Shown here one piece after another: positions 1 to 64,000 of a stretch of DNA of 64,000 nucleotides (positions are counted from its first letter, which is position 1; each line of letters begins with the position of its first letter). The stretch lies in the NCBI GenBank assembly GCA_902779945.1, contig CACZDN010000001.1:281716-345715 (forward strand), in the 5' to 3' direction. The position numbers and the translations under genes were made by a program. Below the pieces are notes generated by a model. The model saw only the letters and a program-made list of their open reading frames with translations, had not been told where the DNA came from and ran no database searches. This stretch comes from Oscillospiraceae bacterium (GTDB taxonomy: Bacteria > Bacillota > Clostridia > Oscillospirales > Oscillospiraceae).

Positions 1-3000
1 GATGAGCCGTTCTCAACGCTTAAATTGGCGATGGACTACGCCAAAGCTCAAAAGACGGCGACCGGCAATAACACCTACAAGATCGAGATGCTGGTGGACT
101 ACCTGGTGCCAAAGGACGATGTGCTGGATATCCCCGAGGGCTACAACATCACCTTCACCACCGCTTCTCCGACCGCAACGACCCTGCCCTATACCGGCAA
201 CGGTACCCGGGCGACTCTCAGCCGCGACACGGGCAACTCAGGCGCCTCTGTCAAAGCCAATAAGAGCACGCTGACGGTCGACAATCTGGCGTTTGACGGC
301 AGATCCCTGACAGCCGGCGGCGCGGGCGGCGCGATCAATACGAATAATTGTACCACCGTTACCTTAAGCCACTGTGAATTCAGAGGCTATCGAGCTGATC
401 AGGGCGGCGCGGTCTATGTGAACAACACAAACGACGGCAGCAGTCTGACGGTAAAAAATTGCAAATTCACTAACTGTCAGACCAACGCCTCTGTGGATAA
501 AGCGGGCGGCGGCGGCATTTGGACGACGGCGAGAAAGCTGGACGTTCGCGACTGTCAGTTTGAAGACTGCGCGTGTCTCAAGGGCTCTGCGCAGGCCGGC
601 GCGGTGTTCCACAACATTCTGGCAGGTCAATTCACAAATTCCAAGACCTGGATTTCGGGCTGCAGCTTTGAAAACTGCTTCTCGGCCCAGGCATCCGGCG
701 GTACGGTGGAATCTGACGCCAAGGATATTACCATTCTCAACTGTTCCTTCAACGGCAGCTACAGCAGCAAACCTTCCGGAAGCAACGGCGGCGCGCTCAA
801 CGTTTATGCCGAGAATACGGCAAACACCTCCAAGGATTGTGTACTGCGCGTGGTGGGCTGCACGTTCGAAGACTGCAACGCGAAGCTTGGTACTGCGAAC
901 GGCGGCGCAATCCGTACCACCACCAAGCGACTGCTCCTTTGGGGCTGCACATTCAAAAACACGCAGTCGGTTACAGGCGGAGCTGTGTCCATGACCAACA
1001 CCGGCTCGTCCAAACTGGAAATCTATTCCTGCACCTTCGACAAATGCGTGGCGACAGGCAATGGCGGCGCTGTGAGTGCGTCGGTGGTGCCGGTGGTGAT
1101 CATCGGGGATGCACCCCAGGCGGATACGGACCTGGGCGATATTGATTCCACAAAAGTGGATCTGCATGGTGTGAAACACACGGCGTTTATCGACTGCACC
1201 GCAAACCGCGGCGGCGGCATTGACAACGCCAAAAACGATACAACCGTAACCATGGAGAACGTCAGCTTTACCCGCTGTGCGGCAAGAACCAGCGGCGGCG
1301 GCGCGCTGTATACCCAGGCCAAGACCCTGTCCGTCACGGGCACGTCCAACATCTTCACCGGCTGCACAGGTTATGGCTCCGGCGGCGCGGTGTATCAGAA
1401 CAGAACTGTCGAAAACAGCATTGTGACGCTGAATAACTGCACGTTCACTGACTGCGAGACGTTCAACGGCGGCAACGGCGGCGGTATGTACGCCAACGCC
1501 CGGACCCTGCGAATCAATTATGATAAAGAGCACGAGTCTGCCATAGAGAATGCAAAGGGCTCTTTCAAAAACTGCACGGCAGCCAACGCGGGCGGCGGTC
1601 TGTATCACGACTATACAGGTACGCTTACCGTTGCGAATTGCGGCTTTGAAAACTGCACGGCCAAGGCGGCCTACGGCGGCGGCCTGTATACCACCGCGAA
1701 TGCCCTGACGATCATCGGCAAGGACAGCAAATTCAAGGACTGCACAGCGCAGACAGACGGCGGCGGACTGTATCAAAACCGGAATGTAGCCGGGTCGGTG
1801 TTTTCCTTCAAGGAAGGTTCCTTTGAAAATTGCACGGCAACTGGCAGTTACGGCGGCGCGATCTATACGTTTGCCAAGACTGTCACGCTGGAGAACGCGA
1901 CCGTCACAAACAGCAAGGCCAAGGCCCAGGGCGGCGGCGTCTGGACCAACGCCTCAAGTGCAAACTTCAGTGTCTGCACCTTCACCGACTGCTCTGTCAC
2001 GAACACCGACAGCAGAGGCGGCGGCGTCTATATCGGCGGCGGTACGACGATCTGTAAGGACAGCACGGTCAGCGGATGCAGCGCAGCCTATGGCGGCGGC
2101 TGGTATCAGAACGAGGGCATACTGTACATCCTTGGCGGCTCCGTCAGCGGCAGCGCCGTCAACGGCGGCGGCCTGTATGAGAATAAAGGTACAGTCAACC
2201 ACTATGGTGGTACAGTCGCCGGCACGGCTACGTCGAACGGCGGCGGTGTGTATAAGAACGACGGCGCCTATACCATCGGCAACGGCTCCTATGACGGCGC
2301 TGTATACTCCGACGCGGCCATCGGCGCTGTGACGATGACGGAAAGCGGCAGTTCTGTGTATACTGCGACAGCGGTCAACGGCGGCGGTATCTATCAGAAT
2401 GCCGGCTCACTCACGGTGAACGCAGGCGGCAGCATCAGCGGCCAGGCCAGCGGGAACGGCGGCGGTATCTACGTTGCGGGTGGCGAGCTCAAGATCTATG
2501 GCGGCCTCGTCACGAACTGCCAGGCCACCGGCAACGGCGGCGGCGTTTACTTTATCAGCAACCACGATTTCTGCTTCTATGGGAATAACGATGCGAAAAT
2601 TCAGAACTGCCGCGCAGCCAACGGCGGCGGCGTCTATATGAACTCGGCAAAAGTCTTCCACCTGGGAGAGAAAGACAAGACAAGCCTTGGCATCATCGAA
2701 AACTGCCATGCGACCGTCAACGGCGGCGGCCTGTATCAGGCAAATGGCACCGTTAATCTTCGAAATACATCCATTATCCGCGACTGTTCTGCGGACGTCA
2801 ATGGCGGCGGTGTGTACCACATGGACGGCACGTTCAACATCTATGGAGAAGGCCGCATCGAACACTGTACAGCGAAAGCCAACGGCGGCGGCATGTATAA
2901 CGCGGGCGGCACCTTTACCTTTGAGGGCGGAAGCATCATCCGCAACGAGGCAACGGAAAACGGCGGCGGCGTGTACCAGATGGGCGGCACATTTAACATG

Positions 3001-6000
3001 ACAAGCAAAGGCGCCGTGATCGGCGGCTCTGAGACGAACGCCAATACTGCCAATGTCGGCGCGGGTGTTTTTGTGGCTGATGGTCAGTCTGCAACCTTTA
3101 ATGACAATAATTACAAGAAACTTGAGATCAGTTACAACCACGCCCTGACCGCAGGCGGCGGCATTGCCGTCGGCGGACCTGCTGCAAAGTTGACGTTCAG
3201 CAACGTGGTAAAGGTGCAAAACAACACCATGGGCACAAACAATAGCGTGTGCAACGTATATCTGGATCAGGATTCCAACACAGTGATCAATAATAACTAC
3301 CTGAGCCCGGATGCGTCTATTGGCGTCTATGCATCTGATGCGCAGAATGCTGGCCATGGTTTGTCGGGTATGCCATTTGCCACATACTCCAACGAGAGCA
3401 ATCTTAATTCCTACCACAATGACCACCTCCGGTATCTCTATGGCGTGAAGGGCAGCAACAATCTGGTCGTCTGGGCAAACTTCGTCTGCAAGATCACCGA
3501 CGGAGATGGAAAACTCCTGTACAAGGATGCCGACGGCACGCCTGCTGCCTATGCCGAGCTGGAAAACAGGGCCAACGGCGCGGATAATAATGCTGGCGCT
3601 TTCACCGTGTTGAATGTGTCCGGTACGCCCAATCTCTACCAGCTGAATGAAGATGGAAGCTACACGCCCTACAATGAGAGCGGCGAGGGCGAGTATCAGG
3701 TTCAGATGCTGGTACCGAATTATGAGATGGGAGCTACCCGGCAGATCAAGCTGAACACCGCAGCTGCGCGCAAGGTCACGCTGACCACTGCCTCCACAAC
3801 AGAAGATGAGTGCGGATTCAAGTACACCGGTGATGCCAGATTTGCCGCAACCATCACCCGCACGGTCGACACCTACTGCATGATTTATGTGGGCGATCAA
3901 AACGGTTGGGATTTCACCCTGCGCAATATTACCCTGGACGGGGGCAACAAAAAAGCCTCGGAAGATGGCTCGATCCTGCGCATTAACAATGGCAGCGTGA
4001 AGGTTACACTTGATTCGGGCGCGACGTTGCAAAACGGAAGTACCGACAACAAGGCGGGCGGCGCGGTGTACCTGAGTAACAACAACGCCACCTTCACCAT
4101 GAACGCCGGCAGCCAGATCAAGGATTGCTCTGCCGGGACAGCCAACGGCGGCGGTGTGGCCATCAGCAACGGTATCTTCACCATGAACGGCGGCACCATC
4201 TCCGGCTGCACGGCTGCCAACGGCGGCGGCGTGCATGTGGACAACAGCGGCAAGATAGAGATGAACGGCGGCACGATCACTGGCAACAATGCCACGAGCA
4301 ACGGCGGCGGTATCTCACTGAACAATTATAATTCGCGTATTTTCTTCTCAGGTCTCTGCAATGTGACGGGCAACACCCTGAACGGCACCACCCGCTGCAA
4401 TGTTCAGCTCAATCAGGACAGCAACGTTATCATCAACGTAGACGGCATCGAAGCCCGGTCTGAGATCGGTATTTATGTGCCGGACGGTCCTAATGCCTAT
4501 GACAAGCACGGCGGGGAGAACGATCCCTTCGGCACGCGTATGCAGGAGGAGGACAATTACTACTGCTTTGTCAATGACCGTCATACCTATCTGCGCGGCT
4601 TCAGGGCTGAGAAAGAAAATGAAACGCGCATCTTCTGGGAGTACCATCCTCTGCTCCAGGTAACCAAAGAGGTGGATAGCGACTGGTCCGGCGATAAGGA
4701 CAAGCTGTTCAGATTCAGGGTGACCCTGGACCTGGACGGCGTGAGCCTGCCCCCCAAGAAATATGGGGACATGACCTTCAACAGAAACGGTGTGGCGACC
4801 TTCAGCCTGAAAGCCGGCCAGTCCGCAACCGCCAGCCTGCCGGATTCGCTCCACCTGCACGGCTATACGGTAGAAGAGTACTTTGAGACATCGTCGAACG
4901 ACGCGAAGAACGAGGACTATACGATCACGGCGACCAGGAGAGGCGAGGCCTATCTTTTCGCCGAGGAGACGCCTTTGACCGTGACAGGCAAGCTGGGTGA
5001 GTTCGTCGGCAATACCAGCGAGGACGAGAGCACGGTCACCGAATCCGGCGAAATCAACAACAGCCTTTCGGACATCGTATACACCAACACCCGCGTGACC
5101 GGAGCCGTCATGTTCACCAAGAAGGTGACAAGCAGCCAGGAATCGGATAAAGACGCGACCTTCAACTTTGTTCTGACGCTGGGCGGCAGGAACGACACGA
5201 AGATCAACAAAGCCTATGAGGCTGTCCGGGGCCGTCTGGATGAGGACGGGAAGGTGATCGTGAGCGATGCGACGCCGACCGAGCTGACCGTCACGAACGG
5301 CGAGGCCAGGTTTACCCTGAAGGACGGAGAGACGCTCACCATCCGCGATCTGCCCACCGGTATGCCCTTCACGCTGAAGGAGGTCCTTGACGACGCCCAG
5401 GAGGCGAACCTCAGCGTCAGCGTGAATCAGGACCTGAAAGGGGAATACCCCTACGACAGCGAGGCCGGTGTCACAGGCGTCATCGGTAAAAACTATACGA
5501 CCGCAAATGAGATCGTGGGCGCGGAGGAGAGCGAGAAAAGCCTTGCCGCCAGGGTAGACTTCAACAACAGCTTCCTGGAGATCGTCTGCAAGATCACCAA
5601 CCGCAGCCGCGAGCTGCTGTATTACAGAGATACGAACGGCAGGCTGCAGCCCGCGATTTTCAGTCACCTGGAGGATGCTTTTGACCAGATCAACAGCGGC
5701 AACATCAGGACCGCTACGAACGGTATCGTATCCTCCGCTATGCGCATCGAGATGGTCGTACCGGCGTACACCATGGAGAGACAGGCGACGCTGATCAGCG
5801 GCAAAACCGTGACCCTGTCCACGGCGTTTACCACGGACGCACAGTATCCCTACAAGCGCGAGGAGGGCGAACCCGAAATATCCACGGTGTCCCGCGGCTT
5901 TGACGGCGGCAGCATGATCGTCGACAACGGCGCACTGACTCTGGACAGGATCACGCTCGACGGCGGCAGCCAGGAGAAGACAGCGGAAGGGGACAGCCTC

Positions 6001-9000
6001 TATTCTGTCAGCGAGGACGGCGGTATCCTGCGCGTGAATAACAACGTCAGACTGACGGTCAACCCCGCCGCGACGCTTCTCAACTCCGCCACGGACGGCA
6101 ACGGCGGCGCGATCTGGCTGACCGTCGGCGCATCCCTGACCATGAACGGCTCAATTGACAATTGCTCCGCAGCATATGGCGGCGGTATATACGCCGCGGA
6201 CAGATTTACGACCCTCGCCGCGTCAGGCAGGATTTCAAATTGCGAAGCTGTGACCGGCGACGGCGGCGCAATCTTTGCGGGCACCGGTACAAGCGTCAAC
6301 CTCAATGCAGAGGCGGTGCTTGTCGGCAACCGGGCAGCGAATAACGGCGGCGCGGTCTGCTCCGGCGCGAACGTCATCCTGAGAGGTACGATCGGCGGAA
6401 CCGCTACCGAGGACAGCAACATCGCCGGCAACGAGGGCGGCGGAATCTACATCGGAAATGACGCGACCTATACCATGTACGCCGGCAGCGCGATCACCGG
6501 CAACCGTGCAAAAAACGGCGGTGCGCTCGCCGCAGGCTACACGACCCGTATTGCCGGCGGCAGCATGACAGGCAACATTGCCGCTGAAAAGGGCGGCGCG
6601 GTCTATGCCGCGGAGAGCGCGGTTGTGACGATCTCCGGCGCCTCCGATTTCATTGATAACCGTGCGATGCAGGGCGGCGCTGTATACAACCAGGGCACCG
6701 CCTCCATGTCGGGCGGCAGCATGACCGGCAACATTGCCGATCTGAAGGGCGGCGCGGTCTATGTTGCGGATACCGGAACGGACGGAGCGACCGGCCACAG
6801 CTTCACCATGTCGGGCGGCAGCATCACCGGCAACAAGTCTCCTGAGGGCGCTGTCTCCGCGGACGCGAACAGCTGGCTTGTGTTCTCCGGCAACGCAAAA
6901 GTCAGCGACAATACCGGCAGCGACGGCACGACCCGGATGAACGTTTTCCTCGCTCATGACAGCAACAGCGTCATCCGTACCCCGAACCTCGGCGCAAACG
7001 CCAGCATCGGCGTCTATGTGGCCGACGGTTTGCCGGAGACTGCAGACCCCAGCAGTCCGGATTACAGGGAAGACCGTGTGGACAACCCGCTGTTCTGCAA
7101 GCACGGCCTGCCGGCGAGAGAATTTGCAACCTACATCGGAACCAATATCAGGAGCGCAAACCTGAACAGATTCCTGAATGACCGTCAGAGAGATCCCGAA
7201 AGCACCGACAAGCAGCTGCCCGGCATGAGCGGCGCGCCGATTGACGGATCGAACGGCCAGTACACCGTCAAGTGGAAGGGCGTTCCGCTGCAGCTGATGG
7301 TGTATCAGCTTACGGGGAACGGCGCCAAGACTGCGGCCGCGGGCGTCAGCTTCACGCTCACTAATACGGAGAACGACATCAAGATCTGGTCCGGCAAGAG
7401 CGCTGCAAACGGCCTCGTGAAGATCCCCTGGGCCGGCGAGGAGAAGGAAAACGGCGGTGTGGCCAGCTTTACGCCCGGCGTACGCTACAAGCTGGAACAG
7501 GAAAAGGCGAATGACAAGACCGTGCGCCCGGGCGGTTATTGGATCGTGACCGTCGGAAGGGACAATTCGGTCAAGTGGGAGGTCGTGGCGTCGACAGAGG
7601 ATAATGTTGACCGCATCTTCGAAATCACATCCCCGCGCGGCCCCGGCGAGAAGGCCTACCTCGGAGACATCTTCGGTCAGGACAACGATATCAAGCCGAT
7701 CCTGACGTTCGACGTCAATGCAAAGGTGGGACAGAATCAGGAGTATTCCGACAAGGCGTCGCTGGATGGAGGCGTCAAAACAAGGAGAATAACCGTCGAT
7801 TTCAGCGAGACCGAAATCAAGCACAGCCTGACCATCACTGAGAAGAATCCAACCTGGGACAGCCACGTGTTCAGAGCCTGGGCCACGATGGAGAGCAAAC
7901 CGACCGTCACCATGGAGACTGAGGGCAAGACCGAGGAGGAGATCGCGGCCGAAACAATGGCCTTGCAGCAGGCCGCGGGTTATTACGAATACACGAGTAA
8001 CGATGTGATCCGCTTCTATCGCAGCACAGACTCCGACCTGCCCAGCGAAAAGTATGCGTATAAGGAGTCAAAGGGCGATATGACGCTCTATGCCCAGTGG
8101 GACGAGGTGGTCTGCAAGATCACGGACACGAGCGGCAATCTGCTCTATGACAACGGCCTTCCTGCGGTCTATGGCACGCTGGAAGCCGGCTTCGAGGCTC
8201 TCAACAGATCCGTATTCTACACGAGACCCGATACGACCGAGTCACGCTATCGCGTCCGTGAGCAGGCAAGCCTGATGATCGAAATGCTGGTGCCCGAATA
8301 CACGATGCTCGAGCCTGTCGTGAACAACAAGAGAGGTACGGTCGTGCTCACAACCGCGCCGTCGACGGATACGGACGGCTACGCCTATACCGGCGCGCCG
8401 AATACGGTCTGCACGATCTATCGCGGGGCCTGCGACACCAGCATGATCACCAATAATCGCAGCCTGACCATCAGAAGCATCACGCTCGACGGCCGTAATC
8501 CGGTGAAGGACGCATACGGAAATATCGAAAGCTACGAACCTGTGACAGTCGTGTGCGACGGCGGCATTGTCTGTAATCTGGTTACATCTGCGGTACTCAC
8601 CATCGGCAGCGGCGCAACGCTGCAAAACTCCCGGGTTGAAGGCAACGGCGGCGCGATCAGCGGCGTCCCCTCCACCACGATCAGCTTCAACGGCGGTACG
8701 ATCGCCAACTGCAGCGCGACCGGCAGCGGCGGTGCAATCTATGTGGGGGCAAACACAACCCTCACCATGAACAGCGGCAGGATGATCAGCAGCAGCGCAT
8801 ACTACGGCGGCGCAATCTGCGTGGCGCCGAACGGTACTGCGATCATAACGAGCGGCGAAATCAACGGCAACACCGCAGACGTGGGCGCGGGCGTATATCT
8901 GGCCGAGGGCAGCAAGCTGGAGCTCTCCGGCAACCCGAACTTCGGCGGCACGGATACCAGAGGCGGTACCGGCGCGGACAGGGACAACATACTCGGCCTA

Positions 9001-10233
9001 AGCGGCAATTTCCGCACCGGCGAGGCGCTGACGAATGCGACCAACGGCGGCAAGCCCTATACGAAGGCCCGCCAGGACATTTATATCGCCGGCTATGAGG
9101 CCGGTTCGGCAGTTTCCCTCACTGTGACGGGCAACATCAGCTCCGGCAACGGCACGATCTGGGTCTGGCCCGAACAACTGGATCACTATGACATGCTCAA
9201 ACAGTTTGCCGTCTTCGCCGGCAACGGAGCGAGTCTCGGCGACGCGGCCAAGGAGACCACCATGAAGGCCTTCCGCAACGCGCGGCCCGACAGCGAAAGC
9301 AACTGCGGCGGGGATTACCTGACCGGCCAGAGGGGCGATGTTCAGAACCATATCTACTGGACCGGCGGCTTTGACGTGGTGTTCCTGAAGACCGACGGCT
9401 TCGGCAAGCCTCTGCCCGGCGCGACCTTCACGCTGTACACGGATGAGGCCTGCACCGCGGAGTTCCAGATGACCTTCACGGGAAGCACGCCCGCGACAGA
9501 CGACGGAAAGCGCGCGGCCACCACCTCCAGCGACGGCACCAGGACCTACAAGGACAAGAACGGCCAGACCGTCACACTGAAAGAGGGCGAGGTCCTTCTC
9601 TCCAAGGTAGCCCCGAAGACCTACTACCTGAAGGAGACGAGTGCGCCGAACGGCTTCGTACTCGATCCCACGGTATACCAGGTCACGGTTTCCGGGACCG
9701 GCGGACTGGAGATGCGCAGAAAGTCCAGCGCCTCCGCCGCAACCTTCGATACGGAGGTCTTCAAGGTCCGGACCAGGGCGGCCACCGGCACAGAACCGGC
9801 GGAATACCAGTACCGCATCATGAACACCTCCACCTTTGAGCGCAAGGTCATCCTCCGCAAGACCGACGGGTCCTACACCGCACTTGCGAACACAAAGTTC
9901 CGCATCTTCCGCGCGGACCTGTCCGAGTACACGGAAGGCCGTCCCGCGGGCCAGAGCTATTATGAATCCGGCCCGTCCGGTGCGTACTTCATCGGCAGGC
10001 TGCCCTACGGCAGATACTACCTGCTGGAGACCGAGGGACGGGGAGCGGGCAAGGTCTTCATCCTCACCGTCAACGGCCCGGACGCCATGAAGAAGGAGCT
10101 GGGCAAGAGCGCGAACGACAGTGAAACGCTGCTTGTCAGCGGCGGAAATGCCGTAGTGTTCGGAGGAGAGACTTCCGACGCAAGGGTGACCGCCATGCGC
10201 AACTGGCTGAGGGACAATTCCGCAAGTTCCTGA
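1..10233 (+). CDS. Giant modular surface protein (adhesin-like), 5' end outside the window
   Basis: The frame is open from base 1, so this is the C-terminal 3410 residues of a larger protein. A ~140-residue module (VCKIT..G.LLY...PA.Y..LE, then IEMLVP.YTM and a threonine-rich strand) starts near 3481, 5581 and 8107; its tail is at 1-250. Between copies lie right-handed beta-helix blocks (about 290-3250, 3900-4395, 5905-6930, 8450-8960) built from short NCTA...NGGG(V/I/L)Y repeats like polymorphic-membrane-protein repeats. Three of them end in the same cap (DSN.VI...IGVY...F.ND). Ig/prealbumin-like domains lie near 4650-5570, SpaA/Cna-B-like domains near 7270-7660, 9364-9700 and 9835-10090, and an InlB-like repeat ending TLYAQW near 7690-8105. 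It is probably exported and adhesive. No LPXTG motif or C-terminal membrane helix is visible. The family is clear; binding target and anchoring are unknown. Confidence 0.85.
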   Translation, partial: DEPFSTLKLAMDYAKAQKTATGNNTYKIEMLVDYLVPKDDVLDIPEGYNITFTTASPTATTLPYTGNGTRATLSRDTGNSGASVKANKSTLTVDNLAFDGRSLTAGGAGGAINTNNCTTVTLSHCEFRGYRADQGGAVYVNNTNDGSSLTVKNCKFTNCQTNASVDKAGGGGIWTTARKLDVRDCQFEDCACLKGSAQAGAVFHNILAGQFTNSKTWISGCSFENCFSAQASGGTVESDAKDITILNCSFNGSYSSKPSGSNGGALNVYAENTANTSKDCVLRVVGCTFEDCNAKLGTANGGAIRTTTKRLLLWGCTFKNTQSVTGGAVSMTNTGSSKLEIYSCTFDKCVATGNGGAVSASVVPVVIIGDAPQADTDLGDIDSTKVDLHGVKHTAFIDCTANRGGGIDNAKNDTTVTMENVSFTRCAARTSGGGALYTQAKTLSVTGTSNIFTGCTGYGSGGAVYQNRTVENSIVTLNNCTFTDCETFNGGNGGGMYANARTLRINYDKEHESAIENAKGSFKNCTAANAGGGLYHDYTGTLTVANCGFENCTAKAAYGGGLYTTANALTIIGKDSKFKDCTAQTDGGGLYQNRNVAGSVFSFKEGSFENCTATGSYGGAIYTFAKTVTLENATVTNSKAKAQGGGVWTNASSANFSVCTFTDCSVTNTDSRGGGVYIGGGTTICKDSTVSGCSAAYGGGWYQNEGILYILGGSVSGSAVNGGGLYENKGTVNHYGGTVAGTATSNGGGVYKNDGAYTIGNGSYDGAVYSDAAIGAVTMTESGSSVYTATAVNGGGIYQNAGSLTVNAGGSISGQASGNGGGIYVAGGELKIYGGLVTNCQATGNGGGVYFISNHDFCFYGNNDAKIQNCRAANGGGVYMNSAKVFHLGEKDKTSLGIIENCHATVNGGGLYQANGTVNLRNTSIIRDCSADVNGGGVYHMDGTFNIYGEGRIEHCTAKANGGGMYNAGGTFTFEGGSIIRNEATENGGGVYQMGGTFNMTSKGAVIGGSETNANTANVGAGVFVADGQSATFNDNNYKKLEISYNHALTAGGGIAVGGPAAKLTFSNVVKVQNNTMGTNNSVCNVYLDQDSNTVINNNYLSPDASIGVYASDAQNAGHGLSGMPFATYSNESNLNSYHNDHLRYLYGVKGSNNLVVWANFVCKITDGDGKLLYKDADGTPAAYAELENRANGADNNAGAFTVLNVSGTPNLYQLNEDGSYTPYNESGEGEYQVQMLVPNYEMGATRQIKLNTAAARKVTLTTASTTEDECGFKYTGDARFAATITRTVDTYCMIYVGDQNGWDFTLRNITLDGGNKKASEDGSILRINNGSVKVTLDSGATLQNGSTDNKAGGAVYLSNNNATFTMNAGSQIKDCSAGTANGGGVAISNGIFTMNGGTISGCTAANGGGVHVDNSGKIEMNGGTITGNNATSNGGGISLNNYNSRIFFSGLCNVTGNTLNGTTRCNVQLNQDSNVIINVDGIEARSEIGIYVPDGPNAYDKHGGENDPFGTRMQEEDNYYCFVNDRHTYLRGFRAEKENETRIFWEYHPLLQVTKEVDSDWSGDKDKLFRFRVTLDLDGVSLPPKKYGDMTFNRNGVATFSLKAGQSATASLPDSLHLHGYTVEEYFETSSNDAKNEDYTITATRRGEAYLFAEETPLTVTGKLGEFVGNTSEDESTVTESGEINNSLSDIVYTNTRVTGAVMFTKKVTSSQESDKDATFNFVLTLGGRNDTKINKAYEAVRGRLDEDGKVIVSDATPTELTVTNGEARFTLKDGETLTIRDLPTGMPFTLKEVLDDAQEANLSVSVNQDLKGEYPYDSEAGVTGVIGKNYTTANEIVGAEESEKSLAARVDFNNSFLEIVCKITNRSRELLYYRDTNGRLQPAIFSHLEDAFDQINSGNIRTATNGIVSSAMRIEMVVPAYTMERQATLISGKTVTLSTAFTTDAQYPYKREEGEPEISTVSRGFDGGSMIVDNGALTLDRITLDGGSQEKTAEGDSLYSVSEDGGILRVNNNVRLTVNPAATLLNSATDGNGGAIWLTVGASLTMNGSIDNCSAAYGGGIYAADRFTTLAASGRISNCEAVTGDGGAIFAGTGTSVNLNAEAVLVGNRAANNGGAVCSGANVILRGTIGGTATEDSNIAGNEGGGIYIGNDATYTMYAGSAITGNRAKNGGALAAGYTTRIAGGSMTGNIAAEKGGAVYAAESAVVTISGASDFIDNRAMQGGAVYNQGTASMSGGSMTGNIADLKGGAVYVADTGTDGATGHSFTMSGGSITGNKSPEGAVSADANSWLVFSGNAKVSDNTGSDGTTRMNVFLAHDSNSVIRTPNLGANASIGVYVADGLPETADPSSPDYREDRVDNPLFCKHGLPAREFATYIGTNIRSANLNRFLNDRQRDPESTDKQLPGMSGAPIDGSNGQYTVKWKGVPLQLMVYQLTGNGAKTAAAGVSFTLTNTENDIKIWSGKSAANGLVKIPWAGEEKENGGVASFTPGVRYKLEQEKANDKTVRPGGYWIVTVGRDNSVKWEVVASTEDNVDRIFEITSPRGPGEKAYLGDIFGQDNDIKPILTFDVNAKVGQNQEYSDKASLDGGVKTRRITVDFSETEIKHSLTITEKNPTWDSHVFRAWATMESKPTVTMETEGKTEEEIAAETMALQQAAGYYEYTSNDVIRFYRSTDSDLPSEKYAYKESKGDMTLYAQWDEVVCKITDTSGNLLYDNGLPAVYGTLEAGFEALNRSVFYTRPDTTESRYRVREQASLMIEMLVPEYTMLEPVVNNKRGTVVLTTAPSTDTDGYAYTGAPNTVCTIYRGACDTSMITNNRSLTIRSITLDGRNPVKDAYGNIESYEPVTVVCDGGIVCNLVTSAVLTIGSGATLQNSRVEGNGGAISGVPSTTISFNGGTIANCSATGSGGAIYVGANTTLTMNSGRMISSSAYYGGAICVAPNGTAIITSGEINGNTADVGAGVYLAEGSKLELSGNPNFGGTDTRGGTGADRDNILGLSGNFRTGEALTNATNGGKPYTKARQDIYIAGYEAGSAVSLTVTGNISSGNGTIWVWPEQLDHYDMLKQFAVFAGNGASLGDAAKETTMKAFRNARPDSESNCGGDYLTGQRGDVQNHIYWTGGFDVVFLKTDGFGKPLPGATFTLYTDEACTAEFQMTFTGSTPATDDGKRAATTSSDGTRTYKDKNGQTVTLKEGEVLLSKVAPKTYYLKETSAPNGFVLDPTVYQVTVSGTGGLEMRRKSSASAATFDTEVFKVRTRAATGTEPAEYQYRIMNTSTFERKVILRKTDGSYTALANTKFRIFRADLSEYTEGRPAGQSYYESGPSGAYFIGRLPYGRYYLLETEGRGAGKVFILTVNGPDAMKKELGKSANDSETLLVSGGNAVVFGGETSDARVTAMRNWLRDNSASS

Positions 10234-10659
10234 TACGCTTCCCTGATAGGAGACTATCCGAGCAAATTCCCATGCGCCGCAGATCGTTTCGCAACGCACG
10301 ACAGCTCATTCACTCTGCAGCTCGTCCTCTCAGATTCAAAGCATCGGCTTTGAATTTGAGAGGAAAACGAAAGAAGCGTATATGCAGCTTTTCCGGCTTA
10401 TCGCAACCGGAAAAGCAACAATTCAGTCAATGTCATTCATTGCTTGAAAGGCTTCAAGCTTTCTCAAGGCAAAAAAGATCCGCCCGCCCCAAGACTGGGG
10501 CGGGCGGGTTTTCGTATAGGGCAGGACGCGGAAAACTGCGGCCAGTTCCTTCAGAACGCGGTCACTGTAAATCAGAGGAGTAACGGATCTGCTCGCCATC
10601 GGAATACAGGCGGCGTGGCCCATGCAGGAACAGCATGAAAGCCACCGACAGGAAAACAA
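10234..10659. other. Intergenic region with four hairpins between convergent genes
   Basis: No gene is supported. Reading rightwards there are four inverted repeats: 10326-10363 (17-bp arms, one mismatch), 10387-10416 (10-bp arms), 10442-10459 (7-bp arms) and the strong terminator at 10480-10512. The region separates the giant surface protein (+) from the end of the nucleoside transporter operon (-). Confidence 0.6.
10480..10512. terminator. Bidirectional intrinsic terminator
   Basis: A perfect 11-bp GC-rich stem (arms 10480-10490 and 10497-10507) with a 6-base loop is followed by TTTT on the + strand and preceded by a run of six A. It can therefore stop transcription of the surface-protein gene from the left and of the transporter operon from the right. 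Confidence 0.85.
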
Positions 10660-11652
10660 TTATGCCTGGCCTTGGCCCAGAAGACGACCTTCTTCTTTCA
10701 CCAGCGCGGCAGAGCGCCGTTTCTTTGCCCGGCTGATGCGTATCAGGGCAAACACCACCAGGCCGATGATGGTCACCGCGTAAGGGATGGGAGATGCCAG
10801 GTTGGAATCCATACCGATAGCAGAGAACTTGATGCCAAGTGCTTGCGCAAAGCCGAACATAATGGCCGACAGCATTCCGCCCAGGCATTCACCGCCGCCC
10901 ATCGCCTGTGCGGCCAGCGCGATGAAGCCACGACCGGAAACCATGTCCTGTGACCAGCCCTGCGCGTATGCCATAGACATGAACGCGCCGCCGAAGCCGC
11001 TCATCAATCCTGAAAAAGCCATGGCGATATATTTGACGCGCAATACGGACACGCCAACCGAGGATGCCGCATCTGCGTTCTCGCCAACCGAGCGAATATT
11101 CAGCCCCAGGGGGGTCTTATAGAGTATCAAGGAGGTCAGCGCAACAAGAATGAACGCCAGATAAGTCAGCAGATTGTGCCCTGAGAGCACGCTGCCAAGG
11201 AACGGTATACTGTTGAGGATCGGTATTTTGATGTCCGGAATGCACAGCGACCGGGTGATCAGACCCGTGGTCGAAGCCATGGCCTTGCCCTCCGTGAGGT
11301 TCGTGATAACCTTGCACAAAAACAGTGTGCCGCCGGAGCCCATCATGTTTATGGCGATCCCTACCAGTATGATGTCCGTTTTTAATTGGAAAGCGAAAAA
11401 GCCCATCACCAGCGACATGATGATACCCGTAGCCAGCGCCGCCAGCAGGCCCCAGAACCAGCTGTGGGAGTAGTAGCTGGCCAGAGAGCCTGACAGCGCT
11501 GAGAACATCATCAGCCCCTCCAGGCCGATGTTCGCAAAGCCGGCCTTTTCTACCACAACGGCCGCCAGCGTGGCAAAGATGATCGGCGCGGAAATGCGGA
11601 GGATCGAGAAGAAGAATTCCGGCGTCAACAGTAATTTCAGGAAATTATGCAT
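10660..11652 (-). CDS. nupQ: Nucleoside ABC transporter permease (NupQ/YufQ-like)
   Basis: A 330-residue inner-membrane protein of the BPD_transp_2 type (branched-chain amino acid/ribose/nucleoside permeases). It has about eight to ten hydrophobic helices, an early EKAGFANIGLEGLMM segment typical of YufQ-like subunits, and a glycine-rich stretch near residues 215-250 (SGFGGAFMSMAYAQGW). It is the last gene of bmpA-nupO-nupP-nupQ. Its ATG directly abuts the stop codon of the preceding permease, and a GGAGG ribosome site lies inside the end of that gene. It should form the heterodimeric pore with the 11653-12810 product. Substrate assignment (purine nucleosides) rests on the family and on the bmpA-like binding protein. 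Confidence 0.9.
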   Translation of the reverse strand: MHNFLKLLLTPEFFFSILRISAPIIFATLAAVVVEKAGFANIGLEGLMMFSALSGSLASYYSHSWFWGLLAALATGIIMSLVMGFFAFQLKTDIILVGIAINMMGSGGTLFLCKVITNLTEGKAMASTTGLITRSLCIPDIKIPILNSIPFLGSVLSGHNLLTYLAFILVALTSLILYKTPLGLNIRSVGENADAASSVGVSVLRVKYIAMAFSGLMSGFGGAFMSMAYAQGWSQDMVSGRGFIALAAQAMGGGECLGGMLSAIMFGFAQALGIKFSAIGMDSNLASPIPYAVTIIGLVVFALIRISRAKKRRSAALVKEEGRLLGQGQA

Positions 11653-12810
11653 CTACACGCCCTCCTTTTGCGCTTGTGCCAGCGCAAGCTCCTCCTGCGC
11701 CGTCTCCACAACCAGCTTCTGCCGGTAAGCGGACAGGAACTGTTCGGCAGAGAATAAAAGGAAAATGACGACCTGTATGATGCTGATGAGCTGCGAGGGC
11801 ACTTTGGCGTAGGTAGCCATCAGATCGCACCCCTTGGAGAGGTAGGCCATGAAGAAGGCCGCCAGAGGCACCATGTACGGGTTGTTGCCCGCGAGGATTG
11901 CGATGGTGATGCCGGCCCAGCCGTAGCCGGGCAGGGCGTTCCAGGCGAAGGCGTTGTAGCGGCCCAGCATCTCAATGCCGCCGCCCGTACCCGCCAGAAA
12001 GCCGCCGATCAGCTGTGCGAGCACGATGATCATGCCGACCTTCATACCGGAATACTTGGCGAAATCCTTGTTGATGCCGATCATACGGATGGTGTAGCCC
12101 CAGCGGGAGCGGTACATGAACAGACCGCAAACCAGAACTGCGACAAGCGCGATGATAAAGCCCCAGGTGAGCTTTGCACCGGAGAAAACCGGGTTGTTGA
12201 CAATCGGCGCTATGGCCGAGGACTCTCTGAAGGGGAAGGACTGGATCGTTCCGCGGGACTTGTCCGCAAGATAGAAATTCATCAAAAACTTGATGATGTA
12301 CATGATGATGTAATTCAGCATCAGCGAACACACCATTTCTGACACGTCCAGCTTTGCCTTGAGCAGCGCCGGCAGCAGCATCACCAGCGCCGTCGCAACG
12401 CCACCCAGCAGCACCGCGACGACCGCATGGAGTCCTGCGAGAAGGGGCAGATAGATGGCTGCCATCGCCGATACGAATGCGCCTAACATGATGCCGCCCT
12501 CCGCACCCAGATTGAACTGATTGGCGGAAAACATCACGCAAACGGACAGGCCGGTGAAAATAGTGGGGATCATGGCGGCGAAGATGTCCGCCAGGCGTTT
12601 TCCCTCGAAGACCATGCCGTTCTTCTTGCTGAATCGGAACACCGGTCCTGCCAGCATCTCCCTGAGCGCCTCAAAGGTGGCATCTATCCTGATCCGGAAA
12701 GTCGCTCCGGGGGTGCTGATGAAGATCAGCACCGTGGCAACCAGCAAGGCAATCAAGATCGCCACAAGGCTGCGAACGATCGTAAACAGCAGTTTGCGTT
12801 TCCTATTCAT
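11653..12810 (-). CDS. nupP: Nucleoside ABC transporter permease (NupP/YufP-like)
   Basis: A 385-residue BPD_transp_2-type permease. One N-terminal helix (about residues 10-32) is followed by an extracytoplasmic stretch and a hydrophobic core containing MFSANQFNLGAEGGIMLGAF, the usual signature of the longer permease of Nup systems. It starts 8 bases inside the end of the ATPase gene with GGAGG ahead of its ATG, and runs directly into the second permease, so the two are translationally linked. The C-terminus carries a glutamine/alanine-rich cytoplasmic tail. Function is inferred from family and operon. Confidence 0.9.
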   Translation of the reverse strand: MNRKRKLLFTIVRSLVAILIALLVATVLIFISTPGATFRIRIDATFEALREMLAGPVFRFSKKNGMVFEGKRLADIFAAMIPTIFTGLSVCVMFSANQFNLGAEGGIMLGAFVSAMAAIYLPLLAGLHAVVAVLLGGVATALVMLLPALLKAKLDVSEMVCSLMLNYIIMYIIKFLMNFYLADKSRGTIQSFPFRESSAIAPIVNNPVFSGAKLTWGFIIALVAVLVCGLFMYRSRWGYTIRMIGINKDFAKYSGMKVGMIIVLAQLIGGFLAGTGGGIEMLGRYNAFAWNALPGYGWAGITIAILAGNNPYMVPLAAFFMAYLSKGCDLMATYAKVPSQLISIIQVVIFLLFSAEQFLSAYRQKLVVETAQEELALAQAQKEGV

Positions 12811-14389
12811 GGCAAGCCCTCCTTACCTCCTTCTCGGTCTGATGTTTGAGCCCGAGCATGTAGCTGCCCATTATCTCGTCGGTAAGGTCGGCGGTATCGT
12901 CGAAGTAAGCCGCAATCTGCCCGTTGTACATCACGATGAGGCTGTCAGAAAGCTCCATTACCTCGTTCAGGTCTGCTGATACCAGCAGCACCGCGACGCC
13001 CGAGCGGGACAACTCGATCAACTTCCTGTGAATGAACTCTGTGGCGCCCACGTCGATGCCCCGAGTGGGCTGGTCGGCCAGTATCAGCACCGGGTCGTTG
13101 GAAAATTCCCGAGCCACGACGACCTTTTGAATGTTGCCGCCGGAGAGCATTCCAACATGCTGCCTGCGGGACTTGCACAGCACGGCGTACTCCCTGATCA
13201 GTCGGTCGGACTCCTCGCGGATGGCCTTCATATTAAACAGCGGGCCGTTGTTCAGGCGCTTCGCCCCGATGCGGTCGGAGATCACATTTTCCTCGATGGA
13301 AGCGCTCGCGGCGATGCCGAAGAGCATACGATCCTCGGGTACCAGCGAAACGCCCAATTCCCGGATCTTCTGCTGCGGCATGCCCAGTATGCCTGCCCCG
13401 TTGACGGTCACCGAGCCGGTATTTGGGACGTTAAAGTTGAACAGCATGTCCACGAGTTCCTTCTGACCGTTGCCCTCGACGCCGGCAATGCCCAGGATCT
13501 CGCCCCGGCGCACGTCGAAGGATATGCCGTCCAGCATTTTCCGGCCCCAATCGTTCATGTATTTCAGGTCGCGGACCCTGAGCACCACATTACCCGGCAC
13601 AGCCTTTTCCTTTTGAACCGTCAGCACCACGTCGCGGCCCACCATCAGGCGGGAGATGTCCTCCTTGGTCACGTCTCTGGTGTTGTACACGCCCATGCTG
13701 CGGCCATTGCGCGTGATGGTCAGCCGGTCGGTGATCTCCATGATCTCGTTCAGCTTGTGTGAGATGAACACGATGGTATAGCCCTGTTCCTTCAGATGCC
13801 TGAGCTCAACAAACAGATCCGCCGTCTCCTGGGACGTCAGTACGGCGGTAGGCTCGTCCATGATCAGTATCTTTGCACCGCGCACCAGCGCCTTCAGGAT
13901 CTCCACCTTCTGCTTCATGCCTACGGGGATGTCCATCACCCTGCTCTCAGGCTCTACCCGCAGGTTGAAACGCTCGGCGTACTCCCGGGTAATCTCAATG
14001 GCCTTTGCGCGGTCGATGAACATCCCTGACTTGCGGGGCACCATGCCCAGCACGATGTTCTCCGCCACAGACAGGCTTGGCACCAGCATGAAGTGCTGAT
14101 GCACCATGCCGATGCCATGGTTGATGGCCACGGTGGGCGAAGTGATCTCCAGCTTTTCTCCGTTGAAGATGATCTCGCCGCCGGTGGGCTGTTCCATGCC
14201 GAAGAGTATCTTCATCAGCGTACTCTTACCTGCGCCGTTCTCACCCATCAGCGCGTGGATCTCGCCCCTGCGCAGATTGAAGTCGACCTCAAGGTTTGCC
14301 GCCACGCCGTTGGGGTATATTTTGGTAATACCCTTCATCTGGACGACAAACGTTTCATCGGCGGGGGACTTTTCCGTCTGGCATGTCAA
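12803..14389 (-). CDS. nupO: Nucleoside ABC transporter ATP-binding protein (two ATPase domains)
   Basis: Both nucleotide-binding domains are in one chain, as in ribose/nucleoside importers. The first has Walker A GENGAGKST and Walker B ILIMDEPTAVL; the second has the degenerate GVEGNGQKEL loop, the LSGGNIQK signature and Walker B LILADQPTRG. The frame stays open 62 codons upstream, but that extension resembles no ATPase. The chosen start is TTG at 14389, preceded by AAGGAG, giving 528 residues beginning TCQTEKSP. ATP hydrolysis should power uptake through the two downstream permeases. It lies about 560 bases after bmpA, so it may have its own transcript. Confidence 0.9.
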   Translation of the reverse strand: MTCQTEKSPADETFVVQMKGITKIYPNGVAANLEVDFNLRRGEIHALMGENGAGKSTLMKILFGMEQPTGGEIIFNGEKLEITSPTVAINHGIGMVHQHFMLVPSLSVAENIVLGMVPRKSGMFIDRAKAIEITREYAERFNLRVEPESRVMDIPVGMKQKVEILKALVRGAKILIMDEPTAVLTSQETADLFVELRHLKEQGYTIVFISHKLNEIMEITDRLTITRNGRSMGVYNTRDVTKEDISRLMVGRDVVLTVQKEKAVPGNVVLRVRDLKYMNDWGRKMLDGISFDVRRGEILGIAGVEGNGQKELVDMLFNFNVPNTGSVTVNGAGILGMPQQKIRELGVSLVPEDRMLFGIAASASIEENVISDRIGAKRLNNGPLFNMKAIREESDRLIREYAVLCKSRRQHVGMLSGGNIQKVVVAREFSNDPVLILADQPTRGIDVGATEFIHRKLIELSRSGVAVLLVSADLNEVMELSDSLIVMYNGQIAAYFDDTADLTDEIMGSYMLGLKHQTEKEVRRACHE

Positions 14390-14952
14390 ACTCTCCTTCT
14401 TGGTTATTACTCCGGCAAATAAACAAGCGTAAACCGAAGGCTTGTGCAGCCAGAGCAATAAGATGATGAAATGCCGTGTTTCTCGCCGCCTGCACAGCAG
14501 CCGAAAAACATGGCAGGTATTCATGCGGCAATGCTTTACGCAGTTGAGAAAAGCTCCGAACCTGTTTTTCCGCATGAATCGTTTATGGATGATTGATTTC
14601 TGACGGGTTGGGGCATGCCTTCATGGCCCCAGAAGGATGAATATGCAGAATGAATGATAAAAATACTTCGTCCCGCTCGGGATGACAACAACGATAGAGT
14701 ATCTCTCTCTAATCCCGGAAGCACATCTTGGCGTCATTGGCGGCATTCCTGTGCTGCTTTTCCCGGACGCAGTCCCACTGAGCTTGCGGGAAAACGCTTT
14801 GAAATACAGCCAGAGCCGTTCAAGATTGCGTATTCTGGATTCTTGAGAAACACGCTATGTCCGTCATCCTGAGCGGAGCGAAAGATCTGCGCGCCTAACC
14901 CTTCATTGGCGCGACGGTTTCCGTGCAATCCGGGGCAAATCCGTTTCTGCGT
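14390..14952. other. Long intergenic region with a dispersed inverted-repeat element
   Basis: No gene is supported; the open frame here only extends nupO upstream. It contains a pair of inverted arms: CGTCCCGCTCGGGATGAC (around 14669-14686) and GTCATCCTGAGCGGAGCGAA (14863-14882), a motif that recurs at 33427-33512. The remainder has no recognised terminator or riboswitch. Confidence 0.55.
14666..14887. repeat. GTCATCC(C/T)GAGCG dispersed inverted-repeat element, copy 1
   Basis: Two inverted arms about 200 bases apart carry the consensus GTCATCC(C/T)GAGCG-AGCGAA-GATCT. The same consensus occurs at 33427-33512. The sequence between the arms has no coding signature. It is read as a small non-autonomous element or REP-like repeat. 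Confidence 0.55.
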
Positions 14953-16041
14953 TTACGGCCTGACGGCTTCGCGCAGAGCAACCACGTCGACTGCGTTGGG
15001 GCCGATCGTGGAAGCCACCACGATCTCGCCGCTCTGCACGGCCTCCAGCGCTTTGGTTACGGTAGCTTTGGTGGCTTCGGATGCGTACTTGTTGTAGTTC
15101 TTATCGGTCACGATGCCGACGCCGCCCTCAGCCAGGCCCTGGTTGACCTCGGTACCCCAGTACTCGTTGCCGGCATCCAGCTCGTCAAAAACCCATATCA
15201 GAGAATTGCCGACGTTCTTAAGGCCGCTCGTCAGGGTCAGGCTCGCCAGGTCGGGACTCAGGGTCAGCTCCTGATCAGAGTCCACGCCGATGAACCAGGC
15301 CTTGCCGGACTCCAGAGCGGCTTCCGCCGCGCCGTTGCCGGCGTTGCCCGCAACGCCCCAGATAATATCGCACTTGTTATCGTTGATCATGGACAGACCG
15401 TACTCCTTGGCAATGGCGGTGTCCACGTAATCGTTGGTATAGCGGGTATCGATCCGGATATCGGGGTTCACGGACTGCGCACCCTGAATGAAGCCGATCA
15501 GGAAGTCGTTGATGACGGGGGAGTCGACGCCGCCCACGAAGCCCACCACGGGATCGGGGTTGATTTTGTCCAGATTGTTGTCCGTGGTCATGCAGGCCGC
15601 GTAGACACCGATCACATAGCCCATGTCATTCTGCCGGTACATCAGATTCAGCACATTGGCATTCTGGCCCACATAGGTGTTGTCGTCGAACAAAATGTAC
15701 TTCTGGTCGGGATACGCGGTGGCGACCTCCTTCAAGTCCGGCATCTGAAACGTGCCGCAGACGATGACATCGTAATCCTCAGAGGCCGACACATCATACA
15801 GGGTGTTCAGCCAGGTCGGCCGATCCTCGTCAGTTTCGCCCATCTCAATGGTGGTAAGCGTGATGCGGCCGTCCGCTTCGAGCTCCTTTAACCCGGCCTC
15901 GGCAGAATCGAAGAACGATTTGTCGCCCAGATTGCCGTTGACCAGGAACACCACGTCGTAAACCTTGCCCTCAGCGCAGGCCGGCAGGGTAAAAACCAGA
16001 GCCAGCGACAGCACCAAAACCAGTGAAATCATTTTCTTCAT
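14953..16041 (-). CDS. bmpA: BMP-family nucleoside-binding lipoprotein
   Basis: A 362-residue substrate-binding protein of the basic membrane protein (Bmp/Med/PnrA) family, the extracellular receptor of Nup-type nucleoside importers. The start at 16041 gives a clean lipoprotein signal: KK, a hydrophobic core, then lipobox LPAC with the acylated Cys near residue 21. GGAAGG lies 8 bases upstream. Family features include VYDVVFLVNGNLGDKSFFDSA after the signal, DVIVCGTFQMPD, VVGFVGG and DIIWGVAGNAGNGA. It is the first gene of the transporter set. The ligand is most likely a purine nucleoside by family, not proven. Confidence 0.9.
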   Translation of the reverse strand: MKKMISLVLVLSLALVFTLPACAEGKVYDVVFLVNGNLGDKSFFDSAEAGLKELEADGRITLTTIEMGETDEDRPTWLNTLYDVSASEDYDVIVCGTFQMPDLKEVATAYPDQKYILFDDNTYVGQNANVLNLMYRQNDMGYVIGVYAACMTTDNNLDKINPDPVVGFVGGVDSPVINDFLIGFIQGAQSVNPDIRIDTRYTNDYVDTAIAKEYGLSMINDNKCDIIWGVAGNAGNGAAEAALESGKAWFIGVDSDQELTLSPDLASLTLTSGLKNVGNSLIWVFDELDAGNEYWGTEVNQGLAEGGVGIVTDKNYNKYASEATKATVTKALEAVQSGEIVVASTIGPNAVDVVALREAVRP

Positions 16042-16090
16042 GTCGTATACCTTCCTTTCTTTGACAATACAGGTGTTAATAATAAACTTC

Positions 16091-16119
16091 TGTATTCCAT
16101 AGGGCTGCGAGTGTGTCAA
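16091..16119 (-). promoter_or_regulatory. Possible promoter of bmpA
   Basis: On the minus strand TTGACA (16119-16114) is a perfect -35, followed after 17 bases by AATACA, a poor -10. It lies about 50 bases ahead of the bmpA start. The weak -10 keeps confidence low. Confidence 0.35.
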
Positions 16120-16150
16120 TCGCATGTTGGCGCAGGAAGCGGGGGAGCAT

Positions 16151-16187
16151 AAAAAAACCACCGATCAAACGATCAGTGGTTTTTACA
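16151..16187 (-). terminator. Intrinsic terminator after rpsU
   Basis: A 10-bp stem (16157-16166 with 16171-16180, one G-U pair on the minus strand) with a 4-base loop is followed on the minus strand by seven T. It closes the rpsU transcript about 20 bases after its stop and insulates bmpA. Confidence 0.8.
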
Positions 16188-16198
16188 TGCCTTATCAA

Positions 16199-16384
16199 TC
16201 AATAGAAGCGCTTGTTTTTGTTCTTGCGGGCAGCCTCGGATTTCTTGCGGCGCTTGACGCTGGGGCTCTGGTAGTACTCCTTTTTACGGAGGTCAGCCAG
16301 AACGCCGGACTTCGCGCAGCTGCGCTTGAATCTCTTCAATGCGTTGTCCAGAGACTCGTTTTCCTTGACGTAGATTTCAGACAT
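16199..16384 (-). CDS. rpsU: 30S ribosomal protein S21
   Basis: A 61-residue, strongly basic protein with the full S21 pattern: [20 protein letters not shown], then SCAKSG.L..LRKKEYY and a lysine/arginine-rich tail ending NKNKRFY. S21 joins the small subunit near the 3' end of 16S rRNA and aids initiation. The ATG at 16384 has GGAGGG 6 bases upstream, so the six-residue upstream extension is not used. It is followed by its own terminator. It lies about 100 bases after leuS on the same strand. Confidence 0.96.
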
Positions 16385-16484
16385 GTATTTCCCTCCCTCC
16401 AAATACGCCTTGCGGCGCTTTAAGGGCCAATGAATTGGCTTTTAGCATAGGTATTATAACGGTTAAAGCCCCGCTTGTCAATGA

Positions 16485-18992
16485 TTACTTTGCCGGCTTG
16501 AGGATCAAATTGATGATCTTGTTTCTGACCACGATGGTCTTGACGATCTGCATCCCCTGGAGCTGGCGCTGAATCTTCTCATCGGCGCAGGCAGTCTCAA
16601 TGATGTGCTGTTCGTCAGCGTCGGCGGGCACGATGATCGTGGAGCGCAGCTTGCCGTTGACCTGTACGGCCATCTCGCGCTGGGCGTCGACGGTCTTGGC
16701 GTGCTCATATTTCGGCCAGTCCATCTGCATGGCCATCCTGCCGTACTTTGCGGCAAAGCCAAGCTGCTCCCACATCTCCTCGGCGATGTGCGGGGCAAAG
16801 GGGGAAAGGAGCCTCGCAAGGTATTCCAGGTCGCCCTTCGTGCAGCCGTTGGCGTAGAACTCGTTGACCATGGTCATGAGCTGGGCGATGGCGGTGTTCA
16901 TCTTGAGGGAGTCGATATCCTCGCCCACCTTCTTGATGCTCTTGTGGATGATGGCCTCGTTCTTCGGGCTGACATTCCCGTCGTCCTGCGCCAGGTCCAT
17001 GAGGTTCCAGCAGCGGTCCAGAAAACGCTTGGAGCCCTTGACGGCCTCGTCCGACCAGGTGGCGGTCTTCTCAAAGTCGCCGATGAACATGATGTAGACG
17101 CGCATGGTGTCCGCGCCGTAGGCCTTGACCACGTCGTCGGGGTTGACCACATTGCCGAGAGACTTGGACATCTTGACGCTGGGGCGCAGCGCCTCGTTGC
17201 CGTACTTCTCGATAAGGGCCTGCTTCTCCTCCTCCGTCTCCGCGTTGCCGACGTAGTGCGGGTTCTTGCCCAGAATCATGCCGTGCGAGGTGCGCTTGGC
17301 ATACGGCTCGCTCGTGTGGACGACGCCGATGTCGTAGAGGAACTTGTGCCAGAAGCGGCTGTAAAGCAGATGGAGCGTGGTGTGCTCCATGCCGCCGTTG
17401 TACCAGTCCACGGGGCCCCAGTACTCCTCGGCCTCGCGGCTCACCGCGGCCTTGTCGTTGTGCGGGTCCATATAGCGCAGGAAGTACCAGCAGGAGCCGG
17501 CCCAGTTGGGCATGGTGTCGGTCTCGCGCCTGGCGGGGCCGCCGCAGCAGGGGCAGGTGGTGTTGACCCAGTCGGTCATCTTGCTCAGGGGCGACTCGCC
17601 GTCGTCCGTGGGCTCATAGCTCTCCACCTGGGGGAGGACCAGCGGCAGCTCACTCTCGGGCAGGGGGACCCAGCCGCACTTCTCGCAGTTGACGAGAGGG
17701 ATCGGCTCGCCCCAGTAGCGCTGACGGGAGAAGACCCAGTCGCGCAGCTTGTAGTTGACCTTTTCCTTGCCCCAGCCCTGCTTCACGGCGTAGTCCTTCA
17801 TGGCGGGGATGGCCTCCTTGACGGTCATGCCGTCCAGAAAGCCGGAGTTTACCATGATGGCGTCCTCGTCCTTGGAGACGAAGGCCTCTTTGGTGATGTC
17901 GCCGCCCTTGACGACCTCGATGATGGGCAGGCCGAATTTGGTGGCAAACTCCCAGTCGCGCTGGTCGTGGCCCGGAACGCCCATGACGATGCCGGTGCCG
18001 TAGCCCATGAGCACGTAGTCGGACACGAACATGGGGACGACAGCGCCGTTTGCAGGGTTTATAACCTCGATCCCGTCGAGGCGGACGCCGGTCTTCTCCT
18101 TGTTGAGCTCACCGCGCTCAAAGTCGGACTTGCGGGAGGCGGCGTCCTTGTAGGCCGCGACCTCGTCCCAGTTTTTGATGCGCTCCTGCCACTCGTTCAG
18201 CAGCGGGTGCTCCGGAGAGATGACCACATAGCTCACGCCGAAGAGCGTGTCGGCGCGGGTGGTGTAGACGGTGATTTCGTCGGGGGTGTTGGTCCTGAAG
18301 GTGACCTCGCAGCCGGTGGAGCGGCCGATCCAGTTCTTCTGCTGCACCTTGACGCGCTCAATAAAATCGAGATCGTCCAGATCGTCGATCAGGCGGTCGG
18401 CGTATTTTGTGATGCGCAGCATCCACTGGCTCTTCTCCTTGCGCACGACGGGGGAGCCGCAGCGCTCGCACACGCCCTCGACGACCTCCTCGTTTGCCAG
18501 GCCGCATTTGCAGCTCGTACACCAGTTGATGGGCATGGTGGTCTTGTAGGCCAGGCCGTGCTTGAACATCTGCAGGAAGATCCACTGGGTCCACTTGTAG
18601 TAGCCGGGGTCGGTGGTGTCGACCACGCGGTCCCAGTCGAAGCCGTAGCCGAGCATCTTGAGCTGCCGGGTAAAGTTCTCGATGTTCTGCTTCGTCACGA
18701 TGGCGGGGTGGATGTGGTTCTTGATGGCAAAGTTCTCTGTCGGCAGGCCGAAAGCGTCAAAGCCGATCGGGAAGAGGACGTTGTAGCCCTCCATGCGCTT
18801 TTTCCTGGTGACGATGTCGATGGCGGTGAAGGGGCGCGGATGCCCGACGTGCAGACCGGCGGCGGAGGGGTAGGGAAACTCGATCAGCCCGTAGAACTTG
18901 GGCTTCTCGCTCCCGGTGACGGCGGCGTAGGGCCTGGTCTCCTCCCAGCGGTCCTGCCACTTCTTTTCAATGGCTGCGAAATCATATCTCAT
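16485..18992 (-). CDS. leuS: Leucyl-tRNA synthetase
   Basis: An 835-residue class I synthetase charging tRNA-Leu. The HIGH motif is HVGH (residues 48-51, in [10 protein letters not shown]). The KMSKS motif is intact in [18 protein letters not shown] zinc-ribbon-like insertion (CTSC...CERC) precedes the CP1 editing domain, which keeps TTRADTLFG and [15 protein letters not shown]. The C-terminus has the anticodon-binding domain and a small C-terminal domain. Length matches bacterial LeuRS. It starts 32 bases after rsfS with GGGAG upstream. The short gap leaves no room for a T-box, so it probably depends on the yhbY-nadD-rsfS transcript. Confidence 0.97.
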
Positions 18993-19024
18993 GACGGATG
19001 TACTCTCCCTAAATTGAAATCAGC

Positions 19025-19387
19025 TTAATCGGCGCTCACAAGCGTCGCGGGGTCCACAACGGCGGCGTCGCTCCACAGGCGCTCAAGGTCGTAGAACTTT
19101 CTGGCCTCGTCGGTGAAGACGTGGACGATCACGCAGCCGAAGTCCATCAGGACCCAGATGTCGGAGCGCAGGCCCTCGCGCCTCGTGGGGGGCTCGCCCG
19201 CCTCGCTGAGCTGCTTGTCCACCTCGTCGACCAGGGCCTTGATGTGGGTGGAGGAGGTGCCGTTGCAGATGACGAAGTAGTCGGCGAGCACGGTGTGTTC
19301 GGTGGTTCTGAGGACCTTGACGTCCTTGGCTTTCTTATCCTCCAAAGCCTTTGCGGCGATCGAGGCGATCTGTTCAGCGGTAAGCAT
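19025..19387 (-). CDS. rsfS: Ribosome silencing factor RsfS
   Basis: A 120-residue RsfS/Iojap protein that binds uL14 on the large subunit and blocks subunit joining when nutrients run low. Visible family features are ADYFVICNGTSSTHIKALVDEV, a central E(G)LRSDIWVLMDFGCVIVHVF and RKFYDLERLW near the end. AAGGAGG lies 7 bases before the ATG. It sits between nadD::yqeK and leuS in a widely conserved Firmicute order. Confidence 0.95.
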   Translation of the reverse strand: MLTAEQIASIAAKALEDKKAKDVKVLRTTEHTVLADYFVICNGTSSTHIKALVDEVDKQLSEAGEPPTRREGLRSDIWVLMDFGCVIVHVFTDEARKFYDLERLWSDAAVVDPATLVSAD

Positions 19388-19400
19388 GGTGTATCCTCCT

Positions 19401-20564
19401 TCAGTTATATTTTTTATACCAGTTGTATGCGTCCATGGTGTCGTGGAAGATCGGCTTTCCGCGCTCGCGGAGATCTTCGATGCTCATTTTAAGGCCCAGC
19501 GCCATGGCCCTGTCCAGATCCTCAAGGCAGAGCGCCCGCAGCTCCTCCACGCCGGAAAAATTGCGCGTGGGCTCGGTATAGTCCGCAAGATAGATGATCT
19601 TTTCCAGCACGGTCATGTCGGGCTTGCCGGTGGTGTGCCAGCGGATGGCGTCATAGACCGCATCCGACACGCCGAAGAGCTCCCTCGCCAGCTCCGCGCC
19701 CGTGCGGGCGTGCAGCAGCGCGGGGTTCTCCCGCTCGGCGTTGTCAAGCATAATACCATACTTTTCACACAGTTTCAACTGTTTCTCTCTCTTGAGCGCC
19801 TTGGTGATGTCGTGCAGGATACCGGCCACGGCAGCCCGGTCCGGATCCTCGCCCCAGTGCGCGGCGAGCCTGACCGCCGTGCTCTCCACTCCGGCAACGT
19901 GGGCGACGCGGTCGGCGCTCAGATACGGCGCCGTCATCCGCCGCAGCCATGACAGGTCGGGCTTTGCACCGTAGAAGCCGCAGCGGATGACACAGCCGTA
20001 CACCTCCGGAGAGAGACAGTCTGCCCCGAGACCGAGGCGCAGCTTCTCGCGGATCTCCGAGGAGCTCATGGGCAGCGGGGTGTGCGGGATGAGCAGGACG
20101 CGGGCGCCGTGCTCCGCCTCCAGTGCCGCCTTGAAAGTCTCAAGCTCCCGGCGGTCATCCTCCTCACGGCTGAGCACGGCGAGGGTGCAGCTCTCAAGCA
20201 GATACTGCCAGCGGTACCAGCTCCTGAAGGAGAGGAACATGTCCGTCCCCATCACAAGGCAGAGCTCCGCGCCGGGGAACTCCCCGCGCAGAATATCCAC
20301 GGTGTCGGCGGTATAGCTCTTCCCCTCGCGGCGTATCTCCAGGTCGGAGACCTCGACGTCCGGGATCTCCCGGAACGCGAGCCGGCAGAGCTCGAGCCGC
20401 GCCTCCGGGCCGGGGCTGTTCTCCTCCAGCTCCTTGTGGGGCGGGATGTTCGTGGGCACGATCAGGAACCTGTCGGGCTTCAGCGCCGTGACAGCCGCGC
20501 GCGCGGCCTCCGCGTGCCCGAGGTGCGGCGGGTTGAAGCTGCCGCCGTAAATGGCGATCCTCAT
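19401..20564 (-). CDS. nadD: Nicotinate-nucleotide adenylyltransferase fused to YqeK-like HD phosphohydrolase
   Basis: A 387-residue two-domain protein. Residues 1-195 are NadD, which makes deamido-NAD from nicotinate mononucleotide and ATP: GGSFNPPHLGH nucleotidyltransferase motif, then PPHK and S(S)EIRE. Residues 200-387 are an HD-domain hydrolase of the YqeK family (dinucleoside tetraphosphatase by family): H for metal binding in RVAHVAGVE, HD in GILHDITKA, and a later LADYTEP. In Bacillus these are two adjacent genes; here there is no stop between them. The ATG overlaps the yhbY stop by four bases (ATGA). Confidence 0.93.
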   Translation of the reverse strand: MRIAIYGGSFNPPHLGHAEAARAAVTALKPDRFLIVPTNIPPHKELEENSPGPEARLELCRLAFREIPDVEVSDLEIRREGKSYTADTVDILRGEFPGAELCLVMGTDMFLSFRSWYRWQYLLESCTLAVLSREEDDRRELETFKAALEAEHGARVLLIPHTPLPMSSSEIREKLRLGLGADCLSPEVYGCVIRCGFYGAKPDLSWLRRMTAPYLSADRVAHVAGVESTAVRLAAHWGEDPDRAAVAGILHDITKALKREKQLKLCEKYGIMLDNAERENPALLHARTGAELARELFGVSDAVYDAIRWHTTGKPDMTVLEKIIYLADYTEPTRNFSGVEELRALCLEDLDRAMALGLKMSIEDLRERGKPIFHDTMDAYNWYKKYN

Positions 20565-20869
20565 TTCTTTTTATCCTTTACAAGCTCGATCTTCGGGTCG
20601 TTCGGGTTGCGCTTGAAGAGCACGAACTTGGTCCCGATCACCTGTACCTGATCGGCCTTGCAGGCGGCGCTCAGCGCGTCGCAGGCCTCGCGGGCCGTGA
20701 GCATCGAGTTTTCCAGCACCTTGCCCTTGACCAGCTCCCGCGCCTTGAGAGCCGCGGAGACGGATTCGACCACGCTGTCCGTGATCCCGCCCTTGCCGAT
20801 CTGAATGATGGTGTCCTCGCCCATAGCCAGGCCCCGAAGCTGGGCGCGCTGCTTACTGGTTATTGGCAT
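20561..20869 (-). CDS. yhbY: CRM-domain RNA-binding protein YhbY
   Basis: A 102-residue single CRM domain: ITSKQRAQLRGLAMG at the start, the IGKGGITDSVVESV loop that binds RNA, then a conserved C-terminal FVLFKRN. Homologues bind pre-50S particles. The start chosen is the ATG at 20869, with AAGGAG 11 bases upstream; the frame runs further upstream into a dispersed repeat and is not used. It leads the yhbY-nadD::yqeK-rsfS-leuS run. Confidence 0.92.
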   Translation of the reverse strand: MPITSKQRAQLRGLAMGEDTIIQIGKGGITDSVVESVSAALKARELVKGKVLENSMLTAREACDALSAACKADQVQVIGTKFVLFKRNPNDPKIELVKDKKK

Positions 20870-20892
20870 AGTTAATGTTTCTCCTTTGCAAT

Positions 20893-21020
20893 AAGTGGAA
20901 TGTGAATGAAGTGTGAAGAGTGAAGAGTTGAGAGTGAAGTTGTGGTGTCCCCTTCGGGGACAAATCATAATCTGTGCCGGAGGTACACCTTAACTCCACA
21001 CTCCACTCTTCACTCTCCTC
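20893..21020. repeat. AGTGGAGTG-type inverted-repeat element, copy 1
   Basis: Purine-rich left arm (from 20893) and pyrimidine-rich right arm (to 21020) are imperfect inverted repeats around a small GTCCCCTTCGGGGAC hairpin. The right half (GTGCCGGAGGTACACCTTAA, then alternating ACTC) matches 49120-49159. It fills the yhbY-ftsY gap and has no coding content. Confidence 0.6.
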
Positions 21021-21022
21021 AT

Positions 21023-21928
21023 TTATTTAAACAGTGCTTCAATGTAATCCTTCGGGTTGAACGGGATGAGATCGTCGATCCCCTCGCCGACGCCGACGAA
21101 CTTGACCGGCAGCTTGAGCTGGTTTGCGATGGCAAAGACCACGCCGCCCTTGGCCGTGCCGTCGAGCTTGGTGAGCACGATGCCCGTGAGACCCGCAGTC
21201 TCCAGAAACTGCTCCGCCTGAATGAGACCGTTCTGGCCCGTGGTCGCGTCGAGCACCATGAGCGTCTCCACGTCCGCGCCGGGCAGCTCCCGGTCGATGA
21301 TGCGGCGCATTTTGGAGAGCTCGTTCATCAGGTTCTGCTTGTTGTGGAGGCGGCCCGCGGTGTCGATGATGATGACGTCGCTGCCCCTGGCCTTGCCGGC
21401 GCAGATGCCGTCATACACCACGGCGGCGGGGTCGCTGCCCTCCTCGTGGCGCACAATGTCCACGCCCGCGCGCTCCGCCCAGATCCCGAGCTGCTCGGCC
21501 GCCGCGGCGCGGAAGGTGTCGCCCGCGCAGAGCATGACCTTTTTGCCCTGTCCCTTCAGCAGTGCTGCCAGCTTGCCGATCGTCGTCGTCTTGCCGACGC
21601 CGTTGACGCCCACCATCAGGATCACGCTGGGCTGCGTATTCAGCCTGAGCGTGCTGTCACCCGCAGAGAGCTCCTTCTTGAGCTCGTCGATCAGGACCTC
21701 CCTGGCCTTGTCGCCGCGCCGGATGTTTTTGTCAAAGCACAGATAGTGCATGGAGGTGACGACCCTGTCCACCGTGTCCACGCCCATATCCGCCATGATC
21801 AGAAGCTCCTCGAGCTCGTCGAAGAAATCATCGTCGTCGGGCTTGTAGTTGCGGAAGATCTCTTCCAGATCCTCCATCTTCACGCGGGTCTTGGTCAGGC
21901 CCGAAAAAATCTTGTCAAAGAAACCCAT
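21023..21928 (-). CDS. ftsY: Signal recognition particle receptor FtsY
   Basis: A 301-residue SRP GTPase that docks SRP-bound ribosomes at the membrane. It has a short N-terminal amphipathic segment ([11 protein letters not shown]) instead of a long acidic A domain, an NG domain with [15 protein letters not shown] (G1), DTFRAAA (G2), DTAGR (G3) and [10 protein letters not shown] (G4), and the C-terminal [15 protein letters not shown]. The TAGGAG site abuts an ATG at 21937; the second ATG at 21928, nine bases from the site, is the better start. smc lies 88 bases upstream. Confidence 0.96.
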
Positions 21929-21946
21929 ATCGTTCATCTCCTATAT

Positions 21947-22013
21947 GTAGGGGCGGCTATCGGCCGCCCGTGACCGTTGTGGCTGCCTGCGGGCGGCTGA
22001 TAGCCGCTCCTAC
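21947..22013. repeat. Long palindrome between ftsY and smc
   Basis: Two 24-base arms (21947-21970 and 21990-22013) match as inverted repeats at 22 of 24 positions, around a 19-base loop. The arms begin GTAGGGGCGGCTATC. No T-run follows. It is either a mobile palindromic unit or an RNA hairpin in the smc-ftsY message. Confidence 0.65.
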
Positions 22014-22016
22014 AGA

Positions 22017-25000
22017 TCATTCATCCAGCGTTTTCTGCGCGGTCTCAAGATCGAGCTGGATCACGGTGGAAACACCCTTTTCCTGCATGGTCACGCCGTA
22101 GAGCATGTCTGCCTCCTCCATGGTGCCGCGGCGGTGGGTGATGACCAGAAACTGCGTCTTGTCCGACATGCGCCGCATATAGGAGGCGTAGCGGTTCACG
22201 TTCGCATCATCCAGCGCGGCCTCGATCTCATCCATGACGCAGAAGGGGGTGGGCCGCACCTTCAGGATCGCGAAGTACAGCGCGATGGCGACGAAGGCCA
22301 TCTCGCCGCCGGAGAGTAGGCTGATGTTCGACAGCGCCTTGCCAGGCGGCTGCACCTTGATCTCGATGCCGCAGCCCAGCACGTCGTTCTCGTCCTCCAG
22401 CCGGAGGGAAGCCTTGCCGCCGCCGAAAAGCTCCAGAAAGGTCTCGCGAAAGCAGGCGTCGATCTCCCTGAAGCGGGAGACGAAGACCTCCTCCATCTGG
22501 CCGGTAATCTCCTTGATGATGCCGACGAGCTCCGCCTTGGCCTTGTCGACGTCGGCGCGCTGCTCGCTGAGAAAGTCGTAGCGGCTGCTGACGCGCTCAT
22601 ACTCCTCAATGGCGCCGAGGTTCGGCGTGCCGAGAGCGTTGATTTTGCCGCGCAGCTCCGAGACTGCCTTGCTCGCCTTCGGAATGCTCTCCACCGGCTG
22701 GCGCAGGGCCAGAGCCGCCGTGTGGCTGAGCTCGTAATTCTCCCAGAGCTTGTCCAGAAGCTGCTTCTCCTCCAGATCGGCGGCGAGCTTTTTCTGCTCG
22801 ATCCTGGCCGAGCGGCGCTCCAAATCCAGGATCTCGGCATTGCGGGTCTGGGCCTCCTTGTCGGCCCGCGTCCGCTTGCCCTCCAGCTCCAGCTTTGCGC
22901 TGCTGATCGCGGCGATCTCCTCACGGATGCCGGCGCACTTCTGCCGCAGGGCTTCAAGCTCCCTGTCGCGCTCCGCGATGCGCCTGTCAAAATCCGAAAT
23001 CCTCTCACGAAAGGCTTCCACGGTCTTCATCCGCTCCGCGCTGTCCCCGGTGAGACTTTCAAGCAGCAGCTTCATCTGCGCCGCGGCGGTCAGCGTTGCG
23101 CGCTTTTCGGCTTCGAGGGAGGAGAGCCGGCTTTTCAGCTCGCTCTGCTCCTCCACGCAGCGGTCCAGCTGGTAGCGCACGGAGGCAAGATCGGCCCTTG
23201 CGCGCTCGAGCTCCTGGGCGCTGCGCTTCTCATCCTCGCGCATCTTTTCGCGTTTGCGGCGCAGCGTCTCCAGCTCGTTTGCGCGGGAGAGGATGCCGCT
23301 GCCGCGCACGCTGCTGCCGCCCGTCATGGCGCCGCCGGGGCTGATGAGCTGCCCGTCCAGCGTTACGATGCGCAGGCGGTTCTGGCTGTTCTTCGACATG
23401 CGGATCGCGTCGGGCAGCGCCTCGGCCACGACCGTGCGGCCCAGAAGCTCCGCCACGATCCCGTCGTAGCGCCCGTCGCACTGCACAAGCGTCGAGGCGA
23501 CGCCCACAAAGCCGGGGTCGCGCTCGGGCGCGTTGTTCATCACGCTGCCGCGCACCGTGTCCAGGGCCAGGAAGGTCGCCCGGCCGCTGTCCGTGCGCTT
23601 GAGATATTCGATGGCGCTGCGGCCGTCGTTCATGCTGTCGGTGACGATGTTCTGCGCTGCGGCCCCGAGAGCGGTCTCGATCGCGAGCGCGAACTCATCC
23701 TCTGTGCGGATGAGGTTTGCGACCGGGGCATGGATGCCCTTGAGATTGCCGCGCGATGCCTCGCGCATCACGCTCTTGACCGCCTTGGAATAGCCCTCAA
23801 AGTCGCGCTGCATGTCGTCCAGCAGCCTGATACGCGAGTCCATGGTGCGCGCGTCCACCGACAGGCGGTTGACCTTCTCGGTCAAAAGCTCAAGGCTGCC
23901 CTCGCGGCTTCTGACCTTCATCCTCGCGCCCTCGAGAGCGTTCTGGGTGCGGGCGTCCTCTTCCTTCAACTGCTGAAGCTGCCGGTCCAGCTCGCCGAGC
24001 CGCGCTTCGCCCGCCTCGATGTTGCCGCGCACCTCGCGCACACGGTTTTCCTGCTCGGAAATATCGGCGAGCATACGTTCCAGATTTTCACGCGCGCTCT
24101 TCTGATCGGCCCGCAGCACCGCCGCCAGGGATTCGCAGCGGGCAGCCTCCCCCTCGGCGGCAGACAGGCGCTCGCGCGCCTGCTCGGTCTCCACGTCCTT
24201 ACGGTGCATCCGTTCGCCGATGCCCTCGGACGAGGCGTAGAGCGCTTCGAGATCGGCCCGGGCCTTTTCCAGCTCCCGGCCCACCTGCTCAAATTCCAGC
24301 TGCACGCTCTCATTCTGCTGGCGCAGTCTGTCGAGCGAGGCCATCCACAGCGAAATCTCCTGCACGCGCAGCTCGTCCCGCAGCAGCAGGTACTGCTTCG
24401 CGATCTCGGACTGCTTTTTGAGCGGACCGACCTGGAGCTCCAGCTCCTCGATCTTGTCGTTGATGCGCACGAGGTTTTCCTCGGTCCGCTCGAGCTTGCG
24501 CTCGGCCTCCTCCTTGCGGTAGCGGAAGCGGGAGATGCCTGCCGCCTCCTCAAACACGTCGCGCCGGTCGGTGCTGCGGGAGGAGACGATCTCCGCGATG
24601 CGGCCCTGACCGATAATGGAATAGCCGTCCCGCCCGAGGCCGGTGTCCATGAGCAGGGAGTTGATGTCCTTGAGACGCACGGCCTCCTTGTTGATATAAT
24701 ACTCGCTCTCGCCGCTGCGGTAGTAGCGGCGTGTCAGCATGATCTCGCTGCTGTCGCTGTCAAAGATATGCGCGCTGTTGTCGATAATAAGGGATACCTG
24801 CGCGTAGCCCAGGGCCCCGCGCTTTTCGGTGCCGCCGAAGATCACGTCCTCCATCTTGCTGCCGCGCAGGGCCTTGGAGCGCTGCTCGCCCATGACCCAG
24901 AGAATCGCGTCGGAGATGTTGGACTTGCCGGAGCCGTTCGGCCCCACGATGGCGGTGATGTTCTTTTCAAAGCTCAGGCGCGTCTTGTCCGCAAAGGATT

Positions 25001-25034
25001 TGAAGCCCTGAATCTCGAGTGCCTTTAAGTACAA
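22017..25034 (-). CDS. smc: Chromosome segregation protein SMC, short-armed
   Basis: A condensin-type ATPase that entraps and organises DNA with ScpA/ScpB. N-terminal head: GFKSFADKT and Walker A GPNGSGKSN (residues 31-39). Hinge about residues 410-580, with GAAAQNIVT and the glycine pattern ISPGGAMTGGS. C-terminal head: signature LSGGE (907-911) and Walker B FCVMDEIEAALDDANV. The chain is 1005 residues, against about 1180-1190 for Bacillus SMC. The missing length is in both coiled-coil arms, while heads and hinge look complete. The signature continues MAFVA rather than the usual RALTA. Next gene on the strand is ftsY, as in many Firmicutes. Confidence 0.95.
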   Translation of the reverse strand: MYLKALEIQGFKSFADKTRLSFEKNITAIVGPNGSGKSNISDAILWVMGEQRSKALRGSKMEDVIFGGTEKRGALGYAQVSLIIDNSAHIFDSDSSEIMLTRRYYRSGESEYYINKEAVRLKDINSLLMDTGLGRDGYSIIGQGRIAEIVSSRSTDRRDVFEEAAGISRFRYRKEEAERKLERTEENLVRINDKIEELELQVGPLKKQSEIAKQYLLLRDELRVQEISLWMASLDRLRQQNESVQLEFEQVGRELEKARADLEALYASSEGIGERMHRKDVETEQARERLSAAEGEAARCESLAAVLRADQKSARENLERMLADISEQENRVREVRGNIEAGEARLGELDRQLQQLKEEDARTQNALEGARMKVRSREGSLELLTEKVNRLSVDARTMDSRIRLLDDMQRDFEGYSKAVKSVMREASRGNLKGIHAPVANLIRTEDEFALAIETALGAAAQNIVTDSMNDGRSAIEYLKRTDSGRATFLALDTVRGSVMNNAPERDPGFVGVASTLVQCDGRYDGIVAELLGRTVVAEALPDAIRMSKNSQNRLRIVTLDGQLISPGGAMTGGSSVRGSGILSRANELETLRRKREKMREDEKRSAQELERARADLASVRYQLDRCVEEQSELKSRLSSLEAEKRATLTAAAQMKLLLESLTGDSAERMKTVEAFRERISDFDRRIAERDRELEALRQKCAGIREEIAAISSAKLELEGKRTRADKEAQTRNAEILDLERRSARIEQKKLAADLEEKQLLDKLWENYELSHTAALALRQPVESIPKASKAVSELRGKINALGTPNLGAIEEYERVSSRYDFLSEQRADVDKAKAELVGIIKEITGQMEEVFVSRFREIDACFRETFLELFGGGKASLRLEDENDVLGCGIEIKVQPPGKALSNISLLSGGEMAFVAIALYFAILKVRPTPFCVMDEIEAALDDANVNRYASYMRRMSDKTQFLVITHRRGTMEEADMLYGVTMQEKGVSTVIQLDLETAQKTLDE

Positions 25035-25092
25035 AACAATGACCTCTGAATTTGAATTGATAATAAACTAATTTATTATAAACCAATGGCTC

Positions 25093-26109
25093 TCACTTTT
25101 CAATGATAATCATTGCAATTTCCGCTTTGATCTCTGCGTTCTCGCAGATTTCCAGCGACGCGAGGGAGAATTCCTCCGTCAGCTTCCGGATGTTTTCACG
25201 GTGCTGCCCTGTCATCTGGGAGCGCCTGCCCTTCCCGACCTCGAGCGTGACGCGGCTGCCGGGGGGCACGTCCTTCAGAAGCGCCCGCGCCCGATTCAGC
25301 AGCACGCGGCTTTTGACAAGCTCGCCCAGGGCGGGGTGATAGGCCCCGCCGACCGCCGCGCCGGCGCTCAGCTCCTCCGTCGGGTTGAGGCCGAGGCGGA
25401 TCACGGGGACGCCGGCCGCCTCAAACAGGGGCAGCAGTCTCGCGCAGGTCTCCACCGCGTCCTCCACGCTGTGCTCCCGATATGCGCCCCTGCGCCACAT
25501 GTCGCACAGCTCCGTGTCCCGTACGATCACGGTGGGGTAGATGCGCACCCCGTCGGGCCGCAGGGCGATGATGCGCCGGGCGCTGTCAAGGTCCTTCTCC
25601 GGCGTATCCCCGGGCAGGCCCGTCATCATCTGGAGGATCAGGCGAAAGCCTGCGCTTTTGACGAGACGTGCCGCCCGCTCCACGTCCGCCGCCGTGTGTC
25701 CGCGCCCGGAGAGGCGCAGGACCTCGTCGTCCATGGACTGCGCGCCAAGCTCCACGGTCTCCACACGGCAACGGCGGAGACGGTCGAGCACCGCGCCGTC
25801 GATGGCGTCCGGCCTTGTCGAGAGGCGGACCGCGTCGATCTCGCCGCGGTCAAGGGCCTCCTTTGCCGCAGCCAGAAGCGCCTCCTGCTCCGGCGCCGGG
25901 ATGGCTGTGAAGCTGCCCCCATAAAACGCCAGTTGCCGCTTTCCTCCGCGGGGGAGGAAGGCGGCCGCCTTCGTGATCGTATTTCGGACGTCCTCCGCCG
26001 TCGCCGCCCGCTGCGCGCCGGAGATGCGGCGCTGGTTGCAGAACACGCAGGCGTGCGGACAGCCGAGGTGCGGGACGAATACAGGCAGGATGCTCTCCCG
26101 CGCGCTCAT
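25093..26109 (-). CDS. Elp3-like radical SAM protein
   Basis: A 338-residue radical S-adenosylmethionine enzyme. The cluster motif is CPHACVFCN (Cys17, 21 and 24) followed by GGSFTAI. Later segments RPD, ELGAQSMDD and QMMTGLPGDT are shared with the Elp3/YhcC branch. There is no GNAT acetyltransferase domain, so it is not a full Elp3. The ATG overlaps the rnc stop by four bases, and smc follows after 58 bases. This gene is common between rnc and smc in Clostridia. Its substrate is unknown; tRNA modification is a guess from family only. Confidence 0.85.
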   Translation of the reverse strand: MSARESILPVFVPHLGCPHACVFCNQRRISGAQRAATAEDVRNTITKAAAFLPRGGKRQLAFYGGSFTAIPAPEQEALLAAAKEALDRGEIDAVRLSTRPDAIDGAVLDRLRRCRVETVELGAQSMDDEVLRLSGRGHTAADVERAARLVKSAGFRLILQMMTGLPGDTPEKDLDSARRIIALRPDGVRIYPTVIVRDTELCDMWRRGAYREHSVEDAVETCARLLPLFEAAGVPVIRLGLNPTEELSAGAAVGGAYHPALGELVKSRVLLNRARALLKDVPPGSRVTLEVGKGRRSQMTGQHRENIRKLTEEFSLASLEICENAEIKAEIAMIIIEK

Positions 26110-26780
26110 CCCTGCAGATTCTCCAGCGCCGCACGGGCGGCCATCTGCTCGGCCTCCTTCTTGGTCTTGCCGGAGCCACGGCCCGAAACCGTGCCGTTGA
26201 TGAGCACCTCGAAGGTGAAGGTCTTGTCGTGGTCCGGCCCGGTCTCCTCCAGCAGCTCGTAGGAGATGACCTGGTTGCTCCTGCGCTGCACCAGCTCCTG
26301 GAGCTGGGTCTTGTAGTCGGCGCTGCGGTGGCTCTCGCCGAGCTCCGCGTCCTGAAGGATGTTGGCCAGCACAAAGCGCCGCGCCTCGTCCAGACCGGAG
26401 TCGAGGAAGAGCGCTGCGATGATCGCCTCCACCATGTCGGCCAGAATGGACGGCCGTTCGCGCCCGCCGGTGTGCTCCTCGCCCTTGCCGAGACGCATGT
26501 AACTGCCCAGCCCGAGGGCAAGGGCGGTTTTATGTAAACTTGTCTCGCAGACCAACTCTGCGCGCAGGCGGGTCATGCGCCCCTCTGGCAGCTGCGCCCG
26601 CCGCGTGAACAGAAATTCCGCCGTCACGAGGCCGAGCACCGAGTCGCCCAGAAACTCCAGACGCTCGTAGCTCTCGCACTCACCGTGACGCTCGTTGGCG
26701 TAGGAGCTGTGCGTCAGCGCGGTAAGCAGCAGTTCCCGGTTGTGAAACCGATATCCGATTTTTTCTTCCAGCTTGTCCAT
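26106..26780 (-). CDS. rnc: Ribonuclease III
   Basis: A 224-residue double-strand-specific endoribonuclease processing rRNA precursors. The nuclease domain carries the signature ERLEFLGDSVLGL with the metal-binding Glu/Asp, and DMVEAIIAALFLDSG with the second acidic pair. The C-terminal double-stranded RNA-binding domain runs from about residue 154 (DYKTQLQEL) to the end. The start is the ATG at 26780, which shares one base with the plsX stop (TGATG). The longer open frame upstream lies inside plsX and is rejected. Confidence 0.96.
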   Translation of the reverse strand: MDKLEEKIGYRFHNRELLLTALTHSSYANERHGECESYERLEFLGDSVLGLVTAEFLFTRRAQLPEGRMTRLRAELVCETSLHKTALALGLGSYMRLGKGEEHTGGRERPSILADMVEAIIAALFLDSGLDEARRFVLANILQDAELGESHRSADYKTQLQELVQRRSNQVISYELLEETGPDHDKTFTFEVLINGTVSGRGSGKTKKEAEQMAARAALENLQG

Positions 26781-27805
26781 CAGTTCTCCGCTTTCAGCTT
26801 CATATATTCGATGTTGGCTTCGATGTCCTCCACAACATGCGCCTCTACAAACGCGACGGCCTGCCGGATCGCCGCAAAGAAGGAGGAGGCGTTGGAGGAG
26901 CCGTGCGCCTTGACGACGGGCCTGGAGATCCCGACGAAGGCGGTGCCGCCAACCTCGTTGACGTCCATGGATTTCTTCATCGCCGCGAGGTCGCTCTTGA
27001 GGACCGCTGCGGCCAGCTTGTTTTTCGTGCTCTTGTAAAACACACCCTTGAGGGACTTCATCATAAACTTGATGACGCCCTCCGCGCCCTTGAGCAGGAC
27101 GTTGCCGGTGAAGCCGTCGGTCACGACGACGTCCGCCGCGCCTGCGAAGACACCGGTGCCCTCGACGTTGCCGACGAAGTTGATGCGCCCCTCGTCCCCG
27201 GCCTGCTTCAGCAGGGCGAAGGCCTGGTGCTGCAGCTCGCCCCCCTTGGTGTCCTCGGTGCCGACGTTCAGAAGGCCGACGCGGGGGCTCTCGCAGCCCA
27301 TCATCTTCCTGGCGTAGAAGCTGCCCATATAGGCAAACTGCAGCAGATACTCGGGCGTGCACTCGACGTTCGCGCCGCAGTCGATGAGCATGACGCCGTG
27401 CTCGCCCGCGGGGAGCACCGGGGCCATGGCGGCCCTGCGTATGCCCTTGATGCGCTTGACGATCAGCGTCGCCCCGGTCAGCAGCGCGCCGGTGGAGCCC
27501 GCGGAGACGACCGCGTCGCCCTTCCCGTCGCGCAGAAGGTTCAGCGCCACCGTCATGGAGGAGTCCTTCTTGCGCCGCGTGGCGGTACTGGGGTCGTCCT
27601 CCATCGTGACGACCTCGCGCGCGTCGACGATCTCGAGCTCGCCCGGGATCTCGTCCGCGCCCTCGTTTCTGAGGCAGGAGCGGATCTCCTCCGCCTTGCC
27701 CACCATCGTGAGCGAGACGCCGAGCTCTTTTCGTGCGCGCAGCGCGCCCTTTACGATCTCGCCGGGGGCGTTGTCGCCTCCCATGGCGTCAATGATGATC
27801 CTCAA
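26780..27805 (-). CDS. plsX: Phosphate acyltransferase PlsX
   Basis: A 341-residue enzyme converting acyl-ACP to acyl-phosphate, the first committed step of phospholipid synthesis in Gram-positives. The N-terminal IIIDAMGGDNAP and internal EVVTMEDDP, GSTGALL, LIDCGAN and VTDGFTGNV.LK are all typical. Length is normal. Its start lies 17 bases inside the end of trmFO, and its stop overlaps rnc. The usual acpP between plsX and rnc is absent here. Confidence 0.96.
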   Translation of the reverse strand: MRIIIDAMGGDNAPGEIVKGALRARKELGVSLTMVGKAEEIRSCLRNEGADEIPGELEIVDAREVVTMEDDPSTATRRKKDSSMTVALNLLRDGKGDAVVSAGSTGALLTGATLIVKRIKGIRRAAMAPVLPAGEHGVMLIDCGANVECTPEYLLQFAYMGSFYARKMMGCESPRVGLLNVGTEDTKGGELQHQAFALLKQAGDEGRINFVGNVEGTGVFAGAADVVVTDGFTGNVLLKGAEGVIKFMMKSLKGVFYKSTKNKLAAAVLKSDLAAMKKSMDVNEVGGTAFVGISRPVVKAHGSSNASSFFAAIRQAVAFVEAHVVEDIEANIEYMKLKAEN

Positions 27806-29114
27806 TGCGAAAGACCTCCTTCTGTTTCAGACGCTCGATGATCTCCAGCGAACGCCTGGAGATCTCGGCGTTTTTGTTGCGCTTGCCTCTGACCCGGCGG
27901 TCCAGCGGCGTGATGATGCCGAAGTTGATGTTCATCGGCTGAAAGTCGCCGACGCTGCCGCCGGACACGTAGAGCCCCAGCGCGCCGATGGCCGTCTCCT
28001 GCGGAAAATCCACGCTCTCGAGCCCCAGCAGGCGTGCTGAGGTCTCGATGCCCACCAGCATCCCCGAGGCCGCCGACTCCACGTAGCCCTCCACGCCGGT
28101 CATCTGTCCGGCAAAGCTGATGCGAGGCTCGGTGCGCAGACGGTAATAGCGGTCCAGCAGCCGCGGGCTGTTCAGATATGTGTTGCGGTGCATGACGCCG
28201 TAACGCACGAACTCCGCGTTTTTGAGCGCCGGGATCATGGAGAAGACGCGCTTCTGCTCACCCCAGGTCAGATGCGTCTGAAAGCCGACGAGATTGTAGA
28301 TCGTCCCGTCTGCATTGTCGCGCCGGAGCTGCACGACCGCGTAATTGGCCCTCCCCGTGCGGGGATCGACGAGCCCCACAGGCTTCAGGGGGCCGTAGCG
28401 CAGCGTGTCTACGCCGCGCCTCGCCATGACCTCCACGGGCATACAGCCCTCGAAGACGCCGCCGTCGTCAAAGCCGTGCACCTCGGCCTCCTTCGCCGAG
28501 ACCAGCTCGCGCACGAAGGCGAGGTATTCGTCCCTGTCCATCGGGCAGTTTACATAATCCGCGTCACCCTTGTTGTAGCGTGAGGCGAAGAACGCGCTGT
28601 CCATATCCACGCTCTCGAGCGTCACGATGGGGGCGACCGCGTCGTAGAAGTGCAGGTCACTGTCGGGACAGAGGGCCGCAATTTTCGCGGCGATCGCGTC
28701 GCTCGAGAGGGGACCGGTGGCGATCACGACCTCGCCCGCCGGGATTTCGCACGCCTCCTCGCGCACGATCTCCACAAGAGGGTGGGCCTCCAGCGCCTCG
28801 GTGACCGTGCGGGAAAAGCCCACGCGGTCCACGGCGAGGGCGCCGCCCGCCGCCACGCGGTTTTGATCCGCGCTGCGCATGATGAGGGAGTCCATCGCCC
28901 GCATCTCCGCCTTCAACAGGCCGACGGCGTTGCTGAGCTCGTCGCTTCGCAGGGAGTTTGAGCATACGAGCTCCGCAAAATAAGGCGAAGTGTGGGCGGG
29001 CGTCATTTTGCCGGGCTTCATCTCCACGAGCCGCACGGGCACGCCGCGCCTGGCAAGCTGCCACGCGCATTCGCTGCCTGCAAGCCCCGCGCCCAGAACG
29101 CATACCTGCTCCAT
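27789..29114 (-). CDS. trmFO: tRNA (uracil-54-C5) methyltransferase TrmFO
   Basis: A 441-residue folate- and FAD-dependent enzyme methylating U54 in the T-loop of tRNA. It starts with the Rossmann motif VLGAGLAGSE. Family segments include MKP.KMTPAH, LVCSNSLRS and, near the end, FAGQMTGVEGYVESAASG. It follows topA by three bases and overlaps plsX by 17. The order topA-trmFO is common in Firmicutes. Confidence 0.95.
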   Translation of the reverse strand: MEQVCVLGAGLAGSECAWQLARRGVPVRLVEMKPGKMTPAHTSPYFAELVCSNSLRSDELSNAVGLLKAEMRAMDSLIMRSADQNRVAAGGALAVDRVGFSRTVTEALEAHPLVEIVREEACEIPAGEVVIATGPLSSDAIAAKIAALCPDSDLHFYDAVAPIVTLESVDMDSAFFASRYNKGDADYVNCPMDRDEYLAFVRELVSAKEAEVHGFDDGGVFEGCMPVEVMARRGVDTLRYGPLKPVGLVDPRTGRANYAVVQLRRDNADGTIYNLVGFQTHLTWGEQKRVFSMIPALKNAEFVRYGVMHRNTYLNSPRLLDRYYRLRTEPRISFAGQMTGVEGYVESAASGMLVGIETSARLLGLESVDFPQETAIGALGLYVSGGSVGDFQPMNINFGIITPLDRRVRGKRNKNAEISRRSLEIIERLKQKEVFRIEDHH

Positions 29115-29117
29115 GTC

Positions 29118-31346
29118 TTATGCCTCTGTCTTTCTGGTCTTTCTGGCGGCGGTCTTCTTCGCGCCGTCCTTTTTCGCCGCCGCGGTCTTCTTTGCGGCGC
29201 GCTTTGCCTCGGAAGCCGCTTTCTCCTCGGGCGTCTTCTTTTTGTAGGTGCGCTTGTCCTCGGGGACGAAGTTCGGGCAGCTCTCATTGATGCAGAAGGA
29301 TTTGAGCGGGCCTCTGCCGCTGTGCTTGAACATGGTCTTGCCGCAGCTCGGGCAGTAGTCCTTGGTCGGCACGTCCCAGGTGATGAAGCCGCAGTCCGTC
29401 CCGCGCTCGCAGGCATAGAAGACGTATCCCTTCCTGGAGGTGCGCTTCAAAATGCGGCCGCCGCACCTTGGGCACTTGCCGGGCATCTCGATGACCACGG
29501 GCTTGGTGAAGGTACACTCCGGGAAGCCGGGGCAGGCCAGAAAGTAGCCGAAGCGCCCCTTCTTCACGACCATCTGCCGTCCGCAGACCTCGCAGTATTC
29601 GTCGCTCAGCACGTCCGGCACCTTGAGACGCACGCCGTCCAGCGCGTCCTCGGCCTCGTGCAGCTCCTTGCTGAAGCCGCCGTAGAACTTGTCCAGCACG
29701 TCGCGCCACTGGGCCTTGCCGCTCTCGATCTCGTCCAGCTCCGCCTCCATCTGGTTGGTGAACTTGAGATCCACGATGTCAGCGAAGCGCTCCTTCATAA
29801 GCCCTGTGACTACCTGGCCGAGGGGGGTCGGCTTGAGGTATTTTCCTTCCTTTATCACATAATCGCGCGAGGTGATCGCGGAGATCGTCGGCGCGTAGGT
29901 GGAGGGGCGGCCGATGCCCTTTTCCTCCATGGCTCGGATCAGCGTCGCCTCGGTATAGCGGGCGGGCGGCTGGGTGAACTGCTGCTCGTGCATGAGCTTT
30001 TCGAGCACCAGGCGCTGGCCCTCCGCAAGACTCGGCAGGGGATTGGCAAGCTCGCCGGACTCCTCGTCGCGCGACTCCTCATAGACTGCGGTGTAGCCCT
30101 TGAACTTGAGCTCCGAGTAATTGGCCCGGAAGCTGTAGCCTGCGGAGCCGATATCGACGGCCACGTTGTCGTAGATCGCGTTCGCCATCTGGCAGGCGGT
30201 GAAGCGCCCCCAGATCAGGCGGTAGAGCCGGTACTGCTCCTGCGTAAGATCCTTGCGCACGAGCTCGGGCATGAGCGTGATGTCCGTCGGGCGTATGGCC
30301 TCGTGCGCATCCTGCGCGCCGGCCTTGGTCTTGAAGCGCCGGGGCTTGCCGGGGTAGTATTCCGCCCCGTAGTGCTCCGTGATGAAATCCCTCGCGGCGG
30401 CGAGGGCCTCCTCGCTCAAACGCAGGGAGTCGGTACGCATGTAGGTGATGAGGCCGATGCTGCCGTGGCCCGTGATCTCCACGCCCTCATAGAGCTGCTG
30501 GGCGATGGACATGGTGCGCCGCGGCGTCATGCTCAGCCTTCTGGAGGCCTCCTGCTGGAGCGTAGAGGTGATGAAGGGGGGCGCGGGGGACTTCTGCTTC
30601 TCACCGCGCTTGACGGAGTCCACGGTGAAGGGGGCGTCCTTCACGGCCGTGAGCACCGCGTCCACTTCTTCCCTTGAATGCAGCTCCTGCTTCTTGTCGC
30701 CGACGCCGTGGAAGCGCGCGATGAAGGAGCTGTTCTCCTCCCCGCAGTTGAGCCGCGCGTCCAGCAGCCAGTACTCCTGGGGCACAAAGCTCTCGATCTC
30801 TTCCTCGCGGTCGGTGACCATGCGCGTGGCGACGGACTGGACGCGGCCCGCGCTCAGCCCCTTCTTGACCTTCTTCCACAGCAGGGGAGAGAGCTCGTAC
30901 CCCACGATACGGTCCAGAATGCGGCGCGCCTGCTGGGCGTTCACCAGATCCTGGTCGATGCTGCGCGGGTGCTGGATGCTCTCGGTGACGACCTTCTTCG
31001 TGATCTCGTTGAAGGTCACGCGCTTGGCCTTGCTGTCGTCAAGCTCCAGAAGCTCCTTGAGATGCCAGGAGATCGCCTCGCCCTCGCGGTCAGGGTCGGT
31101 CGCAAGGAAGACGGTCCCGGCGCTCTTGGCCTCTTTTTTCAGCTCGTTGATGAGCTCGCGCTTGTCCCGCACGGGGATATACTGCGGCTCAAAGCCGTGC
31201 TCTATATCGACGCCCATCTTGCTCTTGGGCAGATCGCGCAGATGACCCATGGACGCGGTCACCTTGTAGCCGCTGCCCAGATATTTCTCAATCGTTTTCG
31301 CCTTGGCGGGCGATTCCACGATGACAAGATCCTTTGCTTTTGCCAT
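29118..31346 (-). CDS. topA: DNA topoisomerase I
   Basis: A 742-residue type IA topoisomerase relaxing negative supercoils. The Toprim domain is at the N-terminus (VIVESPAKAKTIEKYL, then ATDPDREGEAI). The catalytic Tyr is Tyr302 in GLITYMRTDSLRLS. Three C4 zinc ribbons follow: CEVCG...CPGFPEC, CPRCG...CERGTDC, CPSCG...CINESC. The protein ends in a lysine/alanine-rich tail that probably binds DNA non-specifically. It is separated from dprA by nine bases. Confidence 0.97.
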   Translation of the reverse strand: MAKAKDLVIVESPAKAKTIEKYLGSGYKVTASMGHLRDLPKSKMGVDIEHGFEPQYIPVRDKRELINELKKEAKSAGTVFLATDPDREGEAISWHLKELLELDDSKAKRVTFNEITKKVVTESIQHPRSIDQDLVNAQQARRILDRIVGYELSPLLWKKVKKGLSAGRVQSVATRMVTDREEEIESFVPQEYWLLDARLNCGEENSSFIARFHGVGDKKQELHSREEVDAVLTAVKDAPFTVDSVKRGEKQKSPAPPFITSTLQQEASRRLSMTPRRTMSIAQQLYEGVEITGHGSIGLITYMRTDSLRLSEEALAAARDFITEHYGAEYYPGKPRRFKTKAGAQDAHEAIRPTDITLMPELVRKDLTQEQYRLYRLIWGRFTACQMANAIYDNVAVDIGSAGYSFRANYSELKFKGYTAVYEESRDEESGELANPLPSLAEGQRLVLEKLMHEQQFTQPPARYTEATLIRAMEEKGIGRPSTYAPTISAITSRDYVIKEGKYLKPTPLGQVVTGLMKERFADIVDLKFTNQMEAELDEIESGKAQWRDVLDKFYGGFSKELHEAEDALDGVRLKVPDVLSDEYCEVCGRQMVVKKGRFGYFLACPGFPECTFTKPVVIEMPGKCPRCGGRILKRTSRKGYVFYACERGTDCGFITWDVPTKDYCPSCGKTMFKHSGRGPLKSFCINESCPNFVPEDKRTYKKKTPEEKAASEAKRAAKKTAAAKKDGAKKTAARKTRKTEA

Positions 31347-31355
31347 GCTGTTTCC

Positions 31356-32585
31356 TCACTTTTGCTTTATATTCAGGCTCACGCGCCTGCCGGCCGCGCG
31401 GCGGATATAGCCCTTGATCTCCAGAATCGTGAGCTGGGAGAGCACCTTCGCGGTGCTCATGCCCGTGGCCTCGATCAGATCGTCGATGTGCGTCTCACCC
31501 CGGTCGATGGCCGTGATGAGCCTGAGCTGATCCTCGCTCAGCTCCGACAACTGGTCGTGCAAGTCAATATATCCCGCACCCTTTTCCTTGTCAATGTCTT
31601 TTTTTGACGAATCCCGGCGCGTATATTCTTTTACCGGCGGCGCTTCCGCGGCTTTCACGGGCGGCTGCTCCGCCTCACGCGCGGACGGCGGCGGCTGCGC
31701 GCCGTCGGGTCTGCGCACCGCATGGGGGTAGATCGCGGCGAAATCCTCCATCACGTCCCAGCCGCAGGCGGCGGGCCGCGCGCCCTGCTTCAGAAGTGCG
31801 ATGATGCCGACGCTGTTTTCCGCATCGGCGTTGCCGGGGACGGCGAAGATCTCCCGCCCCTGCTCCAGCGCCTCGCGGGCAAAGAGCAGACTGCCGCTGC
31901 GCTCCGGGGCCTCCACCACGCATACCGCGTGCGAGAGCCCCGCGGATATGCGGTTGCGCTCGCGGAAGAAGCGGCTTTGCGGCTTCGCCTCCGGCGGGTA
32001 TTCCGACACCAGCGCCCCGCTCCGTATCACGTCCTCGCGCAGCTCGCCGTCCCTGCCGTGTCCGGTGCCGAGCACGCCGATGCAGCGCCCGCCGGCCAGC
32101 AGACAGCCGCGCGCCGCCGCACGGTCGATCCCCTCGGTGAGACCGGAGACGACGATGCCGCCGCATCTCGCGATCTCAAAGGCGATGTCGCCGCCCATCC
32201 TGATTCCGTAGGGCGTGGCCTTTCTCGTGCCGATGACGGCCACCGACGGAACGGCGTCCACATCCGGCAGCCGCCCCTTGACGTAGAGCACCGCAGGCGG
32301 GGCGTAGATATTGCGCAGGCGTCTCGGGTAGGCGGCGTCCGCGAGGGTCAGGATCGTGATTCCGTCGCGGTCGCAGAGCTCCAGAATACGGTCGGCGGCG
32401 CGCAGATCGCGCGCCTCGAAAAGCTCCGCCTCGTGCGCGGAGACGCCGGGGAGCTCCGCGTATTCGCCGGGCGGCGCGAGGAACGCGGCCTCCGCGTCAC
32501 CGTAGTGCGCGACGAGGGCGGCGCGGGCCTGCGGGTTTGCCGCGTACACGCTCGAGAGCCAGACCCAGTAACGGATCGACGACAT
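31356..32585 (-). CDS. dprA: DNA processing protein DprA
   Basis: A 409-residue DprA/Smf protein, which loads RecA on incoming single-stranded DNA during natural transformation. The Rossmann-like core has VAVIGTRKATPYG, VVSGLTEGID, GVLGTG, ALVSEYPP, FFRERNRISAGLS and AVPGNAD. A proline-rich charged linker (about residues 295-330) leads to a C-terminal winged-helix-like domain. The start is the ATG at 32585 with GAGG upstream; the extra upstream frame is ignored. A type IV pilus-like locus lies about 1.2 kb away on the other strand, but no comE genes are seen. Confidence 0.94.
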   Translation of the reverse strand: MSSIRYWVWLSSVYAANPQARAALVAHYGDAEAAFLAPPGEYAELPGVSAHEAELFEARDLRAADRILELCDRDGITILTLADAAYPRRLRNIYAPPAVLYVKGRLPDVDAVPSVAVIGTRKATPYGIRMGGDIAFEIARCGGIVVSGLTEGIDRAAARGCLLAGGRCIGVLGTGHGRDGELREDVIRSGALVSEYPPEAKPQSRFFRERNRISAGLSHAVCVVEAPERSGSLLFAREALEQGREIFAVPGNADAENSVGIIALLKQGARPAACGWDVMEDFAAIYPHAVRRPDGAQPPPSAREAEQPPVKAAEAPPVKEYTRRDSSKKDIDKEKGAGYIDLHDQLSELSEDQLRLITAIDRGETHIDDLIEATGMSTAKVLSQLTILEIKGYIRRAAGRRVSLNIKQK

Positions 32586-32601
32586 GATGCTTCCTCTCTT
32601 T

Positions 32602-33357
32602 CTACCGCGCCATCTCCCAGAGGACGACGGCGGCGGCCACAGCGGCATTGAGCGATTCGCTGCCGGGGGACATGGGGATGATGAGCTCACCGTCGCACAG
32701 GCGCAGGAGCTCTTCGCTCAAGCCCCGCCCCTCGCTCCCGATGGCGACGACGGCGTTTTTGAGCGGGAGCGTCCGAATATCGGCGGCCCTGTCGGAGAGG
32801 GCCGCGCCGTAGAGGCGTAGTCCGTTGCGCTCTGCGAGGCGGCGCGCCTCCTCGACGGTGCAGCGCAGCACGCGCTCGCGGAACACCGCGCCCATGGTGG
32901 CCCGGGCGGTCTTGGGGCTGTAGAGATCCGCGCAGGCCCCGCAGAGGAGCACGGTTTCCACTCCCATGGCCGCCGCGGTGCGGATCACAGTGCCGACGTT
33001 TCCCGGGTCCTGTACGTTTTCCAGCAAAATCGCGCGGTCAAAGACGGGCTCCGGCTCCTCCGGAATACTCAGGGTGAAGAGCGGGCCCGCGCTGTTTTTC
33101 ATGGGAGAGGCGTAGTCGAAGAGCTCGGCCGGCGCACAGTACTGCCGCACGCTCCCGGGCAGGTCAAAGGCACCGGGCGCGTCCTTCCACAGCACGCAGC
33201 GGATGGAAGCGCCCTTGTCCAGCGCCTCCTCCAAAAGCTTGTACCCGTCGCAGAGGTATTCTCCCTCGGCACGGCGAAAAGCCCCGTCCGCGGCCAGAGC
33301 CCGCAGACGGAGAATGAGCGGATTTCGTCTCGACGTGATGCGTTCCGGCTGGATCAT
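32602..33357 (-). CDS. SpoU-family rRNA (ribose-2'-O) methyltransferase
   Basis: A 251-residue TrmH/RlmB-type (SPOUT) methyltransferase. An N-terminal substrate-binding domain (GEYLCDGYKLLEEAL) precedes the knotted catalytic domain with ILLENVQDPGNVGTVIRTAAA (motif 1), AIGSEGRGLS (motif 2) and PM..GSESLNAAVAAAV (motif 3). The exact target nucleotide cannot be told. Start: ATG at 33357; a GTG four codons earlier is possible. It leads the minus-strand run to dprA and topA. Confidence 0.92.
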   Translation of the reverse strand: MIQPERITSRRNPLILRLRALAADGAFRRAEGEYLCDGYKLLEEALDKGASIRCVLWKDAPGAFDLPGSVRQYCAPAELFDYASPMKNSAGPLFTLSIPEEPEPVFDRAILLENVQDPGNVGTVIRTAAAMGVETVLLCGACADLYSPKTARATMGAVFRERVLRCTVEEARRLAERNGLRLYGAALSDRAADIRTLPLKNAVVAIGSEGRGLSEELLRLCDGELIIPMSPGSESLNAAVAAAVVLWEMAR

Positions 33358-33426
33358 AGCGCCGCACACCCCCGGAAAAACCCGGGGCGGACCCCTTTCT
33401 TCTACAGGTGCCGTTCAGCTTCCCGT

Positions 33427-33512
33427 GTCATCCCGAGCGCAAGCGAAGGATCTTTGGGAGAGTTTCCACAAAAAAACAAAAGAATCTTCGCCGCTTCGTT
33501 CCTCAGAATGAC
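33427..33512. repeat. GTCATCC(C/T)GAGCG dispersed inverted-repeat element, copy 2
   Basis: The left arm (33427-33453) reads GTCATCCCGAGCGCAAGCGA and on to GGATCT. The right arm (33481-33512) is its imperfect reverse complement ending in AGAATGAC. The same consensus occurs near 14666-14887. It lies in the leader of the minus-strand operon. Confidence 0.6.
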
Positions 33513-33547
33513 AAGGACCGAACAGATGTTATCTACATTAATAATAA

Positions 33548-33576
33548 ATCATAATACAAAATTTTGCATTTCGCAA
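33548..33576 (-). promoter_or_regulatory. Promoter for the methyltransferase-dprA-topA run
   Basis: On the minus strand TTGCGA (33576-33571), a 17-base spacer and TATGAT (33553-33548). The A/T-rich surroundings and position ahead of the 33357 start fit a sigma-A promoter. Confidence 0.55.
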
Positions 33577-33699
33577 GCCCCGCAGAAAAAAATCCGTACG
33601 CAGAAAAAAATCCGCCGCCCGCGCCGCAGACAGCCGCCCTATGCGTCAGCCGGGCACACAGCATTTTCCAAAAGACGGCAAACAGGAGCAAACGAAGGC

Positions 33700-33728
33700 T
33701 TGAATCTCGGCGCCCACTGTGATATATT
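33700..33728 (+). promoter_or_regulatory. Promoter of the pilin operon
   Basis: TTGAAT (33700-33705), a 17-base spacer and TATATT (33723-33728), about 50 bases before the first pilin-locus gene. Close match to a sigma-A promoter. Confidence 0.7.
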
Positions 33729-33776
33729 TATTTTGTATAGGTATCTGAACCGGCATGAACGGGAGGCGGGATCAAA

Positions 33777-34589
33777 ATGCGGGCGATCAGAAGAAAAATG
33801 GAATCCCGGACGGGCGCGTCCATCACCTTCGCGCTCCTGCTCTTCCTTGTGTGCGCGATTTTGAGCTCGGTCATCATCGTCGCGGCGACGACAGCCTCCG
33901 GACGCATGAGCAGGCTTGCGGAGACGGACCGACGCTACTACGCTGTGACCTCCGCGGCTGAGCTGATGAAGGACCTGATGAAGAGCAAGAGCGTCGCCGT
34001 GGTCACGCTGACCACAAGCTATTCCACCGTGACATACACGGACGGGATACCCGGGACCGCGGTTGCGGATATGAACGGGGAAACAAGCGCAAGCCCGACC
34101 ACGGAGGAGTACCTGATTGCGGACTTCTCCAAAAAACAGGCGGGGGACATCAATATCGATCAGGATCTGCTCGCTTCCCGCCTTGCTGAAAACGCGAAGA
34201 CTGACAGCGTGCAGAATACCGCGGGATACGCTTTTCTGAAGGAAACGGCTCTCAGCGACAGGAAGCTGAAGCTGACATCGGATCTGAAGCGGGGGAACCC
34301 GCAGGTTGACCCGCTCGCGGTTTCGATCGAAGCGGACTTTGACAAATACGGAAACATCACGTTCACGGTCTCGAACAATGGCGACAATCCGTTCAGTCAG
34401 CAGCTTGTCCTCCACGCAAACGTCAGCACAAGCACCTACACCGCACAGGAGGAGCTTGCACCGACCAATCATACGGAATGGACGGAGACGGAGGGTGATC
34501 CGCCGGTTGAGATACCGCATTCGAGTGAGATGATCCCGACGAAGACGACCACGATCGAGCTCACAACGCTGTCGTGGGAGGCGGACTGA
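33777..34589 (+). CDS. Pilus-locus membrane protein (TadE/minor-pilin-like)
   Basis: A 270-residue protein with a basic start, the segment SRTGASITFALLLFLVCAILSSVI (one hydrophobic helix, about residues 14-38) and a long extracytoplasmic part. The Gly-Ala-Ser-Ile-Thr-Phe stretch resembles a prepilin cleavage region but lacks the glutamate at +5, so processing is uncertain. The soluble part is rich in Thr/Ser/Asp with no known domain. GGAGG lies ten bases upstream of the ATG. It heads the pilin genes. Probably a minor pilus component. Confidence 0.7.
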   Translation: MRAIRRKMESRTGASITFALLLFLVCAILSSVIIVAATTASGRMSRLAETDRRYYAVTSAAELMKDLMKSKSVAVVTLTTSYSTVTYTDGIPGTAVADMNGETSASPTTEEYLIADFSKKQAGDINIDQDLLASRLAENAKTDSVQNTAGYAFLKETALSDRKLKLTSDLKRGNPQVDPLAVSIEADFDKYGNITFTVSNNGDNPFSQQLVLHANVSTSTYTAQEELAPTNHTEWTETEGDPPVEIPHSSEMIPTKTTTIELTTLSWEAD

Positions 34590-34631
34590 CAGGCCGCGTG
34601 TCGGGCTGACAACGACCGGAGAGGGAAGCTT

Positions 34632-34985
34632 ATGAAATTCAAAAAACAATTCTCTGCCGCGCAGAACAGGCTCCTGTCCAAGCTCCGCAGCCGTGCGGGC
34701 GAGACCATCTCCGAGACGATGATCTCGGTGCTTGTCGCCGCGCTGGCGACGGTGATGCTCGCGGGGGCGGTTTCGGCCGCGTCAAACAACATCGCAAAAA
34801 GCCGGGACAAGATGGATACATACTATTCCGAGAACGAAACGCTGGTCATGATGAGCGGAAGCGGTCAGGACACGCAGGTGACCATCACATTCGACGAAAA
34901 GCCCTGGGAGAAAAAAGCGATCACGTATTACGAGAACGATACCTTCAGCGCAAATCCCGTGATCGCGTACAGAAAAAAGCCATAA
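34632..34985 (+). CDS. Small prepilin-like protein
   Basis: A 117-residue protein. A basic leader of about 22 residues ends in RAG, followed by ETISETMISVLVAALATVML: a Gly, then Glu five residues later and a hydrophobic helix, which fits type IV prepilin processing although the first mature residue is Glu rather than Phe. The mature part would be only about 95 residues with a charged beta-rich end. GGAGAGGGA precedes the ATG. Likely a minor pilin; no closer assignment. Confidence 0.7.
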   Translation: MKFKKQFSAAQNRLLSKLRSRAGETISETMISVLVAALATVMLAGAVSAASNNIAKSRDKMDTYYSENETLVMMSGSGQDTQVTITFDEKPWEKKAITYYENDTFSANPVIAYRKKP

Positions 34986-35031
34986 CGGCAGAAGCCGGCC
35001 TGCGGGGAAGGAACAATCAGAGGGAAACGAA

Positions 35032-35556
35032 GTGGTGTGTATGAAGAGTAAGATCAGAGATCAGCATGGCTTTACGCTGGCGGAGACGCTGCTTGCCGTA
35101 ATCATTCTGCTTCTGGCGTCGACCATTGTGGCGAGCGGGATCCCCGCGGCCAGGAACGCCTATGAAAAAGTCGTTCTCGCCTCCGACGCGGAGGTGCTTC
35201 TGTCTACCACCATATCCACGCTGCGCAACGAGCTGGGGATGGCGGAGATCATTTCGGTGAATAACAATTCGATCGTCTACTTTAACAAGGCAAGGGGAGC
35301 GAACGCGAAGATCTATCTCGGCAGCAGCGAACCGAAGGCGATCATGCTCGCGCGCTATTATAAAGAAGGGGACGCAGATACGAACGAGGCGCTGATCTCG
35401 GACCCCGCCTCCACCGACAATATGTATGTGACGTTCAGCCAAATCGTGCGCGGCGATGGCTACCTTACCTTCAAAAATCTGCAGGTCAATCGAAAAAACG
35501 GCGGCACCGGTCTGGCCGGTCCCCGGGATTACTCCGTGCGCGTTTCTTCTTCGTAA
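35032..35556 (+). CDS. Type IV prepilin
   Basis: A 174-residue protein with a textbook class III leader: charged residues, HG then FTLAETLLAVIILLLAST, cleavage between Gly and Phe, Glu at +5. The mature part is a 160-residue pilin-like chain. The GTG at 35032, seven bases after AGAGGG, is preferred over the ATG at 35041, which is too far from the site. The TAA stop is immediately followed by the terminal repeat of a small mobile element, which may have truncated or replaced the original end. Confidence 0.85.
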   Translation: MVCMKSKIRDQHGFTLAETLLAVIILLLASTIVASGIPAARNAYEKVVLASDAEVLLSTTISTLRNELGMAEIISVNNNSIVYFNKARGANAKIYLGSSEPKAIMLARYYKEGDADTNEALISDPASTDNMYVTFSQIVRGDGYLTFKNLQVNRKNGGTGLAGPRDYSVRVSSS

Positions 35557-35690
35557 GGCAATACCGCATAATTCGGCAAGAACAGATCCTGAGAAAATTT
35601 GGGTTCTGATAAAGGCGCTTTTTCGCAGATGTACTTTGTGTACCTCAAGGAATCCAGGAGATGCCGCAGGCGGATTGCGCGGTGTTGCCG
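35557..35690. repeat. AGGCAATACCGC element, copy A (short form)
   Basis: Terminal inverted repeats AGGCAATACCGC (left) and GCGGTGTTGCC (right) bound 134 bases that align with copies at 42211-42370 and 55803-55963 but lack about 26 internal bases. It begins at the stop codon of the prepilin gene and sits inside the pilin operon. No protein is encoded. MITE-like. Confidence 0.8.
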
Positions 35691-35733
35691 TAAGCATTTG
35701 AGGGCATGATAAGTTGACAAGGATGGGACAGGT

Positions 35734-38022
35734 GTGCCTATGAAAACCAGAAGCATTCAAAACTTGAAAAAAAGAGCGGCGGGGACCCATGGCTTCACGC
35801 TGGCGGAAATGCTGATCGTTGTGGCGATCATTGCGATCCTTTCCGGCGTGGCCTTCGTCTCGGTGCAGACCTATCGGCGCTCCCTTGCCCAGCTTGAGCG
35901 GGACAACATTGCCAAGCAGTTCTTTATCGCGGCGCAGAACCATCTCAGCGCCACGCAGATGGAAGCGGTTCCAAACGCGGATGCCTACGGCACAAAGGGA
36001 AACTACGACGACGATGATGATAAGAAGGTCTACTACTATGTCGTGACGCGCGGAGCCGTCAGTGAAAAGGGGACCGATGCGTTTGACCGGATGCTCCCCT
36101 ACGGCGCGATCGACGAGACCGTCAGAGCCGGCGGAAGCTATCTGATCCGCTACCAGCCGGAGGCCGGGATCGTGATGGACGTGTTCTACTGCTCCACAAG
36201 CGGCACGCCGAATACGTTCAACCACTCGATCAGCACGTCGGAGTACGCCACCCTGATGGGACTCACGGGCGCGGGCAACAAGGCGGCCCGGCGTACATTC
36301 ACTGCCGGCGGGAATTCCGTCCTCGGCTGGTACGGCGGCGCGGAAGCGGAGGTCAAAACACCCCTGGAGCTCAAGCCGCCCAGGATCGAGGTCATCAACG
36401 CCGAAACGCTCCGCGTTGTCGTGACGGACGATCCGGACAATCAAAAGACGGCATATCTCGGCAAATACTCGCTGAAGCTCATCGTCACCGGCAATACCAG
36501 CGGGGCGAAAAAGTCCTTCCTCCTGCTGAAAAGCGCCAACAGCACCGAGACGGAGGATCAAACCGGCCGCGTATCCGGTACCTACACCGTCGTGCTCGAC
36601 GATATCACGGCGGGCGGGAAGCATTTCTCCGACCTGGTCTCGGAGGTCGAGGGCAAGACCTTCATCCCCGGCGAAAACATCACGGTCCAGGCAATGGCCT
36701 ACAGCACGGAGGAGTTTTCCAACATCGCCTACAGCCCCAGAAGAACCACCAACAGCCTGTTCTCCGGTATCAGCGATGCGCTCGGGGGCGCTTCCGGCGG
36801 AAGTGACGGGATCCCCGACACGGCGTCCATATCCAATTTCAGACATCTGGAAAACCTGGACAAAATCGTTTCCAATCTGGACGCGAACGATACGTCGAAC
36901 AAGCTGAACATCAGTGCCGCCGTGCAGATCGCGAACCTCAACTGGAAGACGGACGACGGCGCATACTGGCCCTCGAAGACCGTTGTGCCCTCAAACGGGA
37001 AAACCATGGCTGCGGGATATTCCTCCCAATACTACCCGGTCAGCCCGGATTATGCGCTGAGCTATGACGGGAAGAGCCACAGCATCACGGGCGTCACCGC
37101 AAGCGCTGCGAACGCAGGCCTCTTCGGTGCGGTTTCGGTCAACGGCTCCGAGATAAAAAACCTCGAGCTCATCGACTTCACCGTCACCGGCACGACGAAT
37201 GCGGGCGCGCTAGCGGGCTCGGCGGCGAATACCGCGGTCACGAACGTCCTCGCGCGGAATACCGGCAAAACAGGGATCGCGGCCGACATTACATCCGCCG
37301 CGGGCTCCGCGGGCGGCCTGATCGGCTCCGCGACCGGCGGCAGCGTGACCGACTGCGCGGCGGCCCTGATCGTAAACGGCGGCGCAAACGCGGGCGGCCT
37401 GATCGGTACGGCGGGCGGGACGGTGACCGGCTGCTATGCCGGCGGCCATACCGTCAACGGCGCATACGACAAAGAGCATTACAACGTCACCGCGACCGGC
37501 ACGGCGGGCGGCCTGATCGGCTCCTTCACGGGAACCGGGATCGAAAAATGCTACTCCACCTGCTCCGTCAAGGGCGGCACGGCAGGCGGCCTTGTCGGCA
37601 GCGCGAGCGGGACGATCACAAACTGCTACTGCACCGGCCTCGTGTCCGGTACGACAGAGGGCGCCTTCGCGGGCTCGCTGAGCGGGACGGCGCAGAGCTG
37701 CCGGTATTTCGAGATCATCAACGAGCGCGAGAAGAAAAACGGCGCAGCGCACGCGGGCTACGACTACCTGACGCCGCTTCCCAATGCCGGGACGGCCGGC
37801 GGCATCACCGCGTTCGACGAGACGACGGCAAGCTATAACGGCTTTGTCGGCGCACCATCCGCCTGGACCTCCGCGAAGCCGTACGACACCGCGCTGGTGA
37901 GATACTACGGCGGCAGGTACGACCTGCAGTCCGTTGTACGCCTCGGGGAGACGACGACAGGCTTTGCCGCCACCCACTACGGCGACTGGCCCGCGCCCGA
38001 AATCTTCACCATCAACAGCTGA
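35734..38022 (+). CDS. Large prepilin fused to a GLUG-repeat adhesin-like domain
   Basis: A 762-residue protein. Residues 1-40 are a prepilin leader and helix (THGFTLAEMLIVVAIIAILS, Glu at +5). Residues 40-185 look like a pilin head. After a beta-rich stretch, residues about 470-680 form five or more GLUG repeats (AGGLIG...G.VT.CY..G.V), a repeat known from secreted and adhesive proteins. Ordinary pilins are 130-200 residues, so this is an exposed, perhaps tip-located, adhesive pilin. The GTG at 35734 or the ATG at 35740 could start it; AAGGA suits the GTG. Confidence 0.85.
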   Translation: MPMKTRSIQNLKKRAAGTHGFTLAEMLIVVAIIAILSGVAFVSVQTYRRSLAQLERDNIAKQFFIAAQNHLSATQMEAVPNADAYGTKGNYDDDDDKKVYYYVVTRGAVSEKGTDAFDRMLPYGAIDETVRAGGSYLIRYQPEAGIVMDVFYCSTSGTPNTFNHSISTSEYATLMGLTGAGNKAARRTFTAGGNSVLGWYGGAEAEVKTPLELKPPRIEVINAETLRVVVTDDPDNQKTAYLGKYSLKLIVTGNTSGAKKSFLLLKSANSTETEDQTGRVSGTYTVVLDDITAGGKHFSDLVSEVEGKTFIPGENITVQAMAYSTEEFSNIAYSPRRTTNSLFSGISDALGGASGGSDGIPDTASISNFRHLENLDKIVSNLDANDTSNKLNISAAVQIANLNWKTDDGAYWPSKTVVPSNGKTMAAGYSSQYYPVSPDYALSYDGKSHSITGVTASAANAGLFGAVSVNGSEIKNLELIDFTVTGTTNAGALAGSAANTAVTNVLARNTGKTGIAADITSAAGSAGGLIGSATGGSVTDCAAALIVNGGANAGGLIGTAGGTVTGCYAGGHTVNGAYDKEHYNVTATGTAGGLIGSFTGTGIEKCYSTCSVKGGTAGGLVGSASGTITNCYCTGLVSGTTEGAFAGSLSGTAQSCRYFEIINEREKKNGAAHAGYDYLTPLPNAGTAGGITAFDETTASYNGFVGAPSAWTSAKPYDTALVRYYGGRYDLQSVVRLGETTTGFAATHYGDWPAPEIFTINS

Positions 38023-38040
38023 ACGTGAAAAAACCACAGC

Positions 38041-38072
38041 GCACCGGCTCCCACACGGAGCCGGTGCCTTTG
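38041..38072 (+). terminator. Terminator-like hairpin after the large pilin gene
   Basis: A perfect 11-bp stem (38041-38051 with 38057-38067), 5-base loop, then CTTTG. The T-run is weak, so read-through is likely and the hairpin may reduce rather than stop transcription. Confidence 0.55.
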
Positions 38073-38106
38073 CGTCAAAAATTATTACAAAATGAAAACA
38101 AAGCAC

Positions 38107-38135
38107 TTGCGCGGGGCGGAGGCTTGTGCTAAAAT
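38107..38135 (+). promoter_or_regulatory. Promoter ahead of the second half of the pilus locus
   Basis: TTGCGC (38107-38112), 17-base spacer, TAAAAT (38130-38135), about 50 bases before the 38189 start. Together with the hairpin upstream it suggests separate expression of pilins and assembly genes. Confidence 0.55.
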
Positions 38136-38188
38136 AAATTTGTATCTTCATGGGCTTCCATGTTTTGTAAGAGAGAGGGGGACCGGCC

Positions 38189-38917
38189 ATGAAGATCGCG
38201 CTTGGCAAAAAACTGCACAGCGGACGCGGGATCGCCTGGATCTTCGCCATCCTGCTGGTGCTGATCATCGTCCTGTGCATCATGATTCTCGCCCCTTATT
38301 ATAAAGAATATCAGGAGAAGGGGAAGATCGTGGCCTGTGCCACCGCTCTGGACACCGCGCGGCGGCAGCTTGCGGCGAATTTCATGTTCAACGGCTTTGA
38401 GAACGACTCGGCCGAGGAGGCCAAGGAGTTCGTCGCCTACACCATGAACGGCTGGGACGATCTGTGTCCCGACTACGGCAGTGTTTACATCGTCCCGAAG
38501 GACGACAGCCTGCTGGACTGGGATATCGTCTGCGGCCTGCACTGTGCGGACAAAAAGCTCTGCACCAGGCTCAACGCCTACAACGTGCGCGAACAGCTGC
38601 GCGAGGCCCTGCGTGACCGCCAGGTCGACGGTGAGAAATATCCGGAGAGCCTGCCCTATACGCTCCACGGCAGGCAGGGCACCGCCCTGCTGGTCGACGA
38701 GGACCCGGGCTTCAAGCGCGGCACCGCCACCACCCAGGGCTATGAGGAAAGCGGGACCGTCGTCTTTTACTCCATCGTGGGGCACAGCGATTTTGGCGCG
38801 GACTCCGGCATGAAGGACGGAGAGCTCTGGTTCTTCAGCTTTGCCGACACGGAGCACTGTGCCACCTGGAGCTACCATGACGAGTGGACCGGCGACAGCT
38901 ACCGGGGCCTTTCCTGA
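38189..38917 (+). CDS. Pilus-locus single-pass membrane protein of unknown function
   Basis: A 242-residue protein, not recognised. A basic start (MKIALGKKLHSGRG) is followed by one strong hydrophobic helix (about residues 15-38) and then a soluble domain. That domain has several cysteines (among them CGLHC..KKLC). GAGAGGGGGACC precedes the ATG. It lies between the pilin genes and the prepilin peptidase and ends 14 bases before that gene. A role as a minor pilin or assembly factor is inferred only from position; no prepilin cleavage motif is seen. Confidence 0.65.
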   Translation: MKIALGKKLHSGRGIAWIFAILLVLIIVLCIMILAPYYKEYQEKGKIVACATALDTARRQLAANFMFNGFENDSAEEAKEFVAYTMNGWDDLCPDYGSVYIVPKDDSLLDWDIVCGLHCADKKLCTRLNAYNVREQLREALRDRQVDGEKYPESLPYTLHGRQGTALLVDEDPGFKRGTATTQGYEESGTVVFYSIVGHSDFGADSGMKDGELWFFSFADTEHCATWSYHDEWTGDSYRGLS

Positions 38918-38931
38918 GAGGAGGGGAGCGC

Positions 38932-39726
38932 GTGTCGATCTATGCAGGCCGCGGCCTGCTCCTCTACTGCAGCGTCCTGGCGTGCGTGCTGGGCGCGGTG
39001 TTTGGCTCCTTTCTCAACTGCGCCGCCTGGCGCATCGCCCATGGGGAGTCCTTCCTGAAGGGACACAGCCGCTGCCCAAAGTGTGAGCATGAGCTGGGCG
39101 CAAAGGATCTTGTGCCGGTGCTGAGCTGGGTTTTCCAGCGCGGGTGCTGCCGCTACTGCGGGGAGAAGATCTCCGTCCGCTATCCGCTGACGGAGCTGGG
39201 CTTTGCGCTTTTGACGCTCGCATGTCTGCTGCATTTTGATCTCAGCGTTCTGTGCCTCAGAAACTGGGTTTTCCTCTGCTGCCTGTTCTGCCTGTCGCTC
39301 GTCGATCTGGAGAGCTATACGATCCCGGACGGCTGCCTGCTGATCGCGGCGGGGGTGTGGCTTGCCGCGCTGCCCTTCCTGCGGCCGGGCTGGGGGGAGA
39401 TCCTGCGGGCCCTTCTCGCGGGCCTGGTTTTCGGCGGCGGGATCCTGCTTTTGTCCCTCGCGATGGACAAAATCCTCGGCAGGGAGAGTCTCGGCGGCGG
39501 GGACGTGAAACTCTTCGCAGTCGTGGGCCTGTATCTGGGCTTTGCCGGAACGCTGTTTACGATGCTGTTTGCCTGCGTGCTGGGCCTCCTGTTTGCCCTC
39601 GCACAGAGAAAACGCGACGGGGCGGGGAAGGCCATTCCCTTCGGCCCGTCGATCTCCGCGGCCGCGGCGGCGATGCTGCTCTGGGGCCGGCGGCTTATAG
39701 AATGGTACATCGGCCTGCTGGGCTGA
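38932..39726 (+). CDS. pilD: Type IV prepilin peptidase
   Basis: A 264-residue integral membrane aspartyl protease that removes prepilin leaders. After the first helix comes GSFLNCAAWRI, then two CXXC pairs (CPKC and CRYC) of the cytoplasmic zinc-binding loop, which in the family also goes with N-methylation. The catalytic aspartates lie in SLVDLESYTIPD and in GGGDVKLF. GTG at 38932 follows GAGGAGGGG, so the frame's earlier start, overlapping the preceding gene, is rejected. Confidence 0.92.
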   Translation: MSIYAGRGLLLYCSVLACVLGAVFGSFLNCAAWRIAHGESFLKGHSRCPKCEHELGAKDLVPVLSWVFQRGCCRYCGEKISVRYPLTELGFALLTLACLLHFDLSVLCLRNWVFLCCLFCLSLVDLESYTIPDGCLLIAAGVWLAALPFLRPGWGEILRALLAGLVFGGGILLLSLAMDKILGRESLGGGDVKLFAVVGLYLGFAGTLFTMLFACVLGLLFALAQRKRDGAGKAIPFGPSISAAAAAMLLWGRRLIEWYIGLLG

Positions 39727-39745
39727 TTATGGAAAAGGAAGTTTG

Positions 39746-40783
39746 GTGAAGAAGATGGCAAAACCGATCTTGGGCGTGGATATCGGGTACGACAGCCTGA
39801 AGCTTGCTCTCGTCAAGGGAAAGCAGGTCAAAAAGACCGCCGTCGTTCCCATGCCCAACAATCTGATACGCGAGGGCCGCGTAATCTCGACCGAGACCAT
39901 GGGGGAGCTCATCCGCCGCACGATGAAGGAGCACGGTATACGCTGCGGGCAGGCGGCGCTGGCCCTCCCGAACGAGACCGTGTTCATACGCAGCGTGACC
40001 ATGCCGCTTATGACGGTGGATCAGCTTAACTACAACCTGCCCTTTGAGTTCCGGGATTATATCACCAACGAGCTGAAGGACTACTTCTACGACTACGCCG
40101 TCGTCTCCACGGGTGAGAACTCCGGGGAAGACGGGGGCGAGAGCACGGAGGAAGGCGAGGGCGGCGGGCCCGTGATGGAGCTCATGGCTGTGGCCGCGCC
40201 GAAGTCTCTGATCGAGGAATCGAAGGAGACGCTGCATAGGGCCGGGCTCAAGCTCGTCAAGGCCGCGCCGACGGTCTGCGCCTTCCAGGCGCTGATCCGC
40301 GAGGACTTGAAAAAACACGATGGCGCCGAGAAGGAATACTGCATCCTCGACCTCGGCAACCAGAGCATCCGCATGTACATGTTCCGGGGCGACCGCCACA
40401 TGGTCACCCGCGTGCTGGAGATCGGCATGAACAGCCTCGACACCGTCATCAGCGAGGCCTATTCCGTCGATGTGCATCTGGCGCATACCTATTTGCTGAC
40501 CAATTACGAGGGCTGCCAGAGCAAGGACTACTGCATCAACGCCTACGGCAACATCACGGTCGAGCTGATGCGTGCGCTGAACTTCTATCGCTTCAGCAAT
40601 CCGGACAGCCATCTCGAGGACATCTGGATCTGCGGCGGCGGCGCGTGCATCCGCCCGCTCCAGGACACGATCGCCGAGACGCTTGACCTGCCGATCCACA
40701 CCGCGGGCGAGCTCGTACCCGACGGCGCCGCCGTGGAGGAGGACTACGCTCTTCTCCAGGCGATCGGCATTGCGATGTATTGA
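39746..40783 (+). CDS. pilM: Type IV pilus assembly protein PilM
   Basis: A 345-residue actin-like ATPase of the cytoplasmic pilus platform. KPILGVDIGYDSLKL is the phosphate-1 loop, and ILDLGNQSIRMYMF and ICGGGACI are the later nucleotide-contact segments. An acidic glycine-rich insert (about residues 125-145) is unusual. Start codons TTG, GTG and ATG lie close together; GTG at 39746 has the best spacing from AAGGA. It is followed by pilN and pilO, the usual order. Confidence 0.9.
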   Translation: MKKMAKPILGVDIGYDSLKLALVKGKQVKKTAVVPMPNNLIREGRVISTETMGELIRRTMKEHGIRCGQAALALPNETVFIRSVTMPLMTVDQLNYNLPFEFRDYITNELKDYFYDYAVVSTGENSGEDGGESTEEGEGGGPVMELMAVAAPKSLIEESKETLHRAGLKLVKAAPTVCAFQALIREDLKKHDGAEKEYCILDLGNQSIRMYMFRGDRHMVTRVLEIGMNSLDTVISEAYSVDVHLAHTYLLTNYEGCQSKDYCINAYGNITVELMRALNFYRFSNPDSHLEDIWICGGGACIRPLQDTIAETLDLPIHTAGELVPDGAAVEEDYALLQAIGIAMY

Positions 40784-40799
40784 GCGGGAGGTGAGCGCA

Positions 40800-41435
40800 A
40801 TGGCAGTTGCAGCGAAAACAAAGGGCAAGAAGGCGGGCCGGAAGCTCCACCGCGGACAGATGCCCGTAAAGCGCACCATCAACCTCGCGAGCATGGGCGA
40901 TAAGCCGATGCGCATCGGCGTCGCGATCCCCGCGATCCTGCTGATCCTGATCGCGGCGGCCGCGTTTGCCAAGTTCCTGGTCATTGACCGCCTGAACGAG
41001 GTGAACGCGGCGCAGGCGGAGCTGGCCCGCGTACGGAGCCAGGTGGACGCGGGCTACGAGGAGCTGAAGGATTTTGACGATCTCAGCCTGCTCTACGCCC
41101 ATTACACCTATTCCGGCTTTACGGCTGAGGAGCTCGGCCGCACCGACCGCGTGGACGTGCTCGACCTCATCCGCCGCAAGGTGATCCCCTGGTCCGTGGT
41201 CAGCTCCTGGTCTCTCACAGGCAACCAGCTCAGCATCAACATGACGGCGGACAGCCTGCAGCAGATCAATCTCATCGTACAGCAGCTCGAGACTGAGGAC
41301 CTGGTGGACTTCTGCACCGTGAACACCGCAAACACCGACGACAACACCCGCGGCAAAGAGGCCATCGAGTACAGCGTCGTGAACGCGCGCGTATCGGTGT
41401 ATCTCAATTCCGGCACGGAGGTGGACGTATCATGA
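40800..41435 (+). CDS. pilN: Type IV pilus assembly protein PilN-like
   Basis: A 211-residue bitopic protein. A basic cytoplasmic N-terminus of about 45 residues (lysine-rich, including RTINLAS, similar to the PilM-binding INLLP motif of PilN) is followed by a helix (about 47-68), a coiled-coil segment and a ferredoxin-like fold. GGGAGGTGAG lies just upstream of the ATG. The stop overlaps pilO by four bases. Sequence similarity across PilN proteins is low, so assignment leans on the topology and the position between pilM and pilO. Confidence 0.8.
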   Translation: MAVAAKTKGKKAGRKLHRGQMPVKRTINLASMGDKPMRIGVAIPAILLILIAAAAFAKFLVIDRLNEVNAAQAELARVRSQVDAGYEELKDFDDLSLLYAHYTYSGFTAEELGRTDRVDVLDLIRRKVIPWSVVSSWSLTGNQLSINMTADSLQQINLIVQQLETEDLVDFCTVNTANTDDNTRGKEAIEYSVVNARVSVYLNSGTEVDVS

Positions 41436-42031
41436 AGGTCATAAGCCGGGAATTCTCTCTGAAGGAGAAAATCCTGCTTCTGCTTCTCAGCCTGGTCCTG
41501 GTGGGGCTTGCATATTACCAGTTTGTTGACCGGCCCGTACGGGAGACGGTGACCAGCGCCCACCGGGAGACGCAGGAACTGAAAACCGAGCTCAAGACTG
41601 TGGAGGCAAAGCTCGAAAAAATGCGGCGTATGCGCAGCGAGATCGAGGATGTGACCGCCGGCGGCACTGCCAGCGAGATGTACAGCTACAACAACAGCAA
41701 GGCCGAGATCGCCCTGCTCAACGACATTCTGGGCGATACCCTGCAATACGCCATCACGTTTGAAAACGTCACCCGGGAGGGCGACCAGATCCGCCGCGAT
41801 TTTTCACTGCAGTTCACGGTGGACAAGTATGACGCCGTGGAGGGCGTTCTGCAGGCGCTGAACGGGAGCCCCTACCGCTGCCTCATCGGCGACGTTCGCT
41901 GCAGCGCGAACCGGGACGGAAATATCATGGACGGGAACGTCACGGTCAACGCCGTCGCGACCTTTTACGAGACCATGGTGGGCGGCACGCCCGATGCGGG
42001 CCTGCCCGAGACCAGGCCGAGCGCCAGATAA
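41432..42031 (+). CDS. pilO: Type IV pilus assembly protein PilO-like
   Basis: A 199-residue bitopic protein with a short cytoplasmic start, one helix (about 12-30), a heptad-rich coiled coil (about 35-70) and a small alpha/beta domain. This is PilO topology. ATGA overlap with pilN shows translational coupling. It is the last gene of the locus; the extension ATPase (pilB), retraction ATPase (pilT) and platform protein (pilC) are not in the window. Confidence 0.82.
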   Translation: MKVISREFSLKEKILLLLLSLVLVGLAYYQFVDRPVRETVTSAHRETQELKTELKTVEAKLEKMRRMRSEIEDVTAGGTASEMYSYNNSKAEIALLNDILGDTLQYAITFENVTREGDQIRRDFSLQFTVDKYDAVEGVLQALNGSPYRCLIGDVRCSANRDGNIMDGNVTVNAVATFYETMVGGTPDAGLPETRPSAR

Positions 42032-42063
42032 GACCGGCGCGCGGAGAACAACACAGCGTGACA

Positions 42064-42098
42064 AAGACCCCGCCGCGGATTTCCGACGGCGGGGTCTT
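42064..42098. terminator. Hairpin after pilO
   Basis: A perfect 12-bp stem (42064-42075 with 42087-42098) and an 11-base loop that can pair further. No T-run follows on the + strand, so it is a weak terminator or a protective 3' hairpin. Confidence 0.5.
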
Positions 42099-42135
42099 CC
42101 GACAAACGGGACACGGCTGCTTCATCATACTCTTC

Positions 42136-42164
42136 AGAGGGGCCTCGGCCCCTCTGCTGTTTTT
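42136..42164 (+). terminator. Probable terminator of the pilus operon
   Basis: A 9-bp GC-rich stem (AGAGGGGCC with GGCCCCTCT) is followed by GCTG and five T. It lies about 100 bases after the pilO stop. Confidence 0.65.
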
Positions 42165-42210
42165 CGCCCCGCAAGGAGAAAAACGCTGCTCGTTCCGCAA
42201 GAATACCCTA

Positions 42211-42370
42211 AGGCAATACCGCATAATTCGGCGAGAGCGAATCCTGAGAAAATTTGGGTTCTGATGAAGGCATTTTTTGCAGGAATACTTTGTGTATTGC
42301 AAGAAAAAGTGACAAAATCAGAGCGCGAATTTTCCAGGAGGCGCCGAAGGCGGATTGTGCGGTGCTGCCC
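42211..42370. repeat. AGGCAATACCGC element, copy B
   Basis: A 160-base unit with terminal repeats AGGCAATACCGC and GCGGTGCTGCCC. It is nearly identical to the reverse complement of copy C at 55803-55963 and longer than copy A. TA flanks both ends, suggesting a TA target duplication. No coding potential; MITE-like. Confidence 0.85.
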
Positions 42371-42414
42371 TAAGGCTTTTTTACGAAACGGACGTGTAAA
42401 CGAGATAAAAAACC

Positions 42415-42444
42415 TTGCCATGTCAAACGGGAGCGTGCTATAAT
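42415..42444 (+). promoter_or_regulatory. Promoter of the partner-switching cluster
   Basis: TTGCCA (42415-42420), an 18-base spacer and a perfect TATAAT (42439-42444), about 30 bases before the first gene. It lies just downstream of mobile-element copy B. Confidence 0.7.
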
Positions 42445-42475
42445 ATTTCGAAATTCTACGCAGTGATAAAGGTCG

Positions 42476-43381
42476 TTGATCATTTTGGTTTTTGAACCGC
42501 TCAGCTTTTCTCATAAAACCGCCGTTGACGCGCTGACCGCAAAATACGGGGAGGGCTCCTGCCAGCATTCCTTCGTCACGCTGTATAGCCTTCAGGAGAA
42601 ATACGGAGACACTGCGTGCATTGAGGACGGCACGCTCTATGTCCGGCGTGAGAAGCTCTGCACCGATGCGCTGAGCGTCTGTCTGCTCCCCCTCGGAGCG
42701 GCGGAGCCCGAACAGAGCGTGGGGCGGCTGCTGGAGGATGCGCACCGGAGAGGGACACGGCTTCGCTTCTTTACCGCGACGGAGCGGGCGGCGCAGACCC
42801 TGCGGGAGATCTTTCCCGGGCGCTTTACATACGAGGAGAACCGGGACTACGCGGAATACCTCTATGATACGCGGCGCCTGGCCGGGATGTCCGGGCCGGA
42901 GCTGTCAAAAAAGCGCAGCAATCTCCGCCGCTTTTACCGCAGCTGCCCGGGCGAGCTGCGCACGGAAGCGCTCGAGTCCGCGCGTTTTCCCGACGTGTAT
43001 GCGTTTCTGGACAACTGGCTCGCGCAGAATATGGAGGACCACGACGCGCACGCGCTCAGGCGGGAGCGGAAGAGTATCGAGATGCAGCTGAACCATTTTG
43101 AAGATTTCAGACTCCGCGGCGTCGTCGTCTATATCGACGGAAAACTCTGCGGCTTTGCCTACGGAACCCCGCTCTCGGATACCGTATTCGACGGTCTTGT
43201 CATGAAGGGGGACCGGAGCGTCTGCCAGCTCGGCGTGCTGCTGTACCGGGAGATGGCGCTGCGCTGCGGCTGCGCGCTCCTCAACGCCGAGGAGGACCTG
43301 GGCATCCCCGGCCTGCGGGAGAGCAAGCTCTCCTATCATCCTGACAGGCTTCTGAAAAAATATGTTATAACCGAGGTTTGA
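42476..43381 (+). CDS. DUF2156 / LPG-synthase C-terminal-like acyltransferase
   Basis: A 301-residue protein resembling the cytosolic domain of phosphatidylglycerol lysyltransferases (MprF) and free DUF2156 proteins, with a GNAT fold. Family-like segments are ELSKKRSNLRRFYR, LDNWL, HFEDFRLRGVVVYIDGKLCGFAYG and a C-terminal NAEEDLGIPGLRESKLSYHPDRLLKKY. There is no membrane domain, so it probably does not flip lipids itself. Start uncertain: TTG at 42476 follows AAAGG closely; TTG at 42485 is the alternative. The stop is three bases before the next gene. Substrate unknown. Confidence 0.8.
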   Translation: MIILVFEPLSFSHKTAVDALTAKYGEGSCQHSFVTLYSLQEKYGDTACIEDGTLYVRREKLCTDALSVCLLPLGAAEPEQSVGRLLEDAHRRGTRLRFFTATERAAQTLREIFPGRFTYEENRDYAEYLYDTRRLAGMSGPELSKKRSNLRRFYRSCPGELRTEALESARFPDVYAFLDNWLAQNMEDHDAHALRRERKSIEMQLNHFEDFRLRGVVVYIDGKLCGFAYGTPLSDTVFDGLVMKGDRSVCQLGVLLYREMALRCGCALLNAEEDLGIPGLRESKLSYHPDRLLKKYVITEV

Positions 43382-43384
43382 TCC

Positions 43385-45196
43385 ATGAATAAGCTGGAAG
43401 CCAATGCCTCCCTGCTGATTATCACGTTTTTCGCCTCCATCCAGTACGCCTTTCTCACCGGCGTCCCGGAAGGCGTCTCTCAATTCGCGTTTCTCAGCGT
43501 GACCAACCTGGTTGGATTTCTCATCATGCTGATGTTCTTCTTCGGGGAGCTGTTCCGCCTCGACGCCAAGCAGGTGAAGCAGTCCATCCTGCTCTCGGCG
43601 GAACTTCTGGGGGCGAACACGCTGATCCTCTTCGGCTCGGCCGAGACGGGAGGGACGGTCGTCGCGTGCGTGACCTCCGCCTACTTCGTCCTGATTCCCC
43701 TCTTCGCCTTCCTGCTTTTCAAGGAAAAGCCGGACGTGACCACCTTCCCGGGCATCGCCGTCGTGCTGGTCGGCCTGTTCCTGATGATGAACGCCGACGT
43801 GAGCAGCCTCTTCACCCGCGGCGTGCTCTACCTGCTGGGGGCGGACGTATTCATCACGCTCTATTTCCTCACGCTCTCGCGCTTTGCCACCACCTCAAAC
43901 CCGTCCATCATCGCCATGGGGCAGATGTTCTTCTCCTTCCTCTTCGCCCTGGTGCTGTGGATCGGGGAGAGCGCGCTGCGCCACACCGGCCTCTCGCTGC
44001 CGACGGACCCGTCCTTCTGGGCCGCGGTCATCTTCATCAGCTTCTTTATCCGCGGACTCTACGGTATCGTGCAGATCTACGCCATGCGCTATGTCTCGCC
44101 CCTGAACGCGGCGCTGATCTTCTCCTCCGAGATCGTCATGACCCTCGCAATGAGTCCGGTGATGGCCACCGTCTTCGGAATGCCGGCGGAGGAGATCACC
44201 TCCCTGCGCGCCCTCGGCGCCGTCGTCATGGTGGCGGGCATCCTGCTGGCGGACAGCGCCGTCTATAAGGTCGTCAGGGAGAGCATCCTCGCGCCGAAGG
44301 ATTACCGGCGCATCGCGGGTGTTGTGCTGCTCTCCGCCGTGCTGTACTTTGCCTTTGACGTGATGGTGCAGGCGACGCGCTTTTTGACCTTCGGCCCGAT
44401 CGCGGGCCTCAAGAACTTTCTGCCGGTTACATTGGGCGTGATTTGCGGCCCTCTGGGGCCGATCGGCTGCTGCCTCGGCTGCGTCGCGGCCGGGCGTTTT
44501 GTCGGCAACAGCTGGAGCTGGATCGGCGCGGAGTGCATATGCACGCTCATCATCGGCATCGGGATGTGGATGCTCTGGCCCATCTTCTCCAAGGAGCCCT
44601 GCATGCGCCTGAAAACGCCGCGAGACTACGTTACCTATTTCCTCGTGCTGGGCGCGCTGTCGCTGCTCGGCGGTCTTGCTGCGGTGGCCTTTCTGGGGCA
44701 GAGCGTCTTTCTTGCCGTATGCGGCGCCTATTTCTTCATGGGCAGCTTCGTCGGCATCCCCGTCAATGTCCTGCTGTCCAGCCTCCTCCATATTGATCCC
44801 GTCCTGCCGAGAGGCGGCCAGCGCAAGGACGATATCGTCGGCATAATGGACTGCCCGGAGAGTCTGGGACAGATCAATGAGCAGATCGAGGATTACTGCC
44901 TTTCGCACAGGATCGGCATGAAGAAGGTCTTCGAGGTCGAAAACTGCGTGGAAGAGATCGCCATCCGTATCTTCCGGTCACTGCCGGAGACGAAGGTCGG
45001 CATCGCGATGATGTTCGGAGACACGATCTCGCTCCGGATCGACTATCCTGGCAGCCGCTACAACCCCCTGCGCAAGGGCCCGGAGGAGGACGAGACGGAG
45101 ATCGCCGGCCTGAGTCTGCTGCGCCATCGGGCGCTGCGTGCCTCCTACAGCTATGGCAGTGCAAAAAAGGAAAACCATGTACATATCGTGATTTGA
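43385..45196 (+). CDS. EamA-like transporter fused to a second membrane domain and a degenerate RsbW-like ATPase domain
   Basis: A 603-residue protein in three parts. Residues 1-300 have about ten helices and look like a drug/metabolite (EamA) transporter. Residues 315-470 add about five helices with KNFLPVTLGVICGPLGPIG, similar in feel to ECF-S/MASE-type membrane sensor domains. Residues 490-603 align by eye with the RsbW-like protein encoded 2 kb downstream (CVEEI; RYNPL against PYDPL; GLSLL against GLGIY). The N-box Asn is Arg here and the G2 box is altered, so kinase activity is doubtful. Lies between the acyltransferase and the phosphatase with gaps of 3 and 15 bases. Role is inferred: membrane sensing linked to partner switching. 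Confidence 0.75.
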   Translation: MNKLEANASLLIITFFASIQYAFLTGVPEGVSQFAFLSVTNLVGFLIMLMFFFGELFRLDAKQVKQSILLSAELLGANTLILFGSAETGGTVVACVTSAYFVLIPLFAFLLFKEKPDVTTFPGIAVVLVGLFLMMNADVSSLFTRGVLYLLGADVFITLYFLTLSRFATTSNPSIIAMGQMFFSFLFALVLWIGESALRHTGLSLPTDPSFWAAVIFISFFIRGLYGIVQIYAMRYVSPLNAALIFSSEIVMTLAMSPVMATVFGMPAEEITSLRALGAVVMVAGILLADSAVYKVVRESILAPKDYRRIAGVVLLSAVLYFAFDVMVQATRFLTFGPIAGLKNFLPVTLGVICGPLGPIGCCLGCVAAGRFVGNSWSWIGAECICTLIIGIGMWMLWPIFSKEPCMRLKTPRDYVTYFLVLGALSLLGGLAAVAFLGQSVFLAVCGAYFFMGSFVGIPVNVLLSSLLHIDPVLPRGGQRKDDIVGIMDCPESLGQINEQIEDYCLSHRIGMKKVFEVENCVEEIAIRIFRSLPETKVGIAMMFGDTISLRIDYPGSRYNPLRKGPEEDETEIAGLSLLRHRALRASYSYGSAKKENHVHIVI

Positions 45197-45211
45197 ACAG
45201 GAGGTGCTTGC

Positions 45212-47251
45212 GTGGAAGCAAAAAAAAGAAAACCGATACGCCGCCGGATCCAATCCATCGTAATGACCATCTGCATCGTTGCGGTGCTGGTCGCGGGCGT
45301 CGTCGGGCTTATCAGCATGTTCAGCATCCGCAGCATCAGCGAAAAGGCGCTCATCGGCGGCACGGTGCAGAACGTCGGCAACCTGGCGCAGAGCAAGGCG
45401 GAGCTCGCCGATGCGGAGCTGAACGCCTATGAAGCCACGGTCCAGCGCCTGGCGGAGTACATCGACGATCTCTACGCCCATCCCGACCGCTATGTCCGGC
45501 GGGAGATCCTGCCGCCCAGCAAGGCCGCGGCGGGGGAGTATGTGCTGCAGCGCGGCTTCGTGTCCGAGGAGATCAAACTTCAGGACGTGGAGGACGAGCT
45601 GGGACTTCTGAGCAACGTCGAGCAGGCGTTCCGCCCCGTCATACTGGGCGCAAAGGGCACGATCACCACCATGTATCTCGGCACGGAGAGCGGCGTCATG
45701 ATCTCCTACGACGCGGCCTCGGAGGTCGGGGACAACGAGGAGGGCAGCGAGATTTACTTCAACTACCGGGAGAGACCCTGGTATGTCGCAACGATCACGC
45801 AGGACGGCTCGAGCATCTCCCCGGTCTATACGGACGACTACGGCCGCGGCCTGATGATCAGCGTAGCGGCGCCCTTCCAGAACGCGGCAGGGGAAAACCA
45901 CGGCGTTGTATGTATTGACATTTTGATCTCGGACCTCTACAATGAAGTTGTGCGGCTCGACATGGAGGAAGAGGCCTACGCCTTCCTGGTCGACAGCGAG
46001 GGCAACATGATCTCGCCGGACAGCTCGGGCGGGTCGATCTATCAAAATGCCGAACTGGACGACAGCGTCCGGCAGAGCATCCTCAACCGGAAAACCGGCG
46101 TCGAACAGGCGCAGACGGGCGTGTATTTCGCCTACGCGCCGGTCAGCGCGGTGCCCTGGATGTTCTGCATCCGTATCCCGCAGTCCATGATCCTGGAGCC
46201 GGTGAGCCAGATCGAGAGCAGCATCTCCCGCTCAATTCTGTCCTATATCGGCGTGATCATACTGGTCAGCCTTTTCGTAACGCTGATCGTGGGGAAATTC
46301 TCCGTCTCGCTGACCGAGCCTCTGATCGAGCTCGGGAACGACGCACGGGCAATCAGCGGCGGCGACTTCGACCACCGGGCGGAGGGCTATGCCAACGACG
46401 AGATCGGCGACCTGGCGGTGACCTTCAACGACATGGCCGCCGCGCTCAAGCAGTTCATAACGGACCTCACGGCCGTCACGGCGGAGAAGGAACGCATCGG
46501 CGCGGAGCTGAACGTCGCGACGCAGATCCAGGCGGATATGCTGCCGCGTATCTTCCCGCCCTTCCCGGACCGCAACGAGTTTGACCTCTACGCCACCATG
46601 ACCCCCGCCAAGGAGGTCGGCGGCGACTTCTACGACTTCTTCCTTGTCGACGAGGATCATCTGGGCCTCGTCATGGCGGACGTCTCCGGCAAGGGCGTAC
46701 CGGCGGCCCTTTTCATGGTCATTGCCAAGACGCTCATCAAGAACCGCGCGCAGATGGGCGGCGGTCCCGCCGAGATCCTGCGCTATGTCAACGAGCAGCT
46801 CTGTGAGGGCAACGAGGCCGAGCTTTTCGTGACCGTGTGGCTTGCCATCGTGGAGATCTCCACAGGCAGGGGCCTCGCCGCCAACGCCGGTCACGAGCAT
46901 CCCGTCATCCGCCGCGCCGACGGGAGCTGGGAGCTTTCAATTTACCGCCATTCGCCCGCCGTTGCGACGATGGAAGGGATACGCTTCAGGGAGCACAGCT
47001 TCGAGCTGCACCCCGGCGACGCGCTCTTCGTGTACACCGACGGCGTGGCCGAGGCGACCGACGCCTCGAACGAGCTGTTCGGTACGGACAGGATGCTCGC
47101 GGCCCTCAACCGCGAACCGGACGCCGAGCCGAGGCGGCTGCTGGAAAACGTCAAGGAAGAGCTCGACGCCTTCGTCGGCAGCGCCCCGCAGTTTGACGAT
47201 ATCACGATGCTGAGCATGATTTACAATGGATCGGAGGGGAGAACGACTTGA
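45212..47251 (+). CDS. Membrane sensor PP2C (SpoIIE/RsbU-type) phosphatase
   Basis: A 679-residue protein. Helix at 14-35; extracytoplasmic dCACHE-like domain about 40-335 (RERPWY at 186-191, typical of Cache modules); helix 341-361; HAMP linker 362-415; PP2C phosphatase about 430-672 with metal-binding Asp in GGDFYDF (470-476) and MADVSGKG (488-495), and FDDITML near the end. The family dephosphorylates STAS anti-anti-sigma proteins, here most likely the 47735 product. GTG start with GGAGG seven bases upstream. The stop overlaps the kinase gene. Confidence 0.92.
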   Translation: MEAKKRKPIRRRIQSIVMTICIVAVLVAGVVGLISMFSIRSISEKALIGGTVQNVGNLAQSKAELADAELNAYEATVQRLAEYIDDLYAHPDRYVRREILPPSKAAAGEYVLQRGFVSEEIKLQDVEDELGLLSNVEQAFRPVILGAKGTITTMYLGTESGVMISYDAASEVGDNEEGSEIYFNYRERPWYVATITQDGSSISPVYTDDYGRGLMISVAAPFQNAAGENHGVVCIDILISDLYNEVVRLDMEEEAYAFLVDSEGNMISPDSSGGSIYQNAELDDSVRQSILNRKTGVEQAQTGVYFAYAPVSAVPWMFCIRIPQSMILEPVSQIESSISRSILSYIGVIILVSLFVTLIVGKFSVSLTEPLIELGNDARAISGGDFDHRAEGYANDEIGDLAVTFNDMAAALKQFITDLTAVTAEKERIGAELNVATQIQADMLPRIFPPFPDRNEFDLYATMTPAKEVGGDFYDFFLVDEDHLGLVMADVSGKGVPAALFMVIAKTLIKNRAQMGGGPAEILRYVNEQLCEGNEAELFVTVWLAIVEISTGRGLAANAGHEHPVIRRADGSWELSIYRHSPAVATMEGIRFREHSFELHPGDALFVYTDGVAEATDASNELFGTDRMLAALNREPDAEPRRLLENVKEELDAFVGSAPQFDDITMLSMIYNGSEGRTT

Positions 47252-47655
47252 AGGAGCTGAGAATCGAGGCTGCGATCGACAGACTGGACGAGGTGCTGGC
47301 CTTTGTGGACACGGAGCTCGAGCTGATGGACTGCCCGATGAAAATCCAGATGCAGATCGACGTTGCCGTGGAGGAAATCTATGTCAACATCGCAAGCTAT
47401 GCGTACATGCCCGGCAGAGGGGACGCGATCATCCGCCTGGACACTGACCCTCAGCGGCGCCGCGTCGCAGTTACCTTTATAGACAGCGGCATCCCCTACG
47501 ACCCTCTGGCAAGAGAGGACCCGGACGTCACGCTCTCCGCGGAGGAGCGCGGGATCGGCGGCCTCGGGATCTATATGGTCAAGAAGAGTATGGACGATAT
47601 GAGCTATCGCTACGAAAACGGCCATAACATCCTCCGGATCGAAAAACAGATCTGA
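47248..47655 (+). CDS. RsbW-like anti-sigma serine kinase
   Basis: A 135-residue GHKL (HATPase_c_2) protein. N-box: AVEEIYVNIASYAY with the Asn; G1: DSGIPYDPL; G2: GIGGLGIYMVKKSMD. This is the ATP-binding core of RsbW/SpoIIAB kinases, which phosphorylate a STAS partner and sequester a sigma factor or other target. Starts with TTG sharing bases with the phosphatase stop (TTGA), after GGAGGGGAG. No sigma factor gene is in the cluster. Confidence 0.9.
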   Translation: MKELRIEAAIDRLDEVLAFVDTELELMDCPMKIQMQIDVAVEEIYVNIASYAYMPGRGDAIIRLDTDPQRRRVAVTFIDSGIPYDPLAREDPDVTLSAEERGIGGLGIYMVKKSMDDMSYRYENGHNILRIEKQI

Positions 47656-47734
47656 AAGGCCCCGCAGACAAAACCGTATGCAAAACATTTTTAACATAAT
47701 CCCATTACAAAAACGTGAAAAGGAGAAAAAAACA

Positions 47735-48034
47735 ATGCTGAACATCATCAAAACTAAGGAAGCTGATACCCTGAACGTCAAGCTGGAGGGCCGTCTGGAT
47801 ACGACCACCGCGCCGGAGCTCGAGGCCGAACTGAAAGCCGACCTGGGCGAGACCAAGGCCCTCGTCATGGATTTTGAGAAGCTGGAGTACATATCCTCGG
47901 CAGGCCTGCGTGTGCTGCTGTCCGCGCAGAAGGTGATGAACAAGCAGGGTGAGATGAAGATCATCCACGTCAACGACATCATCAACGAGATCTTCGAGGT
48001 CACCGGCTTCAGCGACATCCTGAATATCGAGTGA
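47735..48034 (+). CDS. RsbV-like STAS anti-anti-sigma factor
   Basis: A 99-residue STAS protein. LNVKLEGRLDTTTAPELE at the start and FEKLEYISSAGLRVLLSAQK in the middle are typical. Ser55 aligns with the phosphorylated Ser of RsbV/SpoIIAA. AAAGGAG lies eight bases upstream of the ATG at 47735; the earlier frame start is not used. It closes the cluster and is followed by a terminator. Expected cycle: phosphorylated by the 47248 kinase, reset by the 45212 phosphatase. Confidence 0.92.
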   Translation: MLNIIKTKEADTLNVKLEGRLDTTTAPELEAELKADLGETKALVMDFEKLEYISSAGLRVLLSAQKVMNKQGEMKIIHVNDIINEIFEVTGFSDILNIE

Positions 48035-48049
48035 GACCCCCAAAAAAGA

Positions 48050-48082
48050 ACGCTGCGAGCGCCGCTCGCAGCGTCTTTTTTG
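48050..48082. terminator. Terminator of the partner-switching cluster
   Basis: Near-perfect 11-bp palindrome CGCTGCGAGCG (48051-48061) with CGCTCGCAGCG (48063-48073), followed by TCTTTTTT and preceded by CAAAAAAG. Strong, and usable from both sides. A second copy of its 3' end, GCAGCGTCTTTTTTTGC, follows at 48088-48104. Confidence 0.85.
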
Positions 48083-48109
48083 CTGTTGGCAGCGTCTTTT
48101 TTTGCCGCC

Positions 48110-48138
48110 TTGACCGCGGAGGACTTCCATGGTACAAT
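48110..48138 (+). promoter_or_regulatory. Promoter of the 48172 methyltransferase
   Basis: TTGACC (48110-48115), 17-base spacer, TACAAT (48133-48138), 34 bases before the start codon. Good sigma-A match. Confidence 0.7.
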
Positions 48139-48171
48139 ACCTAAGTTATCATTCCGGATTGGGAGACTGTT

Positions 48172-49035
48172 ATGTTTGTTGCAGATCAATGGCAGGATTT
48201 TGAGCTGATCGACTGCTCAAAGGGTGAGAAGCTGGAGCGCTGGGGGCGCTACTATCTTGTGCGCCCGGACCCGCAGGCCATCTGGGACACGCCGCGCCGC
48301 AACCGGCACTGGAACGACCGCAACGCCCGCTATCGGCGCAGCGAGACCGGCGGCGGCAGCTGGGACAAGGGCGACCTGCCCGAAAACTGGCGCATCCGCT
48401 ACGGGGAGCTGAGCTTCAACGTCAAGCCCATGAACTTCAAACACACCGGCCTCTTTCCCGAACAGGCCGCAAACTGGGACTGGGCCATGGACAGAATCCG
48501 CAGAGCCGGGCGGGAGATCAGCGTACTGAACCTCTTCGGCTACACCGGCGCGGCGACGGTGGCCTGTCTCAAGGCAGGCGCCTCTGTCTGTCACGTGGAT
48601 GCGGCAAAGGGCATGGTCGCCTGGGGCAGGGAGAACGCCGCGGCCTCCGGCCTGCAGGACGCCCCGGTCCGCTGGATCGTAGATGACTGCGCAAAGTTTG
48701 TCGAGCGGGAGATCCGCCGCGGGCGCCGCTACGACGCCATTATCATGGACCCGCCCTCCTACGGCCGCGGCCCCGGGGGTGAGGTCTGGAAGCTCGAGCA
48801 GAACCTCTGGCCCTTTGTCTCCCTCTGTGCCGGCGTCCTGTCGGACGAGCCGCTCTTTGTGCTCATCAACTCCTACACCACGGGCCTCTCCGCCTCGGTG
48901 CTGAGCTATGTGACCGAGAGCATCTTCACCAAAAAATTCGGCGGCCGCTCCGACAGTCAGGAGCTCGCCCTCCCCGTTACCGAGAGCGGCCTGTACCTGC
49001 CCTGCGGCGCGTCGTGCCGCTGGGAAAAAGAATAG
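48172..49035 (+). CDS. Class I SAM-dependent rRNA methyltransferase (RlmI/RlmK-type)
   Basis: A 287-residue Rossmann methyltransferase. Residues 80-110 have a conserved GLFPEQAANWDW segment of RlmI-like enzymes; motif I is VLNLFGYTGAATVACLKAG; the acidic motif II is CHVDAAKGMVAWGREN; the catalytic motif IV is DPPSYGRG. These point to methylation of an rRNA base. No PUA domain is present, so the protein is shorter than RlmI. The TAG stop runs straight into a hairpin that equals the fused ends of the AGGCAATACCGC element. Confidence 0.87.
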   Translation: MFVADQWQDFELIDCSKGEKLERWGRYYLVRPDPQAIWDTPRRNRHWNDRNARYRRSETGGGSWDKGDLPENWRIRYGELSFNVKPMNFKHTGLFPEQAANWDWAMDRIRRAGREISVLNLFGYTGAATVACLKAGASVCHVDAAKGMVAWGRENAAASGLQDAPVRWIVDDCAKFVEREIRRGRRYDAIIMDPPSYGRGPGGEVWKLEQNLWPFVSLCAGVLSDEPLFVLINSYTTGLSASVLSYVTESIFTKKFGGRSDSQELALPVTESGLYLPCGASCRWEKE

Positions 49036-49064
49036 GGCAATACCGCGTGATGCGGTATTGCCTT
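49036..49064. repeat. Reduced AGGCAATACCGC element: two terminal repeats joined as a hairpin
   Basis: GGCAATACCGC (49036-49046), a 5-base loop and GCGGTATTGCC (49052-49062), perfect complements, then TT. It equals the two ends of the 160-base element with the middle gone and starts at the stop codon of the methyltransferase. It may now serve as a terminator. Confidence 0.65.
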
Positions 49065-49160
49065 AAAAGTGGAGTGCGGAGCGTGAGGAGCGACGCTGCG
49101 ATGTTTGCTCCGCATAAGTGCCGAAGGGACACCTTCACTTCACTCTCCGCACTCTTTTGA
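49065..49160. repeat. AGTGGAGTG-type inverted-repeat element, copy 2
   Basis: AAGTGGAGTGCGGAGCGTGA at the left and a pyrimidine-rich arm ending CTCTCCGCACTCTTTT at the right are inverted repeats. The right half shares GTGCCGAAGGGACACCTTCA with the copy at 20893-21020. It forms most of the leader of the ECF operon. Confidence 0.55.
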
Positions 49161-49173
49161 AAGAGGAATCGCC

Positions 49174-50022
49174 TTGGAACCGATCATTCGATTTGAAAAT
49201 GTACACTACACCTACCCCGGGGACGAGCTGGAGAGCCTTTGCGGGGTGAGCCTTGCAATCGAGAAGGGCAGCTTTGTGGCGGTGCTGGGGCACAACGGCT
49301 CGGGCAAATCCACGCTGGCCAAGCACATGAACGCCATCCTCGTCCCGGACGAGGGGCGCGTGCTCATCGAGGGCGTGGACACCGCGGACGAGGAGCGCCT
49401 GCTTGACGTGCGCCGCCGCGTCGGCATGGTCTTCCAGAACCCCGACAATCAGATCGTGGCAAACGTCGTGGAGGACGACGTGGCCTTCGCGCCCGAAAAC
49501 CTCGGCGTGGAGCCCGCGGAGATCCGCAGGAGGGTGGATGCCTCCCTGCGCCTCGTGGGGATGTACGATTTTCGTATGCACGCCCCGCACCTCCTATCCG
49601 GCGGACAGAAGCAGCGCGTCGCCATCGCGGGCGTCATCGCCATGCAGCCGGAGATCATCGTCCTGGACGAGCCGACCGCCATGCTGGACCCCCAGGGTCG
49701 GCACGAGGTGGTCAGTACCGCGTTTTCCCTCTGCAGGGCCAGGGGCATGACCGTCGTATACATCACCCACCACATGGACGAGTGCATCGACGCCGACCGC
49801 CTCATCGTCATGTCCAACGGCCGCGTCGCCGCGGACGGGACGCCGGCGGAGGTCTTTGCAAACACCGCCCTCATGGAGCGGGAGGGCCTGGACGTGCCCG
49901 AGACGGTGCGCCTTCTGCAGGAGCTGCGCGCCGCCGGCGTCAGGCTCGAGGGCGAACCTCTCGCAGTCGAGCCCTGCGCGGAGCTGATCGCACAAGCACT
50001 GTTGAAACGGAGTCGGAAGTAA
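49174..50022 (+). CDS. ecfA1: ECF transporter ATPase EcfA1
   Basis: A 282-residue ABC ATPase of the energy-coupling module for vitamin uptake. Walker A GHNGSGKST, Q-loop VFQNPDNQIV, signature LSGGQKQR, Walker B IIVLDEPTAMLDP, H-loop ITHHMDE. The TTG at 49174, seven bases after GAGGA, starts the conserved sequence (EPIIRFENV); the upstream frame lies in a repeat element. Directly followed by ecfA2 without a gap. The S component that sets substrate is not nearby, as usual for group II systems. Confidence 0.94.
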   Translation: MEPIIRFENVHYTYPGDELESLCGVSLAIEKGSFVAVLGHNGSGKSTLAKHMNAILVPDEGRVLIEGVDTADEERLLDVRRRVGMVFQNPDNQIVANVVEDDVAFAPENLGVEPAEIRRRVDASLRLVGMYDFRMHAPHLLSGGQKQRVAIAGVIAMQPEIIVLDEPTAMLDPQGRHEVVSTAFSLCRARGMTVVYITHHMDECIDADRLIVMSNGRVAADGTPAEVFANTALMEREGLDVPETVRLLQELRAAGVRLEGEPLAVEPCAELIAQALLKRSRK

Positions 50023-50883
50023 ATGGCAGAGATCGTCACGGAAAAGCTGTGCCACACCTACAGCGCGGGCACGCCCTTCGAGCAGACCGCGATCAAAGAC
50101 GTCAGCCTGCGCATCCCGCAGGGGCAGTTCGCGGCGGTGATCGGGCATACAGGCTCCGGCAAGTCCACCTTTATTCAGCACCTCAACGCCCTGCTGCAGC
50201 CCTCCTCCGGCCGGGTTCTGCTGGACGGGCAGGACATCAACCGGGACAAGTTTTCACGGCGCGACGTGAAGTGGAAGGTCGGGCTCGTGTTCCAATACCC
50301 GGAGTATCAGCTCTTTGAGGAGACGGTCTACCGGGACATTGCCTTCGGGCCGGCCAATATGCGGCTTGGGAAAGAGGAGATCGACGAGCGTGTGCGGGAG
50401 GCTGCCGCCTTCACCGGTGTGGAGGAGGCGCTGTTCGAGCGCTCTCCCCTCGAACTCTCGGGCGGGCAGAAGCGCCGCATCGCTATCGCGGGCGTGATCG
50501 CCATGCGGCCCGAGATCCTGATCCTGGACGAGCCGACCGCTGGTCTCGACCCTGCGGGCTGCGCGCAGATCCTGGAGAACATCCGAAACTATCGGGAAAA
50601 AAGCGGCGCGACGGTCCTGATCGTCAGCCACAGCATGGACGACGTGGCCCGCCTTGCCGAGCGCATCATCGTCTTTGACCGCGGCTGCGTCGCCATGGAC
50701 GGCACACCGGAGGAGGTCTTCACCCACGCGAGCGCGCTCGGGGAGATCGGCCTGAGCATTCCGAAGGCGGCCCAGCTCGCCTGCGCGCTGAAGAAGCAGG
50801 GCGTCCCGCTGCCGGACGGCATCTTTACCCATGAGCGGCTGCTGCGGGAGCTTCTTGCGGTGAAGGAGGGGCGCGTATGCTGA
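50023..50883 (+). CDS. ecfA2: ECF transporter ATPase EcfA2
   Basis: A 286-residue partner of EcfA1. Walker A GHTGSGKST, Q-loop VFQYPEYQLFEETVYRDI (the YPE.QLF form marks EcfA2), signature LSGGQKRR, Walker B ILILDEPTAGLDP, H-loop VSHSMDD. ATG follows the ecfA1 stop directly. The stop lies seven bases inside ecfT. Confidence 0.95.
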   Translation: MAEIVTEKLCHTYSAGTPFEQTAIKDVSLRIPQGQFAAVIGHTGSGKSTFIQHLNALLQPSSGRVLLDGQDINRDKFSRRDVKWKVGLVFQYPEYQLFEETVYRDIAFGPANMRLGKEEIDERVREAAAFTGVEEALFERSPLELSGGQKRRIAIAGVIAMRPEILILDEPTAGLDPAGCAQILENIRNYREKSGATVLIVSHSMDDVARLAERIIVFDRGCVAMDGTPEEVFTHASALGEIGLSIPKAAQLACALKKQGVPLPDGIFTHERLLRELLAVKEGRVC

Positions 50884-51674
50884 AGGACATCACCCTCGGC
50901 CAGTATTTCCCCGGCGATACCGTCGTCCACCGTCTCGACCCGCGCACCAAGATCCTGCTGGTCGTCGTCTACATCGTCGCGCTCTTTCAGGCGGAGGGCT
51001 GGATCGGCTACGCGCTGGTGACGCTGGTGACGCTTCTGTGTACAGCACTCTCCAGAATCAGGCTGCGCAGCATGTTCAAGGGCGTCCGGCCCATGCTCTT
51101 CATCATCGCACTGACGGCCCTGCTCAATATCTTCTACACGACCGGCACGCCCATACGCCCCGGCTGGATCGTCACCTGGGAGGGCCTTGCCCGCGCGGTG
51201 CAGATGATGCTCAGAATTGTGCTGCTCATCTCCGGCACCTTTCTTTTGACCTATACGACAAGCCCCATTGCACTCACGGACGGGCTGGAGCTCCTTCTGA
51301 ACCCGCTGAAGAAGCTCAGGGTCCCCGTGCATGAGATGACCATTATGATGAGCATGGCCCTGCGATTCATTCCCACGCTGATCTCCGAGACGGACAAGAT
51401 CATGTCGGCACAGAAGGCGCGCGGCGCGGATTTCGAGACCGGCAGCCTCACCCGGCGGGCGAAGGCCCTGCTGCCGATTCTGGTGCCGCTCTTCGTCTCG
51501 GCCTTCAAGCGCGCGGACGAGCTGGCCGTGGCTATGGAGAGCCGCTGTTACCACGGCGGCGAGGGGCGCACGCGCATGAAGCAGCTCAGAATGGAGCGCC
51601 GGGACTGCATCGCGCTGATCCTCGGCGGCATCTTTCTCGCGCTCATGATCGCGCTGAAAAGTCTGTGCCTATGA
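50877..51674 (+). CDS. ecfT: ECF transporter transmembrane protein EcfT
   Basis: A 265-residue membrane protein coupling the two ATPases to interchangeable S components. It starts LGQYFPGDTVVHRLDPRTKI, a standard EcfT opening, has four to six helices, and carries the coupling helix motif AQKARGAD near residue 180. AGGAGGGG lies just before the ATG inside ecfA2. The stop shares bases with truA. Confidence 0.95.
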   Translation: MLKDITLGQYFPGDTVVHRLDPRTKILLVVVYIVALFQAEGWIGYALVTLVTLLCTALSRIRLRSMFKGVRPMLFIIALTALLNIFYTTGTPIRPGWIVTWEGLARAVQMMLRIVLLISGTFLLTYTTSPIALTDGLELLLNPLKKLRVPVHEMTIMMSMALRFIPTLISETDKIMSAQKARGADFETGSLTRRAKALLPILVPLFVSAFKRADELAVAMESRCYHGGEGRTRMKQLRMERRDCIALILGGIFLALMIALKSLCL

Positions 51675-52438
51675 AAAACATCGCCCTTTGTCTGCGCTAT
51701 GACGGCAGCCGCTACCACGGGTGGCAGGTGCAGAAAAACGACATCACCGTGGCCGAAACGCTGGAGGAGGCCATCTGCAGGGCCTGCGGCGAGAGGACGC
51801 GCGTCGTCGGCTGCGGCCGCACGGACGCTGGCGTCCACGCCCTGCGCTACTGCGCGAATTTCCGCAGCGACACACGCATACCCATGGAGAGACTGCCCCT
51901 CGCCCTCAACGCGCGGCTGCCGGAGGATATCGCCGTGCTGGACGCCTGCGAGGAGGAGGAGCGCTTTAATGCGATCGGCTCCTGTATAAAAAAAGAATAT
52001 GTATATAAAATACTGAACAGAAAGATACGCGACCCCTTTCTCGAAAAGCGGGTCTGCTTCTACCCGCAGGGTCTCGACCTCGCGCTTATGCAGCGCGCGG
52101 CGCGGGCCTTTGAAGGCACGCACGACTTTCGCGCGGTGCGCTCTGTCGGGACGGAGACGAAGACCACCATCCGCACCGTCCACTGGTGCCGCGCCGAGCG
52201 GGAGGGAGACCTCATCACGGTCTCGATCTGCGCGGACGGCTTTCTCTACAACATGTGCAGGGCCATGGTCGGCACCATGGTCTACGCCTCCTACGGAAAG
52301 CTCCTGCCGGAGGAGATCCCCGCGCTTCTCGAAAAGGGCGACCGGCGTCTCACCGGACCGACCATGCCGCCCCAGGGTCTCTACCTCAACCGCGTCTGGT
52401 ATGATGGCGCGGCGGGCAACATGATGGCGCGGAATTGA
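51671..52438 (+). CDS. truA: tRNA pseudouridine(38-40) synthase TruA
   Basis: A 255-residue enzyme making pseudouridine at 38-40 in the tRNA anticodon arm. It begins with the YDGSRYHGWQ motif, has the catalytic Asp in GCGRTDAGVHA, then HDFRAV and GFLYNMCRAMVGTM. The ATG at 51671 overlaps the ecfT stop (ATGA), in the common order ecfA1-ecfA2-ecfT-truA. Confidence 0.96.
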   Translation: MKNIALCLRYDGSRYHGWQVQKNDITVAETLEEAICRACGERTRVVGCGRTDAGVHALRYCANFRSDTRIPMERLPLALNARLPEDIAVLDACEEEERFNAIGSCIKKEYVYKILNRKIRDPFLEKRVCFYPQGLDLALMQRAARAFEGTHDFRAVRSVGTETKTTIRTVHWCRAEREGDLITVSICADGFLYNMCRAMVGTMVYASYGKLLPEEIPALLEKGDRRLTGPTMPPQGLYLNRVWYDGAAGNMMARN

Positions 52439-52463
52439 TTTGTTCACAAAGATATGCTACACT
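52435..52463 (+). promoter_or_regulatory. Promoter of the CvpA-like gene
   Basis: TTGATT (52435-52440), 17-base spacer, TACACT (52458-52463), beginning at the truA stop and about 30 bases before the next gene. Confidence 0.55.
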
Positions 52464-52494
52464 AACCCTGCTTTGAAAAGGATGGGCGGTACAT

Positions 52495-53211
52495 ATGAAA
52501 GCTGTTATTGATATTTTACTCATTATTATCATCGCCCTCTGCACCTGGAACGGCTACAAGCGCGGTCTGGTGGGCGGCGTCGCGGGCATCCTTGCAATCA
52601 TCGTCTCGCTGCTCGGGGCCAGCATCGTCTCGGCCGCCTATTCGCATGAGGTCGTGCCCGCGCTCAAGCCCTTTGTCGACGGGTATCTTGACTCCCACCG
52701 CAACCGGGACGCGATTCTCGAGCGCATGGGCTACGGGAGCAGCGAGCTTTCCCTGGAGGACATCCTCGATCAGGACAGTTCCCTGCGCTATGACTACGCC
52801 TATGAGAGCCTGAGTGATCTCGGGCTCTACAGCAAGCGGGCGGAGGAGCTTGCCGGGCGCTCTGTCAGCTACGCCGAGGAGACCGGGGCCACCATGACGG
52901 ACGCGATCGTCTCTGTCCTCTGCGACACCATCACCAGGGTCGGCACCATGGTGATCGCGTTTTTGCTGATTCTGATTCTGCTCGTCGCCGTCGCCAGCAT
53001 CGGCAATCTCTCTTTCCGCCTGCCCAATCTCGAGAACGTGGATGAGATCGGCGGCGCGATCCTGGGCTTCGGCAAGGGCTTTCTGTACTGCATCCTGCTC
53101 TGCTGGCTGCTGAGCTTTCTCGGCCTTTTCATCGGGAAGGATACCATGGCCCACACCACTCTGGGCCGCTTCTTCCTGATCTTCGACTCGCTCACCGGCG
53201 GATTCATGTAA
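52495..53211 (+). CDS. CvpA-family membrane protein
   Basis: A 238-residue protein with four predicted helices: one at 3-20, a second at 25-50 with the family's NGYKRGLVGGVAGILA, a third near 145-165 and a fourth near 185-215 with GAILGFGKGFLY. That pattern fits the CvpA/colicin V production family. Its role is uncertain; homologues affect envelope stress and bacteriocin export. The long extracytoplasmic loop (about 50-135) is charged. A palindrome TTTCAAAAC-tgc-GTTTTGAAA follows directly at 53217-53237. Confidence 0.8.
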   Translation: MKAVIDILLIIIIALCTWNGYKRGLVGGVAGILAIIVSLLGASIVSAAYSHEVVPALKPFVDGYLDSHRNRDAILERMGYGSSELSLEDILDQDSSLRYDYAYESLSDLGLYSKRAEELAGRSVSYAEETGATMTDAIVSVLCDTITRVGTMVIAFLLILILLVAVASIGNLSFRLPNLENVDEIGGAILGFGKGFLYCILLCWLLSFLGLFIGKDTMAHTTLGRFFLIFDSLTGGFM

Positions 53212-53324
53212 TACGTTTTCAAAACTGCGTTTTGAAATTGCAATGCCCGCGCGGGTTGCGCCGGACGCGCGGGAGCGCCCGGCGCGGCCGGCACGGGGTA
53301 TTGCTTTGCTCGTCTCGTGGCGTT

Positions 53325-53355
53325 TTGCCGTGGCAGAGCTGCGGCAAGGCTTTTT
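53325..53355 (+). terminator. Hairpin with T-run just ahead of the ClpE-like gene
   Basis: TTGCCG (53325-53330) pairs with CGGCAA (53342-53347), then GGCTTTTT. It could end the CvpA-like transcript or act in the leader of the following gene, whose ATG is 27 bases further. The 170-base gap otherwise holds GC-rich palindromes only; no CtsR box was recognised. Confidence 0.4.
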
Positions 53356-53381
53356 AACCCTATCAATCACGGAGGATTTTC

Positions 53382-55724
53382 ATGCGGCCTACAATTTGCA
53401 CCCGCTGCGGCAAGAACGTCGCGGTGGTCTTTATCACAAAAATAGAAAACGGTCAGACCAGAAACGAGGGGCTGTGCCTCAAATGTGCGCGGGAGCTGCA
53501 TATCAAGCCCGTGGACGACGTCATCAACAAGATGGGCCTGTCGGATGAGGATCTTGACGGCCTGACGGGCGAGATGATGAACGCCCTGAGCGGCGTGGAG
53601 GAGCTCACTCCCATGGATGAGGACGACCACAGCGCCGATGACGACGGCAAGACCGCGACCTTCCCCTTCCTCAACCGCCTCTTCGGCGGCGGGAACAGCG
53701 GGGGAGACAGCGCGCCGCCCCCGCCCCCCAGCGCGGAAAGCCGCCGGGGAGAGAAGGACCAGCTCGGCCAGAAGGGCGGCAAGCGCAAGTTCCTGGACAA
53801 CTACTGCATCGACCTGACCCAGCGTGCGCGCGAGGGGAAGCTCGACCGCATGGTCGGGCGTGAGGAGGAGTTGGAGCGCGTGATCCAGATCCTCAACCGC
53901 CGCCAGAAAAACAACCCCTGCCTTATCGGCGAGCCGGGCGTCGGCAAGACCGCCATCGCCGAGGGGCTGGCCCAGCGCATCGCGAACGGGGACGTGCCGG
54001 CCAAGCTCAAGGAGAAGCAGGTCTTCCTGCTGGACCTCACGGCTCTCGTCGCGGGGACGCAGTTTCGCGGCCAGTTTGAGAGCCGCATGAAGGGCCTCAT
54101 CGAGGAGATCCGCAAGCAGGGCAATGTCATCCTCGTGATCGACGAAGTGCACAACATCGTTGGCGCGGGCGACGCCGAAGGCAGCATGAACGCCGCCAAT
54201 ATCCTCAAGCCCGCCCTCTCCCGGGGTGAGATCCAGGTCATCGGCGCCACCACCTTTACCGAGTACCGCAAGCACATCGAGAAGGACGCCGCGCTCGAGC
54301 GCCGCTTCCAGCCCGTCACGGTGGCGGAGCCGTCGATCGAGGACAGCGTGCAGATCCTCTGCGGCATCGCCCGCTATTACGAGGAGCACCACGGCGTCGC
54401 GATCAGCGACGAGATGTGCCGCCAGGCTGTCCTGCTGAGTGAGCGCTACATCACCGACCGCTTCCTGCCGGACAAGGCCATCGACCTCATCGACGAGGCC
54501 TGCTCCGACGTAAACCTCAAGAACCCGGACATCAACCGCCGCACGGAGCTGGAACGTGATCTCGAAAACCTCCGCTTCGAGCGCGAGGCCCTGATGAGCG
54601 CCGACGCGCCCCAGGGTCAGCCACTCACGGACGAGATGCTGGATAAGCGCTACGCCCGCATCGCCGAGCTTCGAAGCCGCGAAATGCAGCGCGAGGCGGA
54701 ACTCAAAGAGCTGGACGCGAAGCCGCGCCCGGCCCTGAGCGTGGAGAACCTCGCCCGCATCATCGAACTCTGGACCAAGATCCCCGCCTCCACCATCCGC
54801 GAGGACGAGCTGGAGAGGCTGTCAAAGCTGGACGAGCGGCTCAAGGCCCACATCATCGGTCAGGACGAGGCGGTCGAGGCCGTCTGCGCCGCGATCCGCA
54901 GAAGCCGCGTCGGGCTCAAGGTCAAGCGCAAGCCGGTCAGCTTCATCTTCGTGGGGCCCACCGGCGTCGGCAAGACGGAGCTTGTCAAGCAGCTCGCCGC
55001 CGATATGTTCGACACGCCCGAGAGCCTGATCCGCCTTGACATGTCGGAGTTTATGGAGAAGTTCTCCGTCTCGCGCATCATCGGCTCGCCCCCGGGCTAC
55101 GTGGGCTATGACGAGGCAGGCCAGCTCACCGAGAAGATCCGCCGCAAACCCTACAGCGTGGTGCTCTTTGACGAGATCGAAAAGGCGCATCCCGACGTTA
55201 TGAACATCCTCCTGCAGATCCTTGACGACGGACATATCACGGACGCCCAGGGCCGGAACGTGAACTTTGAGAACACCGTCATCGTCATGACCACCAACGC
55301 CGGCTCCTCCAACAAATCCGGCGCGGTCGGCTTCGGCGGCAGCCTCAGCGACATGTCGCGCGAGCGGGCCATGAAAGCGCTCAACGAGTTTCTGCGTCCC
55401 GAGTTTATCAACCGCGTGGATGAGGTTGTCTGCTTCAACCAGCTCACGGAGGAGAATTTCCGCGCCATTGCAGAGCTCATGCTGCAAGAGCTCCGCGCAG
55501 TCATGGCAGAGAAGGGCGTTGCCCTCGGCTGGGACGAAAGCCTCATCGACTACCTGGTGAAGGAGGCTTACTCCGTCACATACGGCGCGCGCAGCCTGCG
55601 CCGCACCATCCAGAAGAAGGTGGAGGACGAGATCGCCCGCTTCATCGTCGATAACCGCGGACACGAGATCCGGAACATCCAGATCAAAGCCGACGCCGAG
55701 CAAAGGCTGCTGATCGAAGAATAA
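53382..55724 (+). CDS. clpE: ClpE-like AAA+ unfoldase with N-terminal zinc finger
   Basis: A 780-residue HSP100 protein. Residues 1-40 form a C4 zinc finger (C6, C9, C32, C35), as in ClpE, in place of the Clp_N repeats of ClpC. A long acidic and proline-rich linker (70-135) follows. AAA-1: Walker A GEPGVGKT (183-190), Walker B VIDEV. A short coiled-coil segment lies about 385-445. AAA-2: Walker A GPTGVGKT (525-532), Walker B VVLFDEIEK. VGF at 649-651 is the ClpP-docking tripeptide, so it likely feeds ClpP. ClpP is not in the window. A strong hairpin follows the stop. Confidence 0.93.
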   Translation: MRPTICTRCGKNVAVVFITKIENGQTRNEGLCLKCARELHIKPVDDVINKMGLSDEDLDGLTGEMMNALSGVEELTPMDEDDHSADDDGKTATFPFLNRLFGGGNSGGDSAPPPPPSAESRRGEKDQLGQKGGKRKFLDNYCIDLTQRAREGKLDRMVGREEELERVIQILNRRQKNNPCLIGEPGVGKTAIAEGLAQRIANGDVPAKLKEKQVFLLDLTALVAGTQFRGQFESRMKGLIEEIRKQGNVILVIDEVHNIVGAGDAEGSMNAANILKPALSRGEIQVIGATTFTEYRKHIEKDAALERRFQPVTVAEPSIEDSVQILCGIARYYEEHHGVAISDEMCRQAVLLSERYITDRFLPDKAIDLIDEACSDVNLKNPDINRRTELERDLENLRFEREALMSADAPQGQPLTDEMLDKRYARIAELRSREMQREAELKELDAKPRPALSVENLARIIELWTKIPASTIREDELERLSKLDERLKAHIIGQDEAVEAVCAAIRRSRVGLKVKRKPVSFIFVGPTGVGKTELVKQLAADMFDTPESLIRLDMSEFMEKFSVSRIIGSPPGYVGYDEAGQLTEKIRRKPYSVVLFDEIEKAHPDVMNILLQILDDGHITDAQGRNVNFENTVIVMTTNAGSSNKSGAVGFGGSLSDMSRERAMKALNEFLRPEFINRVDEVVCFNQLTEENFRAIAELMLQELRAVMAEKGVALGWDESLIDYLVKEAYSVTYGARSLRRTIQKKVEDEIARFIVDNRGHEIRNIQIKADAEQRLLIEE

Positions 55725-55725
55725 C

Positions 55726-55765
55726 AGTACAGGGAACCCGAACAACGGGTTCCCTGTACTCATTT
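55726..55765. terminator. Hairpin after the ClpE-like gene
   Basis: A perfect 15-bp stem (55726-55740 with 55746-55760) with a 5-base loop begins one base after the stop codon. Only CATTT follows, so the T-run is weak, but the stem is strong. Confidence 0.7.
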
Positions 55766-55802
55766 GCCGGGGAAAACGTACCGCCCGCGCGATAGATTCT
55801 TC

Positions 55803-55963
55803 AGGCAACACCGCACAATTTGCCTTCGGCGCCTCCTGGAAAATTTGCGCTCTGATTTTGTCACTTTTTCTTGAAATACACAAAGTATTCCTGCAAAAAA
55901 ATGCCTTCATCAGAACCTAGATTTTCTCAGGATTCGCTCTCGCCGAATTATGCGGTGTTGCCT
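55803..55963. repeat. AGGCAATACCGC element, copy C (inverted relative to B)
   Basis: A 161-base unit; its reverse complement matches copy B (42211-42370) with only about ten differences, including both terminal repeats. It has no open frame with coding features. Such similarity implies recent movement. Confidence 0.85.
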
Positions 55964-56082
55964 TCACGATTTGAGAACGGGCACATTCAACCCGCAGAGC
56001 CGGCCTCCTCAGAGAGAAGCCACCGTTTTTCACATTATGAAAATATAATTATGTTAACAGCATTATGAAAAATAATTTATTG

Positions 56083-57162
56083 TCAACCAAATTCTGTCAA
56101 CTCTCTCAGCGCGACCACAGCCTTTACCGGGTTGTGGTCGGAATTGGCAAAGCCCTCGTTTACGGTCTCGACACTTTTCAGCTCCACATTGGGGGAGAGA
56201 ATCAGGCCGTCGATCACGTAGTACTGGGTCCCGACCGTGTCGACCGGGTTAAAGGGCTGGTTGAGCAGGCGGCAGGTGGGTGTGGAGAGATCACAGGCGA
56301 GAGTCCAGCCCGCGGGCAGAAGACTGTCCTCCAGCACGCCGGGCTCCCAGTTCTCGGGGTGACGGTTGGGATAGAACTCCAGACTGCCGGGGAAGACCTG
56401 GTTGAAGTCGCCGCCGGCGATCACGTAATTGCCCTTTGAGAACTCGTCCTCGATGAAACGCCGGAGCTGCTTTGTCTGGGCGATCTTGCCCGCCCCGTCG
56501 TCGTAGGCCTCCAGGTGGAGGTTTACAAGCACGAGCTGTTTGTCGCTGTTTTCGAGCGGCAGATAGCTCACCAGCAGGCAGCGCTTGAGATTGGCGACGC
56601 GCATCGGCCAGGTGAAGGGGCAGGGGAGCGAGATGCGCTCCGCCGAGTCGATCAGATAATCCCGCGACATCGTGTAGAGCCCGCTGTTGACCCGACCGAT
56701 CGGCGGCCACGGGATCGGCACGAAGGGACAGGCGTAGTTGAGGGCAAAGCTGTCGCAGCGCATGGCGCTGTTGAGCAGCTTGCGCTCGTCGATGCGGAAG
56801 CTGCGCGCGGAGTCCGTGTCCACCTCCTGGAGCAGCACGAGGTCGGCGGCGTTGGCCGCAATGGCGCGGGACACGCCGTCGAGATAGACATGCACCGTGT
56901 TCTGGTCGGCGGGCCTGGATTTCTTGCCGCCGTCCATGAAGAAGTCCTCAGCCTTGCCGAGCCCGCCGTAGCCGATATTCCAGCTCAGTACCGTCAGCTC
57001 GTCCCCGGCGCGCACACGGCCCGTGTCCCCGTAACGCCCGACCGCTACGTCCTCAAACGGGGCTGGCAGATACTCCGTCATGGTCAGCCAGCCGATCGTC
57101 CCGAGCACCGTGAGCACCACGATCAGAAGCAGGGTCAGCAAAAATCTGGAAATGAAACGCAT
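56083..57162 (-). CDS. Membrane-anchored endonuclease/exonuclease/phosphatase-family protein
   Basis: A 359-residue protein with an N-terminal helix (about 5-28) that anchors it outside the membrane, and an EEP (DNase I-like) domain. Catalytic landmarks: LSWNIGYGG, LLQEVD (metal-binding Glu), NSGLYT, LVNLHLEAYD, GGDFNQ, IDGLILS and SDHNPV with the final Asp-His. This set is shared by nucleases, sphingomyelinases and inositol phosphatases, so the substrate is open. Start: ATG at 57162 after GGGAGG; the upstream frame is rejected. Confidence 0.88.
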   Translation of the reverse strand: MRFISRFLLTLLLIVVLTVLGTIGWLTMTEYLPAPFEDVAVGRYGDTGRVRAGDELTVLSWNIGYGGLGKAEDFFMDGGKKSRPADQNTVHVYLDGVSRAIAANAADLVLLQEVDTDSARSFRIDERKLLNSAMRCDSFALNYACPFVPIPWPPIGRVNSGLYTMSRDYLIDSAERISLPCPFTWPMRVANLKRCLLVSYLPLENSDKQLVLVNLHLEAYDDGAGKIAQTKQLRRFIEDEFSKGNYVIAGGDFNQVFPGSLEFYPNRHPENWEPGVLEDSLLPAGWTLACDLSTPTCRLLNQPFNPVDTVGTQYYVIDGLILSPNVELKSVETVNEGFANSDHNPVKAVVALRELTEFG

Positions 57163-57197
57163 AACAGGATCGCCTCCCGAAAGATTGTCTGTCTGAT

Positions 57198-57226
57198 ATA
57201 GTAACATGTGCTCAAAAAACGCGCAA
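57198..57226 (-). promoter_or_regulatory. Promoter of the EEP-family gene
   Basis: On the minus strand TTGCGC (57226-57221), 17-base spacer, TACTAT (57203-57198), 36 bases before the start codon. Confidence 0.6.
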
Positions 57227-57269
57227 GGGGAAACTCGGATTCTGGTGAATGTCACGGCGGCGGCGGTCA

Positions 57270-57298
57270 TTGCAAAGCCAGGCAGGAGAGAGTATAAT
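57270..57298 (+). promoter_or_regulatory. Promoter of glyA
   Basis: TTGCAA (57270-57275), 17-base spacer and a perfect TATAAT (57293-57298), 43 bases before the glyA start. Strong sigma-A match. Confidence 0.8.
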
Positions 57299-57340
57299 GC
57301 AAAGGCGTGAGCCCATACAGATAAACAGGAGGTAATCCCC

Positions 57341-58585
57341 ATGCACTATGAGCATGTCAAAGCACAGGACCCCGAAATCTACGGCGCGATGATGCGTGAG
57401 CTGGGACGGCAGCGGGACCATATCGAACTGATCGCCTCGGAAAATTTCGTCTCTCCCGCCGTCATGGAGGCCATGGGGAGCCACCTGACCAATAAATACG
57501 CCGAGGGCTACCCCGGCGCGCGCTACTACGGCGGCTGCCGGTACGTGGACGAGGTGGAGACCCTCGCCATCGAGAGGGCCAAAAAGCTCTTCGGCGCCGA
57601 GCACGCCAACGTCCAGCCGCACTCCGGCTCCCAGGCCAATGTCGCCGTCTACCTTGCCTTGTTGAAACCGGGTGACACGATCATGGGCATGGACCTCAGC
57701 CACGGCGGCCACCTGACCCACGGCTCCAGAGTCTCCGTCTCTGGCAAGTACTTCAACGCGACCTTCTACGGCGTGAGCCCCGAGACTGAGACGATCGACT
57801 ACGACCTCGTGCAGCGCCGCGCCGAGGAGGAAAAGCCGAAGCTCCTGATCGCAGGCGCCAGCGCCTACCCGCGCTTTATCGACTTCAAGCGTATGCGCGA
57901 GATCGCGGATTCCGTCGGCGCGTATCTCATGGTGGACATGGCCCACATTGCCGGCCTCGTCGCGGCGGGGGAGCATCCGAGCCCCGTGCCCTATGCGCAC
58001 GTGGTCACTACTACCACGCACAAGACTCTCCGCGGCCCCCGCGGCGCACTGATCCTGTGCACGGAGGAGCTCAAAAAGAAGATCGACGCCGGTGTCTTCC
58101 CCGGCTCCCAGGGCGGCCCGCTCATGCACGTCATCGCTGCCAAGGCCGTCTGCTTTCAGGAGGACCTGGGCGAGGAATTCAGAAAGTATCAGCACCAGAT
58201 CGTCCTCAACGCCGCGGCGCTGGCGGACGAGCTGCAGAAAAACGGCGTGCGTCTGGTCTCCGGCGGTACGGACAACCACCTCATGCTGGCCGATGTGATG
58301 AGCCGCGGCAAGACCGGAGCCGAGGTGCAGGAGCTTCTGGACCTGGCGAACATCACCGCGAACAAGAACACCATCCCCTTCGACACCATGGGCGTGAAGG
58401 CAACCTCCGGCATGCGCTTCGGCAGCCCCGCCGTCACCACCCGCGGCATGAAGGAGCTCGAGATGCGGCGGATCGGTCAGATGATCGCCCGCCTCATCGA
58501 CGAGGGCGAGGACGCCGTCCCCGCGGTCAAAAAACAGGTCGTCGAGCTCTGCGAGGCCTTCCCGCTGTACCCGGAGATCAGTTGA
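57341..58585 (+). CDS. glyA: Serine hydroxymethyltransferase
   Basis: A 414-residue PLP enzyme converting serine and tetrahydrofolate to glycine and methylene-tetrahydrofolate. The substrate loop [36 protein letters not shown] and the [12 protein letters not shown] stretch are all present. The PLP lysine is in [13 protein letters not shown]. Length is typical. AGGAGG precedes the ATG. It stands alone between its own promoter and a 16-bp hairpin. Confidence 0.97.
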
Positions 58586-58607
58586 CATAAAAGCAATGAC
58601 ATAACCA

Positions 58608-58646
58608 AGACAGCCTCCGTCCCGCATACAGGGACGGAGGCTGTCT
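58608..58646. terminator. Hairpin between convergent glyA and 58665-59012
   Basis: Perfect 16-bp stem (58608-58623 with 58631-58646), 7-base loop, no T-run. It sits exactly between two convergent genes and probably stops or stabilises both messages. Confidence 0.65.
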
Positions 58647-58664
58647 GATCAATATTAATACGGC

Positions 58665-59012
58665 TTACTGCGCTTTCTGCAGGGCGTTCAGCTTCGCGCT
58701 CAGATGCTGTGCCGCCTCTTTGAGAATGACAATGTCGGACTTCATGGCTTCAATTTCGTCAGCGGGCGTGATCTTTTCCAGAAGCGCTTCGTGTCCCTCG
58801 GCCAGGATACGAAGCTTCGGCTCCACCTCGGATTCAATAATCGTCATCATGTCCTCGTGGAGCTCTTCACGAAGCTCCTTCTTTTGCTGCGCGAGCAAAT
58901 TCACAGTATGCTTGCGCTCCTGCGCAAACATCTCCACGGTATGCTTGCGCTCCTCCACGAGAGCGTCGCTGACGATTTTGGAGATTATCTGAATGTCATT
59001 TGCGTCCAACAT
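58665..59012 (-). CDS. Small coiled-coil protein of unknown function
   Basis: A 115-residue protein, almost entirely charged and helical. It opens with LDANDIQIISKIVSDALVEE, then holds a near-exact internal repeat, ERKHTVEMFAQ then ERKHTVNLLAQ, and heptads to the end. GAGGTGAG lies six bases before the ATG, which supports real translation. No membrane segment or catalytic motif. Similar short coiled-coil proteins occur singly in Clostridia and in phages; no function is proposed. Confidence 0.7.
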   Translation of the reverse strand: MLDANDIQIISKIVSDALVEERKHTVEMFAQERKHTVNLLAQQKKELREELHEDMMTIIESEVEPKLRILAEGHEALLEKITPADEIEAMKSDIVILKEAAQHLSAKLNALQKAQ

Positions 59013-59102
59013 TTCTGCTCACCTCACAGTTAATTGTATCATTCCCGGCAGGCGATTGTCAAGACAAGCGGGGAGCGTCATGCGGCGGCGTCCGTGAGAA
59101 CG

Positions 59103-60320
59103 TCAATCCAGTTCCACCTCGTAGCCGTGGTTTTTGAGCTCGTCCAGGACCGTCTGGGCGTGGGCCTTGCCGCCCACCTCACAGGCGATGTGGACCTTGG
59201 TCTCGTTGGGGTTGAGACCGGCGGCCAGCTTGTCGTGCTCGATGGTGAGGACGTTGGCTCCGCTGTCCGCAAGTATGCCGAGCACCTGTACAAGGCTGCC
59301 CGGCTTGTCCAGCAGCCTTGCCGTAAAGCGGATGCGGCGGTGGCGGGCAGCCATGCCCTGCTCGATGATGCTCTGCACAAAGCTCACGTCGATGTTGCCG
59401 CCGGAGAGGACGCATACCACGTTCTTGCCCTTCACGTCGATCTTGCCGCTGAGCACCGCGGCAACCGGGGTCGCGCCCGCAGGCTCCACGATCATCTTGC
59501 AGCGCTCCATCAGCAGGAGGATCGCGTCGGAAATCTGAATGTCCGATACGGTCACCACGCCGTCGCAGTACTTGTTGATGATGTCCACCGTGATGTCTCC
59601 GGGGCTCCTGACCGCGATGCCGTCGGCGATGGTGGAGGCGGTCTGCGTGCTGACAAGGCGCTTTTCCCGGAAGCTCTGGGCGATGGCGTTGGCCCCCTCG
59701 GCCTGTACGCCGTATACCTGGACACGGGGGTTGACCTGCTTGACCGCGGCGATCACGCCGGCGAGCAGCCCGCCGCCCCCGGCGGGGGTGATGATGATGT
59801 CCACGGTCGGCAGATCGCCGAGGATCTCCAGCCCAAGCGTGCCCTGTCCCGCAATGACCTCGAGATCGTTGTAGGGATGCAGGAAGGCCGCGCCCTCCTC
59901 CTCGCAGATCTCGCAGGCTTTGGCGTAGGCCTCGTCATAGCAAGAGCCGGCCAGCACCACCTTCGCACCGTAGCCCTCCGTCGCCTGAATCTTGGCGATG
60001 GGAGCCGCCTTGGGCATGACGATGGTGGCCGGGATGCCGAAGGCCGCGGCCGCGCAGGCAACCCCCTGGGCATGATTCCCGGCGGAGGAGGCGACGACGG
60101 GACTGTTTTCGCCCCGTTCAACCATGGCGGAGAGCTTGTTTGTCGCGCCGCGAATTTTGAAGGAGCCGGTCTTCTGCCGGTTTTCACATTTTAAATAAAT
60201 GCTGCCGCCGGTCATGCGGGAAAAGGTGGTCGAGAGGTCGAGCTCCGTATGGTGCAGAAAGGGCTTGAGACGGCGCGAGGCCGTCATGATTTCACTGAGC
60301 GCGGGCTGGATAGCGTCCAT
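59103..60320 (-). CDS. ilvA: Threonine ammonia-lyase with ACT domain (TdcB/IlvA-type)
   Basis: A 405-residue PLP enzyme deaminating threonine to 2-oxobutyrate. The PLP lysine is in KTGSFKIRGATNK; SSAGNHAQGVA and the phosphate loop PAGGGGLLAG follow. One ACT-type domain (about residues 325-405, FTARLLDKPGSL) suggests allosteric control. The short form fits the catabolic/TdcB branch more than the long biosynthetic IlvA. ATG at 60320 has AAGGAG eight bases upstream. A terminator hairpin sits right before this site, preceded by a 39-codon open frame, which suggests attenuation. Confidence 0.9.
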   Translation of the reverse strand: MDAIQPALSEIMTASRRLKPFLHHTELDLSTTFSRMTGGSIYLKCENRQKTGSFKIRGATNKLSAMVERGENSPVVASSAGNHAQGVACAAAAFGIPATIVMPKAAPIAKIQATEGYGAKVVLAGSCYDEAYAKACEICEEEGAAFLHPYNDLEVIAGQGTLGLEILGDLPTVDIIITPAGGGGLLAGVIAAVKQVNPRVQVYGVQAEGANAIAQSFREKRLVSTQTASTIADGIAVRSPGDITVDIINKYCDGVVTVSDIQISDAILLLMERCKMIVEPAGATPVAAVLSGKIDVKGKNVVCVLSGGNIDVSFVQSIIEQGMAARHRRIRFTARLLDKPGSLVQVLGILADSGANVLTIEHDKLAAGLNPNETKVHIACEVGGKAHAQTVLDELKNHGYEVELD

Positions 60321-60325
60321 TACAA

Positions 60326-60445
60326 TCACTCCTTAAAACAAAAAAACAGAGCCCTGCGGCCCTGTGATTTTTTAAAAATAATGCTTGACTTTGCCATAGC
60401 CGCAATGGTAAAATAGCTTGCTATGTTTGCCGGGGGCGGGGACAT
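60326..60445 (-). CDS. Candidate leader peptide ahead of ilvA
   Basis: A 39-codon frame with GGAG four bases before its ATG, beginning MSPPPANIASYFTIAAMAKS and including two adjacent Ile codons. It overlaps the terminator hairpin and ends inside the ilvA ribosome site. The predicted promoter (60471-60499) would transcribe it. The Ile codons fit control by isoleucine, the end product of the pathway that starts with ilvA, but a non-coding leader RNA is equally possible. Confidence 0.45.
   Translation of the reverse strand: MSPPPANIASYFTIAAMAKSSIIFKKSQGRRALFFCFKE
60341..60366 (-). terminator. Attenuator-like terminator in the ilvA leader
   Basis: On the minus strand CAGGGCC (60364-60358), loop GCAG, GGCTCTG (60353-60347, one G-U pair), then seven T. 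It is about 20 bases before the ilvA start, so it must be read through or melted for ilvA to be expressed. The other strand also has a T-run after it. Confidence 0.7.
60385..60414 (+). promoter_or_regulatory. Promoter of rpoB
   Basis: TTGACT (60385-60390), 18-base spacer, TAAAAT (60409-60414), about 150 bases ahead of rpoB. It lies within the region transcribed as the ilvA leader on the other strand. Confidence 0.65.
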
Positions 60446-60470
60446 ATATCTCCACTTTCAGCCTGCGTCA

Positions 60471-60499
60471 AGTATAGCATGACAGACATGTGAAATCAA
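60471..60499 (-). promoter_or_regulatory. Promoter of ilvA
   Basis: On the minus strand TTGATT (60499-60494), 17-base spacer, TATACT (60476-60471). Expected start near 60464, giving a leader of about 145 bases. Confidence 0.65.
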
Positions 60500-60563
60500 C
60501 ACCGGCAATATTGATTCTGACAACAAGGCCGTGTGTTTTCAATTACAGAAGGAGAGTGCGCCA

Positions 60564-64000
<3,437 letters not shown>

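Follow-up and report, generated by a model that had tools for sequence, protein, structure and literature searches.

A partner-switching gene cluster with a predicted RsbW-type pseudokinase joined to an S-component-like membrane domain in an Oscillospiraceae bacterium

Results

We analyzed a 64,000-nucleotide stretch of contig CACZDN010000001.1 (the window) from an Oscillospiraceae bacterium, in which five open reading frames, verified at 42476–48034 and all in the same direction, form one compact unit. A preliminary description of this DNA had placed the five genes between a promoter and a terminator, and we located candidate sites for both. The features are:

42415..42444, + strand: sigma-70-like promoter, TTGCCA-18-TATAAT with TG before the -10 (a consensus match, at 11 of 12 positions)
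42476..43381, + strand: LPG_synthase_C acyltransferase (PF09924, MprF synthase-type), TTG start (Pfam, E 8.6e-33)
43385..44281, + strand: EamA (DMT-type) transporter portion, residues 1–299 of the fused protein (PF00892, E 6.2e-12, two stretches)
44282..44821, + strand: membrane domain of six predicted helices, ECF S-component-like and probably QueT-related, residues 300–479 (AF2 model, weak Foldseek matches, family profile)
44822..45196, + strand: predicted RsbW-type GHKL pseudokinase domain, residues 480–603 (model, Foldseek, hhalign to RsbW, motif losses)
45212..47251, + strand: dCache_1-HAMP-SpoIIE PP2C-type serine phosphatase (Pfam; SpoIIE, E 4.4e-44)
47248..47655, + strand: RsbW-like kinase with intact N, G1, and G2 boxes (HATPase_c_2, PF13581, E 7.8e-20; motif count)
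47735..48034, + strand: RsbV/SpoIIAA-like STAS protein with a candidate phospho-Ser in ISSAGLR (PF01740, 1.5e-14; TIGR00377, 5.8e-20)
48050..48074, + strand: intrinsic terminator-like site (11-pair stem, loop of 3, T-run)

The gaps between the reading frames as listed are 3, 15, -4, and 22 bases. For the STAS gene, the probable start is 47735 (an ATG after AAGGAG) rather than the listed 47678, because of this ribosome-binding site and the 98-aa length of its relatives. A plasmid search gave no match, no entry of a defence-system library reached E 0.001, and the literature searched contained no description of such a cassette.

The phosphatase contains GGDFYD, DVSGKG, YTDG, and QFDDIT, which we take to be the PP2C metal-binding motifs; when the related loci were searched with simple motif patterns, GGDFYD was not picked up in L031, nor YTDG in L030, nor the fourth motif in L028, L029, and L040. 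SSAGLR is present in 9/9 of the STAS proteins listed, and we take a serine of this motif to be the phosphorylated residue. The acyltransferase scored 114 bits against PF09924 (cut-off 27.5), has a solved relative (2hqy, E 3.2e-30), and adjoins EamA in all 17 loci not cut at that side by a contig edge. The EamA part itself scored 46.4 bits over a cut-off of 28.2 for PF00892. With respect to the dCACHE domain of the phosphatase, an excerpt of PMC9540692 gives the AI-2 signature as R126, W128, Y144, D146, and D173. With residue numbering placed by eye, we found the counterparts of W128, Y144, D146, and D173, together with the neighbouring Y129, in 19/19 proteins, and an Arg equivalent to R126 in the window protein and in 4/19 proteins overall. 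We set aside AI-2 sensing by this domain, because the Arg is found in so few of them, and propose no ligand for it.

The gene set is rare and is common to gut and rumen bacteria of several phyla. We found EamA, the S-like/pseudokinase protein, and SpoIIE together in 19/19 loci, hosted by Clostridia, Treponema, Synergistaceae, and Victivallales, many of them metagenome-assembled genomes; the order of the genes is conserved as well. Within the DNA examined, STAS was present in 9/19 loci and RsbW in 12/19, with neither in five loci (one of which ends at a contig end). All distribution counts describe samples, and the locus scan relied on patterns, so that an absence is no proof. In two Treponema, RsbW and STAS are absent beside the cassette and present elsewhere in both genomes.

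These loci also changed our view of the fusion. The preliminary description had centred on a fusion of EamA with RsbW; such a fusion occurs in only 3/19 loci (the window and the two Treponema), whereas EamA is a separate adjacent gene in 16/19, including one genome of the window's own genus. We therefore dropped the EamA fusion as an essential feature. The expectation that the fusion would be kept beside the phosphatase accordingly failed for EamA and held for the pseudokinase protein, which shares its unit with EamA and SpoIIE at every locus: the conserved fusion is that of the S-component-like domain with the pseudokinase. With respect to a single origin of the EamA fusion, the fused proteins of the window and Treponema fall on a tree in one weakly supported group (80/84) that includes unfused members.

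We next consider the pseudokinase domain, for which Pfam HATPase_c_2 gave 15.7 bits on residues 480–603, under the cut-off of 27.4. The predicted model of these residues has a pLDDT of 90, and its best Foldseek matches were kinase–STAS complex entries, namely those of SpoIIAB, UsfX, and RsbW complexes (probability 1.00, E 0.003–0.009, with no match at E 0.001 or below); the SiaB–SiaC entry 6kko was also among the matches. An hhalign comparison of the family profile with an RsbW profile gave a probability of 96.6, while sequence searches of solved structures with the pseudokinase returned unrelated, insignificant matches only. The model matches and the profile comparison support the GHKL fold that had been proposed. 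The reported change of the N-box Asn to Arg and the loss of G2 proved to be family-wide: across 22 pseudokinase copies the Asn is absent from all (Arg in 19, Leu in 3), as is the full G2 motif, and the G1 Asp is lost as well (Tyr in 21, Ala in 1). In contrast, the N, G1, and G2 boxes are intact in 16/16 RsbW copies from the same loci. The pseudokinase, judged from its sequences, is not decaying, because the same ATP-site replacements recur, across four phyla, and dN/dS is 0.09–0.32 (five pairs); for RsbW the values are 0.04–0.13 (four pairs), a somewhat tighter constraint. Three related loci of Victivallales type retain a tandem duplication of the pseudokinase. The domain may bind the STAS protein without phosphorylating it.

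The AF2 model of the S-like domain has a pLDDT of 90.3. Its best two Foldseek matches are S components (FolT and RibU), but these are weak (E 0.55 and 0.69). The family profile links the domain to QueT proteins, and the QueT protein matched is encoded beside a pair of ABC ATPases and a protein of CbiQ/EcfT type. In five loci (L078, L079, L081, L082, and L084), EamA precedes an S-like gene that stands free of any pseudokinase, and the 12 kb read contain no SpoIIE; for this reason the pseudokinase was probably added to a pre-existing EamA/S-like membrane pair. EcfA-type genes do lie in the window 4.3 kb downstream of the S-like domain, outside the unit. However, no similar ATPase was found in the DNA examined at 16/18 relatives' loci, and the other two (L038 and L045) have one 3.4 and 4.9 kb past the last cassette gene, so we do not assign the downstream genes to the cassette as an ECF transporter.

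No sigma factor was found in the unit, in six neighbouring proteins scanned (one without a family match), or in the gene set common to the 19 loci, with four proteins covered in the relatives' flanks. In the window genome, sigma-70 region 3 was matched three times, always outside the cassette, and the single sigma/anti-sigma-like pair seen in it sits on another contig. The absence of a sigma factor noted in the preliminary description thus stands over this range, as does its placement of a GHKL-type pseudokinase (as predicted) within a partner-switching unit.

Discussion

Partner switching is known mainly for freeing sigma factors, and a few cases have other targets. We propose that partner switching in the cassette acts on a membrane transport and modification module instead of a sigma factor, a reading to which we give an even chance. 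The dCACHE domain of the phosphatase would sense an extracellular signal and thereby set dephosphorylation of the STAS protein, which the intact RsbW would phosphorylate. Unphosphorylated STAS would leave RsbW and dock on the RsbW-derived pseudokinase attached to the S-like subunit, which would work with EamA, and docking would open or close the transporter. Perhaps docking would also direct the MprF-type acyltransferase, with EamA presumably carrying the product of that enzyme across the membrane. It is most likely by STAS docking on the pseudokinase that the activity of the transport module would be set, and it is by inference that we speak of the direction of control, the cargo, and the role of the acyltransferase. 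Against this reading stand the loci at which STAS, RsbW, or both were absent from the DNA examined, the two Treponema among them, and the somewhat tighter constraint on RsbW than on the pseudokinase.

The preliminary description favoured something close to the reverse, a transporter reporting membrane state. Here EamA and the S-like domain would be a sensor or transceptor, and substrate or membrane state would change the pseudokinase so that it sequesters or releases STAS, the true output being a target of RsbW or STAS elsewhere. A sensor role fits the S-like domain because it is also the N-terminal part of certain SpoIIE phosphatases (L022, L023, and L024), and further RsbW-type domains and RsbW/STAS genes occur elsewhere in the genomes. 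The pseudokinase domain could just as well pass information from the transporter to the switch. However, the locus already has a sensor in its dCACHE-SpoIIE protein, and the other shared genes are only those for the acyltransferase, EamA, and the S-like/pseudokinase protein, with no recurring candidate target gene beside them. We consider this reading unlikely; as a proposal, control of the transport module by the switch is the better match to the genes present.

RsbW and SpoIIAB proteins dimerise, and pseudokinases are often allosteric partners. The pseudokinase could therefore pair with the intact RsbW (as a mixed dimer) or with SpoIIE and tune their activity at the membrane rather than bind STAS. 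SpoIIE is indeed the sole switch protein beside the pseudokinase in the DNA examined at L031, L036, L039, and L040, but the two are fused in none of the 19 loci, and we regard such pairing as rather improbable. We think it very unlikely that the cassette RsbW or the pseudokinase acts in trans on a sigma factor encoded elsewhere: canonical partner switches do target sigma factors, as an excerpt of PMC5177608 states, and the three region-3 matches offer candidates, but the only sigma factor seen with an RsbW-type neighbour is the one on another contig (C31), and none belongs to the shared gene set, relatives' flanks being covered for four proteins. Finally, the loss of the ATP-site residues might suggest a functionless remnant in decay, which the recurrent replacements, the dN/dS values, and the retained tandem duplication make hardly credible.

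In relation to known systems, the cassette resembles RsbU-RsbV-RsbW and SpoIIE-SpoIIAA-SpoIIAB in that one unit encodes a PP2C phosphatase, a GHKL kinase, and a STAS protein, each with its expected motifs, but it differs in lacking a sigma factor, in having a second, predicted catalytically dead RsbW-type domain on a membrane protein, and in carrying acyltransferase and transporter genes. A precedent for partner switching with a non-sigma target is SiaABCD of Pseudomonas, with SiaA as the phosphatase and SiaB as the kinase; according to an excerpt of PMC8457831, unphosphorylated SiaC directly binds the effector SiaD. That effector is a diguanylate cyclase, whereas we propose a transporter; among NCBIfam families, SiaA also fits the window phosphatase best, at 84 of 700 bits, far under the cut-off. 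We know of no pseudokinase in SiaABCD. The S-like domain may be related to ECF S components (QueT, FolT, and RibU), given a profile link and a modelled six-helix fold with weak matches, but the cassette has no EcfA gene and differs in its pseudokinase fusion and its pairing with EamA. Sulfate transporters with a STAS domain are presumably those of the SulP/SLC26 family. The occurrence of STAS in sulfate transporters, as given in an excerpt of PMC10120452, is likewise a fusion of a partner-switching-type domain to a transporter, although those proteins carry the STAS side and the cassette the kinase side, predicted to be catalytically dead. MprF, described in an excerpt of PMC5898192 as a flippase plus a lysyl-phosphatidylglycerol synthase, similarly pairs a PF09924 synthase-type domain with a membrane domain; in the cassette, however, the synthase domain stands alone, its membrane neighbour is EamA plus the S-like domain, and the Pfam family of the MprF flippase was not found in the five proteins. 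A degenerate switch member has been proposed to sequester RsbV proteins in Chlamydia (CT_589; excerpt of PMC5177608), but CT_589 is a paralogue of the phosphatase that lacks a functional phosphatase domain, whereas the cassette has a predicted dead kinase attached to a transporter.

A parallel design is hinted at by fusions of MATE transporters with RsbW-type domains. Of the fusions read, half adjoin SpoIIE/RsbW/STAS genes, several of their loci also carry PF09924 or GH3 enzymes, and one such fusion lies within the same cluster as an EamA/S-like/pseudokinase cassette (L032). The Asn was lost in 12/17 MATE-fused domains that have a SpoIIE/RsbW/STAS gene on their own strand at most 3.5 kb away, versus 2/17 without (Fisher p 0.0013), in loci seeded from biased searches; L119 and L123 were counted as without, yet in both the opposite strand carries SpoIIE and a STAS-RsbW gene, the closer of them at 3.7 kb. 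We do not uphold this as a correlation, because the MATE tree (33/34 rows, the broken L135 left out) has 3 changes of the Asn trait, too few for a phylogenetically independent test to reach significance, and we treat it as a hint only. More tentatively than for the cassette itself, we suggest that partner-switched transporters form a general class, so far undescribed. Its members would be exporters from unrelated families (EamA/S-component-like and MATE) with RsbW-derived receptor domains, often dead kinases, and whether STAS is phosphorylated would turn them on or off, typically alongside cargo-making enzymes that transfer acyl or adenylate groups. In the window family, a fixed Arg and Tyr would be the core of a rebuilt ATP pocket, which may bind a ligand other than a nucleotide.

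If the switch ends on a membrane transporter, partner switching would also act directly on transport and on the chemistry of the envelope, and RsbW-type proteins without a sigma partner would gain a role. The cassette thus suggests a bacterial way to switch a transporter instead of genes. Its pseudokinase, with a presumably rebuilt pocket, would be a testable object, and the cassette gives a handle on the unexplained MATE-RsbW fusion proteins in Clostridia.

Organization of the unit

The preliminary description placed five genes in one run between a promoter and a terminator and saw no sigma factor, and both points held. The unit and the layout of its second protein are as follows.

42476–48034, + strand: five-gene unit, preceded by a promoter-like site (11 of 12 positions) and followed by a strong terminator-like site
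Second protein of the unit, 603 aa: EamA, residues 1–299; second membrane domain, about 300–479; soluble domain, 480–603

Pfam matches to the five proteins are PF09924 (MprF synthase-type; the acyltransferase), EamA, dCache_1-HAMP-SpoIIE, HATPase_c_2, and STAS. No sigma factor was found among the six neighbors scanned, which are PilM, a T2SSM-type protein, and one protein without a family upstream, and one methyltransferase and two ABC ATPases downstream.

The dCACHE domain (window 45212–47251) has an Arg at the position equated with PctA R126, plus W, Y, D, and D, residues that together with R126 are named for AI-2 receptors in PMC9540692; this Arg is present in only 4 of 19 proteins. A repeat of about 160 bases lies at window 42210–42369, inverted at 55804–55964, and in part at 35554–35642, and the end of one copy is some 45 bases upstream of the –35 box of the unit. 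The stretch is able to self-fold (DNA fold z –5.7), one 151-base query gave 48 genome matches (40 of 272 candidates scored), and the element appears MITE- or REP-like.

A conserved, predicted RsbW-type pseudokinase

Residues 480–603 score under the Pfam cut-off for HATPase_c_2 at the sequence level, and sequence searches found no relatives among solved structures. Profile–profile alignment between 19 family members and 11 RsbW proteins returned a probability of 96.6 (pairwise E 5.1e-10). An AlphaFold2 model of residues 300–603, built on 16 sequences (mean pLDDT 90.0, pTM 0.82), shows six membrane helices followed by the strand and helix order typical of RsbW-type domains. The top five Foldseek matches in the PDB, all with probability 1.00, are UsfX–RsfB, SpoIIAB (two), and RsbV/RsbW (two) complexes, with E-values of 0.003–0.009 (none as low as 0.001) and 11–14% identity; ranks 9 and 10 are the SiaB–SiaC entry. 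The RsbW-type fold that the preliminary description had supposed is predicted by modeling, and we regard it as well supported but not proven.

The losses first noted in the window, of the N-box Asn (here Arg) and of the G2 glycines, extend to all 22 copies of the domain: Arg takes the place of the Asn in 19 copies and Leu in the other 3, and the full G2 motif is found in 0/22, with a basic stretch, [RK]HRA[LI]R, replacing it in 15. The G1 Asp position is Tyr in 21 copies and Ala in 1, and both N-box Glu are retained in 22/22. Asn, Asp, and G2 glycines are intact in 16/16 RsbW copies from the same loci. The conserved Arg may occupy the ATP site, paired with the retained Glu. Across five pairs of relatives, two of which share locus L043, dN/dS of the pseudokinase was 0.093, 0.125, 0.145, 0.170, and 0.320, the last value being imprecise because its two sequences hardly differ (dS 0.034). 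The pseudokinase has been conserved rather than left to decay. Values for RsbW were lower (0.039–0.126, four pairs), and RsbW is thus somewhat more constrained. A tandem duplicate pseudokinase follows the second membrane domain at L041:425-1696, L042:6938-8239, and L043:6938-8239.

Gene order and distribution

We compared gene order in the window and 18 further loci, not all of them independent. EamA lies directly beside, or is fused to, the gene for the second membrane domain and pseudokinase in 19/19, and SpoIIE belongs to the unit in 19/19, directly downstream in 17 and upstream of the acyltransferase in two Agathobaculum. The six genomes examined have 2 to 11 SpoIIE matches each, so chance alone would not be expected to give such constant adjacency. 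The acyltransferase adjoins EamA in all 17 loci where the contig permits. RsbW occurs in 12/19 loci, either free-standing or as a fusion with SpoIIE or a different protein, and STAS in 9/19. Neither was seen in the DNA around the cassette in L028 (whose contig ends 74 bases past the last SpoIIE codon), L031, L036, L039, and L040; in both Treponema genomes, SpoIIE-RsbW and STAS genes are located elsewhere. In one locus, a 379-aa ORF (L029:3942-5078) begins with a region matching the APH phosphotransferase family (E 6.9e-7) and ends with an RsbW domain.

The preliminary description asked whether an EamA/RsbW fusion is regularly found beside rsbU/W/V-like genes. The association with EamA and SpoIIE is constant, but the fusion itself is confined to the window and the two Treponema loci, L031 and L036.

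Close relatives of the second protein are rare. Counting the window's own genome, the protein is present in 3/300 genomes of the family sample, where one further match proved to be a MATE fusion; in the order sample 9/394 genomes match, only 2 of them strongly across both domains; and in the genus sample the count is 2/61. A pattern scan of 84,980 species genomes gave 18 loci, from Oscillospiraceae/Ruminococcaceae, Lachnospiraceae, Agathobaculum, and other Clostridia, and from Treponema sp. C6A8, T. ruminis, one Synergistaceae MAG, and two Victivallales MAGs; because most are MAGs, single placements may be wrong. The T. ruminis locus is on a complete chromosome, and L041 is a third locus of the Victivallales clade (tree support 100/100). 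Loci on the same contig, as judged by its length (L007/L037, L008/L038, L019/L044, and L088/L028, the last from a same-genus genome of the genus sample) were counted once each.

The second membrane domain recurs with EamA

Modeled alone on 22 sequences (pLDDT 90.3), the second membrane domain has as its top two PDB matches ECF S components, FolT 5jsz and RibU 5kc0, both weak (probability 0.82, E 0.55 and 0.69). Its profile matched in 18/391 genomes of the class sample, nine times at E about 1e-20 or better, the window included. We read the context of the eight other strong matches and two weaker ones. Five of the eight strong matches (L078, L079, L081, L082, L084) are free-standing copies located after EamA, and the 12 kb read around each pair contains no SpoIIE. 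In L083 an ABC ATPase pair and a CbiQ/EcfT protein precede the copy, itself a QueT protein (PF06177, E 2.7e-19); L080 and L085 show other contexts, L085 adjoining two SpoIIE genes. In L022, L023, and L024 SpoIIE proteins begin with this domain, and in L025 it adjoins EamA. EamA and the S-like subunit therefore form a recurring pair, to which the pseudokinase was probably added. At L085:4128-6548 the S-like region is part of an 807-aa frame that also contains a nucleoside-phosphorylase domain (PNP_UDP_1) and weakly matches radical-SAM.

MATE transporters fused to RsbW-type domains

A profile of the MATE-fused RsbW-type domain matched 48/245 genomes of the order sample, part of these being ordinary RsbW proteins. 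Among the 34 MATE-RsbW fusions with neighborhoods read, 17 had a SpoIIE, RsbW, or STAS gene on their own strand no more than 3.5 kb away. The Asn is lost in 12/17 of these switch-associated fusions versus 2/17 of the others (Fisher p 0.0013), a contrast tied to shared ancestry (3 changes on the tree) and drawn from seeds gathered with bias. By our own profiles, eight fusions adjoin PF09924, GH3, or AMP-binding enzymes (L009, L020, L021, L026, L032, L050, L135, L136); Pfam confirmed GH3 in L009, L020, and L021, PF09924 in L026, L032, and L050, and AMP-binding in L050. In L032 the fusion gene lies directly upstream of a run of STAS, acyltransferase, EamA, S-like/pseudokinase, and SpoIIE genes.

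Other layouts were seen in passing. L050 (G654:C32) has a row of AMP-binding, PF09924-GNAT, AMP-binding, and MATE-RsbW genes. In the window genome, L054 (G000:C4:53000-64000) encodes an NRPS-like AMP-binding/PP-binding/Condensation protein and a MATE transporter, divergent from a SpoIIE-STAS pair. Eleven proteins of 525–539 aa (L119, L121-L124, L141-L143, L146-L148) have a STAS-type front and an RsbW-type end by our own profiles and often lie next to SpoIIE and to a distinct STAS gene. A Nif11 domain, known from leader peptides, occurs in small ORFs at L009:9-443 (E 7.8e-9), just upstream of the MATE-RsbW gene, and at L078:173-595 (E 5.2e-13).

Discussion

We propose that the dCACHE-SpoIIE phosphatase would be the natural input, RsbW the kinase, and STAS the carrier; all nine STAS copies listed have the SSAGLR site in its usual form. 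The acyltransferase, EamA, and the S-like/pseudokinase gene would be the output, a reading we favor because they are the only other genes common to the loci. Since the dead RsbW-type domain could bind STAS without phosphorylating it, it could report the state of STAS to the transporter, much as SiaC reports to SiaD (PMC8457831). Information may instead pass in reverse, from transporter to switch, or the pseudokinase may pair with RsbW or SpoIIE. PF09924 and the MprF layout (PMC5898192) suggest an aminoacyl or acyl product as the putative cargo that EamA would move.

A full-text literature search, mostly in open-access papers, showed no description of a transporter fused to an RsbW-type domain. 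The preliminary description is partly supported, its observation confirmed and its interpretation refocused: we read the cassette as a variant form of partner switching in which a two-part membrane module carries a conserved pseudokinase.
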